In this document: in pieces, positions 1 through 64,000 of the stretch
How positions within the stretch are numbered: the stretch's first letter is position 1
Layout of the letters: the number at the start of each line of letters is the position of its first letter
Assembly (NCBI GenBank): GCA_017646805.1
Contig: JAGCLW010000014.1
Span: 1 to 64,000 of the forward strand
Origin: Paludibacteraceae bacterium
GTDB lineage: Bacteria; Bacteroidota; Bacteroidia; Bacteroidales; Paludibacteraceae
Direction: 5' to 3'
DNA: 64,000 bases
Notes under the pieces: model-generated
What the model was told of the DNA's origin: nothing
Database searches by the model: none
Seen by the model: only the letters and a program-made list of their open reading frames with translations
Translations under genes and position numbers: made by a program

Positions 1-2
1 AA

Positions 3-575
3 TTTGTAATTTCAAATACTCAAGTGAGTAAATGTCCTCAAGGTAATTTGCCCGAATTTGCTTTTATCGGACGTAGCAACGTTGGCAAATCATCGTTGAT
101 CAATATGCTTTGCAACAAAAAAAATTTAGCAATGACAAGTCAAAAACCAGGAAAAACATTGTTAATCAACCATTTCCTAATCAATCAACAATGGCATTTA
201 GTTGATCTTCCCGGATACGGATACGCAAAAACAAGCAAAACACAACGCGAAAAGTTGCAGAAAATCATAGAATCCTATATCCTAAAAAGAGAACAATTAT
301 ACAACCTTTTCGTGCTTGTTGATAGTCGACTTGAAGCACAAAAAATAGATCTTGAATTTATGGAATGGCTCGGCGAAAATGGCATTCCATTCTCTATTAT
401 TTTTACAAAAATTGACAAACAATCAAACGCTGAAACTCAAAGAAAAATCAATCGTTACAAGAAAAAACTTCAAGAAGTTTGGGAAGAACTCCCTCCTATA
501 CTAACTTCTTCTTCAGAAAAAGCAATTGGACGAGAAGAAATTTTATCTTATATCGAACAAATAATGAATCTTTAA
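3..575 (+). CDS. engB: Ribosome biogenesis GTPase EngB/YsxC (5' end cut by window)
   Basis: EngB-type GTPase, known in the family to act in late assembly of the large ribosomal subunit. The P-loop GRSNVGKSS lies near the start, followed by the G3 motif DLPGYG and the G4-like TKID. The reading frame is open leftwards through the window edge: the codons before position 24 read FVISNTQ, which matches the usual EngB N-terminus. The GTG at 24 is therefore probably internal and the true start lies outside the window. It ends in TAA at 573-575. No partner gene follows in the same direction within 100 bases. Confidence 0.93.
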
Positions 576-660
576 TCACAAAAATATCCCGTTCAATTGA
601 TATGATTTCAAATTCTTAAAAAAAGTTAAATTTATCTTAAAAAATCTAAAAACAAAATTG

Positions 661-668
661 TAACTTTG
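661..668 (+). promoter_or_regulatory. Bacteroidota -7 promoter element for the T9SS cargo gene
   Basis: TAACTTTG fits the TAnnTTTG consensus and sits 37 bases before the ATG at 706. No clear -33 TTTG is visible at the usual spacing. Confidence 0.6.
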
Positions 669-705
669 CCACGAAAAAAAAAACATTTATTTGTTTTCAT
701 TTGGT

Positions 706-1767
706 ATGAAATATTTCAAACTATACATATTCGGATTGCTTGCATTGCTGCTAACCAACAATGCTTATTCGCAAATTCAACCTTTTCATACAAATATTTA
801 TCACACACCTGTTGCTTGCAAAAACGAGAATCTACACATGGTAATTGATAGCGTAATCGGTATTGCGTATGATAAAAACGATTTGCCATTCGTAGCTTAT
901 CGCGAACAAAAAGATCGAGATTGGCAAGGACTTATTCATAGAGAATGGTTGTATTTCGCTGACGAACAACTTATTTTGAAACCAAGTATCTTAAAAATAA
1001 ATTCTTACGACGAACAACGACGACCTACTTCTTTTGTTTATCATCATTGGGACAAAGAAATAGAAGAATACATCGAACAAGAAAAGTTGATTTTCCGATA
1101 CGAAGAAAACTCACCCTATTACATTTCTACTTATTACAAAAAAAACGAATTGGGAGATTATAAAATCATCGACTCAACTCGCACTTTAATACATATAAAC
1201 GAACACAATTTACCTTCGGATATTTATATCAATCATTTTCGCAATGGAGAATGGAAAGATTCAATTCATGAAAAATACACTTACAACGTAGATACAAAAT
1301 TGGCAAAAAAACTAATTTCAACCTATGATTCTACAGAAAATACATGGAAAAATTCCATCGTATTCGAATTGGATTACCTCAGCAATAAACAAAGTGCAAG
1401 TGCGGTTGAATTATGGTGGAATGGACAATCTTGGTATCACCCACATTTTAAAATAGGAAATCAAGAATTTATCATAAACAGACATGTTTATTATTCAATG
1501 ATAAAACACTACATTTTCGTTATGAACGAAGATAAAAACATGTCTCAATCAACAATCGCCAACGAATCGAACAAAAACTCATTTTACATCAATTCCGGAA
1601 ATAAAGAAGCTATCATTCAGATACTTGATATAAGAGGAAATATTATTGACAGACAACGTTTTTCCGGAATTAAAGTATGTGATATGAGCAATTATAAAAA
1701 AGGAATTTATCTCATAAAAATTCAAATTGATCAAACAACAACGACCAGAAAAGTCATGATAAAATAA
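706..1767 (+). CDS. Secreted protein with T9SS type A C-terminal sorting domain
   Basis: I chose the ATG at 706 rather than the in-frame TTG at 691, because it gives a clean signal peptide of about 23 residues (MKYFKLYIFGLLALLL...AYSQ) and suits the promoter at 661. The mature part, about 330 residues, is rich in Tyr, Trp and charged residues in repeated strand-like segments (for example around residues 75-230); I recognise no enzyme domain. The last 70 or so residues carry the hallmark of a type A sorting domain: QILDIRGNIID, then NYKKGIYLIKI and a final basic strand ending KVMIK. In species with T9SS such a domain directs export across the outer membrane and is removed or anchored at the surface. 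Function of the cargo is unknown. Confidence 0.82.
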   Translation: MKYFKLYIFGLLALLLTNNAYSQIQPFHTNIYHTPVACKNENLHMVIDSVIGIAYDKNDLPFVAYREQKDRDWQGLIHREWLYFADEQLILKPSILKINSYDEQRRPTSFVYHHWDKEIEEYIEQEKLIFRYEENSPYYISTYYKKNELGDYKIIDSTRTLIHINEHNLPSDIYINHFRNGEWKDSIHEKYTYNVDTKLAKKLISTYDSTENTWKNSIVFELDYLSNKQSASAVELWWNGQSWYHPHFKIGNQEFIINRHVYYSMIKHYIFVMNEDKNMSQSTIANESNKNSFYINSGNKEAIIQILDIRGNIIDRQRFSGIKVCDMSNYKKGIYLIKIQIDQTTTTRKVMIK

Positions 1768-1825
1768 AACCTGACATTTCCTCAAAAAATCTTATCAAAC
1801 CCTACAATCGGAATCTTTTTTTTAT

Positions 1826-1833
1826 TACCTTTG
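1826..1833 (+). promoter_or_regulatory. -7 promoter element for the tRNA-Arg/tRNA-Thr pair
   Basis: TACCTTTG matches TAnnTTTG and lies 23 bases upstream of the first tRNA, the distance expected for a short-leader tRNA transcript. Confidence 0.65.
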
Positions 1834-1856
1834 CAGTCGCAAAAAAAAAGAGAATT

Positions 1857-1928
1857 GGACCCGTAGTTCAATGGATAGAATACCAGATTCCGGTTCTGAC
1901 GATATGAGTTCGATTCTCATCGGGTTCA
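1857..1928 (+). tRNA. tRNA-Arg (anticodon CCG)
   Basis: Cloverleaf by eye: acceptor GGACCCG pairs with CGGGTTC (one G-T pair), discriminator A. The anticodon loop TTCCGGT gives CCG, reading CGG codons. The T-arm is TGAG-TTCGATT-CTCA. The outermost anticodon-stem pair looks mismatched (C-A). CCA is not encoded. Confidence 0.93.
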
Positions 1929-1940
1929 CATGTTTTATTC

Positions 1941-2013
<73 letters not shown>

Positions 2014-2022
2014 CAAAAAAAA

Positions 2023-2054
2023 GGAGTGTAGAAAAATTCTACACTCCTTTTTTT
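2023..2054. terminator. Bidirectional terminator after the tRNAs and after the DUF486 gene
   Basis: GGAGTGTAG and CTACACTCC form a perfect 9-bp stem around a short A/T loop, with a run of A on the left and a run of T on the right, so it can serve both strands. Confidence 0.9.
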
Positions 2055-2068
2055 ATATTTAATACAAA

Positions 2069-2437
2069 TTACTTTTTAAAAATGAAATAAACTGCAAGAA
2101 TCAAAAAAATAAATCCAATAAAATGATTTAATCTTAATGTTTCGGTTCGAAAAAAAACGGTACTAAACACAACGAAAACAACAAGCGTAATGACTTCTTG
2201 TATAATTTTAAGTTGAAGCAACGAAAACGGACCTCCATTTCCGACAAAACCCATTCTATTGGCTGGAACTTGAATACAATATTCAAAAAAAGCAATAAAC
2301 CAAGAAAAAACAATCACACCAAACAGAGGTAAATTGGCAAACCAATCCATGTCTTTCAAACGAAGATGACCATACCACGCAAATGTCATAAATATATTTG
2401 CAAGAATAAGTAAAAAAATAGTCAAAAAAGCTTGCAT
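2069..2437 (-). CDS. DUF486 / DMT-family small membrane protein
   Basis: A 122-residue protein with four hydrophobic segments (about residues 4-20, 37-52, 80-98 and 105-120), which matches the DUF486 family in the drug/metabolite transporter superfamily. The conserved QVPANRMG stretch after the second segment is typical. The substrate is unknown for the family. It lies 14 bases downstream of the TtcA-family gene in the same direction and shares the terminator at 2023-2054, so the two are probably one transcript. Length is normal for the family. Confidence 0.85.
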   Translation of the reverse strand: MQAFLTIFLLILANIFMTFAWYGHLRLKDMDWFANLPLFGVIVFSWFIAFFEYCIQVPANRMGFVGNGGPFSLLQLKIIQEVITLVVFVVFSTVFFRTETLRLNHFIGFIFLILAVYFIFKK

Positions 2438-2451
2438 TTCTTTATTTTCTG

Positions 2452-3174
2452 TTATTTTAATTTTTGAGGTAAATAATCTTGTTGAACATTCATCATACTA
2501 TTCCATAACGACTGACGAACATGTGGATTTTTTGACTCAAGTTCCAACAATAAATTTTTCATATCAAATCGGTGCGAATCGGATTCATACGAACAAAGCC
2601 GATTTTGCTTCCGATATGCTCTTTCTTCTGCAACTATTGAAGATTCTTTTTCGGTTATCAACGCCATTGGTCTAATAATCGTCATATCAAATTTATTCAT
2701 TTTCAATAACGGAGGCATTGAACCAAAAGCTCCTTGAAAAGTAAGATTCATCAACAATGTTTCAAGAATATCATCTTGATGATGTCCTAAGGCTATTTTA
2801 TTGCAATTTTCTTCTTCTGCTATTCGAAAAAGTTCTTTTCGTCTTGTCCAAGAACAAATAAAACAGGGCGATTTTTGCTTTGTATCTTCTTTTGATTCAA
2901 AAGATAATTCTCTATAAATAAACGGAATATCATAACGACCACAAAAATCACGAAGATATTGTTCGTCCGAATTATACGCAATATTTTTCAATTTTATGTG
3001 TGCCGCAATTAAAGAAAATCGTGGTTTATAAATTTTCATTCGTTCGCCAAGCAACTCTGTCAATAGCAAAGAATCTTTTCCTCCCGACAAACCGATCAGG
3101 ATCTTATCGCCGTCTGCAATAAGACCAAAATCTTTCATACATTTATTTGCTTTTTTTTGTAAACGAGAAAACAA
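2452..3174 (-). CDS. TtcA-family tRNA thiolation enzyme (PP-loop ATPase)
   Basis: PP-loop ATPase with SGGKDS at residues 30-35, which binds ATP and adenylates the target. The family makes 2-thiocytidine at position 32 of tRNA. TtcA uses three cysteines to hold a 4Fe-4S cluster; here C104 and C107 (SPCFICSW) and C194 (NRLCSYES) fit that triad. GHHQDD at 130-135 is a further family motif. At 240 residues it is slightly shorter than the E. coli enzyme, as Bacteroidales members often are. The exact tRNA target is inferred, since related subfamilies thiolate other positions. Confidence 0.82.
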   Translation of the reverse strand: MFSRLQKKANKCMKDFGLIADGDKILIGLSGGKDSLLLTELLGERMKIYKPRFSLIAAHIKLKNIAYNSDEQYLRDFCGRYDIPFIYRELSFESKEDTKQKSPCFICSWTRRKELFRIAEEENCNKIALGHHQDDILETLLMNLTFQGAFGSMPPLLKMNKFDMTIIRPMALITEKESSIVAEERAYRKQNRLCSYESDSHRFDMKNLLLELESKNPHVRQSLWNSMMNVQQDYLPQKLK

Positions 3175-3203
3175 AACCGCTCTTTTTTTTCAAGTTTTTC
3201 TTC

Positions 3204-5066
3204 TTATTTCAACCACACTCCGCCATTCACAAAACCGCCGTTTGCTCCCTGACGACGAAACAAAAATTGCGACTGTATCAATGGATCGATTTCATTATTT
3301 TTTGGAATAAACATTTTTCCATTTGATTTTGTCAAATTTTTAACAAAATACATCATTATATCATATCCAATATAATCATAACGAGGTATCGTTGTCACAT
3401 TATGTCCAAACTCCAACTTGAATTTTGCATTAAACGAGTTTGCCATTTTAGATGTATTTTCCGTATTGAATGGAGTATAATAAACCGTTTCTGAACAAAT
3501 GGAAAGAGTCTGACGTTTCCAATGATAATTACCAAAAACGGTCAATTTAACGCCTTGCTTTTTCAATTCTTCCAATCGTGGTAAGAAATCTACCACCAAA
3601 TCAGATTCTTTCGTTGCCAAAACGACAATATTTTCTTTTGTGTTTGACAAATAAGTTTTAATCGATGTCATCAAAATTGGCGTAAAATCGACTAATGTGT
3701 AAGGCATGTTCGCACGCTTCATTTTTTCTTCCAAAAATTTTGCAAACTCACTTCCTTCATCATTTACATCATTATTATACGTTACAAAAACAATATTTTT
3801 TTCTTTGAATTTTTCAAAAAATTGATCTGCCGCATGTTGAAAATAAACCGAAGCCGGACTATTGAAAACAAATAAATAAGGATTCGTCTTCACCTCCGGA
3901 ACGTTCTTTGCAAAAGGAATAATCGTTGGTATTGAATTACGTTTGGCGTAAGCCGAAATTTCTTTTACTTGTCCCGGATAAGCCGGTCCAATGATAAGAT
4001 TACTTGTTTTTAATTTTGAATGAGATTCTACCAATGTCGAACGCAAAGAAGAATTTGTTTTTCCTACGTCAAAAACATTCAATTCTATCCAATATCCTTT
4101 TTCTTTTAGTTCGCTCAATGCAATCAATATTCCTTGATAAAATTCAATAAACTTATACAATGTTGCATCTTTTTTTGTGGTCTCATTCATTTCGTCCAGC
4201 ATAAATGGCAACAACACCGCTATTCTCAAAATATTATTGGAAGGAGAAGTTTCAAGTGTCGTTGCCACGACTAATTGTTGAGGATTAATCGGTTCAACAA
4301 TTTTTTCTTCCACTTTTTGAATCGATTCATTTTGTTTTTTTTCCTTATTTTCTATAACTTTTTCTTCTTGTGGTTCTTTTTTATTTTGTGAAACTTTTGC
4401 AATTTCTTTGCTGTTTGGAATTGTGAGAATCATTCCGATACGCAACCCAGATTGAGCAATTTCAGGATTTGCATTTTGAAGATCGATCGGCTTTAATCCG
4501 TACATACGAGAGATTCCATAAAGTGTTTCTTTCGGTTTCACTTCATGCTGATTGGAAGCCAAAACAGGCGATTCGTTTTCTGACGATATTGCAACCTTTC
4601 CGGAAGCCGTTCGGTTTAGATATTGTTCTGTCGGGATACGTACTTCTTCTCCAATACTCAAGCCATCTGTAGCAGACGGATTGTATTCGTAAATCATATC
4701 AACAGAAACATTATAAAGACGCGAAATGGAATAAGTTGTTTCGCCTTTTTGTACCACATGATATTTAAAATCTTCTACGTTTGATGTCGAAGAAGTAGGC
4801 TCTAATTGTTTTTTAGCATGAGACTTCGCAACCGGAATATAGAATGTTTGACCAACTTTTGCTCCATAAATCGCTTGTTGATTAAACTGAATGATTTCTT
4901 CTTGTCGAACGTCAAATTTTTTGCTAATTCCATAAAGCGTTTCTTTCTCTTTCACTTCATACACATAAAAATCACGATTGTTTTTCTTCACAATCGGCAA
5001 ATCCATTTGAGCAAAAAAAGGATTTGATAAAAGAGACAAAATAAAAAATACGATACATTTTTTCAT
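3204..5066 (-). CDS. Triple-LysM protein with a periplasmic-binding (type 1) fold
   Basis: The signal peptide (about residues 1-20, ending FFAQ) sends it to the periplasm. Three LysM repeats follow at about residues 33-78, 101-146 and 173-217; each has the KETLYGIS-like core and a final IP, and LysM binds peptidoglycan glycan strands. A charged Lys/Glu linker (218-275) leads to a C-terminal domain of about 340 residues resembling type 1 periplasmic binding proteins, as in ABC-transporter receptors or LpoA. No transporter genes sit nearby, so a role in cell-wall sensing or in activating a wall enzyme is only inference. It is divergent from the T9SS cargo gene at 5275. Confidence 0.82.
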   Translation of the reverse strand: MKKCIVFFILSLLSNPFFAQMDLPIVKKNNRDFYVYEVKEKETLYGISKKFDVRQEEIIQFNQQAIYGAKVGQTFYIPVAKSHAKKQLEPTSSTSNVEDFKYHVVQKGETTYSISRLYNVSVDMIYEYNPSATDGLSIGEEVRIPTEQYLNRTASGKVAISSENESPVLASNQHEVKPKETLYGISRMYGLKPIDLQNANPEIAQSGLRIGMILTIPNSKEIAKVSQNKKEPQEEKVIENKEKKQNESIQKVEEKIVEPINPQQLVVATTLETSPSNNILRIAVLLPFMLDEMNETTKKDATLYKFIEFYQGILIALSELKEKGYWIELNVFDVGKTNSSLRSTLVESHSKLKTSNLIIGPAYPGQVKEISAYAKRNSIPTIIPFAKNVPEVKTNPYLFVFNSPASVYFQHAADQFFEKFKEKNIVFVTYNNDVNDEGSEFAKFLEEKMKRANMPYTLVDFTPILMTSIKTYLSNTKENIVVLATKESDLVVDFLPRLEELKKQGVKLTVFGNYHWKRQTLSICSETVYYTPFNTENTSKMANSFNAKFKLEFGHNVTTIPRYDYIGYDIMMYFVKNLTKSNGKMFIPKNNEIDPLIQSQFLFRRQGANGGFVNGGVWLK

Positions 5067-5149
5067 ACTTCAATATATAAAAAAACAACCTTGCCAGAGC
5101 ACCCTAACAAGGAGTTATTATTCACTAATTTTAATTACACAAATGATTA

Positions 5150-5157
5150 CAAAGATA
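5150..5157 (-). promoter_or_regulatory. -7 promoter element for the LysM gene
   Basis: On the minus strand this reads TATCTTTG, matching TAnnTTTG. It leaves a leader of about 75 bases before the ATG at 5066; that leader contains a short hairpin (5087-5116) followed by a T run. Confidence 0.6.
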
Positions 5158-5180
5158 ATTGAAAAAAAGAAAAAAAATAC

Positions 5181-5188
5181 TATTTTTG
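5181..5188 (+). promoter_or_regulatory. -7 promoter element for the type B T9SS cargo gene
   Basis: TATTTTTG, with TTG at 5159-5161 exactly 19 bases upstream as a -33 element. The two divergent -7 boxes (5150-5157 and 5181-5188) are only 23 bases apart, so their polymerases probably interfere. Confidence 0.6.
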
Positions 5189-5274
5189 AAGTCTATTTCA
5201 CAAATCTTTATCAAAAAGATTTTTTTCAATAACAAATCTCATTTTTATTCATTAAACATCACTTACTTTTATTT

Positions 5275-6624
5275 ATGAAAAAATATATACTTCTCATATT
5301 CTGTTCGTTTTTTTATCTCACTCCACAACTTTTTGCTACAGAAACATTAAAAACCTCAGGATCGATTGTAAGTCTTTCCGAAATGAATCTTACCAATCTC
5401 AATTCTGCCATTGATGATGTTTTTTTTATTACCGATGAAAAAAACTTTTCCATACATTACGAACAAGAAAATGAATCTACGATTGAATGGTATCAATATT
5501 CTATCGCAGATTCCGACAAACAACTCATAAAAAGCGAAACGACCTCAAAATCAACACTAAATCAATCTCAAATCGAAGGAAACAAAGGTTATTTAATTCT
5601 TGTTAATGGTGTTACAAAAACTCGGTTTTGGATAATAAAAATAAACAAAAATGATTTGAATCAAGCAACTTCTGTGTCATTGGACAAATCTTCTATCAAT
5701 TGTTCCGACATGAGTTTCACAATCAATTCGGTCACTCGTTTTCCCTACTATTTCAACAACAAAAAAGACTATATCACTCTTCCCTATACCATCGAAATGG
5801 AAAATATGCGTTGGAACGAAACCGAAAAAAAATGGGATAATTACACTCGCCGAGACACTCTTCTTCCTACGATTAACGATGATGAGACATCAATGACGAT
5901 TATTGTCGATTCAATTCTAAAAAGTTCATATTTGCACATTGTAAATTCGCCAATTGCAGAAGGATTGGAACTTCCATTTGATACCATATCATCAGACACA
6001 ATAATTCAAGCCATTACAGTGGAAATTCACCCTACAGCCACCATTTCTGAACGAGAAGGACTAAACGAACTTGATCGAAAAACAGAACAACCTTTTGGTG
6101 GATCTGCTCCTTTGGTTGTTGATTTAAAAAGTAATGCGAATATACCTGTTGCACAACAATTTGAATGGCATGTGTATGATAACGACCGAGGGGGAAATAT
6201 TCCACGTTTCGACAGCGAATTCCGTCACACATTTGAACAACCCGGATTATATTCGGTTTCGTTGATTGCCGACAACGGATTACAATACATATCTCAAAAT
6301 CACTATTGTTTTGCAAAAGATTCTACAATAACGATTACAATATTAGAAAGTGATTTGCAAATTCCAAATGCATTCTCTCCCAATGGCGATGGCATCAATG
6401 ATGAATTTCGCGTAGCATTCAAATCGTTGGCAAAATTCAATTGTTGGATTTACAATCGTTGGGGTCGTCAGCTTTATCATTGGACTGATCCTACCAAAGG
6501 TTGGGACGGGACAATTGGAAGCCAAAAAGCCGAACCCGGAGCTTATTACTATGTCATCGAAGCCGTAGGTACAGATGGAAAAGAATATTGGAAACGTGGA
6601 AATATCAATTTATTTAGAAAATAA
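5275..6624 (+). CDS. Secreted protein with PKD-like region and gliding-motility (T9SS type B) C-terminal domain
   Basis: The signal peptide spans about residues 1-22 (MKKYILLIFCSFFYLT...LFA). A PKD-like beta domain lies at about 265-355, judged by the pattern ending in a strand with FEQPGLYSVSLIADNG. From about residue 362 the protein shows the CHU_C / gliding motility-associated C-terminal domain: IPNAFSPNGDGINDEFRV, then YNRWGRQLYHW, GWDGT, and a PGAYYYVIEA strand. This is the type B T9SS signal, typically on adhesins or surface proteins. No catalytic domain is visible. The gene ends 3 bases before pcrA, so they may be co-transcribed. Confidence 0.87.
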   Translation: MKKYILLIFCSFFYLTPQLFATETLKTSGSIVSLSEMNLTNLNSAIDDVFFITDEKNFSIHYEQENESTIEWYQYSIADSDKQLIKSETTSKSTLNQSQIEGNKGYLILVNGVTKTRFWIIKINKNDLNQATSVSLDKSSINCSDMSFTINSVTRFPYYFNNKKDYITLPYTIEMENMRWNETEKKWDNYTRRDTLLPTINDDETSMTIIVDSILKSSYLHIVNSPIAEGLELPFDTISSDTIIQAITVEIHPTATISEREGLNELDRKTEQPFGGSAPLVVDLKSNANIPVAQQFEWHVYDNDRGGNIPRFDSEFRHTFEQPGLYSVSLIADNGLQYISQNHYCFAKDSTITITILESDLQIPNAFSPNGDGINDEFRVAFKSLAKFNCWIYNRWGRQLYHWTDPTKGWDGTIGSQKAEPGAYYYVIEAVGTDGKEYWKRGNINLFRK

Positions 6625-6627
6625 AAA

Positions 6628-8880
6628 ATGAACACACTCAACGAACAACAACGTATTGCCGTAGAATATTGCGATGGTCCATCACTTGTCATTGCAGGAG
6701 CCGGTTCGGGAAAAACTCGTGTGCTAACTTATAAAATCATGCATTTACTCAATTGCGGATTGCCACCAGAAACCATTTTAGCTCTTACATTTACAAACAA
6801 AGCCGCAAAAGAAATGAGAGATCGTATAATGCAAATGGTTGGTTATCAAACGGCTAAACGATTATGGATGGGAACATTTCACTCGATTTTTGGACGAATA
6901 CTACGCAATGAAGCCGAAAAAATCGGATTTACTCCCGACTTTACTATTTATGACACAGAAGATTCAAAACGAGCATTAAAATCTATCATCAAAGAAATGA
7001 TGTTAGACGATAAAATATACAAAACAAACCTCGTTTTGTATAAAATTTCGGAAGCAAAAAACAACTTAATCACTGCTCAAAGTTATGCTCAAAATAAAAT
7101 TTATACCTCACAAGATTACTATAATCACACACCGATGATTTCTGAAATTTATCGTCGATACGCTATCTATTGCAAAAGAAACAACGCAATGGACTTTGAC
7201 GATATGTTATTGTATACCAATATTTTATTCAGAGATTTTCCTGATGTTTTAACAAAATATCAAAACACATTCGGATACATTCTTGTAGATGAATACCAAG
7301 ATACAAACTTTGCTCAATATCTCATTATCAATCAACTTGGAGCAACACACAAAAGAGTTTGCGTTGTCGGCGACGATGCTCAAAGCATTTACTCTTTTCG
7401 TGGAGCAAACATAAAAAATATTCTCAATTTTCAAAAAACATATCCAGAAGGAAAAATATTCAAATTAGAAAGAAATTATCGTAGCACAAAAAATATCGTA
7501 AATGCCGCCAATAGCCTCATTGAAAAAAACCATAATCAACACAAAAAAATTTGTTTTTCTGAAAATGAAGATGGTGAAAAAATCACAATTTCTCAACTTT
7601 TTAGCGACTACGACGAATCTTATGCTGTAGCCTCAAATATAGAACAATGGATAAGAAAACAAGACGAACAAGTAAATTATGCCGATATTGCAATCTTATA
7701 TCGCACAAACGCACAATCGCGTGTACTTGAAGAATCTTTACGCAAACGCATGATTCCTTACAAAGTCTATGGCGGAACATCTTTTTACCAACGAAAAGAA
7801 ATCAAAGATGCCCTCGCCTATTTTCGACTAACTATCAACCACAAAGACGAAGAAGCTTTAAAACGTATCATCAATGTCCCTGCTCGAGGAATCGGAGAAA
7901 CTACCCTAAAAAAATTGATTTCATGTGCAACAAACCACAATTGCAACACTTGGAATATCATAGAAAATCTTGAAGATTTTGATTTAAACATAAGCAAGAA
8001 AACCAAAGAAAATCTAATCAATTTTCGAGAACTATTTATCAACAACAGAAAACAATTATTCGAAATTGACGCTTATACACTTGCAAATAATATTATCCGT
8101 TCATCTGGATTAAAAACCGAAACGTTAAGAGATAATACGCAAGAAAACATTTCAAAACGCGAAAATTTAGACGAACTTCTAAAAGCAATTCACGCATTTT
8201 GCGAAACACAACAACAAGAAACCGGCACACAACCATTTCTTTCCGATTTTATGCAAGATGTCGCTCTACTCACCGATCAAGATATTGAAGATGAAAAAAG
8301 CAAAAATGATCCTAACAAAGTGACTATGATGACAATACACGCATCAAAAGGTCTTGAATTTGATTACGTTTTCATCGTCGGATTAGAAGAAAATCTATTT
8401 CCTTCAAGCATGATGCAAAGCGAAAATGATCTCGAAGAAGAGCGTCGTCTAATGTACGTTGCATTGACTCGAGCAAAAAAAGGATGTGCAATCACTTATG
8501 TAAAACAACGATTTAGAAATGGTCGTATGGAATTTTCCAATCCATCAAGATTTATTCAAGATATTGATTCTCAATATGTAAAAACAACAAATATTGTATC
8601 TCCTATCAGCAACTTAAATTCAAATAATTTTTCCTCTAAAAGCATTCATAATTTTTTAGAAAATAATCATTTAACCAAAATCACTCACAAAAAAGGTGAA
8701 CAATGTCAAGAATTAGGCGAATTTGCCGTAGGAAAACGAGTAAAACACACTATTTTTGGATTTGGAACAATACAATCAATTGAAGATTTAGGAAACGACA
8801 GTCATCTTCGTATTCAATTTGACAATGTCGGGCTTAAAACATTACTCTCTAAATATGCAAAATTAGAAGTAATAGACTAA
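6628..8880 (+). CDS. pcrA: ATP-dependent DNA helicase, PcrA/UvrD family
   Basis: Superfamily 1A 3'-5' helicase acting in repair and in clearing blocked replication forks. Walker A AGAGSGKT is at residues 23-30, followed by TFTNKAAKEM (motif Ia), DEYQDTN (motif II), GDDAQSIYSFRGA (motif III), NYRST (motif IV), TIHASKGLEFDYVF (motif V) and VALTRAKK (motif VI). The C-terminus ends in a tudor-like segment (about 685-750, GKRVKHTIFGFGTI), as in PcrA, where it contacts RNA polymerase. Its 750 residues are normal for the family. It starts 3 bases after the preceding cargo gene. Confidence 0.95.
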   Translation: MNTLNEQQRIAVEYCDGPSLVIAGAGSGKTRVLTYKIMHLLNCGLPPETILALTFTNKAAKEMRDRIMQMVGYQTAKRLWMGTFHSIFGRILRNEAEKIGFTPDFTIYDTEDSKRALKSIIKEMMLDDKIYKTNLVLYKISEAKNNLITAQSYAQNKIYTSQDYYNHTPMISEIYRRYAIYCKRNNAMDFDDMLLYTNILFRDFPDVLTKYQNTFGYILVDEYQDTNFAQYLIINQLGATHKRVCVVGDDAQSIYSFRGANIKNILNFQKTYPEGKIFKLERNYRSTKNIVNAANSLIEKNHNQHKKICFSENEDGEKITISQLFSDYDESYAVASNIEQWIRKQDEQVNYADIAILYRTNAQSRVLEESLRKRMIPYKVYGGTSFYQRKEIKDALAYFRLTINHKDEEALKRIINVPARGIGETTLKKLISCATNHNCNTWNIIENLEDFDLNISKKTKENLINFRELFINNRKQLFEIDAYTLANNIIRSSGLKTETLRDNTQENISKRENLDELLKAIHAFCETQQQETGTQPFLSDFMQDVALLTDQDIEDEKSKNDPNKVTMMTIHASKGLEFDYVFIVGLEENLFPSSMMQSENDLEEERRLMYVALTRAKKGCAITYVKQRFRNGRMEFSNPSRFIQDIDSQYVKTTNIVSPISNLNSNNFSSKSIHNFLENNHLTKITHKKGEQCQELGEFAVGKRVKHTIFGFGTIQSIEDLGNDSHLRIQFDNVGLKTLLSKYAKLEVID

Positions 8881-8910
8881 CTCGTTTCTACAAAAAAAAT
8901 TATCTATTCT

Positions 8911-8950
8911 CAAAAAAAAAAGAGCATTCCAAAATTGGAATGCTCTTTTC
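8911..8950. terminator. Bidirectional terminator between pcrA and nifJ
   Basis: AGAGCATTCC and GGAATGCTCT form a 10-bp perfect stem with an AAAATT loop, flanked by A and T runs; it closes the two convergent genes. Confidence 0.9.
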
Positions 8951-8970
8951 TTATTTAAAATACTATTTTA

Positions 8971-11900
8971 TTAGTATTCCATTTTACTCATGCGAATATA
9001 GCTTTGATAACGTTTTTTAGCCATATCTTCACAAGCAGTGAACAATTGTTCTGCTTCTGCAGGATATTGTTTCATTACCGAAGCAAAACGAACTTCTCCC
9101 TTCAAATAATCTTGGAAACCGTCCCATTTTGGTTCTTTAGAATCAAGAATAAATGGATTTTTACCTTCTTCTTCTAATTGTGGATTGAAACGCCACAAAT
9201 GCCAGTAACCACATTCAACCGCAGCTGCTTGTTCTGCTTGAGCTTTACCCATACCCTTCTTAAGTCCATGGTTAATACATGGAGCATAAGCGATAATAAT
9301 TGATGGTCCTGGATAAGCTTCTGCTTCACGAATTGCTTTCAAACATTGAGCTTGATCTGCTCCCATTGCAATTTGAGCAACATATACATATCCGTAAGTT
9401 GTAGCTATCATACCAAGATCTTTCTTGCGAACACGTTTTCCTGAAGCAGCAAACTTAGCAATCGCACCAAGAGGCGTTGATTTAGAAGATTGTCCACCAG
9501 TATTAGAATATACTTCTGTGTCAAGAACAAGAATATTAACATCTTCTCCAGAAGCAATAACATGGTCAAGACCTCCATAACCAATATCATAAGAAGCTCC
9601 GTCTCCACCAATGATCCATTGTGAACGTTTCACTAAGAAATGAGATAATTCTTGAAGTTTTTGACAATGACTACAACCTTTTGCCGCACCAGCTTCAATC
9701 AATGGTTTCATTTTTTCAGCTGCAACTTTAGATGCATCAGCATCATCTTTTCCAGCCAACCATTCTTGTGCAACAGCCTTAAATTCATCTGAAGCACAAT
9801 CCGCAGCAAGAGCATCTGTCAAAATATCAGAAATGCGAGCACGCATCTTTTTGTTTGCCAAAACCATTCCAAGTCCAAATTCGCAGAAGTCTTCAAACAA
9901 TGAATTTGCCCATGCTGGACCTTGACCCTTTTCATTTGTTGTGTATGGTGTTGAAGGAATTGATCCTGAATAAATTGAAGAACAACCAGTTGCATTAGCA
10001 ATAATCTCACGATCTCCATAAAGTTGAGAAATCAATTTTACATATGGAGTTTCGCCACAACCAGAACAAGCACCTGAGAATTCAAACAATGGAGTTGCAA
10101 ATTGTGAATTTTTAGGACTTTGTTTAATGTCTACAAGATCTTGTTTGCTCTTAACATTCTTAACACAATATTCCCAATTAGCAGCTTCTGCTTTTTCTTG
10201 TTCAAAAGGAACCATCTTAAGTGCTGGACCTCCAGCTTTAGGATTTCCAGGACAAACATCAACACAGTTTCCACATCCAAGACAATCCATAACTCCGACT
10301 TGCATACGGAAACGCATTCCTTTCAATTGTGCAGGAGCTTTGATTTCTAATGTTGCACCATTAAATTCTGCTGCTTCTGCTTCATCCATTACAATCGGAC
10401 GAATACATGAGTGAGGACAAACAAAAGCACACTTGTTACATTGAATACAGTTATCAGCTTCCCAAGTAGGAACAAATGGAGCAACTCCACGTTTTTCATA
10501 AGCTGCAGTTCCTTGTGGCCAAGTACCATCTTCAATTCCTTTAAATGCTGAAACTGGAAGAAGATCTCCATTTTGAGCATTGATAGGGCGAACAAGTTCA
10601 TTGATAAATGCAGGATCATTATTTGCTTCAACTACGTCATCAGCAAGATTTGCCCATGCTGAATCAACTGTAAGTTGTTTGTACTCTCCACCTCTATCAA
10701 CTGCCGCATAGTTCTTATTCACAATATCTTCACCTTTCTTACCATAAGATTTTACAATGAATTTCTTCATTTGTTCTACAGCAAGATCAACCGGAATAAC
10801 TTCTGTGATACGGAAGAATGCAGATTGAAGAATTGTATTAGTACGATTACCCAATCCTATTTCTTGTGCAATTTGAGTTGCATTGATATAATAAACAGAA
10901 ATATTATTTTGAGCAAAGTATTTCTTTACATTATTTGGAAGATTTGAAACCAATTCTTCTCCTTCCCAAATTGTGTTAAGAAGGAATGTTCCATTCTTTT
11001 GAAGACCACGAGTCACATCGTACATACGAAGATATGCTTGAACATGACATGCCACAAAATTTGGAGTATTTACCAAATATGTAGAACGGATTGGATTGTC
11101 TCCAAAACGAAGGTGAGAACAAGTAAATCCTCCCGATTTTTTCGAATCGTAAGAGAAATATGCTTGACAATGTTTGTCTGTGTTATCTCCAATAATTTTT
11201 ACAGAGTTTTTATTTGCTCCGACAGTTCCGTCTGCTCCAAGACCATAGAATTTAGCTTCAAACATTCCGGCTCCACCAAGTGCAATTTCTTCTTTTTGAG
11301 GAAGAGAAGTAAATGTTACATCATCAACGATACCAAGTGTAAAATGATCTTTTGGTTGTGGCAATGCAAGATTTTCAAACACTGTAAGAATTTGAGTTGG
11401 AGTTGTATCATTTGATCCAAGACCATAACGACCTCCTACAATAACCGGAGCATTTTCTTGTCCATAGAAACAATCTTTCACATCAAGGAATAATGGTTCT
11501 CCATTTGCTCCTGGTTCTTTTGTACGATCAAGAACTGCGATTCGTTTAACTGTTTTTGGCACTGCTGCAAGGAAATGTTTTGCAGAGAATGGACGATACA
11601 AATGAACGGATACCAATCCTACTTTTTCTCCTTTTGCAATAAGATAATCTATTGCTTCACGAGCAGCTTCCGTTACTGACCCCATTGCAATGATAACACG
11701 ATCAGCATCTTCTGCACCATAATAATCAAACAAACCGTATTTACGACCTGTGATCTCAGATATTTTATTCATATATTCTTCTACAATTGCAGGAACTGCA
11801 TCGTAATAAGAATTGCAAGACTCACGATGAGCAAAGAATGTATCTGGATTTTCAGCCATACCACGAGCTACCGGACGTTCTGGTGTCAATGCACGAGAAC

Positions 11901-12516
11901 GGAATTCTGCAAGAGCTTTTTGATCAACAAGCGGAGCTAAATCTTCATTTTCCAACAATTCTATTTTTTGAATTTCGTGAGATGTACGGAATCCGTCAAA
12001 GAAATTCAAAAATGGAACGCGACTCTTAATTGTTGCAAGATGAGCAACTCCGGCAAGATCCATAACTTCTTGTACAGAACCTTCTGCAAGCATTGCAAAT
12101 CCTGTTTGACGACAAGACATAACATCTTGATGATCTCCAAAGATACACAATGAATGAGATGCTAATGTACGAGCTGAAACATGAAATACCGAAGGTAAAA
12201 ATTCTCCAGCAATCTTGTACATATTAGGAATCATAAGAAGAAGCCCTTGTGACGCTGTATAAGTCGTTGTCAAAGCTCCTGCTTGAAGAGATCCATGCAC
12301 TGCTCCTGCAGCACCACCTTCTGATTGCATTTCTTGAACAAGCACTGTTTCGCCGAAAATATTTTTACGACCTTGAGCAGCCCATTCGTCTACATACTCT
12401 GCCATCGTTGATGATGGCGTGATTGGGTAAATTGCCGCTACTTCTGAAAACATATACGAGATATGTGCAGCAGCTTGGTTACCATCACAAGTAATAAACT
12501 TTTTTTCTTTTGCCAT
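8971..12516 (-). CDS. nifJ: Pyruvate:ferredoxin (flavodoxin) oxidoreductase
   Basis: Single-chain PFOR of 1181 residues, the usual length. It oxidises pyruvate with CoA to acetyl-CoA and CO2 and passes electrons to ferredoxin or flavodoxin. Order seen: N-terminal pyrimidine-binding domain with YPITPSSTMAEYVDEW (about 35), the CoA/transketolase-C-like region, a two-cluster ferredoxin domain (CIQCNKCAFVCPHSC and CLGCGNCVDVCPG, about residues 690-765), and the thiamine-diphosphate domain with CSGCGETPYVKL, NATGCSSIYSGS and GDGASYDIGYGG. The final proximal-cluster Cys lies near the C-terminus of that domain. It indicates anaerobic or fermentative metabolism. It is monocistronic, with its own promoter and terminator, and is notably richer in G/C-ending codons than its neighbours, which suggests high expression. 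Confidence 0.97.
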   Translation of the reverse strand: MAKEKKFITCDGNQAAAHISYMFSEVAAIYPITPSSTMAEYVDEWAAQGRKNIFGETVLVQEMQSEGGAAGAVHGSLQAGALTTTYTASQGLLLMIPNMYKIAGEFLPSVFHVSARTLASHSLCIFGDHQDVMSCRQTGFAMLAEGSVQEVMDLAGVAHLATIKSRVPFLNFFDGFRTSHEIQKIELLENEDLAPLVDQKALAEFRSRALTPERPVARGMAENPDTFFAHRESCNSYYDAVPAIVEEYMNKISEITGRKYGLFDYYGAEDADRVIIAMGSVTEAAREAIDYLIAKGEKVGLVSVHLYRPFSAKHFLAAVPKTVKRIAVLDRTKEPGANGEPLFLDVKDCFYGQENAPVIVGGRYGLGSNDTTPTQILTVFENLALPQPKDHFTLGIVDDVTFTSLPQKEEIALGGAGMFEAKFYGLGADGTVGANKNSVKIIGDNTDKHCQAYFSYDSKKSGGFTCSHLRFGDNPIRSTYLVNTPNFVACHVQAYLRMYDVTRGLQKNGTFLLNTIWEGEELVSNLPNNVKKYFAQNNISVYYINATQIAQEIGLGNRTNTILQSAFFRITEVIPVDLAVEQMKKFIVKSYGKKGEDIVNKNYAAVDRGGEYKQLTVDSAWANLADDVVEANNDPAFINELVRPINAQNGDLLPVSAFKGIEDGTWPQGTAAYEKRGVAPFVPTWEADNCIQCNKCAFVCPHSCIRPIVMDEAEAAEFNGATLEIKAPAQLKGMRFRMQVGVMDCLGCGNCVDVCPGNPKAGGPALKMVPFEQEKAEAANWEYCVKNVKSKQDLVDIKQSPKNSQFATPLFEFSGACSGCGETPYVKLISQLYGDREIIANATGCSSIYSGSIPSTPYTTNEKGQGPAWANSLFEDFCEFGLGMVLANKKMRARISDILTDALAADCASDEFKAVAQEWLAGKDDADASKVAAEKMKPLIEAGAAKGCSHCQKLQELSHFLVKRSQWIIGGDGASYDIGYGGLDHVIASGEDVNILVLDTEVYSNTGGQSSKSTPLGAIAKFAASGKRVRKKDLGMIATTYGYVYVAQIAMGADQAQCLKAIREAEAYPGPSIIIAYAPCINHGLKKGMGKAQAEQAAAVECGYWHLWRFNPQLEEEGKNPFILDSKEPKWDGFQDYLKGEVRFASVMKQYPAEAEQLFTACEDMAKKRYQSYIRMSKMEY

Positions 12517-12589
12517 TTTACTTGTTATTTAAATTTGAAGTTGATAATTTTTATAAATTCTATAATTATTTTTCACTTTTCACGAAGGA

Positions 12590-12597
12590 CAAAGATA
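12590..12597 (-). promoter_or_regulatory. -7 promoter element for nifJ
   Basis: Minus strand reads TATCTTTG (TAnnTTTG). The leader to the ATG at 12516 is about 67 bases and A/T-rich. Confidence 0.6.
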
Positions 12598-12695
12598 CAT
12601 TTTTTCTTTGAAAAAAGACTATAAAAAACGGATTTTATACAAAAAAAATAACGATTTAGAAAAAAACATTTTTCCTAAATTCATTTTCTATAAAA

Positions 12696-13613
12696 TCATT
12701 CTATCGTATTGATGTCAAAAGGTGTAACTTGATAAACAAAATAATTCAACCAATTAGTATATAACAAATTAGCGTGAGAACGCCAACGTACTAATGGCGA
12801 TAAGTTCGGATTATTTTGAGGATAATAATTGCGTGGAATATCAATTGGCAACCCTTTTGATATATCTCGCTTATATTCTTCGTCAAGTGTGTATGGAGAA
12901 TACTCCGCATGACCCGTAATAAAAATTTCTCGCCCATCTTTTCCCATTACAATAGACACTCCTGCATCGGCAGATTCTGCAAGAATCTGTAAATTCTCAA
13001 CTCGCTCTATATCTTCTCTACGAATTTCAGTATGTCTACTATGTGGCATGTAAAAAACATCATCAAATCCGCGAAACAAAGGATTTTGAGAATCATTTGT
13101 CACATGTTCAAACACACCAAACATTTTTTTTGTCAACGGATATTTTTTTATACCATAATAATGATACAAAGCCGCTTGAGCTGCCCAACAAATAAAAAAT
13201 GTTGATGTCACATTTGTTCGTGCCCAATCAAAAATTTCTTTCACTTCACCCCAATAAGTCACTTGATCATATTCTAAATGTTCAACCGGAGCTCCCGTAA
13301 CAATCAACCCATCGTATTTATGTTTCTTAACTTCTTCAAAATCTATGTAAAACTCCATCAAATGCTCTATTGGAGTATGAGTAGGTTTGTGACTGTGTAA
13401 TTTGATAAATTCTAACTCTATTTGCAATGGTGTATTTGATAACAAACGAACAATATCTGTTTCTGTTGTCACTTTTATTGGCATAAGATTAAGGCAAGCG
13501 ATTCGCAACGGACGAATATCTTGTAAATCTGCCCGAGTTGAATTCATAACGAAAATATTTTCGTTTTTCAACAATTCTATTGCAGGTAATTTATCTGGAA
13601 GTGTTAAAGGCAT
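12696..13613 (-). CDS. metA: Homoserine O-acyltransferase MetA (predicted acetyl-CoA user)
   Basis: First committed step of methionine synthesis: transfers an acyl group to homoserine. I start it at the ATG at 13613 (MPLTLPDKLPA) and not at 13646, since the latter lies upstream of the promoter box at 13636-13643. Counting from this start the catalytic residues fall exactly at the classic positions: nucleophile C142 (FFICWAAQ), H235 and E237 (TGHAEY). Residue 111 is Glu (GAPVEHLEY). In this family Glu111 goes with acetyl-CoA and Gly111 with succinyl-CoA, so homoserine O-acetyltransferase is the likelier activity. It has 305 residues and stands alone between nifJ and galE. Confidence 0.93.
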   Translation of the reverse strand: MPLTLPDKLPAIELLKNENIFVMNSTRADLQDIRPLRIACLNLMPIKVTTETDIVRLLSNTPLQIELEFIKLHSHKPTHTPIEHLMEFYIDFEEVKKHKYDGLIVTGAPVEHLEYDQVTYWGEVKEIFDWARTNVTSTFFICWAAQAALYHYYGIKKYPLTKKMFGVFEHVTNDSQNPLFRGFDDVFYMPHSRHTEIRREDIERVENLQILAESADAGVSIVMGKDGREIFITGHAEYSPYTLDEEYKRDISKGLPIDIPRNYYPQNNPNLSPLVRWRSHANLLYTNWLNYFVYQVTPFDINTIE

Positions 13614-13635
13614 ATTTCTAAATAAAAATGAACTG

Positions 13636-13643
13636 CAAAAATA
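13636..13643 (-). promoter_or_regulatory. -7 promoter element for metA
   Basis: Minus strand reads TATTTTTG. It gives a leader of about 15 bases to the ATG at 13613 and rules out the longer reading frame starting at 13646. Confidence 0.55.
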
Positions 13644-13667
13644 CAATTTTTTCTCAAATTACAGAAG

Positions 13668-13702
13668 TAAAAAAATAGAGGTATACAAGATGACACCTCT
13701 AT
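13668..13702 (-). terminator. Terminator after galE
   Basis: ATAGAGGT and ACCTCTAT make an 8-bp stem with a 12-base loop; on the minus strand it is followed by a run of T. Confidence 0.75.
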
Positions 13703-13721
13703 TTATCAAAATTATTATTAT

Positions 13722-14762
13722 TTATTTTTCTATCAAACTCGCTCGTAATTTTTGTTCCCAACGCCAAGCCGACAAAAGTGTTTCTTCTATTGTCGACTCT
13801 GCTTTCCAACCCAAAACAGAATTTGCTTTTGTAGAATCTGCCCAAACTTGTTCGATATCTCCTGATCGACGACCAACTATTTGATACGGCAAATCAACTC
13901 CGGTAACTTTTTTAAACGCACTGATAAGTTCTAAAACTGAAGTTCCCTTTCCTGTTCCTATATTAAAACATTCCAAAGCCACATCTTGTTTGTTTTCCAA
14001 CATACGTTTCACCGCCAAAACATGAGCTTTCGCTAAATCGACCACATTGATATAATCTCGAATACAACTACCATCAGAAGTATTATAATCATCTCCAAAA
14101 ACACTTAATTTTTCTCGAAGACCAATAGCTGTTTGTGTGATAAATGGAACTAAATTGCTTGGAATTCCTACTGGCAATTCACCAATTTCGGCAGATGGAT
14201 GTGCTCCAATTGGATTGAAATAACGAAGAAGAATACTATTCATTTCTGCTCCGGAATGAATAACATCTCGAATAATTTCTTCACAAATTTGTTTCGTATT
14301 TCCGTATGGAGAAGTTGCAGGCTTTATGGGAGCATCTTCAGTCACAGGCAATACATCGGGTTGTCCATATACCGTACAAGATGAAGAAAATACTATATTA
14401 CGAATTCCATGGATTGGCATTAAATCAAGAATATTCATCAATCCATTGACATTATTTCGATAATACATTATCGGCTTTTCAACGGATTCTCCGACCGCTT
14501 TGCTTGCGGCAAAATGAATAATCGCTTTTATACCTTCATATTTTGAAAACATATCATCCATAGCAACATAATCTACACAATCTATATTTTCAAAATGAGG
14601 CTTTATGCCCGTTATATGCTCTATTCTTGCTATTGATTCTATGGTAGAGTTGGACAAATTATCAACAATAATAACTTCAAACCCTGCATTCTGAAGCTCA
14701 ACAACAGTATGAGATCCTATATAACCCGTTCCACCAGTTACTAATACTTTTACGTTATCCAT
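13722..14762 (-). CDS. galE: UDP-glucose 4-epimerase
   Basis: Short-chain dehydrogenase-type epimerase that interconverts UDP-glucose and UDP-galactose with bound NAD. The Rossmann motif GGTGYIG is at residues 10-16. The catalytic pair Y153 and K157 sits in SPYGNTK, and the Ser/Thr partner lies in the SSSCT segment (126-130). RYFNPIGAHPS and the later FNIGTGKGTSVLE are typical GalE signatures. Its 346 residues are the normal length. It lies 26 bases downstream of a sugar-phosphate nucleotidyltransferase gene, so the pair probably makes UDP-sugars for surface polysaccharide. Confidence 0.95.
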   Translation of the reverse strand: MDNVKVLVTGGTGYIGSHTVVELQNAGFEVIIVDNLSNSTIESIARIEHITGIKPHFENIDCVDYVAMDDMFSKYEGIKAIIHFAASKAVGESVEKPIMYYRNNVNGLMNILDLMPIHGIRNIVFSSSCTVYGQPDVLPVTEDAPIKPATSPYGNTKQICEEIIRDVIHSGAEMNSILLRYFNPIGAHPSAEIGELPVGIPSNLVPFITQTAIGLREKLSVFGDDYNTSDGSCIRDYINVVDLAKAHVLAVKRMLENKQDVALECFNIGTGKGTSVLELISAFKKVTGVDLPYQIVGRRSGDIEQVWADSTKANSVLGWKAESTIEETLLSAWRWEQKLRASLIEK

Positions 14763-14788
14763 ATCAAATAATAGTATACGAAAACAAC

Positions 14789-15691
14789 TTAAAACAACTT
14801 TGCCGGATAAACCCCTTGATTCACTAATTCATTAATTTTTAACAAAACAATCGGTTTGTCTTGTGCATAAGTCACTCCAAACCATTTGCTTGTAGTATCC
14901 AACAAACGAACTGTTGCTTTGTTTTCTTTAATAAGAAAATCAACAACAGAAGGAATATAAAATTCTGCTTTAAGACTATCTTTATTTTCTTTTAAAAATT
15001 CAACAAAAAGTTCTTTTGAATAAGAAAAATAATCCGGAGTAAATCCCCACATATTCATTGAAACAAGAGTTCCTTGCTCTATCTTTTGTTTTTGATGAAA
15101 TTCATCTTGATAAGTAATAATTCCAGCATTACGCTCTATTTTTTCTCGCTCTACGATACCCGACAAAAAGCCATTTTCATCACTTGTACAAACTCCTCGA
15201 TTCACCATTCCACTATCCGATAATGTGTTCTCTACTCGATACCCAACCATACAATACTTCCCTTTTAAATCCTGAACTTCTTTCAAAAAATCAGCCAATA
15301 CCTGAAATGAATTTGCCCCATAAAAATCATCTGCATTAATCACTGCAAACGGTTCTTTAATTACATCAGCTCCCATCAACACCGCATGATTCGTTCCCCA
15401 AGGGCGTGTCCGTTCTTTATTCGGACAAAAACCTTGAGGCAAAGAATCTACCTCTTGAAAAACAACCTCCGTATCTATAATTCCCTCATATTTTTTCAAT
15501 ACTATATCTCTAAATTCTTGTTCAAAAGAATGACGAATAACGAATACAACTTTCCCAAATCCTGCTCGTTTGGCATCATAAACAGAATAATCCATAATTG
15601 TTTCTCCATTAGGACCAATTCCATCTAATTGTTTCAAACCTCCGTACCGGCTCCCCATTCCTGCAGCCAAAACAAATAATGTTGGTTTCAT
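14789..15691 (-). CDS. Sugar-phosphate nucleotidyltransferase (UDP-glucose pyrophosphorylase-like)
   Basis: NTP-transferase fold: MKPTLFVLAAGMGSRYGGLKQL carries the nucleotide-binding G-x-G-x-R loop at residues 9-16, with a Lys at 20, and INADDFYG near 120 holds the metal-binding Asp. About 300 residues, found widely in Bacteroidales as a nucleotidyltransferase family protein. Location ahead of galE suggests it supplies UDP-glucose from glucose-1-phosphate, but the sugar and base are not settled by sequence. It is the first gene of the two-gene unit, with a promoter box at 15767. Confidence 0.82.
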   Translation of the reverse strand: MKPTLFVLAAGMGSRYGGLKQLDGIGPNGETIMDYSVYDAKRAGFGKVVFVIRHSFEQEFRDIVLKKYEGIIDTEVVFQEVDSLPQGFCPNKERTRPWGTNHAVLMGADVIKEPFAVINADDFYGANSFQVLADFLKEVQDLKGKYCMVGYRVENTLSDSGMVNRGVCTSDENGFLSGIVEREKIERNAGIITYQDEFHQKQKIEQGTLVSMNMWGFTPDYFSYSKELFVEFLKENKDSLKAEFYIPSVVDFLIKENKATVRLLDTTSKWFGVTYAQDKPIVLLKINELVNQGVYPAKLF

Positions 15692-15766
15692 CTCTACAAA
15701 AACGCTTATTTTTTAATTATTTATAATGTTCTTTTTTTTATTATTTACATCTCTAAATGAGCGTCG

Positions 15767-15774
15767 CAAAGATA
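15767..15774 (-). promoter_or_regulatory. -7 promoter element for the nucleotidyltransferase-galE unit
   Basis: Minus strand reads TATCTTTG; leader of about 70 A/T-rich bases to the ATG at 15691. Confidence 0.6.
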
Positions 15775-15893
15775 CAAAACATTTATCATAATAGTCTATT
15801 ATTTTAAACTTTTTTAAGTTTTTCGCCTTAAAAAACTATTATTTTGTCCATTTCATTCTATTTAATACAAAATCAAAAATTTTAATTTAATGA

Positions 15894-15930
15894 CAAAAAA
15901 AAAAGACTAAGAAAAATTTTCTTAGTCTTT
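15894..15930 (-). terminator. Terminator of the infC-rpmI-rplT operon
   Basis: AAAGACTAAGAAAA and TTTTCTTAGTCTTT form a long stem followed on the minus strand by a T run; it lies 20 bases after rplT. Confidence 0.88.
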
Positions 15931-15950
15931 CTTTGTTTCTATAAAAAAAC

Positions 15951-16301
15951 TTATGCATTCTTTGCTTTTTCAACGATTGCTTTGAATGCTTCTGGGTGAT
16001 TCATTGCCAAATCTGCAAGAACCTTACGATTCATTTCAATTCCTGCTTTATGAAGCGTTCCCATCAATTTTGAATAAGACATTCCTTCCAAGCGAGCAGC
16101 GGCATTAATACGTTGAATCCACAATGCACGGAAATTACGTTTTTTAGTCTTACGATCACGGAAAGCATAAGTAAGACCTTTTTCCCAAGTATTTTTGGCA
16201 ACAGTCCATACATTCTTTCTCGCACCATAATATCCTCTTGTAAGTTTGAGGATTCTTTTTCTTTTAGCTCTTGAAGCTACATGATTTACTGATCTAGGCA
16301 T
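15951..16301 (-). CDS. rplT: 50S ribosomal protein L20
   Basis: 116 residues beginning [19 protein letters not shown], the standard L20 start, and very basic throughout. It binds 23S rRNA early in assembly and in several bacteria also represses its own operon. Third gene of infC-rpmI-rplT. The 100-base gap before it contains a hairpin (16322-16363) that could serve such feedback. Confidence 0.98.
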
Positions 16302-16321
16302 AATTAAAATTAATTTTGATT

Positions 16322-16363
16322 GTTAGCGTTTCTCTCTACAAGAGAAATCTTCAAATGCTAAAC
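16322..16363 (-). promoter_or_regulatory. Hairpin just upstream of rplT, possible L20 autoregulatory site
   Basis: Inner stem TTTCTCT/AGAGAAA (16329-16335 with 16341-16347) inside an outer stem GTTAGC/GCTAAAC (16322-16327 with 16357-16363, one bulge). It ends 20 bases before the L20 ATG, inside the operon. L20 feedback through leader RNA is established in E. coli and Bacillus; applying it here is inference. Confidence 0.4.
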
Positions 16364-16401
16364 ATTCTGTTAAAAATAAAAAGATAAGTTTGCGTTTAAG
16401 A

Positions 16402-16599
16402 CTACTTCAATCCCAACAAGATTTTAGCTTGCTTTTCATCAACTCGAGCAACTATAGCATCGTGAGTCAAAGAACGTTTTTGCTTAGTTGTCTTTTTTGT
16501 CAAGATGTGACGCTTAAAGGCGTGCTTTCTTTTAATCTTTCCTGATCCGGTAAGAGCGAATCTTTTTTTTGCACCGGAATTAGTCTTTAATTTTGGCAT
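16402..16599 (-). CDS. rpmI: 50S ribosomal protein L35
   Basis: 65 residues beginning [20 protein letters not shown], a textbook L35. It is basic and lies between infC and rplT in the conserved operon order, starting 25 bases after the infC stop. Confidence 0.97.
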
Positions 16600-16624
16600 T
16601 ATACAATTATTTAATTAATAAAAT

Positions 16625-17182
16625 TTATTTCTTTTTCGGAGATAACATGATTATCATACGTTTTCCTTCTAAAACCGGAAGTGAATCAACTTTTGCAATT
16701 TCTTCAAGATCATTTGCAAAACGCAACAATAAAACTTCGCCTTGCTCTTTAAACAAAATAGAACGTCCTTTGAAAAAGACATAAGCTTTCACTTTGCATC
16801 CCTCGTTAATAAAACCGATGGCATGTTTTAGTTTGAAATTATAATCATGTTCATCTGTTTGAGGTCCGAAACGAATTTCCTTAACAACAACTTTAGTCGC
16901 TTTCGCTTTTTGTTCTTTTTCTCGTTTCTTTTGTTGATACAAAAACTTTTGATAATCAACTATTTTACAAACCGGAGGAACCGCATTAGGAGAAATCTCA
17001 ACAAGATCCAATTCCAAATCATCTGCTATTTTTATAGCTTCCTGAATAGAATATACTCCTTGCTCCACATTTTCACCAACCAATCGCACTTCTTTAGCTA
17101 TTATTTTTTCGTTGATCTTGTGTTGCTCTTCTTTTTCTACGCGTCCACGAATACGTGAACGATTGTCTTGTGTTGCGATAAT
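16625..17182 (-). CDS. infC: Translation initiation factor IF-3, starting at AUU
   Basis: IF-3 checks start-codon pairing on the 30S subunit. The conserved N-terminal signature reads [18 protein letters not shown] and is encoded upstream of the first ATG/GTG/TTG (a GTG at 17089), so translation must begin earlier. Between the in-frame stop upstream and this signature no ATG, GTG or TTG occurs. The codon pair ATT-ATC at 17177-17182 lies 5 bases after AAGGAGG, so I set the start at ATT (17182), giving 185 residues. An AUU start is the classic device for IF-3 self-control in E. coli. First gene of infC-rpmI-rplT. Confidence 0.9.
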
Positions 17183-17187
17183 TAAAT

Positions 17188-17194
17188 CCTCCTT
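17188..17194 (-). promoter_or_regulatory. infC: Strong Shine-Dalgarno sequence that fixes the infC start
   Basis: Minus strand reads AAGGAGG, 5 bases before the ATT codon. Such full anti-16S matches are rare in this window, where most starts have none, so it probably compensates for the non-AUG start or forms part of the control. Confidence 0.8.
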
Positions 17195-17256
17195 AAAATT
17201 TGTTTATATTCTTGCATTTTTGGTGTACAACGCTCTATACACACTTTTTGCGGGCA

Positions 17257-17264
17257 CAAAGATA
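17257..17264 (-). promoter_or_regulatory. -7 promoter element for infC-rpmI-rplT
   Basis: Minus strand reads TATCTTTG; leader of about 65-70 bases to the AUU start. Confidence 0.6.
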
Positions 17265-17321
17265 CACTTTTTATTTGAAATACAATATTTTTCTAAATAT
17301 TTTTTCACAAAAAAAAATAAT

Positions 17322-17351
17322 AAAGACGCCGTTTTGAATTAAGGCGTCTTT
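17322..17351 (-). terminator. Terminator after thrS
   Basis: AAAGACGCC (17322-17330) pairs with GGCGTCTTT (17343-17351), loop of 12 bases, T-rich on the minus strand. It separates argS-thrS from infC-rpmI-rplT. Confidence 0.82.
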
Positions 17352-17378
17352 ATAAAAAACTATTTCTCTTTTAAGACT

Positions 17379-19331
17379 TTAACAAACAGTCATCATTGCT
17401 TCTACTTCCTCTTTTACTTTCGTTGCAAAATCTTGAACAGAAAGCACTCCCATATCTCCTTCTCCTTGTTTACGAATAGAAACTTGATTATTTTCAGCTT
17501 CTTTTTCTCCGACAATCAACATATATGGAATACGTTTCAATTCATTATCACGAATTTTACGACCAATTTTTTCATTACGATCATCAACAATTGTGCGAAT
17601 ATCTTGTGCATTCAAAGTTTCCGCAACTTGATTCGCATAATCATTGAATTTCTCACTAATAGGAAGAACAACAACTTGATCCGGAGTAAGCCATAATGGA
17701 AATTTACCGGCTGTATGCTCTATCAAAACCGCAACAAATCGTTCCATACTTCCAAATGGAGCACGATGAATCATTACCGGACGATGTTTTTTGTTATCTT
17801 CTCCGGTGTATTCAAGTTGAAAACGTTCCGGAAGATTATAATCGACTTGGATTGTTCCCAATTGCCAACGACGACCAATTGCATCTTTAACCATAAAATC
17901 TAATTTTGGTCCATAGAATGCAGCCTCTCCAAGTTCTACTTTTGCATTCAAACCTTTGTATTTACAAGCTTCAACAATAGCTGTTTCGGCTTTTTCCCAA
18001 ACATCGTCGGATCCAATGTATTTTTCTTTATTATTTGGATCTCGAAGAGAAATTTGAGCTTCAAAATTTTCAAAATTCAAAGCTTTAAAGATTATGAAAA
18101 TAATGTCCATTACTTTCATAAATTCTTCTTTTAATTGATCTGGACGACAAAAGATATGAGCATCATCTTGAGTGAACGAACGTACACGTGTCAAACCATG
18201 AAGTTCTCCACTTTGTTCGTAACGATAAACCGTACCGAATTCTGCATAACGAAGTGGCAAGTCTTTATACGAATGCGGTGTAAGTTTATAAATCTCGCAA
18301 TGATGAGGACAATTCATCGGCTTAAGCAAATATTCTTCTCCTTCTTCTGGAGTATGAATTGGCTGAAAAGAGTCTTGTCCATATTTTGCATAATGCCCTG
18401 AAGTCACCCAAAGTTCTTTCTGTCCTATATGAGGAGTCATAACTTGTTGGTAACCAAATTTTTTCTGAATACGTTTCAAGAAGTCTTCAAGACGAAGACG
18501 AAGTGCTGTCCCTTTTGGCAACCAAAGAGGCAATCCCTTTCCTACCGATTCTGAAAATGCAAAAAGTTCTAATTCTCTTCCTATCTTACGATGATCACGT
18601 TTTTTTGCTTCTTCCATCAATGCAAGATATTCATCAAGCATTTTTTTCTTTGGAAAAGAAATTCCATAAATACGAGTAAGCATCTTACGTTTTTCATCTC
18701 CACGCCAATAAGCACCTGCTACCGCAGTCAATTTTATCGCCTTTATTGGAGCCGTAGATGGCAAATGTGGACCTTTGCATAAATCAGTAAAATTTCCTTG
18801 AGTATATGTTGTGATCGTTCCATCTTCCAATTCTGAAATCAACTCACATTTATACGTTTCTCCTCTTTCGGAAAACATTTTCAAAGCATCGTTTTTCGAA
18901 ATTTCTTGACGAACAAGATTTTCTTTTTTAGCCACAAGTTCCATCATCTTATTTTCTATTGTAGCCAAATCACTTTCCTTAATGGTTGCTTCCGCAGGAT
19001 CTACATCATAATAAAATCCATTTTCAATAGCAGGACCTATACCAAATTGAATTTTAGGATAAAGTTCTTGAAGTGCTTCTGCAAGGAGGTGAGCCGATGT
19101 GTGCCAAAAAGCATGTTTTCCTTCTGCATCGTCCCATTTATGAAGACGAATTTCACAATTTTCGTTTATTGATCGATTCAAATCCCAAACTTCATTATTT
19201 ACGCTAACAGAAAGAACTTCTTGAGCCAAACGCGAACTGATACTTTCTGCTATTTGCATTCCGGTTGTTCCGATAGGATACTCTCGTACATTTCCATCGG
19301 GAAAAGTTACTTTTATCATATTGTTATTCAT
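17379..19331 (-). CDS. thrS: Threonyl-tRNA synthetase
   Basis: 650 residues, class II synthetase. An N-terminal TGS domain (about 1-65) is followed by the editing domain, whose zinc-like motif [11 protein letters not shown] is seen near residue 75. The catalytic core shows the class II motifs, including [36 protein letters not shown] and the final [11 protein letters not shown]. The C-terminal anticodon-binding domain ends at 650. It begins 20 bases after argS, so the two synthetase genes form one transcript, closed by the terminator at 17322. Confidence 0.97.
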
Positions 19332-19351
19332 TTTATTTCAAAAAATTTTTT

Positions 19352-21142
19352 TTACATTCTATCTGGCATTTCGATACCCAATAAAAACATTGCTGATTTT
19401 AAAATAATAGCGACCATTTTTGAAAGTTTTAATCGCATAATTTTTATGGATTCGCATTCTTCTTTTAGAATTGAAAAATCATGATAATATTGATTATATT
19501 CTTTTGCCAAATCGTATGTATAATTAGCGATTACCGCAGGACTACATTCTTCTGCAGCTTGAGCAACCACAACTTCAAATGCTGCCATTTTTTGAATCAA
19601 AGCAATTTCTTTTTCATTCAAAACCACGTCTGACAACATTGCGGAAAGATTAAACTCTTCCGCTTTACGAAGTAATGATTTGATTCGAGCATGTGTATAT
19701 TGAATAAATGGACCTGTATTTCCATTAAAATCAATTGATTCTTTTGGATTAAAAGTCATATTTTTTCGTGGATCAACTTTGAGAATAAAGTATTTCAAAG
19801 CTCCTAATCCAACCATTCGTGCAATGTCGTCTGATTCTTCTACCGAAAGTCCATCTAATTTTCCCAATTCTGATGAAATTTCTTTTGCCGTTTGAATCAT
19901 TTCTGCCATCAAATCATCAGCATCGACAACTGTTCCTTCTCGACTTTTCATTTTTCCTTCCGGCAATTCCACCATTCCATAAGAAAAATGCGTCAAATCT
20001 TTTCCCCACTTGAAACCTAACCGATCAAGAAGTATTGACAAAACTTGAAAATGATAATTTTGTTCGTTTCCAACGACATAAATCATTTTATCTATTGGAT
20101 ATTCCGAAAAACGAAGCGACGCTGTCCCTATATCTTGTGTCATATACACAGATGTGCCATCTGCACGAAGCAACAATTTTTCATCTAATCCATCTTTCGT
20201 CAAATCTGCCCACACACTTCCATCTTCTCTTTGATAAAAAACTCCGGTTTTCAATCCCTCTTCCACTTTGTCTTTTCCAAGAAGATATGTTTCTGATTCG
20301 TAATATATTTTATCAAAATCAACACCTAAATTTTTATACGTTTGATCAAATCCATCATAAACCCATTGATTCATTTTTTCCCAAAGCGAACGAACTTCTT
20401 TGTCTCCGGCTTCCCATTTGCGAAGCATTTCTTGAGCCTCAAGCATAAGCGGTGCATTTTTCTTTGCTTCCTCTTCTGTTTGACCTTGAGCCATCAAATT
20501 TTTTATCTCGTTTTTGTAATGCTTATCAAATTCCACATAATAATCTCCGACAAGATGATCGCCTTTTTTCTTAGAAGATTCCGGAGTTTCGCCATTTCCA
20601 TATTTTTGCCAAGCAAGCATTGATTTACAAATATGAATTCCTCGATCGTTAACTATATTTGTTTTAACAACCTTTTTTCCATTAGCTTTCATTATTTCAC
20701 TAATAGAATAGCCCAACAAATTGTTGCGAATATGCCCAAGATGCAATGGTTTGTTTGTGTTTGGAGAAGAATATTCTATCATAACCAATTCGCTATCTTC
20801 CGTCATTTGCTTAAATCCAAATTGAGATCCTTTTTCACTCATATCATTAAGCAAATCAATCCATAAAGAGGACGAAATGGAAAGATTTAGAAATCCCTTG
20901 ATTACATTAAAATCCGAAATTCCAATATTTTGTTGTTTTATCCAATTTCCGATCTCTGCACCTACAAGATCAGGAGATTTTTTAGCAGCTTTAACAAAAG
21001 GAAATATCACTACCGTGAGATCTCCAACAAATTCTTTTTTTGTTTTTTGAATCTGAACGGAAGACATTTCAATTGCTAAATCATACAACTCTTTTACTGC
21101 CAAAACAACTTTTTCTGCAATATTTTGTTCTATCGTAGTCAT
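19352..21142 (-). CDS. argS: Arginyl-tRNA synthetase
   Basis: 596 residues from the ATG at 21142 (MTTIEQNIAEKV). A longer frame reaches 21196, but its start would lie upstream of the promoter box at 21179-21186, so I reject it. Class I features: the HIGH-like signature PLHLGHIRNNLLG near residue 130, the KMSKS-region sequence EGKMKSREG, and a C-terminal DALR anticodon-binding domain containing NYTYDLAKEYNQYYHD. It charges tRNA-Arg. First gene of the argS-thrS unit. Confidence 0.96.
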   Translation of the reverse strand: MTTIEQNIAEKVVLAVKELYDLAIEMSSVQIQKTKKEFVGDLTVVIFPFVKAAKKSPDLVGAEIGNWIKQQNIGISDFNVIKGFLNLSISSSLWIDLLNDMSEKGSQFGFKQMTEDSELVMIEYSSPNTNKPLHLGHIRNNLLGYSISEIMKANGKKVVKTNIVNDRGIHICKSMLAWQKYGNGETPESSKKKGDHLVGDYYVEFDKHYKNEIKNLMAQGQTEEEAKKNAPLMLEAQEMLRKWEAGDKEVRSLWEKMNQWVYDGFDQTYKNLGVDFDKIYYESETYLLGKDKVEEGLKTGVFYQREDGSVWADLTKDGLDEKLLLRADGTSVYMTQDIGTASLRFSEYPIDKMIYVVGNEQNYHFQVLSILLDRLGFKWGKDLTHFSYGMVELPEGKMKSREGTVVDADDLMAEMIQTAKEISSELGKLDGLSVEESDDIARMVGLGALKYFILKVDPRKNMTFNPKESIDFNGNTGPFIQYTHARIKSLLRKAEEFNLSAMLSDVVLNEKEIALIQKMAAFEVVVAQAAEECSPAVIANYTYDLAKEYNQYYHDFSILKEECESIKIMRLKLSKMVAIILKSAMFLLGIEMPDRM

Positions 21143-21178
21143 ATTTATTTTTTCCTTATAAAAACCTAAAATAACGTG

Positions 21179-21186
21179 CAAAGATA
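21179..21186 (-). promoter_or_regulatory. -7 promoter element for argS-thrS
   Basis: Minus strand reads TATCTTTG; leader of about 30 bases to the ATG at 21142. Its position decides the argS start. Confidence 0.6.
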
Positions 21187-21234
21187 GTAAAAACAATTTA
21201 ATTAAATTACTTCCTTTTTGATTTTCAAAAAAAA

Positions 21235-21260
21235 AGAGAACAACATATTGTTATTCTCTT
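21235..21260 (-). terminator. Terminator after the PUR-alpha-like gene
   Basis: AGAGAACAACA and TGTTATTCTCT form a stem with one internal mismatch around a short loop; preceded on the plus strand by A9, hence T-run on the minus strand. Confidence 0.78.
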
Positions 21261-21296
21261 AAAATTCTCAACAAACATTGTCTAAAAAAACAATTT

Positions 21297-21659
21297 TTAT
21301 TCAAATTCTTCCATTGTAAATGAAGATGCTAATTTTTTTGCTTCAGACTCTGCTACACGTTGCTTATTTCTTTCTTCCGTTTCCGGATCTTCTCTTCTAA
21401 TAAAGGATAGAACATCTGAAAATCCTTCTTCAAATTTTGAAAAATCTTCAGGATAAATAAATATTTTGTGTTTTTCAAACGACACTTGAGCATTTTCATC
21501 AAATCCTTTTACTATTTTTTTACTTTCCGTCAAAGCAATATACATTTCCCCGTGTTTGTTCTTTTTCACATCAAGATAATAGATTCGTTTGCCAGCTTTG
21601 ATCGAATGAGAATAAACAATATCTTGCTCTTTTGAATCTCTTTTGTTAAAGTTTTCCAT
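21297..21659 (-). CDS. PUR-alpha-like nucleic-acid-binding protein (DUF3276)
   Basis: 120 residues. The core, about residues 12-85, matches the bacterial PUR-alpha family: IVYSHSIKAGKRIYYLDVK with a KNKHGEMYIALTESKK strand and an IYPEDFSKFEEGF segment. In eukaryotes and in the Borrelia homologue this fold binds single-stranded purine-rich nucleic acid. In Bacteroidota the biological role is not established. The charged C-terminal tail (about 90-120) is low-complexity. Stands alone, with its own terminator. Confidence 0.88.
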   Translation of the reverse strand: MENFNKRDSKEQDIVYSHSIKAGKRIYYLDVKKNKHGEMYIALTESKKIVKGFDENAQVSFEKHKIFIYPEDFSKFEEGFSDVLSFIRREDPETEERNKQRVAESEAKKLASSFTMEEFE

Positions 21660-21841
21660 AAGTAAAATCCTCTTTTGTCGTTTAATAATATTATAACTAT
21701 TTGTCTATCAATTGTACAAGTAAAAAAATACTTCCACATGAAAGGACATGCAAATATGTAAAAAAAAAATGAAATATCCAATTTTTATTTATTTTTTCAA
21801 TGTTTTTTATTTCAAAACAAATTAAAATACATGATTTTTCG

Positions 21842-21849
21842 TATCTTTG
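21842..21849 (+). promoter_or_regulatory. -7 promoter element for nusB-yajC-ybbR-coaE
   Basis: TATCTTTG, with a leader of about 45 bases to the nusB ATG at 21901. Confidence 0.62.
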
Positions 21850-21900
21850 CGGTCGATTTGCTGAAAGAGTTTAGCAAAAAAAATAAATAAAAGAAAAATT

Positions 21901-22854
21901 ATGATTAACAGAACGATTCTACGTATCAAAATATTACAAATATTATTTGCCAGTCAAAGTCAAAAAAAATCCGACGTACAAAAACAGTTAAACGATAACT
22001 TAAAACTGCTACACAATAGTATTGATGCGACATACAATCTTTACGTTTATTTATTGTATTTGATATCAAACGTCACTTCTTACGCAGAACAACTAATAGA
22101 CGAAGGAAAAAACAAACTCCTACCTACGGAGGAAGAACGCAATCCTAATATGCGATTTGTGCAAAATAAATTTGCTCTACAAATTCAAGAAAATATCGCA
22201 ATCAACGAGTACATAGAAAAAACAAAATTTTCATGGAAAAATTTTGATCTCGTTCTTAAAAACATTTACGAAACAATCGTTGCTCAAGATTTCTACAAAG
22301 AATACATGAGCAAAGAAAATTCTTCGTACGAAGAAGACAAAGAATTATGGAGAAATATTTTCAAATCGTGTTTCTACGACAATGAATTTTTTGAAGAAAT
22401 ATTAGAAAATTATTCTATTCATTGGACAGACAATTTAGCCATCGTTCTCACGTTTGTGATAAAAACCATCAAGTTTTTTGATGAAAAAAATGGAGCAAAT
22501 CAAGAAATTCTACCACAATATCAAACTTTAGACACATTATCTTACGCAAATGAACTTTACAAAGATGCTGTTCTAAACGAAGAAAAATATCTGCAATTGA
22601 TTGATAAACAAACTACGGCAGAATGGGATATTGATCGAATTTCTCTAATGGACAAAACAATTCTACAAATAGCATTAGCCGAAATTTGTACATTCCCAAC
22701 CATTCCAATCCAAGTATCCATTAACGAATACGTTGAACTTACAAAAATTTATAGCGACGAAAAAAATGCTAAATTCGTAAACGGAGTCTTGGATAAAATT
22801 TCAAAACGACTTCTTGATGAAGGCTCTATAACAAAAGTAAAATTAGTTAAATAA
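21901..22854 (+). CDS. nusB: Transcription antitermination factor NusB (long Bacteroidota form)
   Basis: 317 residues, about twice the proteobacterial NusB but usual for this phylum. The N-terminus MINRTILRIKILQILFASQS starts the family's helical bundle. The conserved C-terminal part reads WDIDRISLMDKTILQIALAE and IPIQVSINEYVELTKIYSDE, then FVNGVLDKIS. NusB with S10 binds boxA of rRNA leader transcripts. The middle 120 or so residues are a lineage insertion rich in Glu and Lys. First gene of a four-gene unit. Confidence 0.93.
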   Translation: MINRTILRIKILQILFASQSQKKSDVQKQLNDNLKLLHNSIDATYNLYVYLLYLISNVTSYAEQLIDEGKNKLLPTEEERNPNMRFVQNKFALQIQENIAINEYIEKTKFSWKNFDLVLKNIYETIVAQDFYKEYMSKENSSYEEDKELWRNIFKSCFYDNEFFEEILENYSIHWTDNLAIVLTFVIKTIKFFDEKNGANQEILPQYQTLDTLSYANELYKDAVLNEEKYLQLIDKQTTAEWDIDRISLMDKTILQIALAEICTFPTIPIQVSINEYVELTKIYSDEKNAKFVNGVLDKISKRLLDEGSITKVKLVK

Positions 22855-22868
22855 TAAAATAATCTCAC

Positions 22869-23180
22869 ATGGAAATGCTAAACATTTTATTACAAGCTCA
22901 AGAGGGAGCTCAAGGATCCGGAATGATGAATATCATAATGATCGTCTTAATGATTGTTGTTTTTTATTTTTTCATGATTCGTCCTCAACAAAAGAAACAA
23001 AAAGAACTTCAAAACTTTCAAAACTCACTGACAAAAGGCTCTAAAGTATTAACAGCAAGTGGTGTTTATGGAAAAATCACCGGAGTTGCCGACAACTATT
23101 TCATGGTAGAAATTGCCAACAACGTAGAAATTAAAGTTCAAAAATCTTCCGTTTATCCAACAAACGAAGAAACAAAATAA
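22869..23180 (+). CDS. yajC: Preprotein translocase subunit YajC
   Basis: 103 residues. One transmembrane helix at about residues 20-38 precedes [17 protein letters not shown] and the small cytoplasmic domain TKGSKVLTASGVYGKITGV. YajC associates with SecDF and the Sec channel. Between nusB and the YbbR-like gene, an order common in Bacteroidales. Confidence 0.95.
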   Translation: MEMLNILLQAQEGAQGSGMMNIIMIVLMIVVFYFFMIRPQQKKQKELQNFQNSLTKGSKVLTASGVYGKITGVADNYFMVEIANNVEIKVQKSSVYPTNEETK

Positions 23181-23185
23181 ACATT

Positions 23186-24175
23186 TTGAAAAATTTAACA
23201 AAAAAAATACTACAAAAGATTAGGACCTACCTTACAGGCAACGTCCTAATCTTTTTTGTTTGTATTATCGTATCTTGTGTTTTTTGGTTTCTATTTACTT
23301 ATAGCGAAAATATCGTTTACGAATACGAAGTTCCTATAAAAATCACAAATTTGCCCGACAAATACATTATCACAAGCAAAGTGCCTCAAAAAATCCGCGT
23401 TACAAGTAGCGACATTGGATTTCATCAATTGCATCTACATTGGAAAAAAGACAAATTACCAGCGTTACAGATTGACATGACATATTTGGTTGACACAACT
23501 CAAAGACAATACACCGTCAACAACAAAATGCTCCGAAAAATACTACACGATTATCCTTATACCTCAACCAAACAAAGAATCATAGAAACGTATCCGAAAG
23601 AATTCACCTTTCACTATGAAATTTTGCATGAAAAAGTTGTTCCGATCATACTCGTTGATTCTTCTGACATCAACGACAATTTCATGTTGAAAAATCAAAT
23701 ACAATTAAATCATCAAAAAGTTAAAATTTTTGGAAACAAAACGCTTCTCGATTCTATAAATTATGTTTATACAAAACCTATTTTGGACACAAACATAACA
23801 GAAAATAAAAACATTAAATTAGCATTAGACATCAATCCTCGTCTAAAAACCGATCTAAACGAAGTTACCGCAATTATAAAAATAGAACGAACAACAGAAA
23901 AATCATTAGAAATTCCAATCAACATAATCAATGTACCTCAAGGTACAATCGTACGAATTTTTCCTTCCGTCGCAAAAGTTACATTTATGGTTGGACTTTC
24001 TCATTACAAAAAAATTACGGCACAAGATTTCTCGCTCACATTGGATTATCTCCAATTGCAAAGCACAACAGACAATGACATTACCAAAGGAAAACTAAAT
24101 ATTTCGACCAAACACCCTTTTGTAAAATCAATACGGTTATCACCAAACGAAGTAGATTATGTCATCGAACAATAA
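23186..24175 (+). CDS. YbbR-like domain protein
   Basis: 329 residues starting at TTG, 5 bases after yajC; no ATG or GTG gives a better start and the TTG places a transmembrane helix at about residues 19-38. The outside part repeats beta-rich YbbR-like units (PIKITNLPDKYIITSK..., later IPINIINVPQGTIVRI). In Firmicutes the YbbR protein CdaR regulates a diadenylate cyclase; no cyclase gene is adjacent here, so the role is open. Overlaps coaE by 17 bases. Confidence 0.82.
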   Translation: MKNLTKKILQKIRTYLTGNVLIFFVCIIVSCVFWFLFTYSENIVYEYEVPIKITNLPDKYIITSKVPQKIRVTSSDIGFHQLHLHWKKDKLPALQIDMTYLVDTTQRQYTVNNKMLRKILHDYPYTSTKQRIIETYPKEFTFHYEILHEKVVPIILVDSSDINDNFMLKNQIQLNHQKVKIFGNKTLLDSINYVYTKPILDTNITENKNIKLALDINPRLKTDLNEVTAIIKIERTTEKSLEIPINIINVPQGTIVRIFPSVAKVTFMVGLSHYKKITAQDFSLTLDYLQLQSTTDNDITKGKLNISTKHPFVKSIRLSPNEVDYVIEQ

Positions 24176-24761
24176 ACCAATAACCATTGGAATTACCGGA
24201 GGAATCGGAAGCGGAAAAAGTACGGTCTGTCGGATATTAAAAAATATGAATTTGCCAATTTATGATGCAGATTCGCAAAGTAAAATTCTTTGCAACACAA
24301 ATTTCAAACTCAAGTTTGCTCTTACCGAAAATTTTGGGACAACAATATACGATACGCAAGGAAATTTGGATCGACAAAAATTTGCTTCAATTATTTTTTC
24401 AAACACAGAATTGCTAAACAAAGCAAATAACATTATACATCCAATTGTTAGCGAAGACTTTCTGAAATGGAAACTACAACAAAATTCGCCAATCGTCATT
24501 GTTGAAAGTGCCATTCTATGTTTTTGCGAATTGAAAAATAAAGTAGATAAAATTCTTGTTGTTGTGGCAGAAAAAGAAACAAGAATTGAACGAGTGATGA
24601 AAAGATCAAATCTTACAAGAAACGAAGTTCTTTCTCGCATACAACACCAAATTTCGGAAAATGAATTGGTAAAGATGAGCGACTTCGTTGTTCAAAATAA
24701 TCCTGATCAACTCCTTATTCCTCAAATCGAAACAATTATTTCTTCATTGATAAAACCCTAA
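24159..24761 (+). CDS. coaE: Dephospho-CoA kinase
   Basis: 200 residues, last step of coenzyme A synthesis. The P-loop GITGGIGSGKS is at residues 9-19; YDADSQSK (about 36-43) follows, then the DRQKFASIIF and IIHPIV motifs. A basic segment VMKRSNLTRNEVLSRI matches the lid. It starts inside the end of the YbbR-like gene (17-base overlap), which suggests translational coupling. Confidence 0.96.
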   Translation: MSSNNKPITIGITGGIGSGKSTVCRILKNMNLPIYDADSQSKILCNTNFKLKFALTENFGTTIYDTQGNLDRQKFASIIFSNTELLNKANNIIHPIVSEDFLKWKLQQNSPIVIVESAILCFCELKNKVDKILVVVAEKETRIERVMKRSNLTRNEVLSRIQHQISENELVKMSDFVVQNNPDQLLIPQIETIISSLIKP

Positions 24762-24797
24762 AAAAAAAATCGTACATTTTAGTGTACGATTTTTTTA
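24760..24797. terminator. Bidirectional terminator between coaE and rlmD
   Basis: ATCGTACA (24769-24776) and TGTACGAT (24783-24790), loop of 6, with A run on the left and T run on the right. Confidence 0.9.
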
Positions 24798-24802
24798 TTT
24801 TT

Positions 24803-26212
24803 TTATCTTTTTTCCAACAACACAACATTTTCTACATGATGCGTATGAGGAAACATATCAACCGGTTGAACCTTCATTACTTTATATTTTTCGTCAAGCA
24901 AAGCAAGATCTCTTGCTTGTGTCGCAGGATTGCAACTAACGTAAACAATTCGTTTTGGAGTTGCAAATAAAATGGTATTTATCACATCTTCGTGCATTCC
25001 GGCACGTGGAGGATCTGTTATGATAACATCTGGCGAACCATGTTGATTGATAAATTCTTGAGTCAAAATATCTTTCATATCTCCCGCAAAAAACAACGTA
25101 TTCTTCAATCCATTCAATGTTGCATTTTCTTTTGCATCTTCGATTGCTTCCGGAACATACTCGATACCAATCACTTTTTTACACGAACGAGCAATAAAAT
25201 TAGCTATCGTTCCCGTTCCCGTATATAAATCATAAACCAATTCTTCGCCCGTAAAATTAGCAAAATCACGCACAACTTTATACAATTCGTATGCTTGCAA
25301 ACTATTCGTTTGATAAAATGATTTTGGTCCAACCTTAAACTTCAATCCTTCCATTTCTTCTTCAATAAAATCTTTCCCGGCATAAACAACAACTTCCTGA
25401 TCCATAATCGTATCATTTGCCTTTTGATTGATGACATAAAGCAACGATGTAATTTCTGGAAAAGTATTTTTCAAATGTTCCATCAACAAATTGATTTGCT
25501 CCATTTTTTTCTCATAAAACACAACGATCAACATTTTTTCTCCCGTTGAAGCTGTGCGAATGATAAGATTACGCAACAATCCTCCCTTGTTTCTCAAATC
25601 AAAAAACGTCAAACTATTCATCAATGCAAAATTTTTCACATCAAGACGTACCTGATTAGAAAATTCTTCTTGCAAATAACATTTTTTTATATCAAGCACT
25701 TTGTCAAACAATTTCGGAATATGAAATCCAAGACCATTCGTCTCAACTTCAACTCCTTGACTTGCATCAAGTTCTTCATAAGTCATCCAACGTTTATTGG
25801 AAAATGTAAATTCCAACTTATTTCGATAATATTGCGTTTGACGCGAACCAAGAATCGGCATAAATTCCGGCAATTCCACTTTCCCGATACGCTCCAAATT
25901 ATCCTTTACTTGTCTTTGTTTGTACGCAATTTGCATTTCATACGGAACATGTTGCCACTTGCAACCTCCACACACACCAAAATGTTCGCAAAAAGGAGTT
26001 ACTCTATTCGGAGATTCACTGACCATCTTCACCACACGTCCTTCCATATACGCATTTTTTTTACGCGTAATCTGAAGATCAACCACATCACCAGGACAAA
26101 CATGAGAAACAAAAATCACTTTCCCTTCGTGTTTTGCAATCGCCATTCCTTCGGCGGCAAAATCAATAATCTCTACATTTTCTAAAATTGGATATTGTTT
26201 CTTTTTTCGCAT
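24803..26212 (-). CDS. rlmD: 23S rRNA (uracil-5)-methyltransferase, RlmD/TrmA family
   Basis: 469 residues: N-terminal TRAM domain (about 8-60), then the iron-sulphur ligands in CEHFGVCGGCKWQH (about 72-85), then the SAM-dependent methyltransferase with YDLYTGTGTIANF, DPPRAGMHEDV and the nucleophile Cys in YVSCNPATQARDL. Family members methylate U1939 or U747 of 23S rRNA or U54 of tRNA. The TRAM plus Fe-S arrangement favours the RlmD/RlmC rRNA group; the exact base is not provable here. Own promoter at 26262. Confidence 0.9.
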   Translation of the reverse strand: MRKKKQYPILENVEIIDFAAEGMAIAKHEGKVIFVSHVCPGDVVDLQITRKKNAYMEGRVVKMVSESPNRVTPFCEHFGVCGGCKWQHVPYEMQIAYKQRQVKDNLERIGKVELPEFMPILGSRQTQYYRNKLEFTFSNKRWMTYEELDASQGVEVETNGLGFHIPKLFDKVLDIKKCYLQEEFSNQVRLDVKNFALMNSLTFFDLRNKGGLLRNLIIRTASTGEKMLIVVFYEKKMEQINLLMEHLKNTFPEITSLLYVINQKANDTIMDQEVVVYAGKDFIEEEMEGLKFKVGPKSFYQTNSLQAYELYKVVRDFANFTGEELVYDLYTGTGTIANFIARSCKKVIGIEYVPEAIEDAKENATLNGLKNTLFFAGDMKDILTQEFINQHGSPDVIITDPPRAGMHEDVINTILFATPKRIVYVSCNPATQARDLALLDEKYKVMKVQPVDMFPHTHHVENVVLLEKR

Positions 26213-26261
26213 AACAAAATATATAATTCATTAAAAATACACTTCTTTTTTTTCAGGGTTG

Positions 26262-26269
26262 CAAAGATA
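26262..26269 (-). promoter_or_regulatory. -7 promoter element for rlmD
   Basis: Minus strand reads TATCTTTG; leader of about 45 bases. Confidence 0.6.
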
Positions 26270-26308
26270 CAAAAAAAGAGATAAAATCACTTTATATCAA
26301 AATTTTAT

Positions 26309-26316
26309 TATATTTG
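26309..26316 (+). promoter_or_regulatory. -7 promoter element for the small secreted gene at 26361
   Basis: TATATTTG, with about 37 bases of leader to the ATG at 26361. It faces away from the rlmD promoter 40 bases to the left. Confidence 0.6.
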
Positions 26317-26360
26317 CACTGATATAAATTTATTTTTTAAACTAAAAAAACATATTTATC

Positions 26361-26939
26361 ATGAAAAAAATTTTAATTTCAATTTGCCTCACATTGGCGA
26401 CACTTGTTTCTGTTGCCCAAAATTCAGAACACTTAAAATTTAAAGGAGTCCCAATCAACGGAACACTTTCTGAATTTGTAAAAAAAATGCAAAATGCCGG
26501 ATTTTCTTTCATCGGCAATGAAGACGGAACCTCTTTCTTACGAGGAGATTTTGCAGGATTCAAAGGTTGTATCATCGGAGTTTCTACAATCAAAAACGTA
26601 AACGTTGTAAATTCTATTGGAGTCATATTTCCTATGCGAGAAACTTGGAGCGACCTCGAAAGCGATTATAATCAATTAAAATCGATGCTGACTCAAAAAT
26701 ACGGAGAACCGGCAAATGTCATAGAAACTTTTCAAGGATTATTGATAAATTCCAACGACGATAAATTAAGAGATTTAGAATATGATCGTTGTACTTATCA
26801 AACAACATTTGAAACAAAAAACGGTGACATTCAGTTATCTTTAGAAAAAGGAGATAGTTTTCAATATTTCGTACTTTTGAAATATTTTGATAAAATAAAC
26901 ACTCAAACAGTTGAAAATGCGGCAATTGATGATTTGTAA
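26361..26939 (+). CDS. Small secreted protein of unknown function
   Basis: 192 residues with a signal peptide (MKKILISICLTLATLVSVAQ, cleavage near 20). The mature part alternates strands and helices: LKFKGVPINGTLSEFVKKMQ, then DFAGFKGCIIGV and a Trp/Leu-rich helix WSDLESDYNQLKSMLTQKYG. Short proteins with this pattern occur in Bacteroidales, but I cannot name a domain. It has one cysteine in the mature part and no lipobox, so a soluble periplasmic protein is likely. Alone, with its own promoter and terminator. Confidence 0.78.
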   Translation: MKKILISICLTLATLVSVAQNSEHLKFKGVPINGTLSEFVKKMQNAGFSFIGNEDGTSFLRGDFAGFKGCIIGVSTIKNVNVVNSIGVIFPMRETWSDLESDYNQLKSMLTQKYGEPANVIETFQGLLINSNDDKLRDLEYDRCTYQTTFETKNGDIQLSLEKGDSFQYFVLLKYFDKINTQTVENAAIDDL

Positions 26940-26964
26940 AATCATTTAATTTGCAAAGACAAAA

Positions 26965-26994
26965 AAAGACGAAAAAATTTTTTCGTCTTTTTTT
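26965..26994. terminator. Bidirectional terminator between the 26361 gene and the TPM gene
   Basis: AAAGACGAAAAAA and TTTTTTCGTCTTT form a perfect 13-bp palindrome followed by a T run. Confidence 0.88.
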
Positions 26995-27021
26995 ATTTTA
27001 CTTTTTTATAGAAAAATAACT

Positions 27022-27825
27022 TTACCAACTTCCGCCGGCTCCGCCTCCACCAAAACCTCCGCCTCCAAATCCGCCAAAACCACCGGAAAATCCTCCACTT
27101 CCGCCACTATATCCTCGTCCTCCTCTTCCAAACAAAGAACCCAATGCCATAGCAGCAAGAATATCGTCGTTTCCATACGTTGTGTGTCCGCCGCCAAAAG
27201 GATTTGAACCATCGCCTTTCTTTCCATTATTACGACGGTTGGAAATAATCAAAAAAACAACCATAATAACCACAACAAAAATTACAAAAAGAATATTTCC
27301 ATTTTCCATTTGGCGTGCTACAGAATATTCTCCGGAAGCCATTGTTGCCATTTTTTGTACGGCCGTCATCGTTCCTTCAAAATATCTATTTTGCTTAAAA
27401 TACGGAATAAGAATTTGTTGCACAATATTATGACACACGGCATCAGTCAAAACTCCTTCCAATCCATACCCTACAGCGATAAAAACTTCTTCTCTATCAC
27501 TTGATGTCAATTTAGGTTTGATGAGCAACAATACTCCATTATCATTTTCTTTCGTACCTATTCCCCATTCATGAGCCACTTCCGTTGCATATTGAGAAGG
27601 CGACATATCCAACAAATCTGTAGTTGTCAAAACACAAATCTGATTTGAAGTAGAATCATCAACCATCACCAAAAAATTCTCCATTATAGTTTTTTCTTTT
27701 TCAGAAAAAATCCCCGCCATGTCATTTACCAATCGTGCAGGAGAAGGTCTTTGAGGAAGATTATTTGCCAACAAACCTATTGCTGTACAAAAAAACAAAA
27801 CATATACAGAAATACATTTTTTCAT
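27022..27825 (-). CDS. TPM-domain membrane protein with Gly-rich tail (YgcG family)
   Basis: I start it at 27825 (MKKCISVYVLFFC), 4 bases after the upstream TPM gene; the longer frame from 27867 lies inside that gene. Signal peptide about 1-20, then a TPM domain (about 28-165: PSPARLVNDMAGIFS ... VFIAVGYGLEGVLTD). A transmembrane helix (about 180-198) is followed by a tail of Gly/Ser/Phe repeats ending GGAGGSW. TPM domains with such tails are known as YgcG/TLP18.3-like; some plant members are phosphatases or photosystem repair factors, bacterial function is unclear. Last gene of lemA-TPM-TPM. Confidence 0.88.
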   Translation of the reverse strand: MKKCISVYVLFFCTAIGLLANNLPQRPSPARLVNDMAGIFSEKEKTIMENFLVMVDDSTSNQICVLTTTDLLDMSPSQYATEVAHEWGIGTKENDNGVLLLIKPKLTSSDREEVFIAVGYGLEGVLTDAVCHNIVQQILIPYFKQNRYFEGTMTAVQKMATMASGEYSVARQMENGNILFVIFVVVIMVVFLIISNRRNNGKKGDGSNPFGGGHTTYGNDDILAAMALGSLFGRGGRGYSGGSGGFSGGFGGFGGGGFGGGGAGGSW

Positions 27826-27829
27826 AAAA

Positions 27830-28270
27830 TCAGTCCTCCGAAAATGAAATTTCATTATCCAATTCATTTACATCATCTGCCGATATTGGAAAATGTTGTT
27901 GCAATTGTTCTCCCGCTTTCCGAATCGCATCACACAATCCTTCGCAATAATTTTCTTTAGCAAATTCTGTCCGGATATTTGCATAAATTTGATCCCAAAA
28001 ATTCGCCGGAACTTTATCGTTGATTCCTTTGTCTCCTATGACGGCAAACAAGCGATCTTTTATCGAAAGATAAAATAGAACTCCGTTGCGAAGAGCTGTT
28101 TTTTGCATTCCCAACTTATCAAATAGCTGAACCGTTCGCTCTTCCAATGAAGAAGGACATCGAGAATCTATATGAAGTCGAATTTCTCCTGATGTAAGTT
28201 TTTCTGCCTCAACAATTGCTTGCTCTATACGTTGTTGTTCTTCAAGAGAAAAGAAATTTTTTACAGACAT
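27830..28270 (-). CDS. TPM-domain protein, cytoplasmic form
   Basis: I prefer the ATG at 28270 (MSVKNFFSLEEQQRIEQAI) to the frame opening at 28330, whose first 20 residues look unlike the family. 146 residues. The TPM fold is seen in AEKLTSGEIRLHID, RNGVLFYLSIKDRLFAVIGD and VPANFWDQIYANI. No signal peptide or membrane helix, unlike its neighbour. The lemA-TPM-TPM order is a recurring cluster in Bacteroidales, so the three probably work together at the envelope; what they do is not known. Confidence 0.85.
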   Translation of the reverse strand: MSVKNFFSLEEQQRIEQAIVEAEKLTSGEIRLHIDSRCPSSLEERTVQLFDKLGMQKTALRNGVLFYLSIKDRLFAVIGDKGINDKVPANFWDQIYANIRTEFAKENYCEGLCDAIRKAGEQLQQHFPISADDVNELDNEISFSED

Positions 28271-28358
28271 ACGCTTTATTTTGTAACAAATAGGGAAACA
28301 AAAAAATATTTCATTTTCATGTCTCCCCAATAAATTTTTTTCTTATACAAAAATGTTT

Positions 28359-28937
28359 TTAGAATTGAACTTCCGGAACCGCCCGTTCTGACTCTGAAAC
28401 TTCAAAATAATTTCGTTTTTCAAATCCAAAAAATGAATACGGAATCGTACGAATTTTCTTATTAAATTCTCCACATGCCTCGTTATAACGTTTGCGTTCT
28501 ACTGTTATACGATTTTCGGTTCCTTCCAACTCGCTTTGCAATTGAAGAAAATTCTGATTCGCTTTTAAATCCGGATAATTTTCACTGACTGCCATCAAAC
28601 GACCAAGAGCTGCTCCAATTCCATCTTGTGCATTTGCAAATGCTTGCAATTGTTCCGGCGTTGCCGTTGTCGGGTCAATGGTAATTGATGTGGCTTTTGC
28701 ACGAGCCGCAATTACATTTTCCAACGTTTGAGATTCGTGAGCCGCATAACCTTTTACGACATTTACAAGATTAGGAATAAGATCTGCACGACGCTTATAA
28801 ACGTTATCTACTTGTGCCCATTTTTCCGTCACATTTTCATCCATTTTTACTAATGAATTATACGCAGAAATTCCCCAAAATATAGCAATAACAAATACTG
28901 CTACGATAGATAAGATAATAATTGTAGATTTTTTCAT
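28359..28937 (-). CDS. LemA family protein
   Basis: 192 residues: one N-terminal helix in the membrane (about 5-25) followed by a long helical bundle. The LemA signature is clear: YNSLVKMDENVTEKWAQVDN, then YKRRADLIPNLVNVVKGYA and ISENYPDLKANQNF-like (here VSENYPDLKANQNFLQLQ). Its biochemical role is unresolved. It starts 17 bases after the antiporter and is followed at 28270 by the TPM genes. Confidence 0.95.
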   Translation of the reverse strand: MKKSTIIILSIVAVFVIAIFWGISAYNSLVKMDENVTEKWAQVDNVYKRRADLIPNLVNVVKGYAAHESQTLENVIAARAKATSITIDPTTATPEQLQAFANAQDGIGAALGRLMAVSENYPDLKANQNFLQLQSELEGTENRITVERKRYNEACGEFNKKIRTIPYSFFGFEKRNYFEVSESERAVPEVQF

Positions 28938-28953
28938 AATAAAAAATATAATT

Positions 28954-30408
28954 TTAATTTAAACTTTCTCGAATAATCAAAAGAATATCTCCTTCTATAA
29001 TTGGCAACGTTCCATTTGGAACCAAAACCCGATCTTTTCGTTTTACCATCATCACTAACGCTCCGGCAGGCAATTTCATATCCCTTAATGTATTTCCTTT
29101 TTCCAACATTGAAGATGTCACATCCATTTCTATCAATTCAGAACCAACGTCTTCTGGTAATTCTACACCAAAAACATTACCTTCTTTTTCCATCGGAGAC
29201 GATAACGATAAATAATTTGCCAATTTCTTTATCGTAGTACCTTGTATCACAAGCGAAAGAATCGTAATAAAAAATACTATATTAAAAATTTGTTTCGCTC
29301 CTTCAATCTCCGCCACGACAGGATATGTTGCAAAAATAATTGGCACTGCTCCTCGAAGACCTACCCAAGAAACAAATAACTTGCTTTTAAATTGAAATCG
29401 ATTACCAAATGGCAAAAAGGTTAAAAAGACACTCAACGGACGACCTATTACAATCATAAATATTCCTATCAACAATGCCATCGGTGCGATACGAAGCATT
29501 TCGTGCGGATTGACCAAAAGACCCAAACAGAGAAACATTACGATTTGAAACAACCAAGACAGTCCGTCCATAAACGTGTTAATCTCTTTTCGATTTTTCA
29601 CCTTATGATTACCAACCATTACTCCCGCAATATACACAGCTAAATATCCATTTCCATTCAACAAATCGGTGAAAGAAAAAGTAAAAAATACAAATGCCAA
29701 AAGCATAATCGGATACAAAGCTTGATTGTCAATATTCAATCGATTCAAAATCAATACAGCCAATTTTCCTAACAAATAACCGAAAATTACACCGACCGAA
29801 AATTGAATAATAAACGAAAGAAAAACATCTCCTATTGATTTGTCTCCGAAAGAAATTAAATCAATTAAAACGATTGTCAACATATATGCCATCGGATCGT
29901 TACTTCCACTTTCAAGCTCAAGCATAGGACGAAGACGATGTTTTAAATTGATATTTTGAGAACGCAAAATCGCAAAAACAGAAGCTGAATCGGTAGAAGA
30001 CATTGTTGCGGCTAACAACAACGACGTCAAAAGAGGAAATTGTATGTTTGTCCAAGAAAATCCTCCTAACCACCAAATAAATAGTCCGGTAAACAATGTG
30101 GTCAGAAGAACGCCAACAGTTGAAAGAGAAATTCCCGCTGCAAGCACCGGACGAATATCCGCTATTTTTGTATCCATTCCGCCTGAAAACAAGATAATGG
30201 AAAGGGCTAACATTCCTATAAATTGTGCTTCTTCTACATTGTGAAATTGTATCCCCAAACCATCACTACCAAAAAACATTCCTACAAGCAAAAACAACAG
30301 CAATGTAGGAACACCAAAACGATACCCTGTTTTTCCAACGATAATACTGACAAAAAGTAGAATCGAGCCGATTAACAAAATATTACTTGCATCAAAATAC
30401 ATACACAA
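28954..30408 (-). CDS. Cation/proton antiporter of the CPA1 (NhaP2/CvrA-like) type
   Basis: 484 residues with about 12 hydrophobic segments. The central stretch SSTDSASVFAILRSQNINL and then LELESGSNDPMAYMLTIVLI carries the Asp pair (SND) typical of CPA1 exchangers, and WVGLRGAVPIIFATYPV follows later. A short C-terminal TrkA_C-like cytosolic domain (about 400-484) is visible as PAGALVMMVKRKDRVLVPNGT, usual in K+/H+ antiporters such as NhaP2. Ion specificity (K+ or Na+) is inferred only. Follows folA by 34 bases in the same direction. The start could also be the ATG 6 bases further in. Confidence 0.88.
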   Translation of the reverse strand: MCMYFDASNILLIGSILLFVSIIVGKTGYRFGVPTLLLFLLVGMFFGSDGLGIQFHNVEEAQFIGMLALSIILFSGGMDTKIADIRPVLAAGISLSTVGVLLTTLFTGLFIWWLGGFSWTNIQFPLLTSLLLAATMSSTDSASVFAILRSQNINLKHRLRPMLELESGSNDPMAYMLTIVLIDLISFGDKSIGDVFLSFIIQFSVGVIFGYLLGKLAVLILNRLNIDNQALYPIMLLAFVFFTFSFTDLLNGNGYLAVYIAGVMVGNHKVKNRKEINTFMDGLSWLFQIVMFLCLGLLVNPHEMLRIAPMALLIGIFMIVIGRPLSVFLTFLPFGNRFQFKSKLFVSWVGLRGAVPIIFATYPVVAEIEGAKQIFNIVFFITILSLVIQGTTIKKLANYLSLSSPMEKEGNVFGVELPEDVGSELIEMDVTSSMLEKGNTLRDMKLPAGALVMMVKRKDRVLVPNGTLPIIEGDILLIIRESLN

Positions 30409-30442
30409 TTAAAATATTCAAAATCTCCTCCAAAAGTAAAAT

Positions 30443-30937
30443 TTATTTTCGTTGAAAATTGACAAAAGCAAACGAATGTGGACATTTTTCCGATGAAGCG
30501 TGCCGTTCGCAAAATGTTGCTTCCCAATCTGATTGATCTATTTCCGGAAAAAACGTATCCGCTTCCGGAAATTCAGCATCTATTTGCGTCAAATATAGTC
30601 GATCTGACAATGGTAACGCTTGTGTATAAACTGTCGCTCCTCCAATAATAAAAACTTCTTCTTCTCCATCACATTTCAAAAAAATATCTTCAATATTTCG
30701 TATTCCTTCACAACCCTCAGGAAGTGTTTCCGGACGTGATGTTAAGACTAAATTTCGGCGATTAGGAAGTGGATTTCCTCCGGGCAACGATTCCAATGTG
30801 CGACGACCCATCACAACGGTGTGTCCCGTCGTCAATTCTTTAAATCGTTTCAAATCTCCGGGAATATGACACAACAAATTATTGTCTTTCCCAATTGCTA
30901 AATCTTTTGCAAGAGCAACAATGATAGAAATGATCAT
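30443..30937 (-). CDS. folA: Dihydrofolate reductase
   Basis: 164 residues. MIISIIVALAKDLAIGKDN opens the NADPH-binding fold; WP-like loop replaced by LLCHIPGDLKRFKELT, and VVMGRRTLESLPGG and EEVFIIGGATVYTQAL are standard DHFR motifs. It regenerates tetrahydrofolate used by the adjacent thymidylate synthase gene (12 bases upstream). Confidence 0.96.
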   Translation of the reverse strand: MIISIIVALAKDLAIGKDNNLLCHIPGDLKRFKELTTGHTVVMGRRTLESLPGGNPLPNRRNLVLTSRPETLPEGCEGIRNIEDIFLKCDGEEEVFIIGGATVYTQALPLSDRLYLTQIDAEFPEADTFFPEIDQSDWEATFCERHASSEKCPHSFAFVNFQRK

Positions 30938-30949
30938 AACAACTAACTT

Positions 30950-31744
30950 TTATACAGAAACAATTCCTTTGATATGTGGATGAGATTCATAACCTACAAG
31001 AGAAAAGTCTTCAAACTTATAATCAAATATAGATTTTACGTCGGGATTAAGTTCCATTTTAGGTAAAGAAAATGGTTCTCGAGACAATTGTAAATCTACT
31101 TGTTCGAGATGATTCAAATAAATATGAGCGTCTCCTAAAGTATGAATAAATTCTCCAGGTTGTAATCCAACTTCTTTTGCCATCATTAAAAGTAATAATG
31201 CGTAACTTGCAATATTAAAAGGTACACCAAGAAATACATCAGCACTGCGTTGATATAACTGAAGAGATAATTTTCCGTTTGCTACATAAAACTGAAAAAA
31301 AGCATGACAAGGAGGAAGATTCATATTGTCTAAATCACCTACATTCCATGAACTTACTATTATCCGTCGACTATTAGGATTATGTTTTAATGTATCTATA
31401 ACTTGTGAAAGCTGGTCTATTGATCCTCCTTTGTAATCAGGCCACGATCTCCATTGATATCCATATATATGTCCTAAATCTCCATTCTCATCAGCCCATT
31501 CATTCCATATCCTTACTCCATTTTCTTGAAGATATTTTACATTTGTGTCTCCGGATATAAACCACAATAATTCATGTATGATTGATTTTAAATGAAGTTT
31601 TTTTGTTGTTAGTATCGGAAATCCTTCTTCTAAATTAAACCTCATTTGATGTCCAAATACCGATATTGTACCGGTACCTGTTCTATCTCCTTTTTCTACT
31701 CCTTCTTTTCGTATTCTACGAAGTAATTCTAAATATTGTTTCAT
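30950..31744 (-). CDS. thyA: Thymidylate synthase (ThyA)
   Basis: 264 residues, the standard length. Folate-dependent methylation of dUMP to dTMP. The nucleophile Cys is in [11 protein letters not shown], followed by [16 protein letters not shown] and [13 protein letters not shown]. It begins 4 bases after the stop of the PorE-like gene and is followed 12 bases later by folA. Its codon use differs from both neighbours: Ile is nearly always ATA and some Arg are AGG/AGA, where neighbours use ATT/ATC and CGN, which may mean separate origin. Confidence 0.97.
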
Positions 31745-31748
31745 GTTT

Positions 31749-33779
31749 CTAATACATTTTATATGTCGTTTTTAAAACAACAAATTCTATTCGTCGATTG
31801 ATTTGTGTAACAATTTCACGTTCTTGTTCTGTAAGTGTCATAACAAATGATTCGTCAAGCGATTGTCCTTCTTTTAAAAACGCATGCTCTTTTGCCATTT
31901 CTTCTGTTACAACAACAGGTTTTGATTCGCCCCAACCTTGCGATTGCAATCGTTCTGCATCAATTCCATTTTCTATCAAATAATCCACAACGCTCTGTGC
32001 TCGACGTTGGCTCAATTTCATATTAAATTCATCGGAACCAACGTGATCTGTATGAGCCGAAATTTCAATCGTAACGTGAGGATTATCTGTCAGCATTTTT
32101 ACCAACACTTTCAATCCCGATTCGCTATCCGAAGTCAACGTATGTTTTCCAAAATCAAAGAAAATATTATCCACTCTCACAGGTTGTCCCATTGATGGCA
32201 AAGAAAAATCTTTTGTGTAAGTCTGTGTTTTATAAACATTTACCGTTGAAAAATCAGAATATTGATTAAGATGACCTTTCGCACTTGCGAGAATCACATA
32301 ATTAACTTGCTTGTTTAGCGGGAAAGAATAAGTTCCATCTTTTTTAGTAATCAATTTTTTATTTGTCCCATCGTCGCCCACAATACGAATTGTAGCCTCC
32401 GGCAAAGGATTTCCTCGATAATCAGTCACTTCTCCTTTCAAAGCAAATTCTACCACAGGTTCTCCAAAATAATAAATCTTATCTCGACCTTTCGGATCTT
32501 TTCGATTGCTCGAAAAATATCCGTTATTCGTACGTCCAACAAAAGATAACGAAAAATCATCGCCGGAAGAATTGATTGGTTGCATCAAATTTCTTACGCT
32601 CCACACAGTACTATCTTCCGTTATTTGCATGGCATGAGCTTCAAAAATATCCAATCCGCCCAATCCTTTGTGTCCATTGGAAGAGAAAAACAGCGTTCCA
32701 TCGTATCTAAATGTAGGAAACATTTCATCGCCGGAAGTATTGATTGATGGACCAAGATTTTCAGGTTCGTTCCACTCTTCCTCTGTTTTTTTTGAAACTC
32801 GCCAAATATCTTTTCCTCCAAATCCCGAAAAATGATCGCTTACAAAATAAAGATATTCTCCTCCGGGAGACATTGCCGGATGAGCAATTGTCACGGTAGA
32901 ATCTTTAAAAAAAATCAATTGTTTTGGTTCGGAATAATCATTTCCACTCCGCTTTGAATAATAAATCTCCGCACCATGAGTTTCTCCCGGAATGGAACGA
33001 CAAACGGTATAATAAATTGTTTTTCCATCACTTCCCAAACACGCAACACCCTCGTCCATATCAGTATTTATAACTCCTTCAGGCAACAAAACAGCTTCTT
33101 CCCACTTTCCTTTGTTATTGCGACGAACGGTATACAAATCATTGTTTCGTTGTCCTGTAATTTTACTATTTTTAATTCCCTTCACACCTTTTGCCACTCG
33201 CGAAGAAGTAAATAAAATCAACGAGCCATCATCATTCATCACAACAGGAGAAAAATCACTCGATTTTCGAGAATTCAAATAATCGCATTTTTTTACCGAA
33301 AAACGTTGTGGTAATTTTTTCCACAATCGAGCACTATCACAAGACAACAATCCATTTTTTGCCCAAACATTCGTTGAATCCAACAACAAAAATCGGTGAT
33401 AATTTTTCGCCGCCGCCTTATAATTTTCATTTTCACGTTGCACATCTGCATAATGAAGAAAAAAAGTAGAATCTTGAGGATGCGATTCAAATCGAAGAGC
33501 TTGACGATATGCGGCTTCTGCCCTACGATTGTCGCTCAAAAAACGATAACAATGACCTAATTTTGTGGCAATTTCCGCCTTCAATTGCTTTTCCTTGCGA
33601 GGAATCCGACTAAGTATTCGTTTGTAACGCGGTGTCGCAGCCGAATATTCACCTATATCATATCGCTTATTTGCTTGCTTAATTTGATAATTAAGCGAAC
33701 AAGACGACAAACCGATAAAAATCATCAGACAAACACAAAGTTTCAGCAAATGACAATATGTTACTTTTTTTAAACTCAA
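31749..33779 (-). CDS. porE: PorE-like outer-membrane lipoprotein (TPR, WD40-like, regulatory and OmpA domains)
   Basis: 676 residues. Lipobox GLSSC near residue 27 marks a lipoprotein. Domains in order: TPR helices (about 35-150), a PD40/WD40-like propeller (about 165-435; repeats such as [39 protein letters not shown]), a carboxypeptidase regulatory-like fold (about 440-530, [18 protein letters not shown]), and an OmpA peptidoglycan-binding domain (about 540-676, FDFGKHTL ... [20 protein letters not shown]). This is the domain order and size described for PorE of Porphyromonas gingivalis, which anchors the T9SS to the wall. T9SS cargo genes in this window support the match, but OmpA/PD40 paralogues exist. 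Confidence 0.8.
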
Positions 33780-33811
33780 AACAAAAAGTATTATTCCGTT
33801 TACAAATCATG

Positions 33812-33819
33812 CAAAAATA
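33812..33819 (-). promoter_or_regulatory. -7 promoter element for porE-thyA-folA
   Basis: Minus strand reads TATTTTTG, 33 bases before the ATG at 33779. Confidence 0.52.
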
Positions 33820-33902
33820 ATGTTTTTTTTGAAAATAAAAGTAAAAAAAACGATCACTTCTTCTTCCTGTTTTTTCAAAGCAAAATTATAAGATTTTTTC
33901 TA

Positions 33903-33910
33903 TATCTTTG
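33903..33910 (+). promoter_or_regulatory. -7 promoter element for nitroreductase-dnaB
   Basis: TATCTTTG, leader of about 27 bases to the ATG at 33944. Confidence 0.6.
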
Positions 33911-33943
33911 CAATCTTTTTAATAATCTACAAAATACTTTTTT

Positions 33944-34678
33944 ATGCGTCACACCGTAAGAGATTACCGCTCTACTCCCATCGAAGAAAATCTTCTTCTT
34001 TCTCTCATCGAAAAAGCTTCTCATGCAAGCAATACGGGAAATATGCAGACATACAGCGTTGTCATCACTCGCGACGAAGAACAAAAGAAAAAATTAGCTC
34101 CTGCTCATTTTAATCAACGAATGGTTACCGGAGCTCCTGTTGTTCTCACTTTTTGTGCCGACTTCAATCGCTTCAACAAATGGTGTGAAGCACGCAATGC
34201 AGTACCCGGATACGACAATTTTCTATCGTTCTCTTCAGCTTTGATTGACACTTGTCTGTTTGCAGAACATTTCGCTGTTGAAGCCGAAAAAAACGGACTC
34301 GGAATTTGTTATCTCGGAACAACAACTTACAACGCTCCTCAAATTATAGAAACACTTGAATTGCCTAAATTTGTAATTCCGATCACGACAATCACCGTTG
34401 GTTATCCGGACGAAACAAAACCTGCTCCTTTTTTGGAAGACAGATTACCTGTCGAAGCAATTACACACACAGAAAAATATACCGATTACACCCAAAACAA
34501 GATTGATCAATATTATACGACAAAAGAAAATTTACCACACAATATCTCATTTGTAAAAGAAAACAACAAAGAAACTTTGGCTCAAATCTTTACTGATATT
34601 CGTTATCCAAAACAGACAAGCGATCATTTTTCAAAAATTTTCATCGATATACTCAATCAACAAGGTTTTAAATTCTAA
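33944..34678 (+). CDS. Nitroreductase-family flavoprotein (NfsA-like)
   Basis: 244 residues. MRHTVRDYRSTPIEENLL opens the FMN-binding site (family RRSxRxF-like loop), SHASNTGNMQTYSVVI continues it, and GLGICYLGTTTYN and the later ITTITVGYPDE complete the NfsA-type fold; the C-terminal extension (about 185-244) is also of that type. These enzymes reduce nitro-aromatics, quinones or flavins with NAD(P)H. The physiological substrate is unknown. It is 4 bases from dnaB and probably shares its transcript. Confidence 0.88.
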   Translation: MRHTVRDYRSTPIEENLLLSLIEKASHASNTGNMQTYSVVITRDEEQKKKLAPAHFNQRMVTGAPVVLTFCADFNRFNKWCEARNAVPGYDNFLSFSSALIDTCLFAEHFAVEAEKNGLGICYLGTTTYNAPQIIETLELPKFVIPITTITVGYPDETKPAPFLEDRLPVEAITHTEKYTDYTQNKIDQYYTTKENLPHNISFVKENNKETLAQIFTDIRYPKQTSDHFSKIFIDILNQQGFKF

Positions 34679-34682
34679 ATAA

Positions 34683-36176
34683 ATGGCAAAACAAACAAAA
34701 AATACATTGCCGACTCCAATAAAACCTCAAAACGGCAAAATTCCACCTCAAGCACCAGAAATTGAAGCCAGTGTCATCGGAGCCTTGATGTTGGAACAAG
34801 ATGCTTTCAGCGACGTCTGCGACATCTTGACGCCGGAGTCCTTTTATGATCTTCGTTATGCAAAAATCTATCGGGCAATCTCCGTATTGGTCACACAAGA
34901 TCGCCCGGTCGACTTGGTTACCGTAACAGAAGAATTAAGAAAAGAAGGCGTTTTGGAAGAAATCGGAGGCGAATATTTTCTTGCTCAACTCACCTCAAAC
35001 GTTTTGACCGGAGCCCACTCCGATTACCATGCACATATCGTTGAGCAAAAATTTTTAGCAAGAGAATTGATCCGAATCTCAAACGATATTCAAACGACAG
35101 CTTACGAAGATTCGACAGATGTTGACGAACTCATAAATTTGGCAGAAGGAAAAATTTTTGAACTTTCGCAAAAAAATATTCGCAAAAAAGTCGAACAAAT
35201 CGATCCAATCATTCGTGAAGCTTTAAAACGAATCGGAGACGCCGCAAACAAAGAAGGATTGAGCGGTCTGACTTCCGGATTTAAAGAATTAGACAAAATC
35301 ACTTCCGGTTGGCAACCGAGCGATTTGATAATCATTGCCGCACGTCCGGCTATGGGAAAAACCGCCTTTGTCCTTTCGATGGCAAAAAACATAGCGATTG
35401 ATTATAAACTTCCCGTTGCATTATTCTCGTTGGAAATGAGCAACGTTCAATTAGTAAATCGTTTGATATCAAACGTATGCGAAATTGAAGGAGGGAAAAT
35501 CAAAAGCGGAAAACTCAACGATTCTGAATGGCGACAATTGGGCGCACGCCTGAAAAAAATGGAAGGAGCTCCTCTTTATTTAGACGACACAGCATCACTA
35601 TCCGTTCTTGAATTACGGACAAAAGCTCGTCGATTAGTTCGTGAACATGGCATAAAAATAATCATTATCGACTATCTGCAACTGATGAATGCAAGCGGAA
35701 TGAGTTTCAATAGCCGCGAACAAGAAGTCAGTATTATTTCTCGATCGCTCAAAGGTTTAGCAAAAGATCTTGATATTCCGATTATTGCTCTATCACAGCT
35801 CAATCGACAAGTAGAAAACACAAAAGGAGATGGTGCCGATGCCAAACGCCCACAACTCTCAAACCTTCGAGAATCCGGAGCCATAGAGCAAGATGCCGAC
35901 ATGGTTTGCTTCATACACAGACCCGAATACTATGGAATATACGAAGATTCGACCGGAAACGATCTACGAGGAAAAGCAGAAGTTATTATTGCTAAACATC
36001 GTAATGGTGCCGTCGGAAGCATTTGGTTGCGATTCCGTGGAGAATACGCTCAATTCCTCAACGAACAAGAAAATGTTGTCGTCACTCGTGTCGCATCGGG
36101 AAAAACTCATCAAACATCACCAAACGAAATCATCGGTGCTCCAATCGAAGAGAATGACGATGAAACTCCTTTTTAA
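34683..36176 (+). CDS. dnaB: Replicative DNA helicase DnaB
   Basis: 497 residues. N-terminal DnaB domain (about 20-125: PPQAPEIEASVIGALMLEQD), linker, then the RecA-like motor with Walker A RPAMGKTAF, the Walker B region KIIIIDYLQLM, and the arginine-finger segment near GAIEQDADMVCFIHRPEYY. It unwinds DNA at the fork. No intein or insertion. Followed 27 bases later by the DUF3078 gene. Confidence 0.97.
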   Translation: MAKQTKNTLPTPIKPQNGKIPPQAPEIEASVIGALMLEQDAFSDVCDILTPESFYDLRYAKIYRAISVLVTQDRPVDLVTVTEELRKEGVLEEIGGEYFLAQLTSNVLTGAHSDYHAHIVEQKFLARELIRISNDIQTTAYEDSTDVDELINLAEGKIFELSQKNIRKKVEQIDPIIREALKRIGDAANKEGLSGLTSGFKELDKITSGWQPSDLIIIAARPAMGKTAFVLSMAKNIAIDYKLPVALFSLEMSNVQLVNRLISNVCEIEGGKIKSGKLNDSEWRQLGARLKKMEGAPLYLDDTASLSVLELRTKARRLVREHGIKIIIIDYLQLMNASGMSFNSREQEVSIISRSLKGLAKDLDIPIIALSQLNRQVENTKGDGADAKRPQLSNLRESGAIEQDADMVCFIHRPEYYGIYEDSTGNDLRGKAEVIIAKHRNGAVGSIWLRFRGEYAQFLNEQENVVVTRVASGKTHQTSPNEIIGAPIEENDDETPF

Positions 36177-36203
36177 TCAACAAAAATTTAATAAAATATT
36201 TTT

Positions 36204-37166
36204 ATGAAAAAATTAACTATTCTTGCAATAGCCTTTGCAACAACAATTTCGACTATTGCTCAAATCACAGATTTAGAAACTCAAGTACGTGACAAATCTT
36301 CTATCGTAGCTCCTACGCCAACAGATTCTACCGCTAAACCAAAACGTTGGTTTTTCAACGGATTGACCGCATTAAACATCTCTCAAGCTTCGTTTGTCAA
36401 TTGGGCAGCCGGAGGAGAAAATTCTATCGGAGGAAACGCTTTGGTCAACCTAAACTTGTCTTACAAAGGAGACAATTCTTCTTGGGACACTCGCCTCGAA
36501 CTTGGTTATGGTATTTTGCAACAAGGAAAAAAAGGAATGATCAAAACCGATGACAAAATCGATTTTTCTTCAAAATACGGACATAAAGCCAGCAAACATT
36601 GGTATTATGCTGCAATGATCAATTTCAAAACGCAATTTGACCAAGGTTTTGAAACCGAAGATGACGCACAAAAAAGACAAAATTACATTTCAAACTTCCT
36701 TGCTCCTGCCTATCTTGTTGGAGCAATCGGTATGGACTACAAACCGTTTGATTGCTTGTCTTTGTTCATTTCTCCCGTGACCGGAAAATTCACATTTGTC
36801 GAAGACAAACATTTGCGTTCTCGCTATAGCCTTAAAGAAGATCAACTTTGCAAAAGCGATCTTGGTGGATACATTCGTGTTTTATACAATCAATCATTCT
36901 TCAAAGACAATATGCTTACCATTACATCAAAATTAGACCTTTTCTGCAACTACTTGGCAGAACATCCGGAAAACATCGATGTAACATGGGAAAACGTATT
37001 CGCCATCAAAATAACAAAATACATTTCTGCCACACTTTCAACAGAATTGATCTACGATGACGACATCAAAACAATAGAAAAATTGGAAGACGGAACAGAA
37101 ATTACTCGCGGAGCAAAAATTCAATTCAAAGAAGTACTCGGTATTGGATTGGCTTATAAATTTTAA
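36204..37166 (+). CDS. DUF3078 outer-membrane-associated protein
   Basis: 320 residues with a signal peptide (about 1-20, ...IAQ). The mature part fits DUF3078: RWFFNGLTALNISQASFVNWAAGG then a series of short amphipathic strands (DTRLELGYGILQQG, HWYYAAMINFKTQFDQG) ending in GIGLAYKF with terminal Phe, the usual end of an outer-membrane beta barrel. Role unknown in the literature I can recall. Its stop overlaps the MATE start by one base (TAATG). Confidence 0.88.
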   Translation: MKKLTILAIAFATTISTIAQITDLETQVRDKSSIVAPTPTDSTAKPKRWFFNGLTALNISQASFVNWAAGGENSIGGNALVNLNLSYKGDNSSWDTRLELGYGILQQGKKGMIKTDDKIDFSSKYGHKASKHWYYAAMINFKTQFDQGFETEDDAQKRQNYISNFLAPAYLVGAIGMDYKPFDCLSLFISPVTGKFTFVEDKHLRSRYSLKEDQLCKSDLGGYIRVLYNQSFFKDNMLTITSKLDLFCNYLAEHPENIDVTWENVFAIKITKYISATLSTELIYDDDIKTIEKLEDGTEITRGAKIQFKEVLGIGLAYKF

Positions 37167-38512
37167 TGTCATTTCTCAAAACTTACATACCATTTTATCG
37201 TAGAAATCTTGCGGTAGCATTACCCGTCGTCTTGTCTCAAGTCGGCGGGTCTATTGTTCAATTGACCGACCTTTTTTTCGTCGGACGATTAGGAACAATA
37301 GCCATTGCCGCCACATCGTTTGCCACATCACTATACTACTTGTGTTTTATCGTCATCAACGGACTGATGATGTCCATCACTCCGTTAGCCGGAAATGCGT
37401 ATGTCAATGGCAACAACGGTCGCCTCATCAATTTGTTTCAAAACATATTTGTTTTATGCACCGTTAGCACAATTTTAATCGTTGGTTTTTGTTGTTTTCT
37501 TTCCCAAAACCTTGATTTTTTTGGACAAGAAACTGCCGTTGCCGAATTAGCCCGACCTTATTTTTTAACCTTAGGATTCAGTTTGATTCCGTACGGATTT
37601 TTCTTTTGTTTCAAACAATTTTTTGAAGGTTTGGGAAACACAAAAATCGCAATGATAATCACTCTGATTGGTTGTATTGTAAATATTATTTTTGATTATT
37701 TACTCATTTTCGGGAAATGTGGATTTCCTGAATTAGGCGTATTAGGAGCCGGTATTGCGACATTTATTTCAAGATTGATCATGCCGATTTTGTATCTGAT
37801 TTATATGCGTCTGAAACCTAAATGGTGGTACTTTTTCGAGCATTTTTCAATCTCTCGAATAGAATGGAAAACATTGAAAGATCTCGTCATCATCGGAATT
37901 CCTATTTCATTGCAAATGCTACTCGAAATGGCGGCTTTCACACTTACGGGAATCATGGCCGGCTGGATTAGTTCTACAGCAATGGCGGCACATCAAATCA
38001 CGATGAACATCTCGTCTTTTGCTTTCATGGTTGTTTTAGGCATTTCGGCGGCAACAACAATACGAGTCAGTCATCAATATGGTATAAAAGATTATTGGGC
38101 AACACGAATGGCAGTCAAAGCATCAATTCACTTGATGATGATATGGGAAATCATCACCTGCTCGACAATGATTATTTTCAGAAACGAAATTGCCGGAGCA
38201 TTTTCTACCGATCCTACCGTCATATCAATCGCCTCTATCCTACTGATAATTTGCGGATTATATCAATTTTCGGACGGTTTTCAATGTATCGGAATCGGGA
38301 CTTTGCGAGGTATCGCCGACGTAAAACGCCCTATGATTTACGCCTTTTTCACATATATCGTAGTCACATTGGGCGGTGCGTATTATCTTGCATTCCACAC
38401 GCCGCTTTCCATCTACGGAATTTGGATTGCGTTCATTTTTGGTCTCACATTGGCCGCCATATTGTTTTTCCTTCGATTCAATCGATTGATGAAACAACTG
38501 CACAATTCATAA
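37166..38512 (+). CDS. MATE-family efflux transporter
   Basis: 448 residues and 12 predicted membrane helices. The family start AVALPVVLSQVGGSIVQLTDLFFVGRLGTIAIAATS is clear, and a second half-repeat appears near residue 240 (IGIPISLQMLLEMAAFTLTGIM). MATE proteins export drugs or metabolites using Na+ or H+ gradients; the substrate cannot be read from sequence. Start codon shares a base with the stop of DUF3078. Confidence 0.95.
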   Translation: MSFLKTYIPFYRRNLAVALPVVLSQVGGSIVQLTDLFFVGRLGTIAIAATSFATSLYYLCFIVINGLMMSITPLAGNAYVNGNNGRLINLFQNIFVLCTVSTILIVGFCCFLSQNLDFFGQETAVAELARPYFLTLGFSLIPYGFFFCFKQFFEGLGNTKIAMIITLIGCIVNIIFDYLLIFGKCGFPELGVLGAGIATFISRLIMPILYLIYMRLKPKWWYFFEHFSISRIEWKTLKDLVIIGIPISLQMLLEMAAFTLTGIMAGWISSTAMAAHQITMNISSFAFMVVLGISAATTIRVSHQYGIKDYWATRMAVKASIHLMMIWEIITCSTMIIFRNEIAGAFSTDPTVISIASILLIICGLYQFSDGFQCIGIGTLRGIADVKRPMIYAFFTYIVVTLGGAYYLAFHTPLSIYGIWIAFIFGLTLAAILFFLRFNRLMKQLHNS

Positions 38513-38553
38513 AAATCATCATAAATAGGGATTTTTTTACCAAAACATCTTAT

Positions 38554-38561
38554 TATCTTTG
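38554..38561 (+). promoter_or_regulatory. -7 promoter element for the hemerythrin-LuxR pair
   Basis: TATCTTTG, about 24 bases before the ATG at 38585. Confidence 0.6.
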
Positions 38562-38584
38562 CCAAAGTATAAAGAAAGAAAAAC

Positions 38585-39259
38585 ATGATATTTACACAAG
38601 AAACAAAAATGGTTGAAGTTGCTTTAGCCAACCATCTCAACTTACATATTATTCACCGTTTCGGCATTGCTTTCGGATTTGGAGACAAAACCATTGATGA
38701 AGTTTGTCAAGCATCAAATTTGGACACTCAAATTTTCTTGCTCGTAATCAATTCGTTGAACGACAAATCTGAAACCGAACACATTCAACTGAACAAAAAT
38801 CAGTTGTTGCAACTTTTGACTTTCCTAAAAAATACGCATCAATACTACTACGACTATTATTTGCCCATCATGCGGACAACAATAGAAAATCTGATGCGTG
38901 CCTGCTCTTCGCAAACAACAAAGGCTCTTTATCGATTTTATAACGACTACGAAGCCGAAGTTTTGCACCATTTGGAACACGAAGAAAAACATTTTTTTAC
39001 ATACATTGAGCAATTTTGCACCAATGACGCCTTTGTTGAATCCATGATTATTGACGAAGAAGATCATCATTGTAGCATCGACGAAAAAATATTCGACATC
39101 AAAAATCTTCTCATCAAATACATCAATACTCCGGAAGCCGACATGCTCAAAATCAAACTTTTGGATCAATTATTTCACTTTCAAGAAGACCAAAATCGCC
39201 ACGCAAAAATAGAAGACGTCATCATGTGGTCTTTAAAAAATCAAAACAAAACATTGTGA
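38585..39259 (+). CDS. Hemerythrin-domain protein, RIC/YtfE-like (iron-sulphur repair type)
   Basis: 224 residues. The first 60 or so resemble the RIC (DUF542) N-terminal domain: HRFGIAFGFGDKTIDEVCQASNL, but the usual paired cysteines are replaced by Gly-Phe. A helical hemerythrin bundle follows, with putative di-iron ligands H85, H128/H132 and H136 (HHLEHEEKH), H161/H162 (EEDHHCSIDE) and H206/E210. RIC proteins help repair Fe-S clusters after nitric oxide or oxidative damage. Coupled to a LuxR-type gene by a GTGA overlap. Function here is inferred from the family. Confidence 0.83.
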   Translation: MIFTQETKMVEVALANHLNLHIIHRFGIAFGFGDKTIDEVCQASNLDTQIFLLVINSLNDKSETEHIQLNKNQLLQLLTFLKNTHQYYYDYYLPIMRTTIENLMRACSSQTTKALYRFYNDYEAEVLHHLEHEEKHFFTYIEQFCTNDAFVESMIIDEEDHHCSIDEKIFDIKNLLIKYINTPEADMLKIKLLDQLFHFQEDQNRHAKIEDVIMWSLKNQNKTL

Positions 39260-39840
39260 TCGAAAAAAAAATCATCATCATAGAACCCGGACTCATCGTG
39301 CAAGAAGGATTGCGATCGATTCTTTCTTCTACAAACGGATTTGTTGTCAGACATTGTTTTTCAACAATCGAACAAATGCGGCTTCACCCTTACGCCAACG
39401 ATGCCGACTTATTTATCATAAATCCCACGCTTCTCGACCTGCATCATCACAACTCCGTGAGACAACAATTAGGCATAAAAAACGAAATTCCTATCGTGGC
39501 TCTCATCTATTCGTTTATCGATCACAACATCGTTCAACAATTTGACGCAGAAATAACCATTCACGACTCTGCCGTTCAAATTGCAAACAAACTCGTTGCC
39601 CTAAAACGAGACAACAAAAACGAAAACGAAGAACTTTCCGAACGTGAAAAAGAAATTCTAATCGCCGTTGCCAAAGGCATGAGCAACAAAGAAATTGCCG
39701 ATTCGCATTTTATCTCGATTCACACGGTAATCACGCATAGAAAAAACATCGTGAAAAAAACCGGCATAAAATCCGTTTCGGGACTGACCGCCTACGCTTT
39801 GGTCAACAATCTTATTTCGTTTGAAGAAATCGACAATTAA
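39256..39840 (+). CDS. LuxR/NarL-type regulator with degenerate receiver domain
   Basis: I start it at GTG 39256, whose GTGA overlaps the stop of the hemerythrin gene, rather than at the GTG at 39226. 194 residues. The N-terminal domain is a receiver fold, but the acid-pocket DD is E10-P11 and the phosphoacceptor position is N56 (FIINPTLL) rather than Asp, so phosphorylation in the normal way seems excluded. The C-terminal LuxR helix-turn-helix runs LSEREKEILIAVAKGMSNKEIA to SIHTVITHRKNIVKKTGI (about 130-190). It probably controls its neighbour or a stress regulon; the signal is unknown. Confidence 0.87.
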   Translation: MIEKKIIIIEPGLIVQEGLRSILSSTNGFVVRHCFSTIEQMRLHPYANDADLFIINPTLLDLHHHNSVRQQLGIKNEIPIVALIYSFIDHNIVQQFDAEITIHDSAVQIANKLVALKRDNKNENEELSEREKEILIAVAKGMSNKEIADSHFISIHTVITHRKNIVKKTGIKSVSGLTAYALVNNLISFEEIDN

Positions 39841-39852
39841 GGGAAAAATCAC

Positions 39853-39885
39853 AGAGACTTTTTTTATTAAAAGTCTCTTTTTTTT
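39853..39885 (+). terminator. Terminator after the LuxR-type gene
   Basis: AGAGACTT and AAGTCTCT form an 8-bp stem, extended by T-A pairs, and a T7 run follows. Confidence 0.85.
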
Positions 39886-39897
39886 GTAAAATATTTT

Positions 39898-39905
39898 TAC
39901 CTTTG
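39898..39905 (+). promoter_or_regulatory. -7 promoter element for the structured leader / restriction-modification operon
   Basis: TACCTTTG fits TAnnTTTG. It is the only such element I see between the LuxR terminator and the methyltransferase start. Confidence 0.58.
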
Positions 39906-39911
39906 TCTGCG

Positions 39912-40133
39912 TTGTTGAGCTGCATCAACAGCTATCATATTTTTATTTTTTAACTTGGGCTTAACGCTCTTATTCTTTTTATAGAAAATCGGCAAATTTT
40001 TTTAGAGGGAAGAATAAGATTGCGAGAGGTTCACGTCTGTATAAGACGTGAACCGTTTCGTACTTATTATCCTCAATGGCTTTGCCGAGCCTTCTATAAA
40101 TAATAAGCGACGAAACGGTTTGCGTCTTTTTTT
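39912..40133 (+). ncRNA. Structured leader or small RNA with mutually exclusive hairpins upstream of the type III RM genes
   Basis: No protein gene lies between 39841 and 40185; this stretch holds nested inverted repeats instead. First GTTGTTGA/TCAACAGC (39910-39931), then TCTTATTCTT/AAGAATAAGA (39968-39977 with 40010-40019), then a perfect 10-bp hairpin GGTTCACGTC/GACGTGAACC (40028-40037 with 40045-40054). The right arm of that hairpin continues as CGTTTCGTACTTATTAT (to 40070) and can instead pair with 40100-40126, which ends GGTTTGCGTC and is followed by T7. So one segment has two partners, and the second pairing is terminator-like. Either an attenuator for the following operon or a free small RNA (6S or Bacteroidales-1 type are the classes to test). 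Confidence 0.6.
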
Positions 40134-40185
40134 GTTTATTTTTAGAAAAAAGTGTTTGCCCATTCAAAAAACAAATTATTGACAA

Positions 40186-41814
40186 ATGGAACAAACAAAA
40201 CAATCACTTATCAACGAACTTAAACAACGTGTTTCGGACAGAATCTTGGAGCAGACCAACGCAGACTTGCTCATCAAGCTGATAAACAACGCCGATTCGC
40301 TCGACGAGGCGATAAATATTGCGGCTCTCGGCACAACCTACAAACGTACTGGCTTACACTTCGACAAACGTCTGGAGAAGATGAGCAACACCATCAAATA
40401 TTTCAAAAAAAACGAAACGCTCTCTTTCCACACCGACGACAACAAACCCACTCACAAACTTATCATAGGCGACAATTACGAAGCGTTGCAAAACCTTCTG
40501 ATACAATACCGTGGCAAGGTCAATGTGATTTACATAGATCCACCATACGGGAAAGACTCCATGGGCGAATTTGCCGCAACCAACTACAACAACGCCATCA
40601 CACGAGACAACCTCCTCTCTATGCTCTACCCACGTCTGCAACTCGCAAAGCAACTTTTGAGCGATGACGGGGTGATTTTTTGTTCGATAGACGATAAGAA
40701 TCAGGCGTATGTGAAGTGTTTGATGGATGAGGTGATTGGGGAAGGTAATTTTATTGCTTGTGCACCACGAAAAACAGGTGCTGGTGATGCTGCAACAAGA
40801 TCTTCTTCCGAACTCAGAAAACCTTTTGATTACTTGCTCATTTATAAAAGAGGAAATGACACAGAACTGCAAAAGAAAATTGTAGGAGAAAAAGAATATA
40901 AATATTGTGACAAGTTGGGTAATTATAAATTGGATAAGTTTCAAGCAAGTGGTTCTGACGCGACAAGAAAAGCACGTCCTAATTTATATTATCCAATTTA
41001 TGTAACTAAAAACAGCTTGTTATCATTAAAAAAGACAGAGGATTGTATAAAAACAATATTACCACAAAAAATTAATGGCGAGGATGGTCGTTGGATGTGG
41101 AAACCAGAAAAGTTCGAAAAAGACAAAGATGATTATCTTTTTTGCGATGGAACATGCATTTTTCGTAAGACATATTATGATGAAGATGAGGACCAAAATA
41201 TATATCAAGTAGAAAAAGCTTGGATTGATGGAGGCGAATTCCGAAATGCGAAAGGAACTTCTGATTTGAGTGAAATAATAAGTAAAAACATATTCAAAAA
41301 TCCAAAGCCAATAGCTTTAGTTGAGTGGTGTATAAATCTTGTACCTAAAAAGGATAATCAAATAATCCTCGATTTCTTTGGTGGTAGTGGTACAACTGGG
41401 CATGCTGTTCTTGACCTAAATCGTTCAGAGAAAAAAGAGGGAAATTTACTCGAAGATAGCCAAGAAGAAGGCAACCGCACCTTTATCCTTTGTCAGCTAA
41501 ACGAAAAGACAGAGACCACACCCAACGGCATCGCCTACGATGTGACTTCAAAGCGTCTTAAGCGCATCATGACCGGCGAATGCTACGACGGCTCAAAAGA
41601 CTTTAAGTGGCTCGAAAAGAATGAGCCTTACGGCGGCAACCTTGATGTCTATGAGATTGACAGCGTGAGCAACTTTGAATGGACAGAGGGCAAAACACCT
41701 TTCGACGTGATAGATGAAACGCTCTACGGCAAAGAGAAATTTGCGTCCGTGAGAGAGAAGATTGAGTGGGTTTGCGGCAATTTCGACAAAACGCAAAAGT
41801 ATCTGAAAAGCTAA
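40186..41814 (+). CDS. Type III restriction-modification DNA methyltransferase (Mod)
   Basis: 542 residues, beta-class adenine-N6 methyltransferase order: the catalytic DPPY at 118-121 (YIDPPYGKDS) comes first, then a variable target-recognition region (about 190-390), then the SAM-binding motif DFFGGSGTTGHAV (396-408). It methylates one strand of the recognition site and sets specificity for the Res subunit encoded 17 bases downstream. Composition is patchy: rows at the two ends are above 50% G+C while the central recognition region drops near 20%. This fits exchange of the recognition domain, well known for Mod alleles. No Shine-Dalgarno is seen. Confidence 0.93.
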   Translation: MEQTKQSLINELKQRVSDRILEQTNADLLIKLINNADSLDEAINIAALGTTYKRTGLHFDKRLEKMSNTIKYFKKNETLSFHTDDNKPTHKLIIGDNYEALQNLLIQYRGKVNVIYIDPPYGKDSMGEFAATNYNNAITRDNLLSMLYPRLQLAKQLLSDDGVIFCSIDDKNQAYVKCLMDEVIGEGNFIACAPRKTGAGDAATRSSSELRKPFDYLLIYKRGNDTELQKKIVGEKEYKYCDKLGNYKLDKFQASGSDATRKARPNLYYPIYVTKNSLLSLKKTEDCIKTILPQKINGEDGRWMWKPEKFEKDKDDYLFCDGTCIFRKTYYDEDEDQNIYQVEKAWIDGGEFRNAKGTSDLSEIISKNIFKNPKPIALVEWCINLVPKKDNQIILDFFGGSGTTGHAVLDLNRSEKKEGNLLEDSQEEGNRTFILCQLNEKTETTPNGIAYDVTSKRLKRIMTGECYDGSKDFKWLEKNEPYGGNLDVYEIDSVSNFEWTEGKTPFDVIDETLYGKEKFASVREKIEWVCGNFDKTQKYLKS

Positions 41815-41816
41815 AC

Positions 41817-41825
41817 GAGGAGGAG
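41817..41825 (+). promoter_or_regulatory. Purine-rich Shine-Dalgarno before res
   Basis: GAGGAGGAG ends 6 bases before the ATG at 41832. A match this strong is unusual in this window. Confidence 0.6.
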
Positions 41826-41831
41826 TAAGTT

Positions 41832-43733
41832 ATGTTACAAGAGGCTAAAGATTTACAAAACCGTGCGGTGACGCAATTGGTTAGCGCGCTTTCGCAAGGA
41901 AAGAAAGAGTACACCTTCCGCGCCCCAACCGGCAGCGGAAAGACCTACATGATGGCAGACTTCATGAATCGCATACTTGCTTTGCAAAGCAATGTGGTGT
42001 TTTTGGTGTCGTCGCTCTCCAAAAGCGAGCTGGCGGAGCAGAACTACAACTCCTTTTGCGCATTGAGCCAGAACGGAACATTCCCCCACTTGAATCCCTA
42101 TCTGATAAGTTCGGAGACAAGCGGAGAGGGCGCGTTGCATATCCCTACAGACTACAACGTCTATGTCTTGCCGCGAGACCTTTACAAGGAGAAGAGCCGA
42201 CTTAAAGAGGAAGGAACGTTTCTGAACTTTCTGCAAACAATAAAACAAGCAAGTAAATCAATTTATGTTATCAAAGATGAATGCCACATAGCGACAAAAA
42301 ATTTAAACGAACTAAATAAATATTTTTCCGTAATTATCAATTTTTCGGCAACGCCAAAATTATCACAAGGACAATTACCGGACGTAGAAATATCAAACAA
42401 TGATGCAGTAAAAGCAAAATTGATCAAAACAATCGAACATTCGGACAATGTAGAAAGTTTGGATTCAATAGAAAAGAAAAACAAAAATTTAGATGCGGCA
42501 CTTGATAAGTTTGAAGAAATAAAACAACATTACAACAACAAATTAGCGGTAAATCCGTGTTTTATCATTCAAATATCAAACAAAGACCAAGCAGAAGAAG
42601 AGTTGCAAAATGTGATTTTCCCTACCCTCAACAATATCAAACACCAAGATTTGAAGTGGGTTTACATTACGGGCGATAAGACGGGCAAAGGTTGCAAAAC
42701 CAATGACTCAGGACTAAATAAGTTGCCAGTATCAAAATGGAAAGAGTATATGAAGCCCAAAGAGTCGAGCATCTCTGTGATTATTTTCAAGATGGTGATT
42801 TCTGAAGGGTGGGATATACCTCGTGCTTGTATGCTTTATCAGGTGCGAGACACGAGAAGCAAGCAACTTGACGAACAAGTGATGGGACGTGTGCGTCGTA
42901 ATCCTCGATTGTTGGATTTTGATAAGCTTCCTAAAGATGCACAATATTTAGCTTGTACGGCGTGGGTTTGGGGAATCATGCCACAAGATATAGAATTGCC
43001 CAAACAAGTTCATTTGGTTCGTAATAGCGGAATAGAAGAAACGTTGAAAATATCTCCAACGAAATTAAAAAAAATTGCATCGTCAAGAACTTTTAATGTG
43101 GCAAAATTCATAAAAAAACAACGAGATAACCGATTGACACACAAAAGTATTTTTGAAATGCACCGCCAATTATCGACTTGCAACAACGAAATTCAAGAAT
43201 TGTGTTATTCGTATGCAAAAACCTTTGACAAATGGCGAAAATTCATCGAAAACATAGACAAAATAAAACAAAAATACAATTCGTATATCTGTGATTATCA
43301 AAAAAGTATGATTGTAGAAAATGCCGTCAGTTTTCCATTGGTGAGTTATTACAACAACAACGAAAAAACGCTCACCATCGACGATTGGATTTGGTGTCGT
43401 AAAGATGGCGATGAATTTTCGTTTGATAGTGATGCAGAAAAAAAATGGGCAGAATTACTAAAAGACATTCGTCAACAAGCAATCGGACAAACCAATTTGT
43501 TGGCGAACAATAAATTTCTTTGGGGCAAAAATTTTCCAATGAATTCTGAAATCAAATTTGAATATTTTTTAGATGGCATTCATTCTTCCTATCCCGACTT
43601 TATCATGAAAGATAAACGAGGAAAAATTCACATTTTTGAGGTAAAGAGCGTCAATCAATCAGCAAATATGACCATCAATACTGAAGAATATGAAAAAAAA
43701 GTATATGCATTAAAATCATGTTATACAGAATGA
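41832..43733 (+). CDS. Type III restriction enzyme helicase-nuclease (Res), cut short by an in-frame TGA
   Basis: 633 residues before the TGA. Superfamily 2 motor: Walker A APTGSGKT at 31-38, DECH at 149-152, INFSATP near 172, the motif V region ISEGWDIPRACMLYQVRD and motif VI QVMGRVRRN. The C-terminal PD-(D/E)xK nuclease is visible as D589 and E603-x-K605 (YPDFIMKD ... FEVKS). It works with Mod as an ATP-dependent endonuclease. After the TGA the same frame stays open for 41 codons to TAA at 43857, and that extension looks like a natural Res tail. Motor and nuclease residues are all kept, so the short form could still be active. Composition alternates along the gene as in mod. Confidence 0.9.
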   Translation: MLQEAKDLQNRAVTQLVSALSQGKKEYTFRAPTGSGKTYMMADFMNRILALQSNVVFLVSSLSKSELAEQNYNSFCALSQNGTFPHLNPYLISSETSGEGALHIPTDYNVYVLPRDLYKEKSRLKEEGTFLNFLQTIKQASKSIYVIKDECHIATKNLNELNKYFSVIINFSATPKLSQGQLPDVEISNNDAVKAKLIKTIEHSDNVESLDSIEKKNKNLDAALDKFEEIKQHYNNKLAVNPCFIIQISNKDQAEEELQNVIFPTLNNIKHQDLKWVYITGDKTGKGCKTNDSGLNKLPVSKWKEYMKPKESSISVIIFKMVISEGWDIPRACMLYQVRDTRSKQLDEQVMGRVRRNPRLLDFDKLPKDAQYLACTAWVWGIMPQDIELPKQVHLVRNSGIEETLKISPTKLKKIASSRTFNVAKFIKKQRDNRLTHKSIFEMHRQLSTCNNEIQELCYSYAKTFDKWRKFIENIDKIKQKYNSYICDYQKSMIVENAVSFPLVSYYNNNEKTLTIDDWIWCRKDGDEFSFDSDAEKKWAELLKDIRQQAIGQTNLLANNKFLWGKNFPMNSEIKFEYFLDGIHSSYPDFIMKDKRGKIHIFEVKSVNQSANMTINTEEYEKKVYALKSCYTE

Positions 43734-43859
43734 TCAAAAAAGACGAAACATATTTTTTATCTTCCAATTTTAGCCGGGAATACATGGCAAATCACAAAAT
43801 ATGAAAACGGCGAAGAAAGTTTGTTGGATAAGCAAAGTTTCAAACAAAGTTTTTCTTAA
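43734..43859 (+). other. In-frame continuation of res after the TGA
   Basis: 41 codons plus TAA in the same frame as res. The predicted tail has HIFYLPILAGNTWQ followed by a KYENGEESLLDKQSF segment, the kind of end seen in other type III Res subunits. It suggests a recent nonsense mutation or a sequencing error at 43731-43733, or read-through. Confidence 0.7.
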
Positions 43860-43873
43860 ATCAGAAACAAAGA

Positions 43874-43898
43874 AAGGATAGTTCGCTATCCTTTTTTT
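43874..43898 (+). terminator. Terminator of the RM operon
   Basis: AAGGATAG-TTCG-CTATCCTT with a UUCG tetraloop and a T7 run. It lies after the TAA at 43857, which supports the view that the original res ended there. Confidence 0.9.
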
Positions 43899-43925
43899 AT
43901 TGACTTATTTTTTCAAAAAAAATCG

Positions 43926-43933
43926 TATCTTTG
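43926..43933 (+). promoter_or_regulatory. -7 promoter element for tsaB-DUF4290-murA
   Basis: TATCTTTG, about 31 bases before the tsaB ATG. Confidence 0.6.
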
Positions 43934-43964
43934 TCTGTGTTTAAACCAAACAAAAATTGACAAA

Positions 43965-44663
43965 ATGATACTCTGCATAGAAACAAGTTCTAAAGTCTGT
44001 TCGGTTTCGATATGCAACGACAACGAAATCTTGTTCAACAAAGAAAATCATGACGGACTAAAACATGCCGAACAACTACCCTTGTTCGTGCAAGAAGCAC
44101 TCCAATTTTGCAGACAACAAAAAATAAATCTACAAGCAATAGCCGTAAGTTCAGGACCGGGATCTTACACCGGATTACGCATCGGTGTTAGCACGGCAAA
44201 AGGACTATGTTTCGGACTCAATCTTCCTCTCATAGCAATCGGAACATTACGCATTATGGCAGACTCTGTCCAACAATTCGTCGCACAACAATCAAACGCA
44301 AACAACACGCTCCTTTGCCCAATGCTCGACGCACGACGAATGGAAGTATACACCGCTTTGATTGACACAAAAAACAATATCATCGAACCGGAACATGCAA
44401 AAATCATAGACGAAAACAGTTTTTCTCATCAATTGAGCAATCAAACAATTTATTTCTTTGGCGACGGAATGGACAAATGTAAACCATTGCTTTCAACCTC
44501 AATCAATGCACAATTTGTCGAAAACATATTCCCTTTAGCCAAAAACATGGGATCGCTGGCAAAACAAGCCTACGACAATCAACAATTTGAAAACGTTGCT
44601 TATTACGAACCTTTTTACCTAAAAGACTTCATTGCAACAACCCCTAAAAAACAATGTTTCTAA
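43965..44663 (+). CDS. tsaB: tRNA threonylcarbamoyladenosine (t6A) synthesis protein TsaB
   Basis: 232 residues with the ASKHA-type opening MILCIETSSKVCSVSICND, then KHAEQLPLFVQEAL and AVSSGPGSYTGLRIGVSTAKGLCFGL, diagnostic for TsaB/YeaZ. It works with TsaD and TsaE in making t6A37 on ANN-decoding tRNAs. It has no catalytic metal site itself. First gene of the tsaB-DUF4290-murA unit. Confidence 0.95.
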   Translation: MILCIETSSKVCSVSICNDNEILFNKENHDGLKHAEQLPLFVQEALQFCRQQKINLQAIAVSSGPGSYTGLRIGVSTAKGLCFGLNLPLIAIGTLRIMADSVQQFVAQQSNANNTLLCPMLDARRMEVYTALIDTKNNIIEPEHAKIIDENSFSHQLSNQTIYFFGDGMDKCKPLLSTSINAQFVENIFPLAKNMGSLAKQAYDNQQFENVAYYEPFYLKDFIATTPKKQCF

Positions 44664-44675
44664 AAAAATTTCTCA

Positions 44676-45245
44676 ATGAATTATCAAAAACGAACCGAAC
44701 TTATCTTACCTGAATATGGTCGAAACATACAAAAAATGGTCGATCATGCACTGACTCTCACCGACAAAACCGAACGTACTCGTTGCATCAATACAATCAT
44801 CGACACGATGGGCAACTTGTTTCCATACCTTCGTGACACACCCGACTTTCGTCACAAACTCTGGGATCATTTAGCCATCATGGCCAACTATCAATTAGAC
44901 ATCGAAAGTCCGTATCCATTGACTACTTTGGCAGAAAAACGAAACGAAAAACCCAACCAAATAAAATACAAAAACTCCGGTATAAAAATCCGTCATTATG
45001 GTAGAAACACCGAAGAAATGATTAACGTTGCGTTGAAAATCGAAAATAAAGAAGAACAACGAAAATTTTTGCAAACATTGGCAAATTACATGAAAAAAAG
45101 TTATTTGCAATGGAACAAAGAACTTGTCAACGACGAACAAATCATCAATGATATAGAAAAATTGAGCGACGGAAAAATCAACATCACCACTCAAGATATA
45201 AAAATCCGACACAGTCGAGATTTTTTACAAAAAAAGAAAAAATAA
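44676..45245 (+). CDS. DUF4290 protein
   Basis: 189 residues, all helical and highly charged. The repeated EYGRNIQKMVDHALTLTDKTER and HYGRNTEEMINVALKIENKEE halves are the DUF4290 hallmark. No signal peptide. Always near murA in Bacteroidota as far as I recall, but the function is unknown. It ends 25 bases before murA. Confidence 0.88.
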   Translation: MNYQKRTELILPEYGRNIQKMVDHALTLTDKTERTRCINTIIDTMGNLFPYLRDTPDFRHKLWDHLAIMANYQLDIESPYPLTTLAEKRNEKPNQIKYKNSGIKIRHYGRNTEEMINVALKIENKEEQRKFLQTLANYMKKSYLQWNKELVNDEQIINDIEKLSDGKINITTQDIKIRHSRDFLQKKKK

Positions 45246-45270
45246 TGTCTCACCATAAAAACAAAATCAC

Positions 45271-46575
45271 ATGTCGGCATTTAGAATCGAAGGCGGTCAC
45301 CGCCTAAAAGGCGAAATAGAAGTACAAGGAGCAAAAAATGAAGCATTGCAAATTTTATGTGCCACACTTCTAACTCCCGAAGAAGTCGTTATAAAAAACA
45401 TTCCGGACATTTTAGATATAAACAATTTAATCTCATTGCTACAAGACATTGGAGTAAAAGTCAAATCCTTAGGAGGCGGAACATACTCTTTCAGAGCAAA
45501 TGAAATTAACATGGACTATCTCAATACGGCAGACTTTTTCAAAAAAAGTGCTTCCCTTCGAGGTTCGGTCATGCTTGTCGGACCATTAGTAGCTCGATTT
45601 GGTTATGCAATTATTCCAAAACCGGGAGGTGACAAAATCGGTCGTCGCCGACTTGATACCCACTTTGAAGGAATCCAAAAACTCGGTGCAGAATTTTTCT
45701 ACAATGCCGACAAACAACAATACGAAATTTCGAGAAAAGAACTCAAAGGTTGTTACATGCTTTTAGACGAAGCTTCAGTCACAGGAACAGCAAACATCGT
45801 AATGACAGCCGTCTTGGCAAAAGGAAAAACAACCATTTACAATGCCGCATGCGAACCCTATCTACAACAACTTTGCAAAATGCTCAACGCCATGGGAGCA
45901 AAAATCAGTGGCATAGGAAGCAATCTACTCCACATCGAAGGCGTTGAAACCCTCAACGGTTGCACTCACACGATTCTCCCCGACATGATTGAAGTCGGTT
46001 CATTCATCGGACTTGCCGCAATGACAGGGAGCGAAATCACAATAAAAAATACAGCATACGACGAACTCGGAATCATACCGCAATCATTCTCACGATTAGG
46101 AATAAAAATGGAACGACGAGGAGATGACATATTCATTCCTCAACAAGATTCTTACACAATAGAAAGCTTTATCGACGGCTCAATCATGACCATTGCCGAC
46201 GCTCCTTGGCCGGGACTGACTCCCGACTTGTTAAGCGTACTGTTAGTCGTAGCGACCAAAGCAAAAGGAAGCGTTTTGATTCATCAAAAAATGTTTGAAA
46301 GTCGCCTCTTCTTTGTCGACAAACTAATCGACATGGGAGCACAAATCATCTTATGCGATCCGCATAGAGCAACCGTTATCGGACTTGGAGATCAATTCAA
46401 ACTTCGTCCGGCTCGCATGTCTTCTCCCGATATTCGTGCAGGAATCGCATTACTAATTGCCGCTCTTTGTGCCGACGGAGTTAGCATAATAGAAAACATC
46501 TCACAAATCGATCGAGGTTATCAAGATATAGACAAACGACTTCGAGCATTAGGAGCAAAAATAGAAAGAATATAA
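45271..46575 (+). CDS. murA: UDP-N-acetylglucosamine 1-carboxyvinyltransferase (MurA), Asp in place of the fosfomycin-target Cys
   Basis: 434 residues. First committed step of peptidoglycan synthesis: transfers enolpyruvate to UDP-GlcNAc. AKNEAL near residue 21 (K22) and GPLVARFGYAII are standard. The catalytic-loop motif, normally PGGCxIG, reads PGGDKIGRRR, placing Asp at residue 121 where E. coli has Cys115. Cys-to-Asp versions are active and resist fosfomycin in other bacteria. Third gene after tsaB and DUF4290. Confidence 0.96.
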   Translation: MSAFRIEGGHRLKGEIEVQGAKNEALQILCATLLTPEEVVIKNIPDILDINNLISLLQDIGVKVKSLGGGTYSFRANEINMDYLNTADFFKKSASLRGSVMLVGPLVARFGYAIIPKPGGDKIGRRRLDTHFEGIQKLGAEFFYNADKQQYEISRKELKGCYMLLDEASVTGTANIVMTAVLAKGKTTIYNAACEPYLQQLCKMLNAMGAKISGIGSNLLHIEGVETLNGCTHTILPDMIEVGSFIGLAAMTGSEITIKNTAYDELGIIPQSFSRLGIKMERRGDDIFIPQQDSYTIESFIDGSIMTIADAPWPGLTPDLLSVLLVVATKAKGSVLIHQKMFESRLFFVDKLIDMGAQIILCDPHRATVIGLGDQFKLRPARMSSPDIRAGIALLIAALCADGVSIIENISQIDRGYQDIDKRLRALGAKIERI

Positions 46576-46586
46576 AAAAAACTAAA

Positions 46587-46622
46587 AAGGTGACACACTA
46601 AAAAAAGTGTCACCTTTTTTTA
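46587..46622 (+). terminator. Terminator after murA
   Basis: AAGGTGACAC and GTGTCACCTT, 10-bp perfect stem, loop of 10 A-rich bases, T run. Confidence 0.92.
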
Positions 46623-46715
46623 TTAAAAATATTCACTTTAAATCATCTTTATACATCTTTATTGCATAATAAAAACATTTTATTGTATATTTTTTATAAT
46701 CATCAATAAAATTAC

Positions 46716-46723
46716 TATATTTG
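46716..46723 (+). promoter_or_regulatory. -7 promoter element for lysS
   Basis: TATATTTG. Its position means the upstream TTG at 46721 cannot be the lysS start. Confidence 0.6.
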
Positions 46724-46768
46724 CACGTTTTTATATTTTTTATAACAAAAATAACTAAAAAAACGTCA

Positions 46769-48481
46769 ATGGAACTTAGCGAACAAGAGATAATCAGACG
46801 AAACAGTCTACAAAATTTAAGAAATTTAGGTATCGAACCCTATCCTGCTGCGGAATATCCGGTATCAGACTATTCTGCAAATATAAAAAACACATTCAAA
46901 GACGAAGATCCAATAAAGGAAGTTTGCATTGCAGGACGACTAATGAGTCGTCGTATCATGGGGAAAGCTTCATTTATCGAACTACAAGATGCTCAAGGAC
47001 GTATTCAAGTCTATATCAGTCGTGACGACATCAATACGGAAGAACAACCGGAAATGTACAACACCGTGTTTAAAAAACTATTAGACATCGGAGACTTTAT
47101 CGGTATCAAAGGATTTGTTTTTCGTACCCAAATGGGCGAAATTTCCGTTCATGCAAAACAACTTGACGTTCTTAGCAAATCGCTTAGACCACTTCCAATT
47201 GTAAAATATAAAGATGGTGTAGCTTACGACAAATTTGACGATCCGGAACTTCGTTACAGACAACGCTACGTAGACCTTGTCGTAAATGACGAAGTAAAAG
47301 ATATTTTCATCAAACGAAGCAAAGTATATAGCTCAATGCGTGAATACTTCAACAGCAAAGGCTATATGGAAGTAGAAACTCCTATGCTTCAATCAATTGC
47401 CGGAGGAGCAAGTGCTCGCCCATTCATCACACACCACAATGCTCTCAACATTCCTCTATACATGCGTATAGCGAGCGAATTATACCTAAAACGCTTAATC
47501 GTCGGAGGCTTTGAAGGTGTTTATGAAATCGGAAAAAATTTCCGAAACGAAGGAATGGACCGAACTCACAATCCGGAATTCACTTGTATGGAAATCTACG
47601 TTGCATACAAAGATTACAATTGGATGATGGATTTCACAGAAAAAATGCTTGAAAAAATTTGTTTAGACGTCAATGGCACAACAGAAGTTGTTGTCGATAA
47701 CAAAACAATTAGTTTCAAAGCACCTTTTCGTCGAGTAACAATGCTTGATTCCATTAAAGAATTTACAGGATACGATCTTAACGGAAAAAGCGAATCCGAA
47801 ATTCGAGAAATCTGTAAAGCACTCAAAATGGAAATTGATGACACGATGGGAAAAGGAAAATTGATTGATGAAATTTTTGGAGAATTCTGCGAAGGAAATT
47901 ACATTCAACCGACATTCATCACCGATTATCCTATCGAAATGTCTCCTCTCACAAAAAAACATCGTGACAATCCTGCTCTTACAGAACGATTTGAATTGAT
48001 GGTCAACGGAAAAGAATTGTGCAACGCATATTCCGAACTAAACGATCCAATAGATCAGCTCGAACGCTTTGAAGAACAAATGCGACTAAGCGAAAAAGGA
48101 GACGATGAAGCGATGATTATCGACAAAGATTTTGTTCGTGCCCTTGAATATGGAATGCCTCCAACATCTGGTATGGGAATCGGAATGGATCGCTTAACCA
48201 TGTTGATGACCGGTCAAACAACCATTCAAGAAGTTCTCTTCTTTCCACAAATGAAACCGGAAAAAGTAAAGACAAAGGACTCAAACGACAAATATATCGC
48301 CATTGGAATCGCAGAAGAATGGATCGAAACTCTACAAAAATTAGGTTTTGACACGGTCAACAAACTGAAAGGACAAAATCCAAACAAACTATTCCAAGAT
48401 CTTTGTAGTTATAACAAAAAAAATAAATTAGGATTAAACAATCCAAAAGTTGACGAAATAAAACTTTGGGTACAAGAATAA
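46769..48481 (+). CDS. lysS: Lysyl-tRNA synthetase (class II)
   Basis: 570 residues from the ATG at 46769 ([17 protein letters not shown]); the 16 extra codons back to 46721 overlap the promoter. N-terminal OB-fold anticodon domain (about 55-145, [24 protein letters not shown]), then class II motifs: [20 protein letters not shown] and the final [12 protein letters not shown]. An extension of about 65 residues after the usual end ([18 protein letters not shown] ...) is helical and typical of Bacteroidales LysS. Followed 38 bases later by the malic enzyme gene. Confidence 0.96.
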
Positions 48482-48519
48482 AATTTTATACAAAAACAAA
48501 TCAATAATACAAAAGTACT

Positions 48520-49800
48520 ATGAGTTACACAGAACAAGAAGCATTGGACTATCACTCGCAAGGACGTCCTGGCAAAATTGCAGTAGTTCCGACAAAAGAA
48601 ACCAATACACAAAAAGATTTAGCATTGGCATACTCTCCCGGAGTTGCAAAACCATGTTTGAAAATACAAGAAAATCCGATGGACGTGTACAAATACACTG
48701 CAAAAGGAAATCTTGTAGCTGTTATTTCTAACGGAACAGCAGTCCTTGGATTAGGAAATATCGGTGCAATGGCGGGAAAACCCGTGATGGAAGGAAAAGG
48801 ATTGCTTTTCAAAATATTTGCAGATATTGATGTTTTTGATATTGAAATCAACGAAACAGACCCTGACAAATTTGTTGAAATTGTAAAAGCAATTGCACCA
48901 ACATTTGGAGGAATCAACCTTGAAGATATTAAAGCTCCTGAATGCTTCGAAATAGAAGAAAAACTAAAAGAAGTACTTGACATTCCAATGATGCACGATG
49001 ACCAACACGGAACTGCAATCATTTCTTCAGCAGGATTGCTTAATGCGTTGGAAATTATCGGCAAAAATATTGAAGATATAAAAATCGTAGTCAACGGAGC
49101 CGGAGCAGCCGCAAATTCTTGCACACGACTCTATATGGCTTTGGGAGCAAAAAAAGAAAACATCGTAATGTGTGACTCAAAAGGAGTAATCAACACAAAA
49201 CGTACAGATTTGAACGATCGTAAAAAACCTTTCGCTACAGATCGAGACATCAACACATTAGAAGAAGCAATCAAAGGTGCAGACGTATTTTTGGGTCTTT
49301 CTAAAGCTGACGTTCTTACTAAAGAAATGGTTCGCACGATGAACGAAAATCCAATCGTTTTCGCTCTTGCAAATCCAAATCCTGAAATTTCTTATCAAAA
49401 TGCAATGGAAGCAAGAGAAGATATTCTTTATGCAACAGGTCGTAGCGACTACCCTAATCAAATCAACAATGTTCTTGGATTCCCTTATATATTCAGAGGA
49501 GCTCTTGACACAATGGCAACGACAATCAATGAAGAAATGAAAATTGCCGCAGTAAAAGCAATTGCCGCTTTAGCAAAAATGGACGTTCCAAAAGACGTGT
49601 TAAAAGCTTACGATGTTGAAAAATTAGAATTTGGAAAAGAATATTTTATTCCAAAACCTTTTGATACTCGCTTGATGGAAAATGTTTCGGCAGCAGTAGC
49701 AAAAGCAGCCATCGAAAGCGGTGTTGCTCGCAAAACAATCACTGATTGGGACGCTTACAAAGCTGAACTTCGTGCAAGAATGGAAAATCAAAAAAAATAA
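48520..49800 (+). CDS. Malic enzyme (malate dehydrogenase, decarboxylating), short form
   Basis: 426 residues. Malate to pyruvate plus CO2 with NAD(P)+. Substrate region [13 protein letters not shown] and [18 protein letters not shown], then the catalytic/metal segment [17 protein letters not shown] and [21 protein letters not shown]; the nucleotide-binding fold shows [12 protein letters not shown]. The MaeB form common in this phylum has a further C-terminal phosphotransacetylase-like domain of about 330 residues. That domain is absent here: the frame ends in TAA and a terminator follows, so this is the short type, not a frameshift. Confidence 0.93.
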
Positions 49801-49835
49801 ATTGAAAAATTTTTTATTCTAAATTTATACAACAG

Positions 49836-49879
49836 ATAGTAGAAAAATTATTTAACCAAGTAATTTTTCTACTATTTTT
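49836..49879 (+). terminator. Terminator after the malic enzyme gene
   Basis: ATAGTAGAAAAATTA pairs perfectly with TAATTTTTCTACTAT (15 bp), 10-base loop, then T-rich. Confidence 0.88.
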
Positions 49880-49901
49880 ATAAATTCTAACTTAGAAAAC
49901 C

Positions 49902-49909
49902 TATATTTG
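49902..49909 (+). promoter_or_regulatory. -7 promoter element for recR
   Basis: TATATTTG, only 16 bases before the GTG at 49926, so the leader is about 10 bases. Confidence 0.58.
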
Positions 49910-49925
49910 CTCTAAATTTTTCAAA

Positions 49926-50540
49926 GTGAATCAACAACAATTTCCATCACAACTTTTAGAAAATGCAATCAATGCCTTTTCAACCCTTCCCGGAATCGGA
50001 CGAAAAACCGCACTCCGAATGGTATTGCATTTGCTTCGACAAAAAGAAACTGATGTAGAACAATTCGCCGAATCAATCGCTCAAGCTCGCAAACAAATTA
50101 AATATTGCAAAGTTTGTCACAACATTTCCGATAATGACATTTGTGATATTTGCAACAATCCAAAACGCGATCAAACAACTATTTGCGTTGTTGAAACTAT
50201 CAAAGACGTAATCAGTATAGAAAACACCGCTCAATACAAAGGTTTGTATCACGTATTGGGTGGAATCATCTCTCCTATGGACGGTGTCGGTCCCAACGAT
50301 TTAGAAATCGAAAGCCTTATCCAACGTGTTGCTTCCGGAAAAATCAAAGAAGTTATTTTTGCCCTAAGTACAACAACAGAAGGAGATACAACAAATTTTT
50401 ATCTCTTTAGAAAATTATCTCCTTACAACATCAAAATCACAACCATCGCACGAGGCGTTGCAATTGGAGACGAATTGGAATATACCGATGAAATCACTCT
50501 CGGACGTTCCATTATCAATCGAATAACATTCAATATATAA
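49926..50540 (+). CDS. recR: Recombination protein RecR
   Basis: 204 residues, GTG start. Helix-hairpin-helix [13 protein letters not shown], zinc finger [16 protein letters not shown] and Toprim domain ending [20 protein letters not shown]. RecR loads RecA with RecO/RecF. Normal length. First gene of recR, a membrane protein, a HAD phosphatase and a glycosyltransferase. Confidence 0.97.
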
Positions 50541-50555
50541 TAAAAAAAAAGACTT

Positions 50556-51005
50556 ATGATAGACAGAATTTTTAAATACGCAACCATACAATATTATTCT
50601 CAATTTATATTAGGAATCATTGCAGCTTTGATAGGTTTTAATCTTGTAAAAAATGGTTATATCATAGAAAACGAAACCATCAAAATTACAATTCAAAACA
50701 TAAGTTACATTTATCTCTGCACAACGCTTCCTTTTGCATTGTGGTATTTCAACAAACAAATAAACAAAAATCGGAACGAAACAAACGAATTGATCAAAGA
50801 AAAAAAATACAAACAACAAGTTTCTTTGCGATTATGGTTGATTGGTGTAGGATTTATTGCTAACATCATACTATTTTACAGTTGTCAAAACAATTCATTT
50901 CTTTACGTTGCAGCCATTGAAGCCGTCGGACTCATTTTTTGCAAACCAAAGAAAAATACAATAGAATACGAATTGGAATCATTGAACGAAAATGATGAAG
51001 AATAA
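50556..51005 (+). CDS. Small membrane protein of unknown function
   Basis: 149 residues with hydrophobic segments at about residues 15-32, 50-64, 90-107 and 116-129, so probably four helices. The last 30 residues are polar, ending ELESLNENDEE. No family recognised. Between recR and the HAD phosphatase, probably co-transcribed (15-base gap). Confidence 0.75.
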   Translation: MIDRIFKYATIQYYSQFILGIIAALIGFNLVKNGYIIENETIKITIQNISYIYLCTTLPFALWYFNKQINKNRNETNELIKEKKYKQQVSLRLWLIGVGFIANIILFYSCQNNSFLYVAAIEAVGLIFCKPKKNTIEYELESLNENDEE

Positions 51006-51038
51006 TACAATTTTTAACCTAATTAAAACATACAAAAA

Positions 51039-51461
51039 ATGACTATTGCAATTGATTTTGACGGAACAATCGTAGAACACGCATATCCCGAAATAGGAAA
51101 ACCCATTCCGTTTGCTATCGAAACTTTAAAACAACTCATCAAAGACGGTCATCAACTCATTCTTTGGACAGTACGAGAAGGTGATCTACTCAACGATGCT
51201 GTGAATTATTGCCGCGAACGCGGAGTAGAATTTTATGCCATCAATGCAGATATGCCCGACAATATCGCAGACAATTTACGCAGCCGAAAATTAAGCGTTG
51301 ACTTATTCATCGACGACCGAAACTTGGGAGGATTACCGGAATGGGGAATTATTTATCAAATGATAAAAAACGAAAAAGTGTTTGAACCTTTTTCCGGAGA
51401 AATCAAAAGAGAATTTACACCACAAAAGAAAAAAGGATTTTTTTCAAAAATTTTCAAGTAA
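51039..51461 (+). CDS. HAD-type phosphatase of the BT0820 family
   Basis: 140 residues. The HAD motif I is AIDFDGTIVEH (Asp6 nucleophile, Asp8). LILWTVREGDLLNDAVNYC and DLFIDDRNLGGLPEWGIIYQ carry motifs II-IV. BT0820 itself is a structurally characterised Bacteroides HAD enzyme with unassigned substrate. Normal length; small capless type. Confidence 0.9.
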   Translation: MTIAIDFDGTIVEHAYPEIGKPIPFAIETLKQLIKDGHQLILWTVREGDLLNDAVNYCRERGVEFYAINADMPDNIADNLRSRKLSVDLFIDDRNLGGLPEWGIIYQMIKNEKVFEPFSGEIKREFTPQKKKGFFSKIFK

Positions 51462-51484
51462 AAAAATACATTTATAAGACAAAA

Positions 51485-52465
51485 ATGTTACTTTCAATTA
51501 TTATTGTCAATTACAAAGTCAGAGAATTACTCAAACAATGTTTGCACTCGATCTATGCCTCTACTTTGAAAGAAGACATTGAGATTTTTGTCGTAGATAA
51601 TGACAGCAACGACAACTGTATCAATTATTTACAACCCATATTTCCAAAAGTAAAATATATTCAATCCAACGAAAATATTGGATTTGCTCGTGCCAACAAT
51701 TTAGCAATAAATCAAGCTTCCGGAAAATATATTTTACTACTCAATCCGGATACCTTCATCGGAGAACATGTGTTGGAAAATACCGTTCAATTCATGGAAA
51801 AAAATCCAAAAACGGGTGCTTTAGGAGTAAAAATGATTGATAATTCCGGACATTTTCTTCCCGAATCCAAACGTGGATTCCCAACAATGTGGGTTAGTTT
51901 TTGCAAACTGTCCGGACTAAATTCATTGTTCAAAAATAGTCGTCTTTTCGGAAAATACCATTTACGATATTTAGACGAAAACCAACCTCACGAAGTTGAT
52001 ATTCTTTGCGGAGCCTACATGTTGTTAAGACACGAAGCCATTCGTGAAGTTGGAAGTCTTGACGAGAAATTTTTCATGTACGGAGAAGACATCGATTTAT
52101 CTTATCGCATACAAAAAAGTGGTTGGAAAATTCAGTATTTACCGACAAAAATACTTCACTACAAAGGAGAATCGGCACATAAAAATGATTTGCATTATGT
52201 CAAAATATTTTTTGATGCCATGTATATTTTTTATCGAAAACATTTTCCAAAATACAATCTGCTTTACCTCTGTTTGGTAAAATTAGGAATGATTGTCGGA
52301 CAAACACTTTTGTTTTGTAAAAAACGTATCCAACGAATTGCAAAACGAAAAAACAAAAAACAAAAAATTTTCGTTTATCCATCGCAATCTTTTGAAGAAA
52401 TCATCGATGAAATCGAACAAAGAAAATCGTTAAACGAAGACAACAAAATCATTATAAAACAATAA
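51485..52465 (+). CDS. Glycosyltransferase family 2 protein
   Basis: 326 residues. GT-A fold: LLSIIIVNYKVRELLKQCLHS, then the DxD-like ILLLNPDTFIG and GAYMLLRHEAIREVGSLDEKFF with YGEDIDLSYRIQ. Resembles rhamnosyltransferase-type enzymes of cell-surface polysaccharides. Basic C-terminal tail (KKRIQRIAKRKNKKQK) suggests peripheral membrane contact. Donor and acceptor unknown. Confidence 0.9.
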   Translation: MLLSIIIVNYKVRELLKQCLHSIYASTLKEDIEIFVVDNDSNDNCINYLQPIFPKVKYIQSNENIGFARANNLAINQASGKYILLLNPDTFIGEHVLENTVQFMEKNPKTGALGVKMIDNSGHFLPESKRGFPTMWVSFCKLSGLNSLFKNSRLFGKYHLRYLDENQPHEVDILCGAYMLLRHEAIREVGSLDEKFFMYGEDIDLSYRIQKSGWKIQYLPTKILHYKGESAHKNDLHYVKIFFDAMYIFYRKHFPKYNLLYLCLVKLGMIVGQTLLFCKKRIQRIAKRKNKKQKIFVYPSQSFEEIIDEIEQRKSLNEDNKIIIKQ

Positions 52466-52494
52466 AAGAGGTGTATAAATTACACCTCTTTTTT
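52466..52494. terminator. Bidirectional terminator overlapping the end of the small nuclease gene
   Basis: AAGAGGTGTA and TACACCTCTT form a perfect 10-bp stem with loop TAAAT, then a T7 run. The minus-strand gene's TAA (52480-52482) lies within it, so the last codons of that gene also form the terminator. Confidence 0.88.
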
Positions 52495-52953
52495 TGTATC
52501 CAAAAATAAATCTTCGTATCGAGGAATATCCCGCAAGAAAGACAACTGATTTTTTTCTTGATCGACAACACAAAAACAATGAGTCAATCCGTTGGAAATC
52601 AACAAAAAACGAACATTCAACTTCGTATTGTAAACCGCAATTTGATCAAACGTTTGCCGAGTAATTTCAACAGTTGGAGCTTTATATTCAATAATCAAAA
52701 TCGGTCGTAGCGAAGAATCATAAACCACCGTATCGCACCGACGACGCATTTCTCCAAAAACAATTTCCACCTCATTTGCCATCAAAGAAGACGGAAAGTT
52801 TCGCTCTCGAATCAAAAATTCCACCATATTTTGACGAACCAATTCTTCCGGAAAAAGAGAGACATACTTACGTCGCAATTGGTCAAAAATCAACGTTCGA
52901 TTGCCCGATTTTTTCAGACGAAAAGTATATGATGGAAAATTCAATTTATTCAT
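52480..52953 (-). CDS. Small HsdR_N-type PD-(D/E)xK nuclease-like protein
   Basis: 157 residues, corresponding to only the N-terminal nuclease domain of type I restriction enzyme HsdR. The core residues are R72, D74 (RRCDTVVYD), and E89-x-K91 (LIIEYKAP), a PD-(D/E)xK pattern. No helicase or other RM genes are nearby. It diverges from holA with back-to-back promoter boxes. It seems a conserved orphan nuclease in Bacteroidota, perhaps for DNA repair, but function is not established. Confidence 0.85.
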   Translation of the reverse strand: MNKLNFPSYTFRLKKSGNRTLIFDQLRRKYVSLFPEELVRQNMVEFLIRERNFPSSLMANEVEIVFGEMRRRCDTVVYDSSLRPILIIEYKAPTVEITRQTFDQIAVYNTKLNVRFLLISNGLTHCFCVVDQEKNQLSFLRDIPRYEDLFLDTKKEV

Positions 52954-52963
52954 TTTTTTTTAT

Positions 52964-52971
52964 TATTTTTG
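52964..52971 (+). promoter_or_regulatory. -7 promoter element for holA
   Basis: TATTTTTG on the plus strand, directly abutting a TATCTTTG box on the minus strand; about 55 bases to the holA ATG. Confidence 0.52.
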
Positions 52972-52979
52972 CAAAGATA
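52972..52979 (-). promoter_or_regulatory. -7 promoter element for the small nuclease gene
   Basis: Minus strand reads TATCTTTG, 19 bases before the ATG at 52953. Together with the plus-strand box it forms TATTTTTGCAAAGATA, so only one promoter can be open at a time. Confidence 0.55.
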
Positions 52980-53025
52980 TTGAAAAAAAAAGAGAACACT
53001 TTGACCTGATCACATTTATTTTTTT

Positions 53026-54081
53026 ATGGCAAAAAAAAAATCCGAAGATAATCATCAACTTATTTTGTCTGAATTAAAAAAAGGAATCTATCGCCCGGTT
53101 TATTTGCTTATGGGCGAAGAAACTTATTACACAGATGTGATCTCCAATTTCATAAAAGACAACGCCATCGACGAAAGTTTACGCGATTTCAACCAAACCA
53201 TTCTTTACGGAACAGACTACAAAGTAGCCGATTTTGTGGCAGAAGCAAAACGATTTCCCATGATGGGCGACAAACAAGTTGTCATCGTAAAAGAAGCTCA
53301 AGTCGCACTCAACGAAAGTAATGAAAACGACATAGAATCACTAAAAAAATACCTCGAAAAACCCCTACTCTCCACCATTTTAGTGATTTGCTACATGAAC
53401 GGAACAATCAACCGCAAGAAAAAAATAAACGCAGAAATTGTCAATGCGGTTTCTCAATGTGGCGGAATTGTCTCTATTACACAAAAACTTTATGATTATG
53501 AAGTTTCAAGTTGGCTACAACGTTATCTTACTGAAAACGGATTGCAAACCGATCAAAATACATTACAAATCTTGGCTGAAAACATCGGTGGAAACATGAA
53601 TCGTTTGGCCAACGAAATAGAAAAACTAAAATTGGCATTGCCACAAGGAGAAAAAATCATCAAACCTCAATTGGTCGAAGACGTTATCGGTATCAGCAAT
53701 GAATACAACAACACGATCTTGTGCGACTCAATACTCAAACGAAACATTATCCGAGCCAACAAAATCGTTGCTCAATATTCAAAAGACATCAAAAACAACC
53801 CAATATTCCCCTTAATAAGTATTCTGCTAAAAGCTTTTTACAACGTACTTATCATTCATTATTCCGAAAACAAACAAGAATCAGTCATCGCCGAACGAAT
53901 CGGAGTCTCGTCCACTTATATTGCTAAAAATTACATCATTGCATCAACCATCTATTCCGCAAAAAAATGTATGAAAAACATAGCCATTCTTCGAGACATA
54001 GATTGCAAAGCAAAAGGAATTAACAGCGTCGCATCAATGGAAGACTTGTACAAAGAACTGATTTTTCGCATCATGCACTAA
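53026..54081 (+). CDS. holA: DNA polymerase III subunit delta
   Basis: 351 residues. Clamp-loader subunit that opens the sliding clamp. N-terminal KKGIYRPVYLLMGEETYYTDVIS, then MGDKQVVIVKEAQ and GGNMNRLANEIEKLKL; the C-terminal helical collar includes PIFPLISILLKAFYNVLI. Standard length. Divergent from the small nuclease gene and followed 39 bases later by the PBP gene. Confidence 0.93.
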   Translation: MAKKKSEDNHQLILSELKKGIYRPVYLLMGEETYYTDVISNFIKDNAIDESLRDFNQTILYGTDYKVADFVAEAKRFPMMGDKQVVIVKEAQVALNESNENDIESLKKYLEKPLLSTILVICYMNGTINRKKKINAEIVNAVSQCGGIVSITQKLYDYEVSSWLQRYLTENGLQTDQNTLQILAENIGGNMNRLANEIEKLKLALPQGEKIIKPQLVEDVIGISNEYNNTILCDSILKRNIIRANKIVAQYSKDIKNNPIFPLISILLKAFYNVLIIHYSENKQESVIAERIGVSSTYIAKNYIIASTIYSAKKCMKNIAILRDIDCKAKGINSVASMEDLYKELIFRIMH

Positions 54082-54120
54082 AACAAAACTATTTTCTCAA
54101 CTCAATATCATCTTTTAGAA

Positions 54121-56463
54121 ATGCAATTAGGAAAAAAAATAATTATCGGATTGTGGATCTTTCTCATAGTCGCAATCGCTGGAGCAATTTTCATTTTCTC
54201 ACTTATTGCAAATGGGAAAATCGGATACATGCCTCCTATCGAAGAACTTCAAAATCCAAAAAACAAATTCGCCACCGAAATTTATTCTGCCGATCACGAA
54301 TTGCTCGGACGCTACTTCAACAGTACAGAAAATCGTGTCAACGTAGAATACAATGAAATATCACCATACGTCATCAATGCCTTGATCGCTACCGAAGACG
54401 TTCGATTTGAAGACCACTCCGGAATCGACTTTTGGGCTTTAGGACGTGCAATCGTTCTTCGTGGAATCTTGCAACAAAAAAATGCAGGAGGAGGAAGTAC
54501 GATCACTCAACAATTAGCAAAACAACTTTGGTCTCCACAGACAGACAACATTTTGGAACGTGCCCTTCAAAAACCTATCGAATGGACCATCGCTGTTCAA
54601 CTTGAACGCTATTATTCCAAACAAGAAATCCTATGCATGTACTTGAATCAATTTGACTTCTTATACAATGCCGTAGGAATCAAATCTGCCGCCGCAACTT
54701 ACTTCAATTGTTCTCCGGCTGATTTAAAAATCGAAGAAGCGGCAACACTCATCGGAATGTGTAAAAATCCTTCCTATTTCAACCCTATTCGTCGAAACGA
54801 ACGAACGATGGGACGAAGAAACGTTGTCCTCGACCAAATGCGAAAAGCAGGTTATATAACAACCGAAGAATGCGATTCGTTGCAACAAATTCCTCTTACT
54901 TGCACATTCAAAGCCATCAATCACAAAAACGGATTGGCTCCCTACTTTCGCGAAAATCTACGTATCATGCTGACCGCAAAAAAACCGAATCGTAAAAATT
55001 ATGCAAGTTGGCAAGATAGAGAATACAGCTACGACTCTTTGCAATGGGAAACAAATCCGCTCTACGGTTTTTGTGAAAAAAATGAAAAAGCCGATGGCTC
55101 AAAATACAACATCTATAACGATGGTTTGAAAATCTACACAACCATAGATTCTCGTATGCAACGCTATGCCGAAGAAGCTGTGAAAGAACACATGAGCGAC
55201 CTGCAAAAACAATTCTTCCGCGAAGCAAAACGCAAAAAAAATGCACCTTACACTCGACACCTAAGTGCAGAACAAGTAAAAGCCTCTTTGACTGCGACAA
55301 TGAAACAATCAGATCGCTACTATCATCTGAAAAAAGCAGGCGTTTCGCAAGAAGAAATTGAAAAAATATTCAATACTCCCGTGCAAATGCACGTATTTGC
55401 CTACAACGAAAAAGGATACATTGACACAATAATGACTCCGATGGACTCTATCCGATACAACAAACATTTTCTTCGTTGCGGATTTATGAGTATGGAACCT
55501 AATGGTCACGTAAAAGCGTATGTTGGAGGACCAAATTTTGAATATTTCCAATACGACATGGCAGGAAAAGGAAGACGACAAGTCGGATCGACAGTAAAAC
55601 CATTCCTCTACTCTCTTGCCATGGAAAGTGGTTATCAACCTTGCGATCAAGTGACCAATCAATCGGTAACACTTATTTCAAACGAAGCTACCGGAGAAAC
55701 TTGGACTCCTCGCAACTCAAGCAAAACTCGCATAGGCGAACAAGTAACCCTTCGCTGGGGACTTCAAACTTCAAACAACTGGATTTCAGCTTATTTGATG
55801 AGTCAATTGTCGCCTTTTGCTTTGGTCAATCTCATGAAGTCGTTCGGAATCACAGGACACATCGATCCGGTTGTTTCTCTTTGTCTTGGTCCTTGCGAAA
55901 TATCCGTACAAGAAATGGTTGATGCGTACACCGCATTTACAAACAAAGGATTGCGTCCCGAACCGCTATTTGTCACCAGAATAGAAGACAACAACGGAAA
56001 CGTCATCGCTGAATTTACACCAAAATACAACGAAGTCCTTTCCGAACTCGGAACATACAAAATGATACACATGTTGAGAGCCGTAGTCAATGGAGGTACA
56101 GGAGCTCGTTTGCGTTTCCGATACAACTTTACAGCTGATATTTGCGGTAAAACAGGAACAACGCAAAACAATAGCGATGGTTGGTTTATGGGATTCACTC
56201 CCGAACTTATCAATGGCGTTTGGGTTGGTGGAGAAGAACGTGCGATTCACTTTGACAACATGACTCACGGACAAGGAGCAAGCATGGCTTTGCCAATTTG
56301 GGCACTTTACATGCAAAAAGTATATGCCGACAAAACGCTCTCCTATTCTCAAGCCACAAGATTTGACATTCCGATCGACATGAGTCAAATAGAAGGTTGT
56401 CCGGTTGTTGATGGCGAAGCAACTCCTGACGACGAAGTCGATGAAAGCGTATTTTTTGATTAA
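54121..56463 (+). CDS. Bifunctional penicillin-binding protein 1A (transglycosylase-transpeptidase)
   Basis: 780 residues. N-terminal membrane anchor (about 6-30), then the GT51 glycosyltransferase with ATEDVRFEDHSGID (catalytic Glu) and GGGSTITQQLAKQLW. The transpeptidase shows S490-T-V-K493 (nucleophile Ser), S551-N-N553 and K677-T-G-T680. It polymerises and cross-links peptidoglycan at the inner membrane surface. No insertion or missing motif; a short acidic tail ends PDDEVDESVFFD. Followed 9 bases later by the TPR gene. Confidence 0.96.
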   Translation: MQLGKKIIIGLWIFLIVAIAGAIFIFSLIANGKIGYMPPIEELQNPKNKFATEIYSADHELLGRYFNSTENRVNVEYNEISPYVINALIATEDVRFEDHSGIDFWALGRAIVLRGILQQKNAGGGSTITQQLAKQLWSPQTDNILERALQKPIEWTIAVQLERYYSKQEILCMYLNQFDFLYNAVGIKSAAATYFNCSPADLKIEEAATLIGMCKNPSYFNPIRRNERTMGRRNVVLDQMRKAGYITTEECDSLQQIPLTCTFKAINHKNGLAPYFRENLRIMLTAKKPNRKNYASWQDREYSYDSLQWETNPLYGFCEKNEKADGSKYNIYNDGLKIYTTIDSRMQRYAEEAVKEHMSDLQKQFFREAKRKKNAPYTRHLSAEQVKASLTATMKQSDRYYHLKKAGVSQEEIEKIFNTPVQMHVFAYNEKGYIDTIMTPMDSIRYNKHFLRCGFMSMEPNGHVKAYVGGPNFEYFQYDMAGKGRRQVGSTVKPFLYSLAMESGYQPCDQVTNQSVTLISNEATGETWTPRNSSKTRIGEQVTLRWGLQTSNNWISAYLMSQLSPFALVNLMKSFGITGHIDPVVSLCLGPCEISVQEMVDAYTAFTNKGLRPEPLFVTRIEDNNGNVIAEFTPKYNEVLSELGTYKMIHMLRAVVNGGTGARLRFRYNFTADICGKTGTTQNNSDGWFMGFTPELINGVWVGGEERAIHFDNMTHGQGASMALPIWALYMQKVYADKTLSYSQATRFDIPIDMSQIEGCPVVDGEATPDDEVDESVFFD

Positions 56464-56472
56464 AATCACACA

Positions 56473-58470
56473 TTGCTAAAAAAAGAAATTTTTCATATTA
56501 TAAAACAATTTCCATTTCGGAAAAAAAACACAAGAAGTAGTGCCTTTGCATTACTTCTTGTTTGTTGTCTATTTAATTCCTTCTCGTGTTTCGCTCAAAT
56601 CAATACGCAACGTTTGCTCGAAAATGGACGAATGGCTCTACATTTTGACGACTACGTTTTGGCCATTCAATATTTCAACAAACACATTGCCATGAAACCA
56701 CAAAAGGCAGAACCTTATTATTACAGAGCAATCGCAAAAATTCAATTGGAAGATTTCACCGGTGCTATCGAAGACTGCAACAAAGCTTTGGATCGCAACC
56801 CTTTTTTACACACTGCCCTATATGCACGAGGATTTGCTTACAAACAATTGCAACAATACGACAAAGCCTTGATCGATTTAACACAAGCAATCCATCTCGG
56901 GCCAGACAACGACTATTATAAAATTCATTATATCGAAGTGTGCGAAGCAAAAGAAGATTATACAACGGCACTGAACGAAATCAACAAATTGCTTCGGAAA
57001 AAAAAATCGCCTTTGACAAACGAATTATGGGCTGAAAAAGCACAACTCATGCTCTTGCAAAAAGACACCATCAAAGCAACCGCCGTCATCGACTCCGCAC
57101 TAACCATTTACCCTAAAAACGCCAATTTAATCGGCTACAAAGCTCTCTTTTGCATACTCAACAAACAAGACTCTATTGCTCTTTCGCTCTACAATCAAGC
57201 AATCGCACTCGGAAACAACCAACCCAACTCGTTTCTCAATCGTGGATTGCTCAACTACCGAGCAAAAAACTACCAACAAGCTCTCAACGACTACGACAAA
57301 GCCGTTTCGCTTGATAGCACCAACACGCAAACTCTGTTCAACAGAGCTTTGCTTCGTAGCGAAGTTGGCGATTGGAACAATGCTTTTTCCGACTTATGCC
57401 GACTTCTCGATTTAGATGCCGAAAATTACGAAGCACGCTACCAACGAGCCATTGTTGCCAATGAAATCGGAGAATATGATGTCGCAAAAAATGATTTTTC
57501 AAAAATCTTAGAAAAATACCCCGACTTTCCACCGGCATATTATGCTCGTGCAATCATATACGATAAAATCGGAGACAAGAAAAAAGCTCAACAAGATCGC
57601 TATTTGGCTCTAAAAATTGAAGATGACTATATTTCGGGAAGAAAATCTCGAAAAAACTACCCCGTCATCGACACCAAAGCCGATTTTGAAAATCATTCCG
57701 CTCTAAAAAAACACCTCTCTTTCACTCAAGAAAAAAACAATCCTTACAACGATCAAACTCGTGGTTTGATACAAAATATTCGTGTGCAACCTCTTCCTCG
57801 AGAATGCTTCGCTCTTAGTTTTTATACGACTTCAGACAATATTCGCAATGCGAAAGAAAACTATTCTCCCGTTGTGTTTGAAATGAACGGACAACTCAAC
57901 GAACAACTCATTATCAACAATCGTGAAATAACAATTGCCTACAACAGTGCCATTGCCGAACGACATGCCACCGCAATTGAATCTTTGTCAAAACGAATCG
58001 ATTCAAACGAAAAAAACAGCGAAAAACTCTGTCTGTTGCGTGGTCTGCACTACTACACGATAGGATTATACGACAATGCCGAAAAAGATTTTGAGAAAGT
58101 CATCAATAGCAACGGAAAACTGACCGCTGTCGGTTATTTTGCCAAAGGAATGAACGCTTACAAAGCCAATCCAAATGCAAACAACATCGTCGATGACTTC
58201 AAAAAAGCATACGAAACCGACAACCGATTTGCTCACGCCATCTACAACGCCGCAACCATTCTCTACCTGAGCGACAATATCGATGATGCCATCAAACTCT
58301 TTTCGTTGGCTATCGAATCCGACGACAAAATCGCTGAAGCCTACTTCAACAGAGCACTTTGTTTTCTCGCCATCAACGATAACGAAAAAGCCATCAACGA
58401 CCTTTCAAAAGCCGGTGAATTGGGCATTTATCAAGCTTACGCACTCATCAAAACCTACAAAGACAAATGA
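56473..58470 (+). CDS. Secreted tetratricopeptide-repeat protein
   Basis: 665 residues. A TTG start at 56473 is needed to include the signal peptide (hydrophobic SSAFALLLVCCLFNSFSCFAQ region at about 22-42); the next Met is at 54. TPR units run almost throughout, e.g. HFDDYVLAIQYFNKHIAMKP, YYRAIAKIQLEDFTGAIEDC, FLNRGLLNYRAKNYQQALND. TPR scaffolds bind partner proteins. Function unknown; its 4-base ATGA overlap with comF suggests coupling. Confidence 0.85.
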   Translation: MLKKEIFHIIKQFPFRKKNTRSSAFALLLVCCLFNSFSCFAQINTQRLLENGRMALHFDDYVLAIQYFNKHIAMKPQKAEPYYYRAIAKIQLEDFTGAIEDCNKALDRNPFLHTALYARGFAYKQLQQYDKALIDLTQAIHLGPDNDYYKIHYIEVCEAKEDYTTALNEINKLLRKKKSPLTNELWAEKAQLMLLQKDTIKATAVIDSALTIYPKNANLIGYKALFCILNKQDSIALSLYNQAIALGNNQPNSFLNRGLLNYRAKNYQQALNDYDKAVSLDSTNTQTLFNRALLRSEVGDWNNAFSDLCRLLDLDAENYEARYQRAIVANEIGEYDVAKNDFSKILEKYPDFPPAYYARAIIYDKIGDKKKAQQDRYLALKIEDDYISGRKSRKNYPVIDTKADFENHSALKKHLSFTQEKNNPYNDQTRGLIQNIRVQPLPRECFALSFYTTSDNIRNAKENYSPVVFEMNGQLNEQLIINNREITIAYNSAIAERHATAIESLSKRIDSNEKNSEKLCLLRGLHYYTIGLYDNAEKDFEKVINSNGKLTAVGYFAKGMNAYKANPNANNIVDDFKKAYETDNRFAHAIYNAATILYLSDNIDDAIKLFSLAIESDDKIAEAYFNRALCFLAINDNEKAINDLSKAGELGIYQAYALIKTYKDK

Positions 58471-59174
58471 TAAACAAAATACGATATTTCTTTTCGATTC
58501 TCACTTCGTTGATTTCTCCGCCTCGTTGCCGATTTTGCAACGACACTTTGCTCGACGAAGAATCTTTCGTCTGCTTTGATTGTCAAATCAAATTGCAAAA
58601 CGAACGCACGTATTTTGAAACCATCGCTCACAACAAAATCTCAAACTTATTTTGGGGTATTTTGCCCATTCACAACGCTTGTTGCTTTTTCTATTTCGAA
58701 AAACAAGGAATCATTCAACATCTGATTCATTTGCTCAAATACAAACATCAACCCGAAATCGGAATCTTTTTGGGCGAAATCATGGGAAAAGAATTGGCCG
58801 CTTCTCCGCTTTATCAAAATATCGACTACATCATTCCCGTGCCGATACATCATAAGCGACGAAAAGAACGATCCTACAACCAAACCGAAAAAATCGCAAT
58901 CGGAATACAAAAACACATTCAAAAACCAATCATCAAAAACAATCTCATACGTACAATCTACCGTGAATCTCAAACCACTTTGACCAACCGACAACGTTGG
59001 AAAAATGCTCGTGGAATCTACAATCTTTTGCGACCTGAGCAACTAAAAAACAAACATATCCTTCTCGTTGATGACGTCATCACAACCGGTGCAACCATCA
59101 CTTCGTGCGGAAAAGAATTGTGCAAAGCAAACAACATCAAAATCAGCATTGTAAGTATTGCCGGAGGTATGTAA
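58467..59174 (+). CDS. ComF-family phosphoribosyltransferase-like protein
   Basis: 235 residues. N-terminal zinc motif CRFCNDTLLDEESFVCFDCQ (about 23-42) and the PRPP-binding loop VLLVDDVITTGATITSC near the C-terminus, the ComF/GntX signature. In competent bacteria ComFC aids DNA uptake; elsewhere the role is uncertain. ATG overlaps the TPR stop (ATGA). Confidence 0.92.
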   Translation: MINKIRYFFSILTSLISPPRCRFCNDTLLDEESFVCFDCQIKLQNERTYFETIAHNKISNLFWGILPIHNACCFFYFEKQGIIQHLIHLLKYKHQPEIGIFLGEIMGKELAASPLYQNIDYIIPVPIHHKRRKERSYNQTEKIAIGIQKHIQKPIIKNNLIRTIYRESQTTLTNRQRWKNARGIYNLLRPEQLKNKHILLVDDVITTGATITSCGKELCKANNIKISIVSIAGGM

Positions 59175-59179
59175 AAAAT

Positions 59180-59223
59180 AAGATTTCAATAGGATTTTAA
59201 TAGGATTTTAACAAGATTTTAAG
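59180..59223 (+). repeat. Four 11-bp direct repeats upstream of radA
   Basis: AAGATTTCAAT, AGGATTTTAAT, AGGATTTTAAC, AAGATTTTAAG in unbroken tandem, 44 bases. The 11-bp period is close to one helical turn, so identical faces would be presented to a protein. It lies 17 bases before the radA ATG. Confidence 0.85.
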
Positions 59224-59240
59224 CAAAAAAATAAAATATC

Positions 59241-60626
59241 ATGGCGAAAACAAAAACAATATACTTTTGTACCGAATGCGGCGCCGAATCGGTCAAATGG
59301 CTCGGACGCTGTCCGGCTTGCGGTGCGTGGGGAACAATCAAAGAAGAAACATTCCTTGCGAAACTAAACAAATCGTCGCAACAAAATTTTTCGCAAAACG
59401 ACAAAAAAACAGCCAAACCACAACTGCTCAACGATATTCCGCTCGAAGAAGAACCTCGTATCGACACACTTTGTGGCGAATTTAACCGCGTGTTGGGTGG
59501 CGGACTTGTTCCCGGCTCTATGACGCTCATCGGTGGCGAACCCGGAATCGGAAAATCCACGCTCGTCCTACAAATCGTCATGAACCTCAACACGCTCAAA
59601 ACGCTCTACGTCTCGGGTGAAGAAAGTGCCAAACAACTCAAACTGCGTGCCGAACGACTCGCTAAGCAACCAAACACTTCGTGCTACATCGTCAGCGAAA
59701 CTTCGCTCGAACAAATCTTGTTTCACGCTCAAGAACTAAAACCCGAACTCATCATCATCGACTCCATTCAAACAATTGCGACCGAACTCATCGACTCTTC
59801 TGCCGGTACAATTTCGCAAATCAGAGAATGCTCGGCCGCTCTACTCAAATTTGCAAAACAAACCAACATTCCGATTTTACTCATCGGACACATCACCAAA
59901 GAAGGAACAATTGCCGGACCTAAAATATTGGAACACATCGTCGATACCGTGTTGCAATTTGAAGGCGATCAACACTATCTTTACCGCATTTTGCGAGCTA
60001 CGAAAAACCGCTTCGGTAGCACGTCCGAATTAGGAATTTTTGAAATGCTACACGATGGTTTGCGTGAAGTATGCAATCCGTCCGAACTCCTGCTCTCCGA
60101 CAATCACGAAGGGCTGAGCGGCGTCGCCATTACGGCGGCAATCGAAGGTGTAAGACCGTTTCTCATCGAAGTGCAAGCTCTCGTCAGCACGGCGGCTTAC
60201 GGCACACCACAACGTTCGACAACCGGATTCGACAACCGACGACTCAACATGTTGCTCGCCGTTCTCGAAAAACGTGCCGGTTTTCGACTTGCTCAAAAAG
60301 ACGTCTTCATCAACATTGCCGGAGGTCTGAAAATCAACGATCCCGCAACCGACTTGGCTGTCATGGCCGCCGTACTTTCGTCTAACTTCGATTTGGCTAT
60401 CGACTCACAAATCACCATGGCGGGAGAAGTCGGATTGTCGGGCGAAATTCGTCCTATCAACCGAATCGAACAACGCATTGCCGAAGCCGAAAAACTCGGT
60501 TTCCGACAAATGATTATTCCGATGGCAAACGCCAAATCGATTGATGCACGAAAACGTTCGATACAACTTTTTCCGGTAGGAAAAGTAGAAGAAGCGTTCC
60601 GCATTTTATTCAAAAACAACGAATAA
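59241..60626 (+). CDS. radA: DNA repair protein RadA (Sms)
   Basis: 461 residues. N-terminal zinc finger CTECGAESVKWLGRCPACG, Walker A GGEPGIGKST, the diagnostic KNRFGS motif (TKNRFGSTSELGIFEM) and a Lon-like C-terminal domain (about 280-455). RadA drives branch migration of recombination intermediates. The gene is richer in G+C than most of the window, and has the 11-bp repeats upstream. Confidence 0.96.
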   Translation: MAKTKTIYFCTECGAESVKWLGRCPACGAWGTIKEETFLAKLNKSSQQNFSQNDKKTAKPQLLNDIPLEEEPRIDTLCGEFNRVLGGGLVPGSMTLIGGEPGIGKSTLVLQIVMNLNTLKTLYVSGEESAKQLKLRAERLAKQPNTSCYIVSETSLEQILFHAQELKPELIIIDSIQTIATELIDSSAGTISQIRECSAALLKFAKQTNIPILLIGHITKEGTIAGPKILEHIVDTVLQFEGDQHYLYRILRATKNRFGSTSELGIFEMLHDGLREVCNPSELLLSDNHEGLSGVAITAAIEGVRPFLIEVQALVSTAAYGTPQRSTTGFDNRRLNMLLAVLEKRAGFRLAQKDVFINIAGGLKINDPATDLAVMAAVLSSNFDLAIDSQITMAGEVGLSGEIRPINRIEQRIAEAEKLGFRQMIIPMANAKSIDARKRSIQLFPVGKVEEAFRILFKNNE

Positions 60627-60646
60627 AAACACTCCCAAACAAAAAA

Positions 60647-61702
60647 ATGAGATTCAAACGCATTATACTCGTTTCGTTGTTGCTCTGTGGCAATACATAC
60701 CTTATCGCAACAGAAAACAACGACAACAAAAAAAACAAACGACAACGATTTGAATGGTTTTTCAAGGCGAGAGATTGGTACAACCAAACATTTGAAAACG
60801 TCGATTCTGCCTACGTTTACAATCCGAAATGGAAAATGAGCGTACAACTTTTGTCCGACAATTACATTGATTTTCAAAATGTTACGATCAATCAATCCGA
60901 TTTTGAAAATACAGAAATGCAAAAAAAGCAATATCACGCCGCTTTGCAATCGTCGTTGCTCTACAACTTGGGAGCTTCGTTTACGTTTCAGCCGTTCACG
61001 ATTTCGTACTACTTTTCGCTAAACGACTTGTTGGGCAGAAAAAATTCCATACAAAAATATTATCTCCGATTGTCCAACTCCATGCTCATCGGGACGTTTG
61101 AATACTACAACAACAAAATAACCGAACAAAACCGACCGACAAGCTCGTTGCAATCCGACATTCCCGACAATTTGTCTATCGACAAATACACGTATCAAAG
61201 CATCAACGCAAACGCTCACTACGTGTTCAACTACAAGCAATACAATCAGTCGGCTTGCTACTCATTTTCGAGAATACAACTCAAAAGTGCGGGAAGTGCG
61301 TTGATCGGAATCGACTATTCGTGGCAAGACATGCAAATCGACTTGGTGGCGACACAAGACAATTTGATTGGGAAAAACAATTTTGCAACGCACAGTTTTT
61401 GTATTTCGGGAGGATATGGCTACAATGCGGTGATTCCGTTGAAAAGAAAATCCACGTTGAATCATCTTTGTTTCAACATCACGATTTTGCCTCGTGTGGG
61501 ATTGCGAAGAGCATTTTTCGACCACCAACCGCAATATCAATTTGCATTCAATCCGGCGGCAAAAATCGGAATGGCATACAACTACAAGCGATTTTTTTGC
61601 GGAATACAAGCCAACCACAACGGGCAACTGAATTTTCATAATCGGACGATGTATTCGTCTATCATTCTAAATTTCAAAGCAAACATCGGAGTGCGATTTT
61701 GA
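60647..61702 (+). CDS. DUF4421 outer-membrane protein
   Basis: 351 residues with a signal peptide (about 1-21). Strand-rich barrel pattern with frequent aromatic ends, including KWKMSVQLLSDNYIDFQN, LLYNLGASFTFQPFTISYYF and a final FKANIGVRF with terminal Phe. This fits DUF4421, a family of Bacteroidales outer-membrane proteins of unknown role. Follows radA by 20 bases. Confidence 0.82.
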   Translation: MRFKRIILVSLLLCGNTYLIATENNDNKKNKRQRFEWFFKARDWYNQTFENVDSAYVYNPKWKMSVQLLSDNYIDFQNVTINQSDFENTEMQKKQYHAALQSSLLYNLGASFTFQPFTISYYFSLNDLLGRKNSIQKYYLRLSNSMLIGTFEYYNNKITEQNRPTSSLQSDIPDNLSIDKYTYQSINANAHYVFNYKQYNQSACYSFSRIQLKSAGSALIGIDYSWQDMQIDLVATQDNLIGKNNFATHSFCISGGYGYNAVIPLKRKSTLNHLCFNITILPRVGLRRAFFDHQPQYQFAFNPAAKIGMAYNYKRFFCGIQANHNGQLNFHNRTMYSSIILNFKANIGVRF

Positions 61703-61720
61703 AAAAAGGAGAAAAAAAAA

Positions 61721-61755
61721 AGAGATGTCGAAAATTTCGACATCTCTTTTTTTTA
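61721..61755. terminator. Bidirectional terminator between DUF4421 and the secreted gene
   Basis: AGAGATGTCGAAA and TTTCGACATCTCT, 13-bp palindrome, flanked by A and T runs. Confidence 0.9.
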
Positions 61756-61775
61756 TGTTAACAAAAATCGTGAGA

Positions 61776-62429
61776 TTATTTGTTGAATTTTTTAGAACCA
61801 TCTGTTCCGAAAACGAATCCTTCAGCATCTGCTGCTACTTCTTGTCCGTTTACGTTGAAGAATTTAACTTCTTCTGCGTCTGCTGATGCATTTTCTACTG
61901 CTGTTGCAGCACCTACAATGATAGCAGAAAATTTAGGTTTGTTTCCTACTGTTGTGATAACAATAGAAGAACCTGTAGCTGTCAAAGTGTGAGTTACACC
62001 AGTAGAAGTTGTAAGATCAGCACCAGCAATTTCGTCAAGGGTACCATCTTCACTCAAAGTAATAGTTACTACGTCACCTGCAGTTGTAGGAATAGTAATA
62101 ATTCTTTCCTTACCGTTTGGTTGGATGTATCTACCATAAGTTTTAAATGCTGTTGTACCAGCGGCAGAGTTAGTATAAGAGAATTTAATACCTCCAATAT
62201 AACATGAACCTTCCACTGATGCTGTAGTTACATTAATGCTATATTTCCCTGCCAATTTTCCTTCTGCAGGAGCTGTTGTTTCAACAATGTCCATACCGTC
62301 AAGATTCGTAACTGTAGATGTTATCGCTGCATCATAAATTTCTGGATTTGGGGCAGTAAAATCAAATCCAATAGCGTTAACTGCTACAGACATCGCAAGA
62401 GTAGCGATTGCTAAAAATACTTTTTTCAT
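61776..62429 (-). CDS. Secreted beta-rich protein of unknown function, probably well expressed
   Basis: 217 residues with a signal peptide (MKKVFLAIATLAMSVAVNA, cleavage near 19). The mature part is Thr/Ala/Gly-rich strands without cysteine except one (GSCYIGGIKFSY). The C-terminus (about 180-217: VENASADAEEVKFFNVNGQEV ... GSKKFNK) resembles the start of Bacteroidota C-terminal sorting segments (YFNxxGxxV), but the usual final basic strand is weak. No family recognised. Codons favour GCT/GCA and ACT/ACA strongly; with the perfect promoter at 62529 this suggests high expression. Confidence 0.78.
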   Translation of the reverse strand: MKKVFLAIATLAMSVAVNAIGFDFTAPNPEIYDAAITSTVTNLDGMDIVETTAPAEGKLAGKYSINVTTASVEGSCYIGGIKFSYTNSAAGTTAFKTYGRYIQPNGKERIITIPTTAGDVVTITLSEDGTLDEIAGADLTTSTGVTHTLTATGSSIVITTVGNKPKFSAIIVGAATAVENASADAEEVKFFNVNGQEVAADAEGFVFGTDGSKKFNK

Positions 62430-62528
62430 AATAAGTAAAATTTATAAAGTTAAAAAATTAAAAATAAAAAAAATTCACATTAAGATTAAGAAAGAAAAAA
62501 GACGATTTCGTCCTCATTTTTCCACGTG

Positions 62529-62559
62529 CAAATATAAAAGAGTTTTCTTGAAAAACAAA
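62529..62559 (-). promoter_or_regulatory. Near-consensus promoter for the secreted gene
   Basis: Minus strand reads TTTG (62556-62559), 19-base spacer, TATATTTG (62529-62536): the full Bacteroidota -33/-7 pair. Leader of about 90 bases. Confidence 0.72.
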
Positions 62560-62577
62560 AAAAAATGTTAAAAATTT

Positions 62578-63948
62578 TTAATAAAAAAGCTTATTTTTTT
62601 GTTTTAGTCGTTGCTCCACCCAACGATAGATTTTTTGCTCTGTTTCTTCGTCGTGATTTTCGTCGTTCCACTCCACAGCGATCGACGGACGTTGCACTTC
62701 TTTTCCGGTCGTGGCATCTACTTCGCTCAATTGCCCTACGGAGAGCGATTTCAGGTTGGGAAAGAGGATTTTGAGTTCGCTCGTCATTTGAGCCACCGAC
62801 ACTTTGTTTTCGTCCAAAGCCTTGTTGAGTTGTTGTTGTAGCGATTGTATTTCTTCGTCTTTTTTTGCCAATTGTCGGTCTTTGTCTTCAAAAAAATGCT
62901 TCATGGCACCGGCTTGCAACAGCGAAAAATCTTGCGACAAACCGTCGTTGGTCTGCACGATGTGTAGTTTTGCATCGGACAAATCGCAATCATTTTGGTA
63001 TTCGGCGAGCAGTTTTATTTGCTCGTCGGAGAGTTTTTTGCCGACAAAAGTAAGTTCTATTTCTTTGTCGTCGCTACTACGATAGATACGTTTTGAGTCG
63101 ATCACTTTGGTGTCGGCAAAGACTTCGCTTTCGTCGATGGTTTCCAAAAAATGAATGACCGACGAATTGAACGAAGTTGTGCGAATCACTCGTATTGCGG
63201 TGAAACAACTCGGCACCATGGCAACGATGGTGAGAATGGCAATGCCACGACGGACGTTTAGCTCTTTTTTTGCATCGCGATATGTTTTTTTCTTAAACGA
63301 CAAAAAACGTGTCACGACGTAAGTCGCCAAAGCAATGAAAAACGAGTTGATGAAAAAGAGATAAAACGCACCGAAAAAGTAGTTGAATTGAGCGGAAGCG
63401 AGTCCGTATCCGGCGGTGCAAAGCGGAGGCATGAGAGCCGTAGCGATGGCGACACCGGAGACGACGGTGATTTTTTCTTGTCGTCGTGATCCGGCGACGA
63501 TACCCGCCAAACCACCGACAAAAGCGATGATGACGTCGTAGATGGTTGGTTCGGTGCGAGCGAGCAATTCGCTTTGAGCGTCGCTCAACGGAGAGATGAA
63601 GAAATAAAACGTTGAAGCGATCAAAGAGATCAACACCATGACGAGCAGATTTTTTAACGACTTGAACAGGAGTTCGTTGTCGTTGATACTGATTGCCAAG
63701 CCGACGCCCATGATGGGCGACATCAGTGGCGAAATGAGCATGGCACCGATGATGACGGCGGTGGAATTGACATTAAGCCCAACGGAAGCGATAATGATGG
63801 CGAAGAAGAGAATCCAGACGTTGATTCCACGAAATTCAACCGCTTGCGAAATGTTGTTGATTGTAGCTTCTTCGTCGGTGTCGGACTGAATGGTCGCAAT
63901 TTTGCGAGCAAAAAGATAGAAACGTTTGAGATATTGGGTTATTGACAT
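62578..63948 (-). CDS. DUF389 membrane protein
   Basis: 456 residues from the ATG at 63948 (MSITQYLKR); the frame reaches further back but its Lys-rich start looks artificial. Five or six membrane helices in residues 30-240: AVIIGAMLISPLMSPIMGVG and GVAIATALMPPLCTAGYGLA are the DUF389 signatures. A soluble C-terminal part (about 250-456) includes a coiled-coil stretch (DRQLAKKDEEIQSLQQQLNK). Related proteins are called TIGR00341/uncharacterised hydrophobic domain; function unknown. G+C is clearly higher than the left half of the window. Confidence 0.85.
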   Translation of the reverse strand: MSITQYLKRFYLFARKIATIQSDTDEEATINNISQAVEFRGINVWILFFAIIIASVGLNVNSTAVIIGAMLISPLMSPIMGVGLAISINDNELLFKSLKNLLVMVLISLIASTFYFFISPLSDAQSELLARTEPTIYDVIIAFVGGLAGIVAGSRRQEKITVVSGVAIATALMPPLCTAGYGLASAQFNYFFGAFYLFFINSFFIALATYVVTRFLSFKKKTYRDAKKELNVRRGIAILTIVAMVPSCFTAIRVIRTTSFNSSVIHFLETIDESEVFADTKVIDSKRIYRSSDDKEIELTFVGKKLSDEQIKLLAEYQNDCDLSDAKLHIVQTNDGLSQDFSLLQAGAMKHFFEDKDRQLAKKDEEIQSLQQQLNKALDENKVSVAQMTSELKILFPNLKSLSVGQLSEVDATTGKEVQRPSIAVEWNDENHDEETEQKIYRWVEQRLKQKNKLFY

Positions 63949-64000
63949 AAAGCGTTTTTTTTTAGTTTTGTTTTGTTTAGTTTTTAATCGCACGAATGCG

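Follow-up and report, generated by a model that had tools for sequence, protein, structure and literature searches.

The type III restriction-modification genes in the analysed stretch of Paludibacteraceae DNA (64,000 nucleotides, in the following called the window) are preceded by a structured RNA of approximately 180 nt, located at 39953-40133 and equipped with its own Bacteroidota promoter and intrinsic terminator. From sequence comparison and computed folding we consider it likely, taking all kinds of input together, that this RNA is a cis-acting leader that subjects the mod-res genes to conditional transcription termination. Transcription of the gene behind the leader is probably governed by the choice between two competing folds of the RNA. 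The window leader belongs to a large family of such folded leaders, which occurs across the Bacteroidota ahead of defence and cell-surface genes and is apparently undescribed.

Table 1 Features of the leader and its surroundings in the window.
Feature	Position	Strand	Description	Basis
LuxR-type regulator gene	end 39840		Upstream gene	Pfam GerE
Upstream hairpin	39851..39886	+	Likely terminator of the LuxR-type gene: AAGAGACTTT..AAAGTCTCTT, then T8	Sequence reading
-7 element	39898-39905	+	TACCTTTG, Bacteroidota promoter, exact TAnnTTTG	Sequence reading
S0	39957..39977	+	5' part folds into the small hairpin P0 (39957-39969); entire strand able to pair with S1	
V1	39978..39986	+	5' strand of junction-closing helix; partner V2 (40092-40100)	
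H1	39985..40000	+	Arm AAAA-TCGGCAAA-TTTT; loop 39989-39996 complementary to H2 loop	
V3	40004..40010	+	Partner V4 (40068-40076)	
S1	40011..40037	+	5' arm of antiterminator hairpin	Sequence reading, covariation, permutation test
S2	40045..40069	+	Partner either S1 (antiterminator) or S3 (terminator)	Coevolution of both pairings
H2	40078..40091	+	Arm GGC-TTTGCCGA-GCC; loop 40081-40088 complementary to H1 loop	
V2	40092..40100	+	3' strand of junction-closing helix	Covariation, permutation test
S3 and T7	40101..40133	+	3' arm of intrinsic terminator (40101-40126) and T-run (40127-40133)	
mod	40186..41814	+	Type III DNA methyltransferase	Pfam N6_N4_Mtase 8.6e-30; PADLOC MTase_III 5e-68
res	41832..43733	+	Type III restriction subunit	Pfam ResIII 6.8e-18; PADLOC REase_III 6.5e-24

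Since the LuxR-type gene upstream of the leader is followed by a terminator-like hairpin of its own (Table 1), a new transcription unit appears to start at the -7 box, and the hairpin likely separates the leader from the upstream operon. Sequence reading from 40134 to the mod ATG revealed no further TAnnTTTG box. The first gene downstream of the leader is mod, which begins 52 nt past the end of the model, and both Pfam and PADLOC identify a type III restriction-modification system there, with N6_N4_Mtase in mod and ResIII in res, presumably the second gene of a mod-res operon.

The original prediction had placed a single -7 element and a set of nested inverted repeats ahead of mod, at coordinates that proved right, and had proposed that two folds compete of which only the second is terminator-like. 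In the window GGTTCACGTC (40028-40037) is exactly complementary to GACGTGAACC (40045-40054), and the bases of the latter also extend a longer stem, formed by 40045-40069 with 40101-40126 and followed by T7. The fold of the region 39905-40135 reached -77.4 kcal/mol (z = -6.7), and none of 200 dinucleotide-preserving shuffles was equally stable. When the RNA was cut before the second (last) arm, the first hairpin formed instead. It is clear that the competing hairpins are real and go beyond chance, as had been predicted.

From 5' to 3' the parts are arranged as promoter, S0 (with P0), V1, H1, V3, S1, loop, S2, V4, H2, V2, S3 and T-run. The comparison of copies supports a first fold in the form of a four-way junction, where S1:S2 would be extended by V3:V4 and closed by V1:V2, with H1 and H2 as side arms. 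The putative second fold consists of S0:S1 plus S2:S3 beside the T-run. The two are mutually exclusive because both need S1 and S2. The pairing of S0 with S1, the covarying helices V1:V2 and V3:V4, the complementarity of the H1 and H2 loops and the existence of many copies were all absent from the original prediction.

Compensatory changes, where both sides of a pair have changed, were present in 45 of the 54 pairs in an alignment of 73 sequences. In the same alignment standard pairs occupied 95.7% of the pair cells versus about 38-48% in controls with slid partners, and 706 cells had changed on both sides versus 100-170 with partners slid; these cells are non-independent events, and the counts lean toward the structure to which the alignment was fitted (two helices were used, and S2:S3 was fitted in at most three pairs). 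Such changes affected 4 of 4 pairs in the P0 hairpin, 5 of 5 in V1:V2, 6 of 6 in V3:V4 and 8 of 8 in the H1:H2 loop-loop pairing. A column-free test was carried out on 59 copies with less than 75% identity, comparing the duplex energy of a strand with its own partner to the energies with the partners from other copies. V1:V2, H1:H2, V3:V4, S1:S2, S2:S3 and S0:S1 all preferred the cognate partner (0 of 5000 permutations each), with the cognate V1:V2 partner being the best one in 45 of the 59 copies, and the S2:S3 terminator was found to coevolve (-23.7 versus -16.4 kcal/mol) though it hardly enters the fitted model. V4:V2, S0:S2 and S0:S3 showed no cognate preference in this permutation test, and a slight cognate excess for V1:V3 (3 of 5000, with energies of about -3 versus -2.4) marks the noise arising from relatedness.

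The paired columns contained 585 G-U versus 64 A-C combinations, which points to an RNA of the leader strand, although it was the model that selected this strand. Two further counts are independent of the pairs in the model: a TAnnTTTG box was present within 110 nt upstream in 65 of 100 homologues, where shuffling gave an expectation of 7.1, and a T-run was present in 100 of 101. An intrinsic terminator and a mutually exclusive antiterminator are both conserved and coevolve, with a promoter upstream and a gene directly downstream on one strand, and this combination supports the attenuator that the original prediction had offered as one of its two readings.

The loops of H1 and H2 in the window are perfectly complementary over 8 bp (8 of 8). 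Either the loops could kiss with both stems formed, or the two strands could be paired throughout as one rod. We favour the loop-loop contact because the H2 stem covaries in several copies and H2 folds on itself in 98% of the homologues versus 66% of shuffles. Outside the rod pairing, strong conservation is seen at AAA, GG and C, all of which are accounted for by the stems of H1 and H2. Against the loop-loop contact stands the stem of H1, which is short and built from A-T pairs only.

The energies of the two folds were computed for secondary structure alone, ignoring loop-loop and tertiary contacts, and on this basis the nested S1:S2 fold was the more stable one in 32 of 33 close copies, by 0 to 18.5 kcal/mol; the exception was the window copy, in which the terminator fold was 4.8 kcal/mol lower. 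In growing chains, computed for five copies, the probability of the S1:S2 antiterminator was near 1.0 until S3 emerged and stayed there in four of them, and in the window it dropped to 0.08 when S3 and the T-run were complete. Since S1:S2 is favoured both in the energies and during chain growth, the prediction is that transcription reads through by default and that termination should require input or time, with the window copy as an exception at equilibrium. The greater stability of the nested fold in nearly all close copies suggests that the terminator might rarely form without a factor, a point against conditional termination.

A course of events that agrees with these results is the following. 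Transcription would start just after 39905, and in the emerging RNA S1:S2 would form, after which the flanking helices would close the four-way junction (V1:V2, H1, V3:V4/S1:S2 and H2) with its pair of complementary side-arm loops. In the junction state S3 would be free, no terminator would be present and RNA polymerase would continue into mod. In the other state S0:S1 and S2:S3 would form next to the T-run, resulting in termination before mod. The element, its promoter and T-run, the gene orientation and both exclusive pairings with their coevolution were obtained by computation. From these we infer that termination takes place in vivo, that the read-through fold is the default and that the balance is shifted by some input, which may be a ligand, a trans RNA, a bound protein or the polymerase speed. 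It also speaks against conditional termination that the client genes lack a common pathway.

A BLAST search with the element against 41 genomes returned homologues in five other genomes. With a pattern built on the bases that are conserved best, 32 loci were retrieved from named Bacteroidales MAGs, and several of these genomes have two or three. Because the pattern demands invariant S1/S2 bases its conservation is biased, and the conclusions are based on the covariance searches, which had been proposed together with the original prediction. Model R1 matched in 162 of 300 genomes of the family to which the window belongs, and the broader model R2 in 157 of 393 sampled genomes of the order, covering 94 of 206 genera, and in 36 of 296 sampled genomes of the phylum; most of the genomes searched are metagenome assemblies, and the E-values are rough owing to a short calibration. 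Where type III mod genes follow, matches down to about 45 bits are positioned as expected ahead of them, which indicates that the model is specific at that level. Several copies per genome are frequent, and the genome of the window (G000) has eight R2 matches. The other copies in this genome are C66:572-744, C43:17441-17614, C4:2348-2525, C33:58920-59139, C21:4905-5129, C45:779-950 and C57:2366-2538, and those on C66, C4, C33, C43 and C21 lie upstream of small secreted-protein or hypothetical genes.

The nearest downstream ORF was on the same strand in 120 of 126 sampled copies, at a median distance of 48 nt, and the nearest upstream ORF was on the same strand in 83 of 120. Among the 115 downstream proteins, where the pattern-based set is over-represented, there were 12 type III methyltransferases, 6 SusC/RagA receptors and 3 EcoRI-type methylases, along with type IIG and type I restriction proteins, Dcm methylase, small HTH proteins, lipoproteins, LRR and TPR proteins, and exopolysaccharide and secretion genes. 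Restriction genes are one client class among several, and the earlier rationale that an attenuator would serve to limit Res expression leaves the family unexplained, as the leader also precedes SusC/RagA, lipoprotein, small HTH and other genes.

Conversely, when type III mod loci were collected by protein search, 17 of 29 had a leader directly upstream that was detected by the covariance model, and two more (L186 and L190) had a diverged leader that the model missed. The L186 mod gene is homologous to that of the window from 40226 on, with 96% DNA identity. The leader in front of it is another, diverged member of the class. The similarity of about 96% extends over mod-res (window 40226-42245 versus L186:1535-3555), and the L186 genome (G162) belongs to a different genus of the same family. 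Since a near-identical mod is found behind a different leader, leader and coding sequence appear to recombine separately, and the pair looks as if coding sequence had recently been exchanged beneath a leader that stayed in place.

Some loci have features of their own. A family of HTH proteins of 60-115 aa (pattern xHIGxxI..QxRsxxWLA..R.N.Y.IF.R..ID..LL..IS) is encoded behind the leader, the ATG lying at the T-run, in L018, L021, L028, L030, L043, L047, L100, L101, L107, L111, L119, L120, L130 and L170. Because the ATG abuts the T-run, the S2:S3 pairing could also hide the start codon of these small HTH clients. In the class-level relatives L174-L179 and L183 the leader lies 220-380 nt upstream of SusC/RagA receptor genes, and the upstream ORF is usually on the opposite strand, with an HTH-like protein in several cases (e.g. 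L175 and L177). L154 contains two near-identical leaders 1.1 kb apart (1249-1418 and 2376-2543), each before a paralogous secreted-protein gene, and the leader seems to have been duplicated together with its gene. An integron-like cassette array, which these two copies had brought to mind, was rejected because each copy comes with a paralogous gene of its own and because a promoter is linked to the leader.

The gene associations bear on another reading, where the RNA is a discrete sRNA of about 220 nt, ending at the terminator and acting in trans, and entry into mod is incidental. Its own promoter and strong terminator would suit such an RNA, and Bacteroides has multi-copy sRNA families, e.g. 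FopS with 14 paralogues (PMC11697453). The FopS/GibS RNAs resemble the leader in being multi-copy in Bacteroidota and linked to SusC-type genes, but by its published description FopS is trans-acting and consists of a single-stranded 5' stretch and a terminator hairpin (PMC11697453). Considering also that the downstream ORF is nearly always close by on the same strand, that the ATG of the small HTH genes abuts the T-run and that no other promoter precedes mod, we find a trans-acting sRNA unlikely. The original prediction had named the 6S and Bacteroidales-1 classes as candidates for a discrete RNA, and neither was recovered. Up to E = 10, nothing in 39841-40200 was matched by the 6S models, 6S-flavo included, and unlike a single-copy 6S RNA the leader is multi-copy with same-strand genes directly downstream; neither the window nor any of 22 diverse loci was matched by Bacteroidales-1 (RF01693). 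A cis leader agrees better with the gene association, and a terminated RNA of about 220 nt could be its by-product.

Conditional termination would include, as a special case that we weighed separately, a ligand riboswitch in which the junction and the loop-loop contact form an aptamer, and a metabolite or ion picks the antiterminator or the terminator. Many riboswitches are built in this way, as a four-way junction whose side-arm loops pair and which has a terminator platform. The leader shows this common anatomy together with strong covariation, and like terminator-platform riboswitches it has a structured 5'-leader domain overlapping an intrinsic terminator. Unlike them it has no Rfam match, and its clients (restriction-modification, SusC/RagA, HTH, lipoprotein, exopolysaccharide and secretion genes) have no metabolism or pathway in common and point to no common ligand. 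As the H1 and H2 stems explain the conserved AAA, GG and C and no large unpaired pocket was seen in the family conservation, a riboswitch appears rather improbable to us.

It could also be imagined that the structure is a constitutive partial terminator, or an mRNA-stabilising structure, that sets only the basal level of the downstream gene without any switching. The fold energies, which favour one state in most copies, would agree with this, but such a structure has no need for two mutually exclusive pairings that both coevolve, nor for V1:V2, V3:V4 or the loop-loop pairing, and we give it little credence. A DNA-level element, whose inverted repeats would be a site of recombination or transposition or an operator bound by the small HTH proteins, is very improbable even though the element is near-palindromic, scores weakly with the covariance model on the opposite strand of some copies and is present in many copies in some genomes, since the G-U pairs are strand-specific, promoter and T-run are conserved on one strand with an orientation bias, copies diverge inside one genome and blastn found no match in plasmid or phage collections (two queries, one copy each). 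A mobile DNA element was rejected in view of the strand-specific G-U pairs, orientation and copy divergence, and the repeats are not the dead mobile-element end that had been considered at the outset, as copies from one genome differ from each other, have a strand-specific structure and are linked to a promoter.

Returning to the conditional-termination leader, no family in Rfam 15 matched the element in the window or the 22 diverse loci at gathering or permissive thresholds, which for the window extended to E = 10. The single hit was DUF805b in L116, outside the element and downstream of the leader. This cis-regulatory RNA (L116:2946-2980, minus strand, 36.8 bits, above the gathering score) lies between the leader T-run and a type I restriction gene, putting two RNA motifs in series. 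The open-licence literature searched contained no description of attenuators before restriction-modification genes or of conserved Bacteroidota leaders of such kind. The leader is similar to trp-type attenuators (1:2 plus 3:4 versus 2:3) in having four alternately pairing strands, the last pair with the T-run being the terminator and the middle pairing the antiterminator, but it has extra covarying junction helices and a loop-loop pairing, and its clients are not biosynthetic. A trp-type leader peptide overlapping S0 was rejected, as an ATG ORF of 8-60 codons of any kind was present in 43 of 101 leaders and none was consistent. Antitermination in 5' leaders of Bacteroidota surface loci is known from UpxY/UpxZ at the Bacteroides capsule loci (PMC12632263), but UpxY is a dedicated locus-encoded protein, and no such gene follows the leaders in the annotated sample. 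Flavo-1 (RF01705) and Bacteroidales-1 are likewise candidate structured Bacteroidota RNAs (PMC2864571), but cmscan matched neither in the window or the 22 diverse loci, and Flavo-1 is placed sense or antisense indifferently (PMC9723704). One metagenome report describes three unnamed candidates from Bacteroidetes (HMP2_4205, HMP2_1032 and HMP2_1065) as palindromic, terminator-like and 80-132 bp long, two of them near TPR or TonB genes (PMC8040213); by that description, they may be fragments of the leader family. We conclude that the family is apparently new, that its kind, a conditional-termination leader, is known, and that its architecture is unusual.

We tentatively suggest that the leaders may form an ancient, Bacteroidota-wide class of bistable cis leaders, in which a four-way junction locked by loop-loop contact would exchange strands with a terminator, and which would have been recruited repeatedly to variable surface and defence genes (restriction systems, SusC/RagA, HTH regulators and lipoproteins), possibly for on/off heterogeneity or for a common stress-triggered response at the RNA level. 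Restriction systems, SusCD, surface proteins and EPS of Bacteroides are known to be phase-variable by DNA inversion (reviewed in PMC12632263). Because the same kinds of genes are concerned, control at the RNA level would be a counterpart to DNA inversion and a second, testable on/off route. The covariance model and the consensus structure make the leader class directly testable, and if the suggestion is true, many phage-defence and cell-surface genes of the Bacteroidota would be under one undescribed class of RNA switch.
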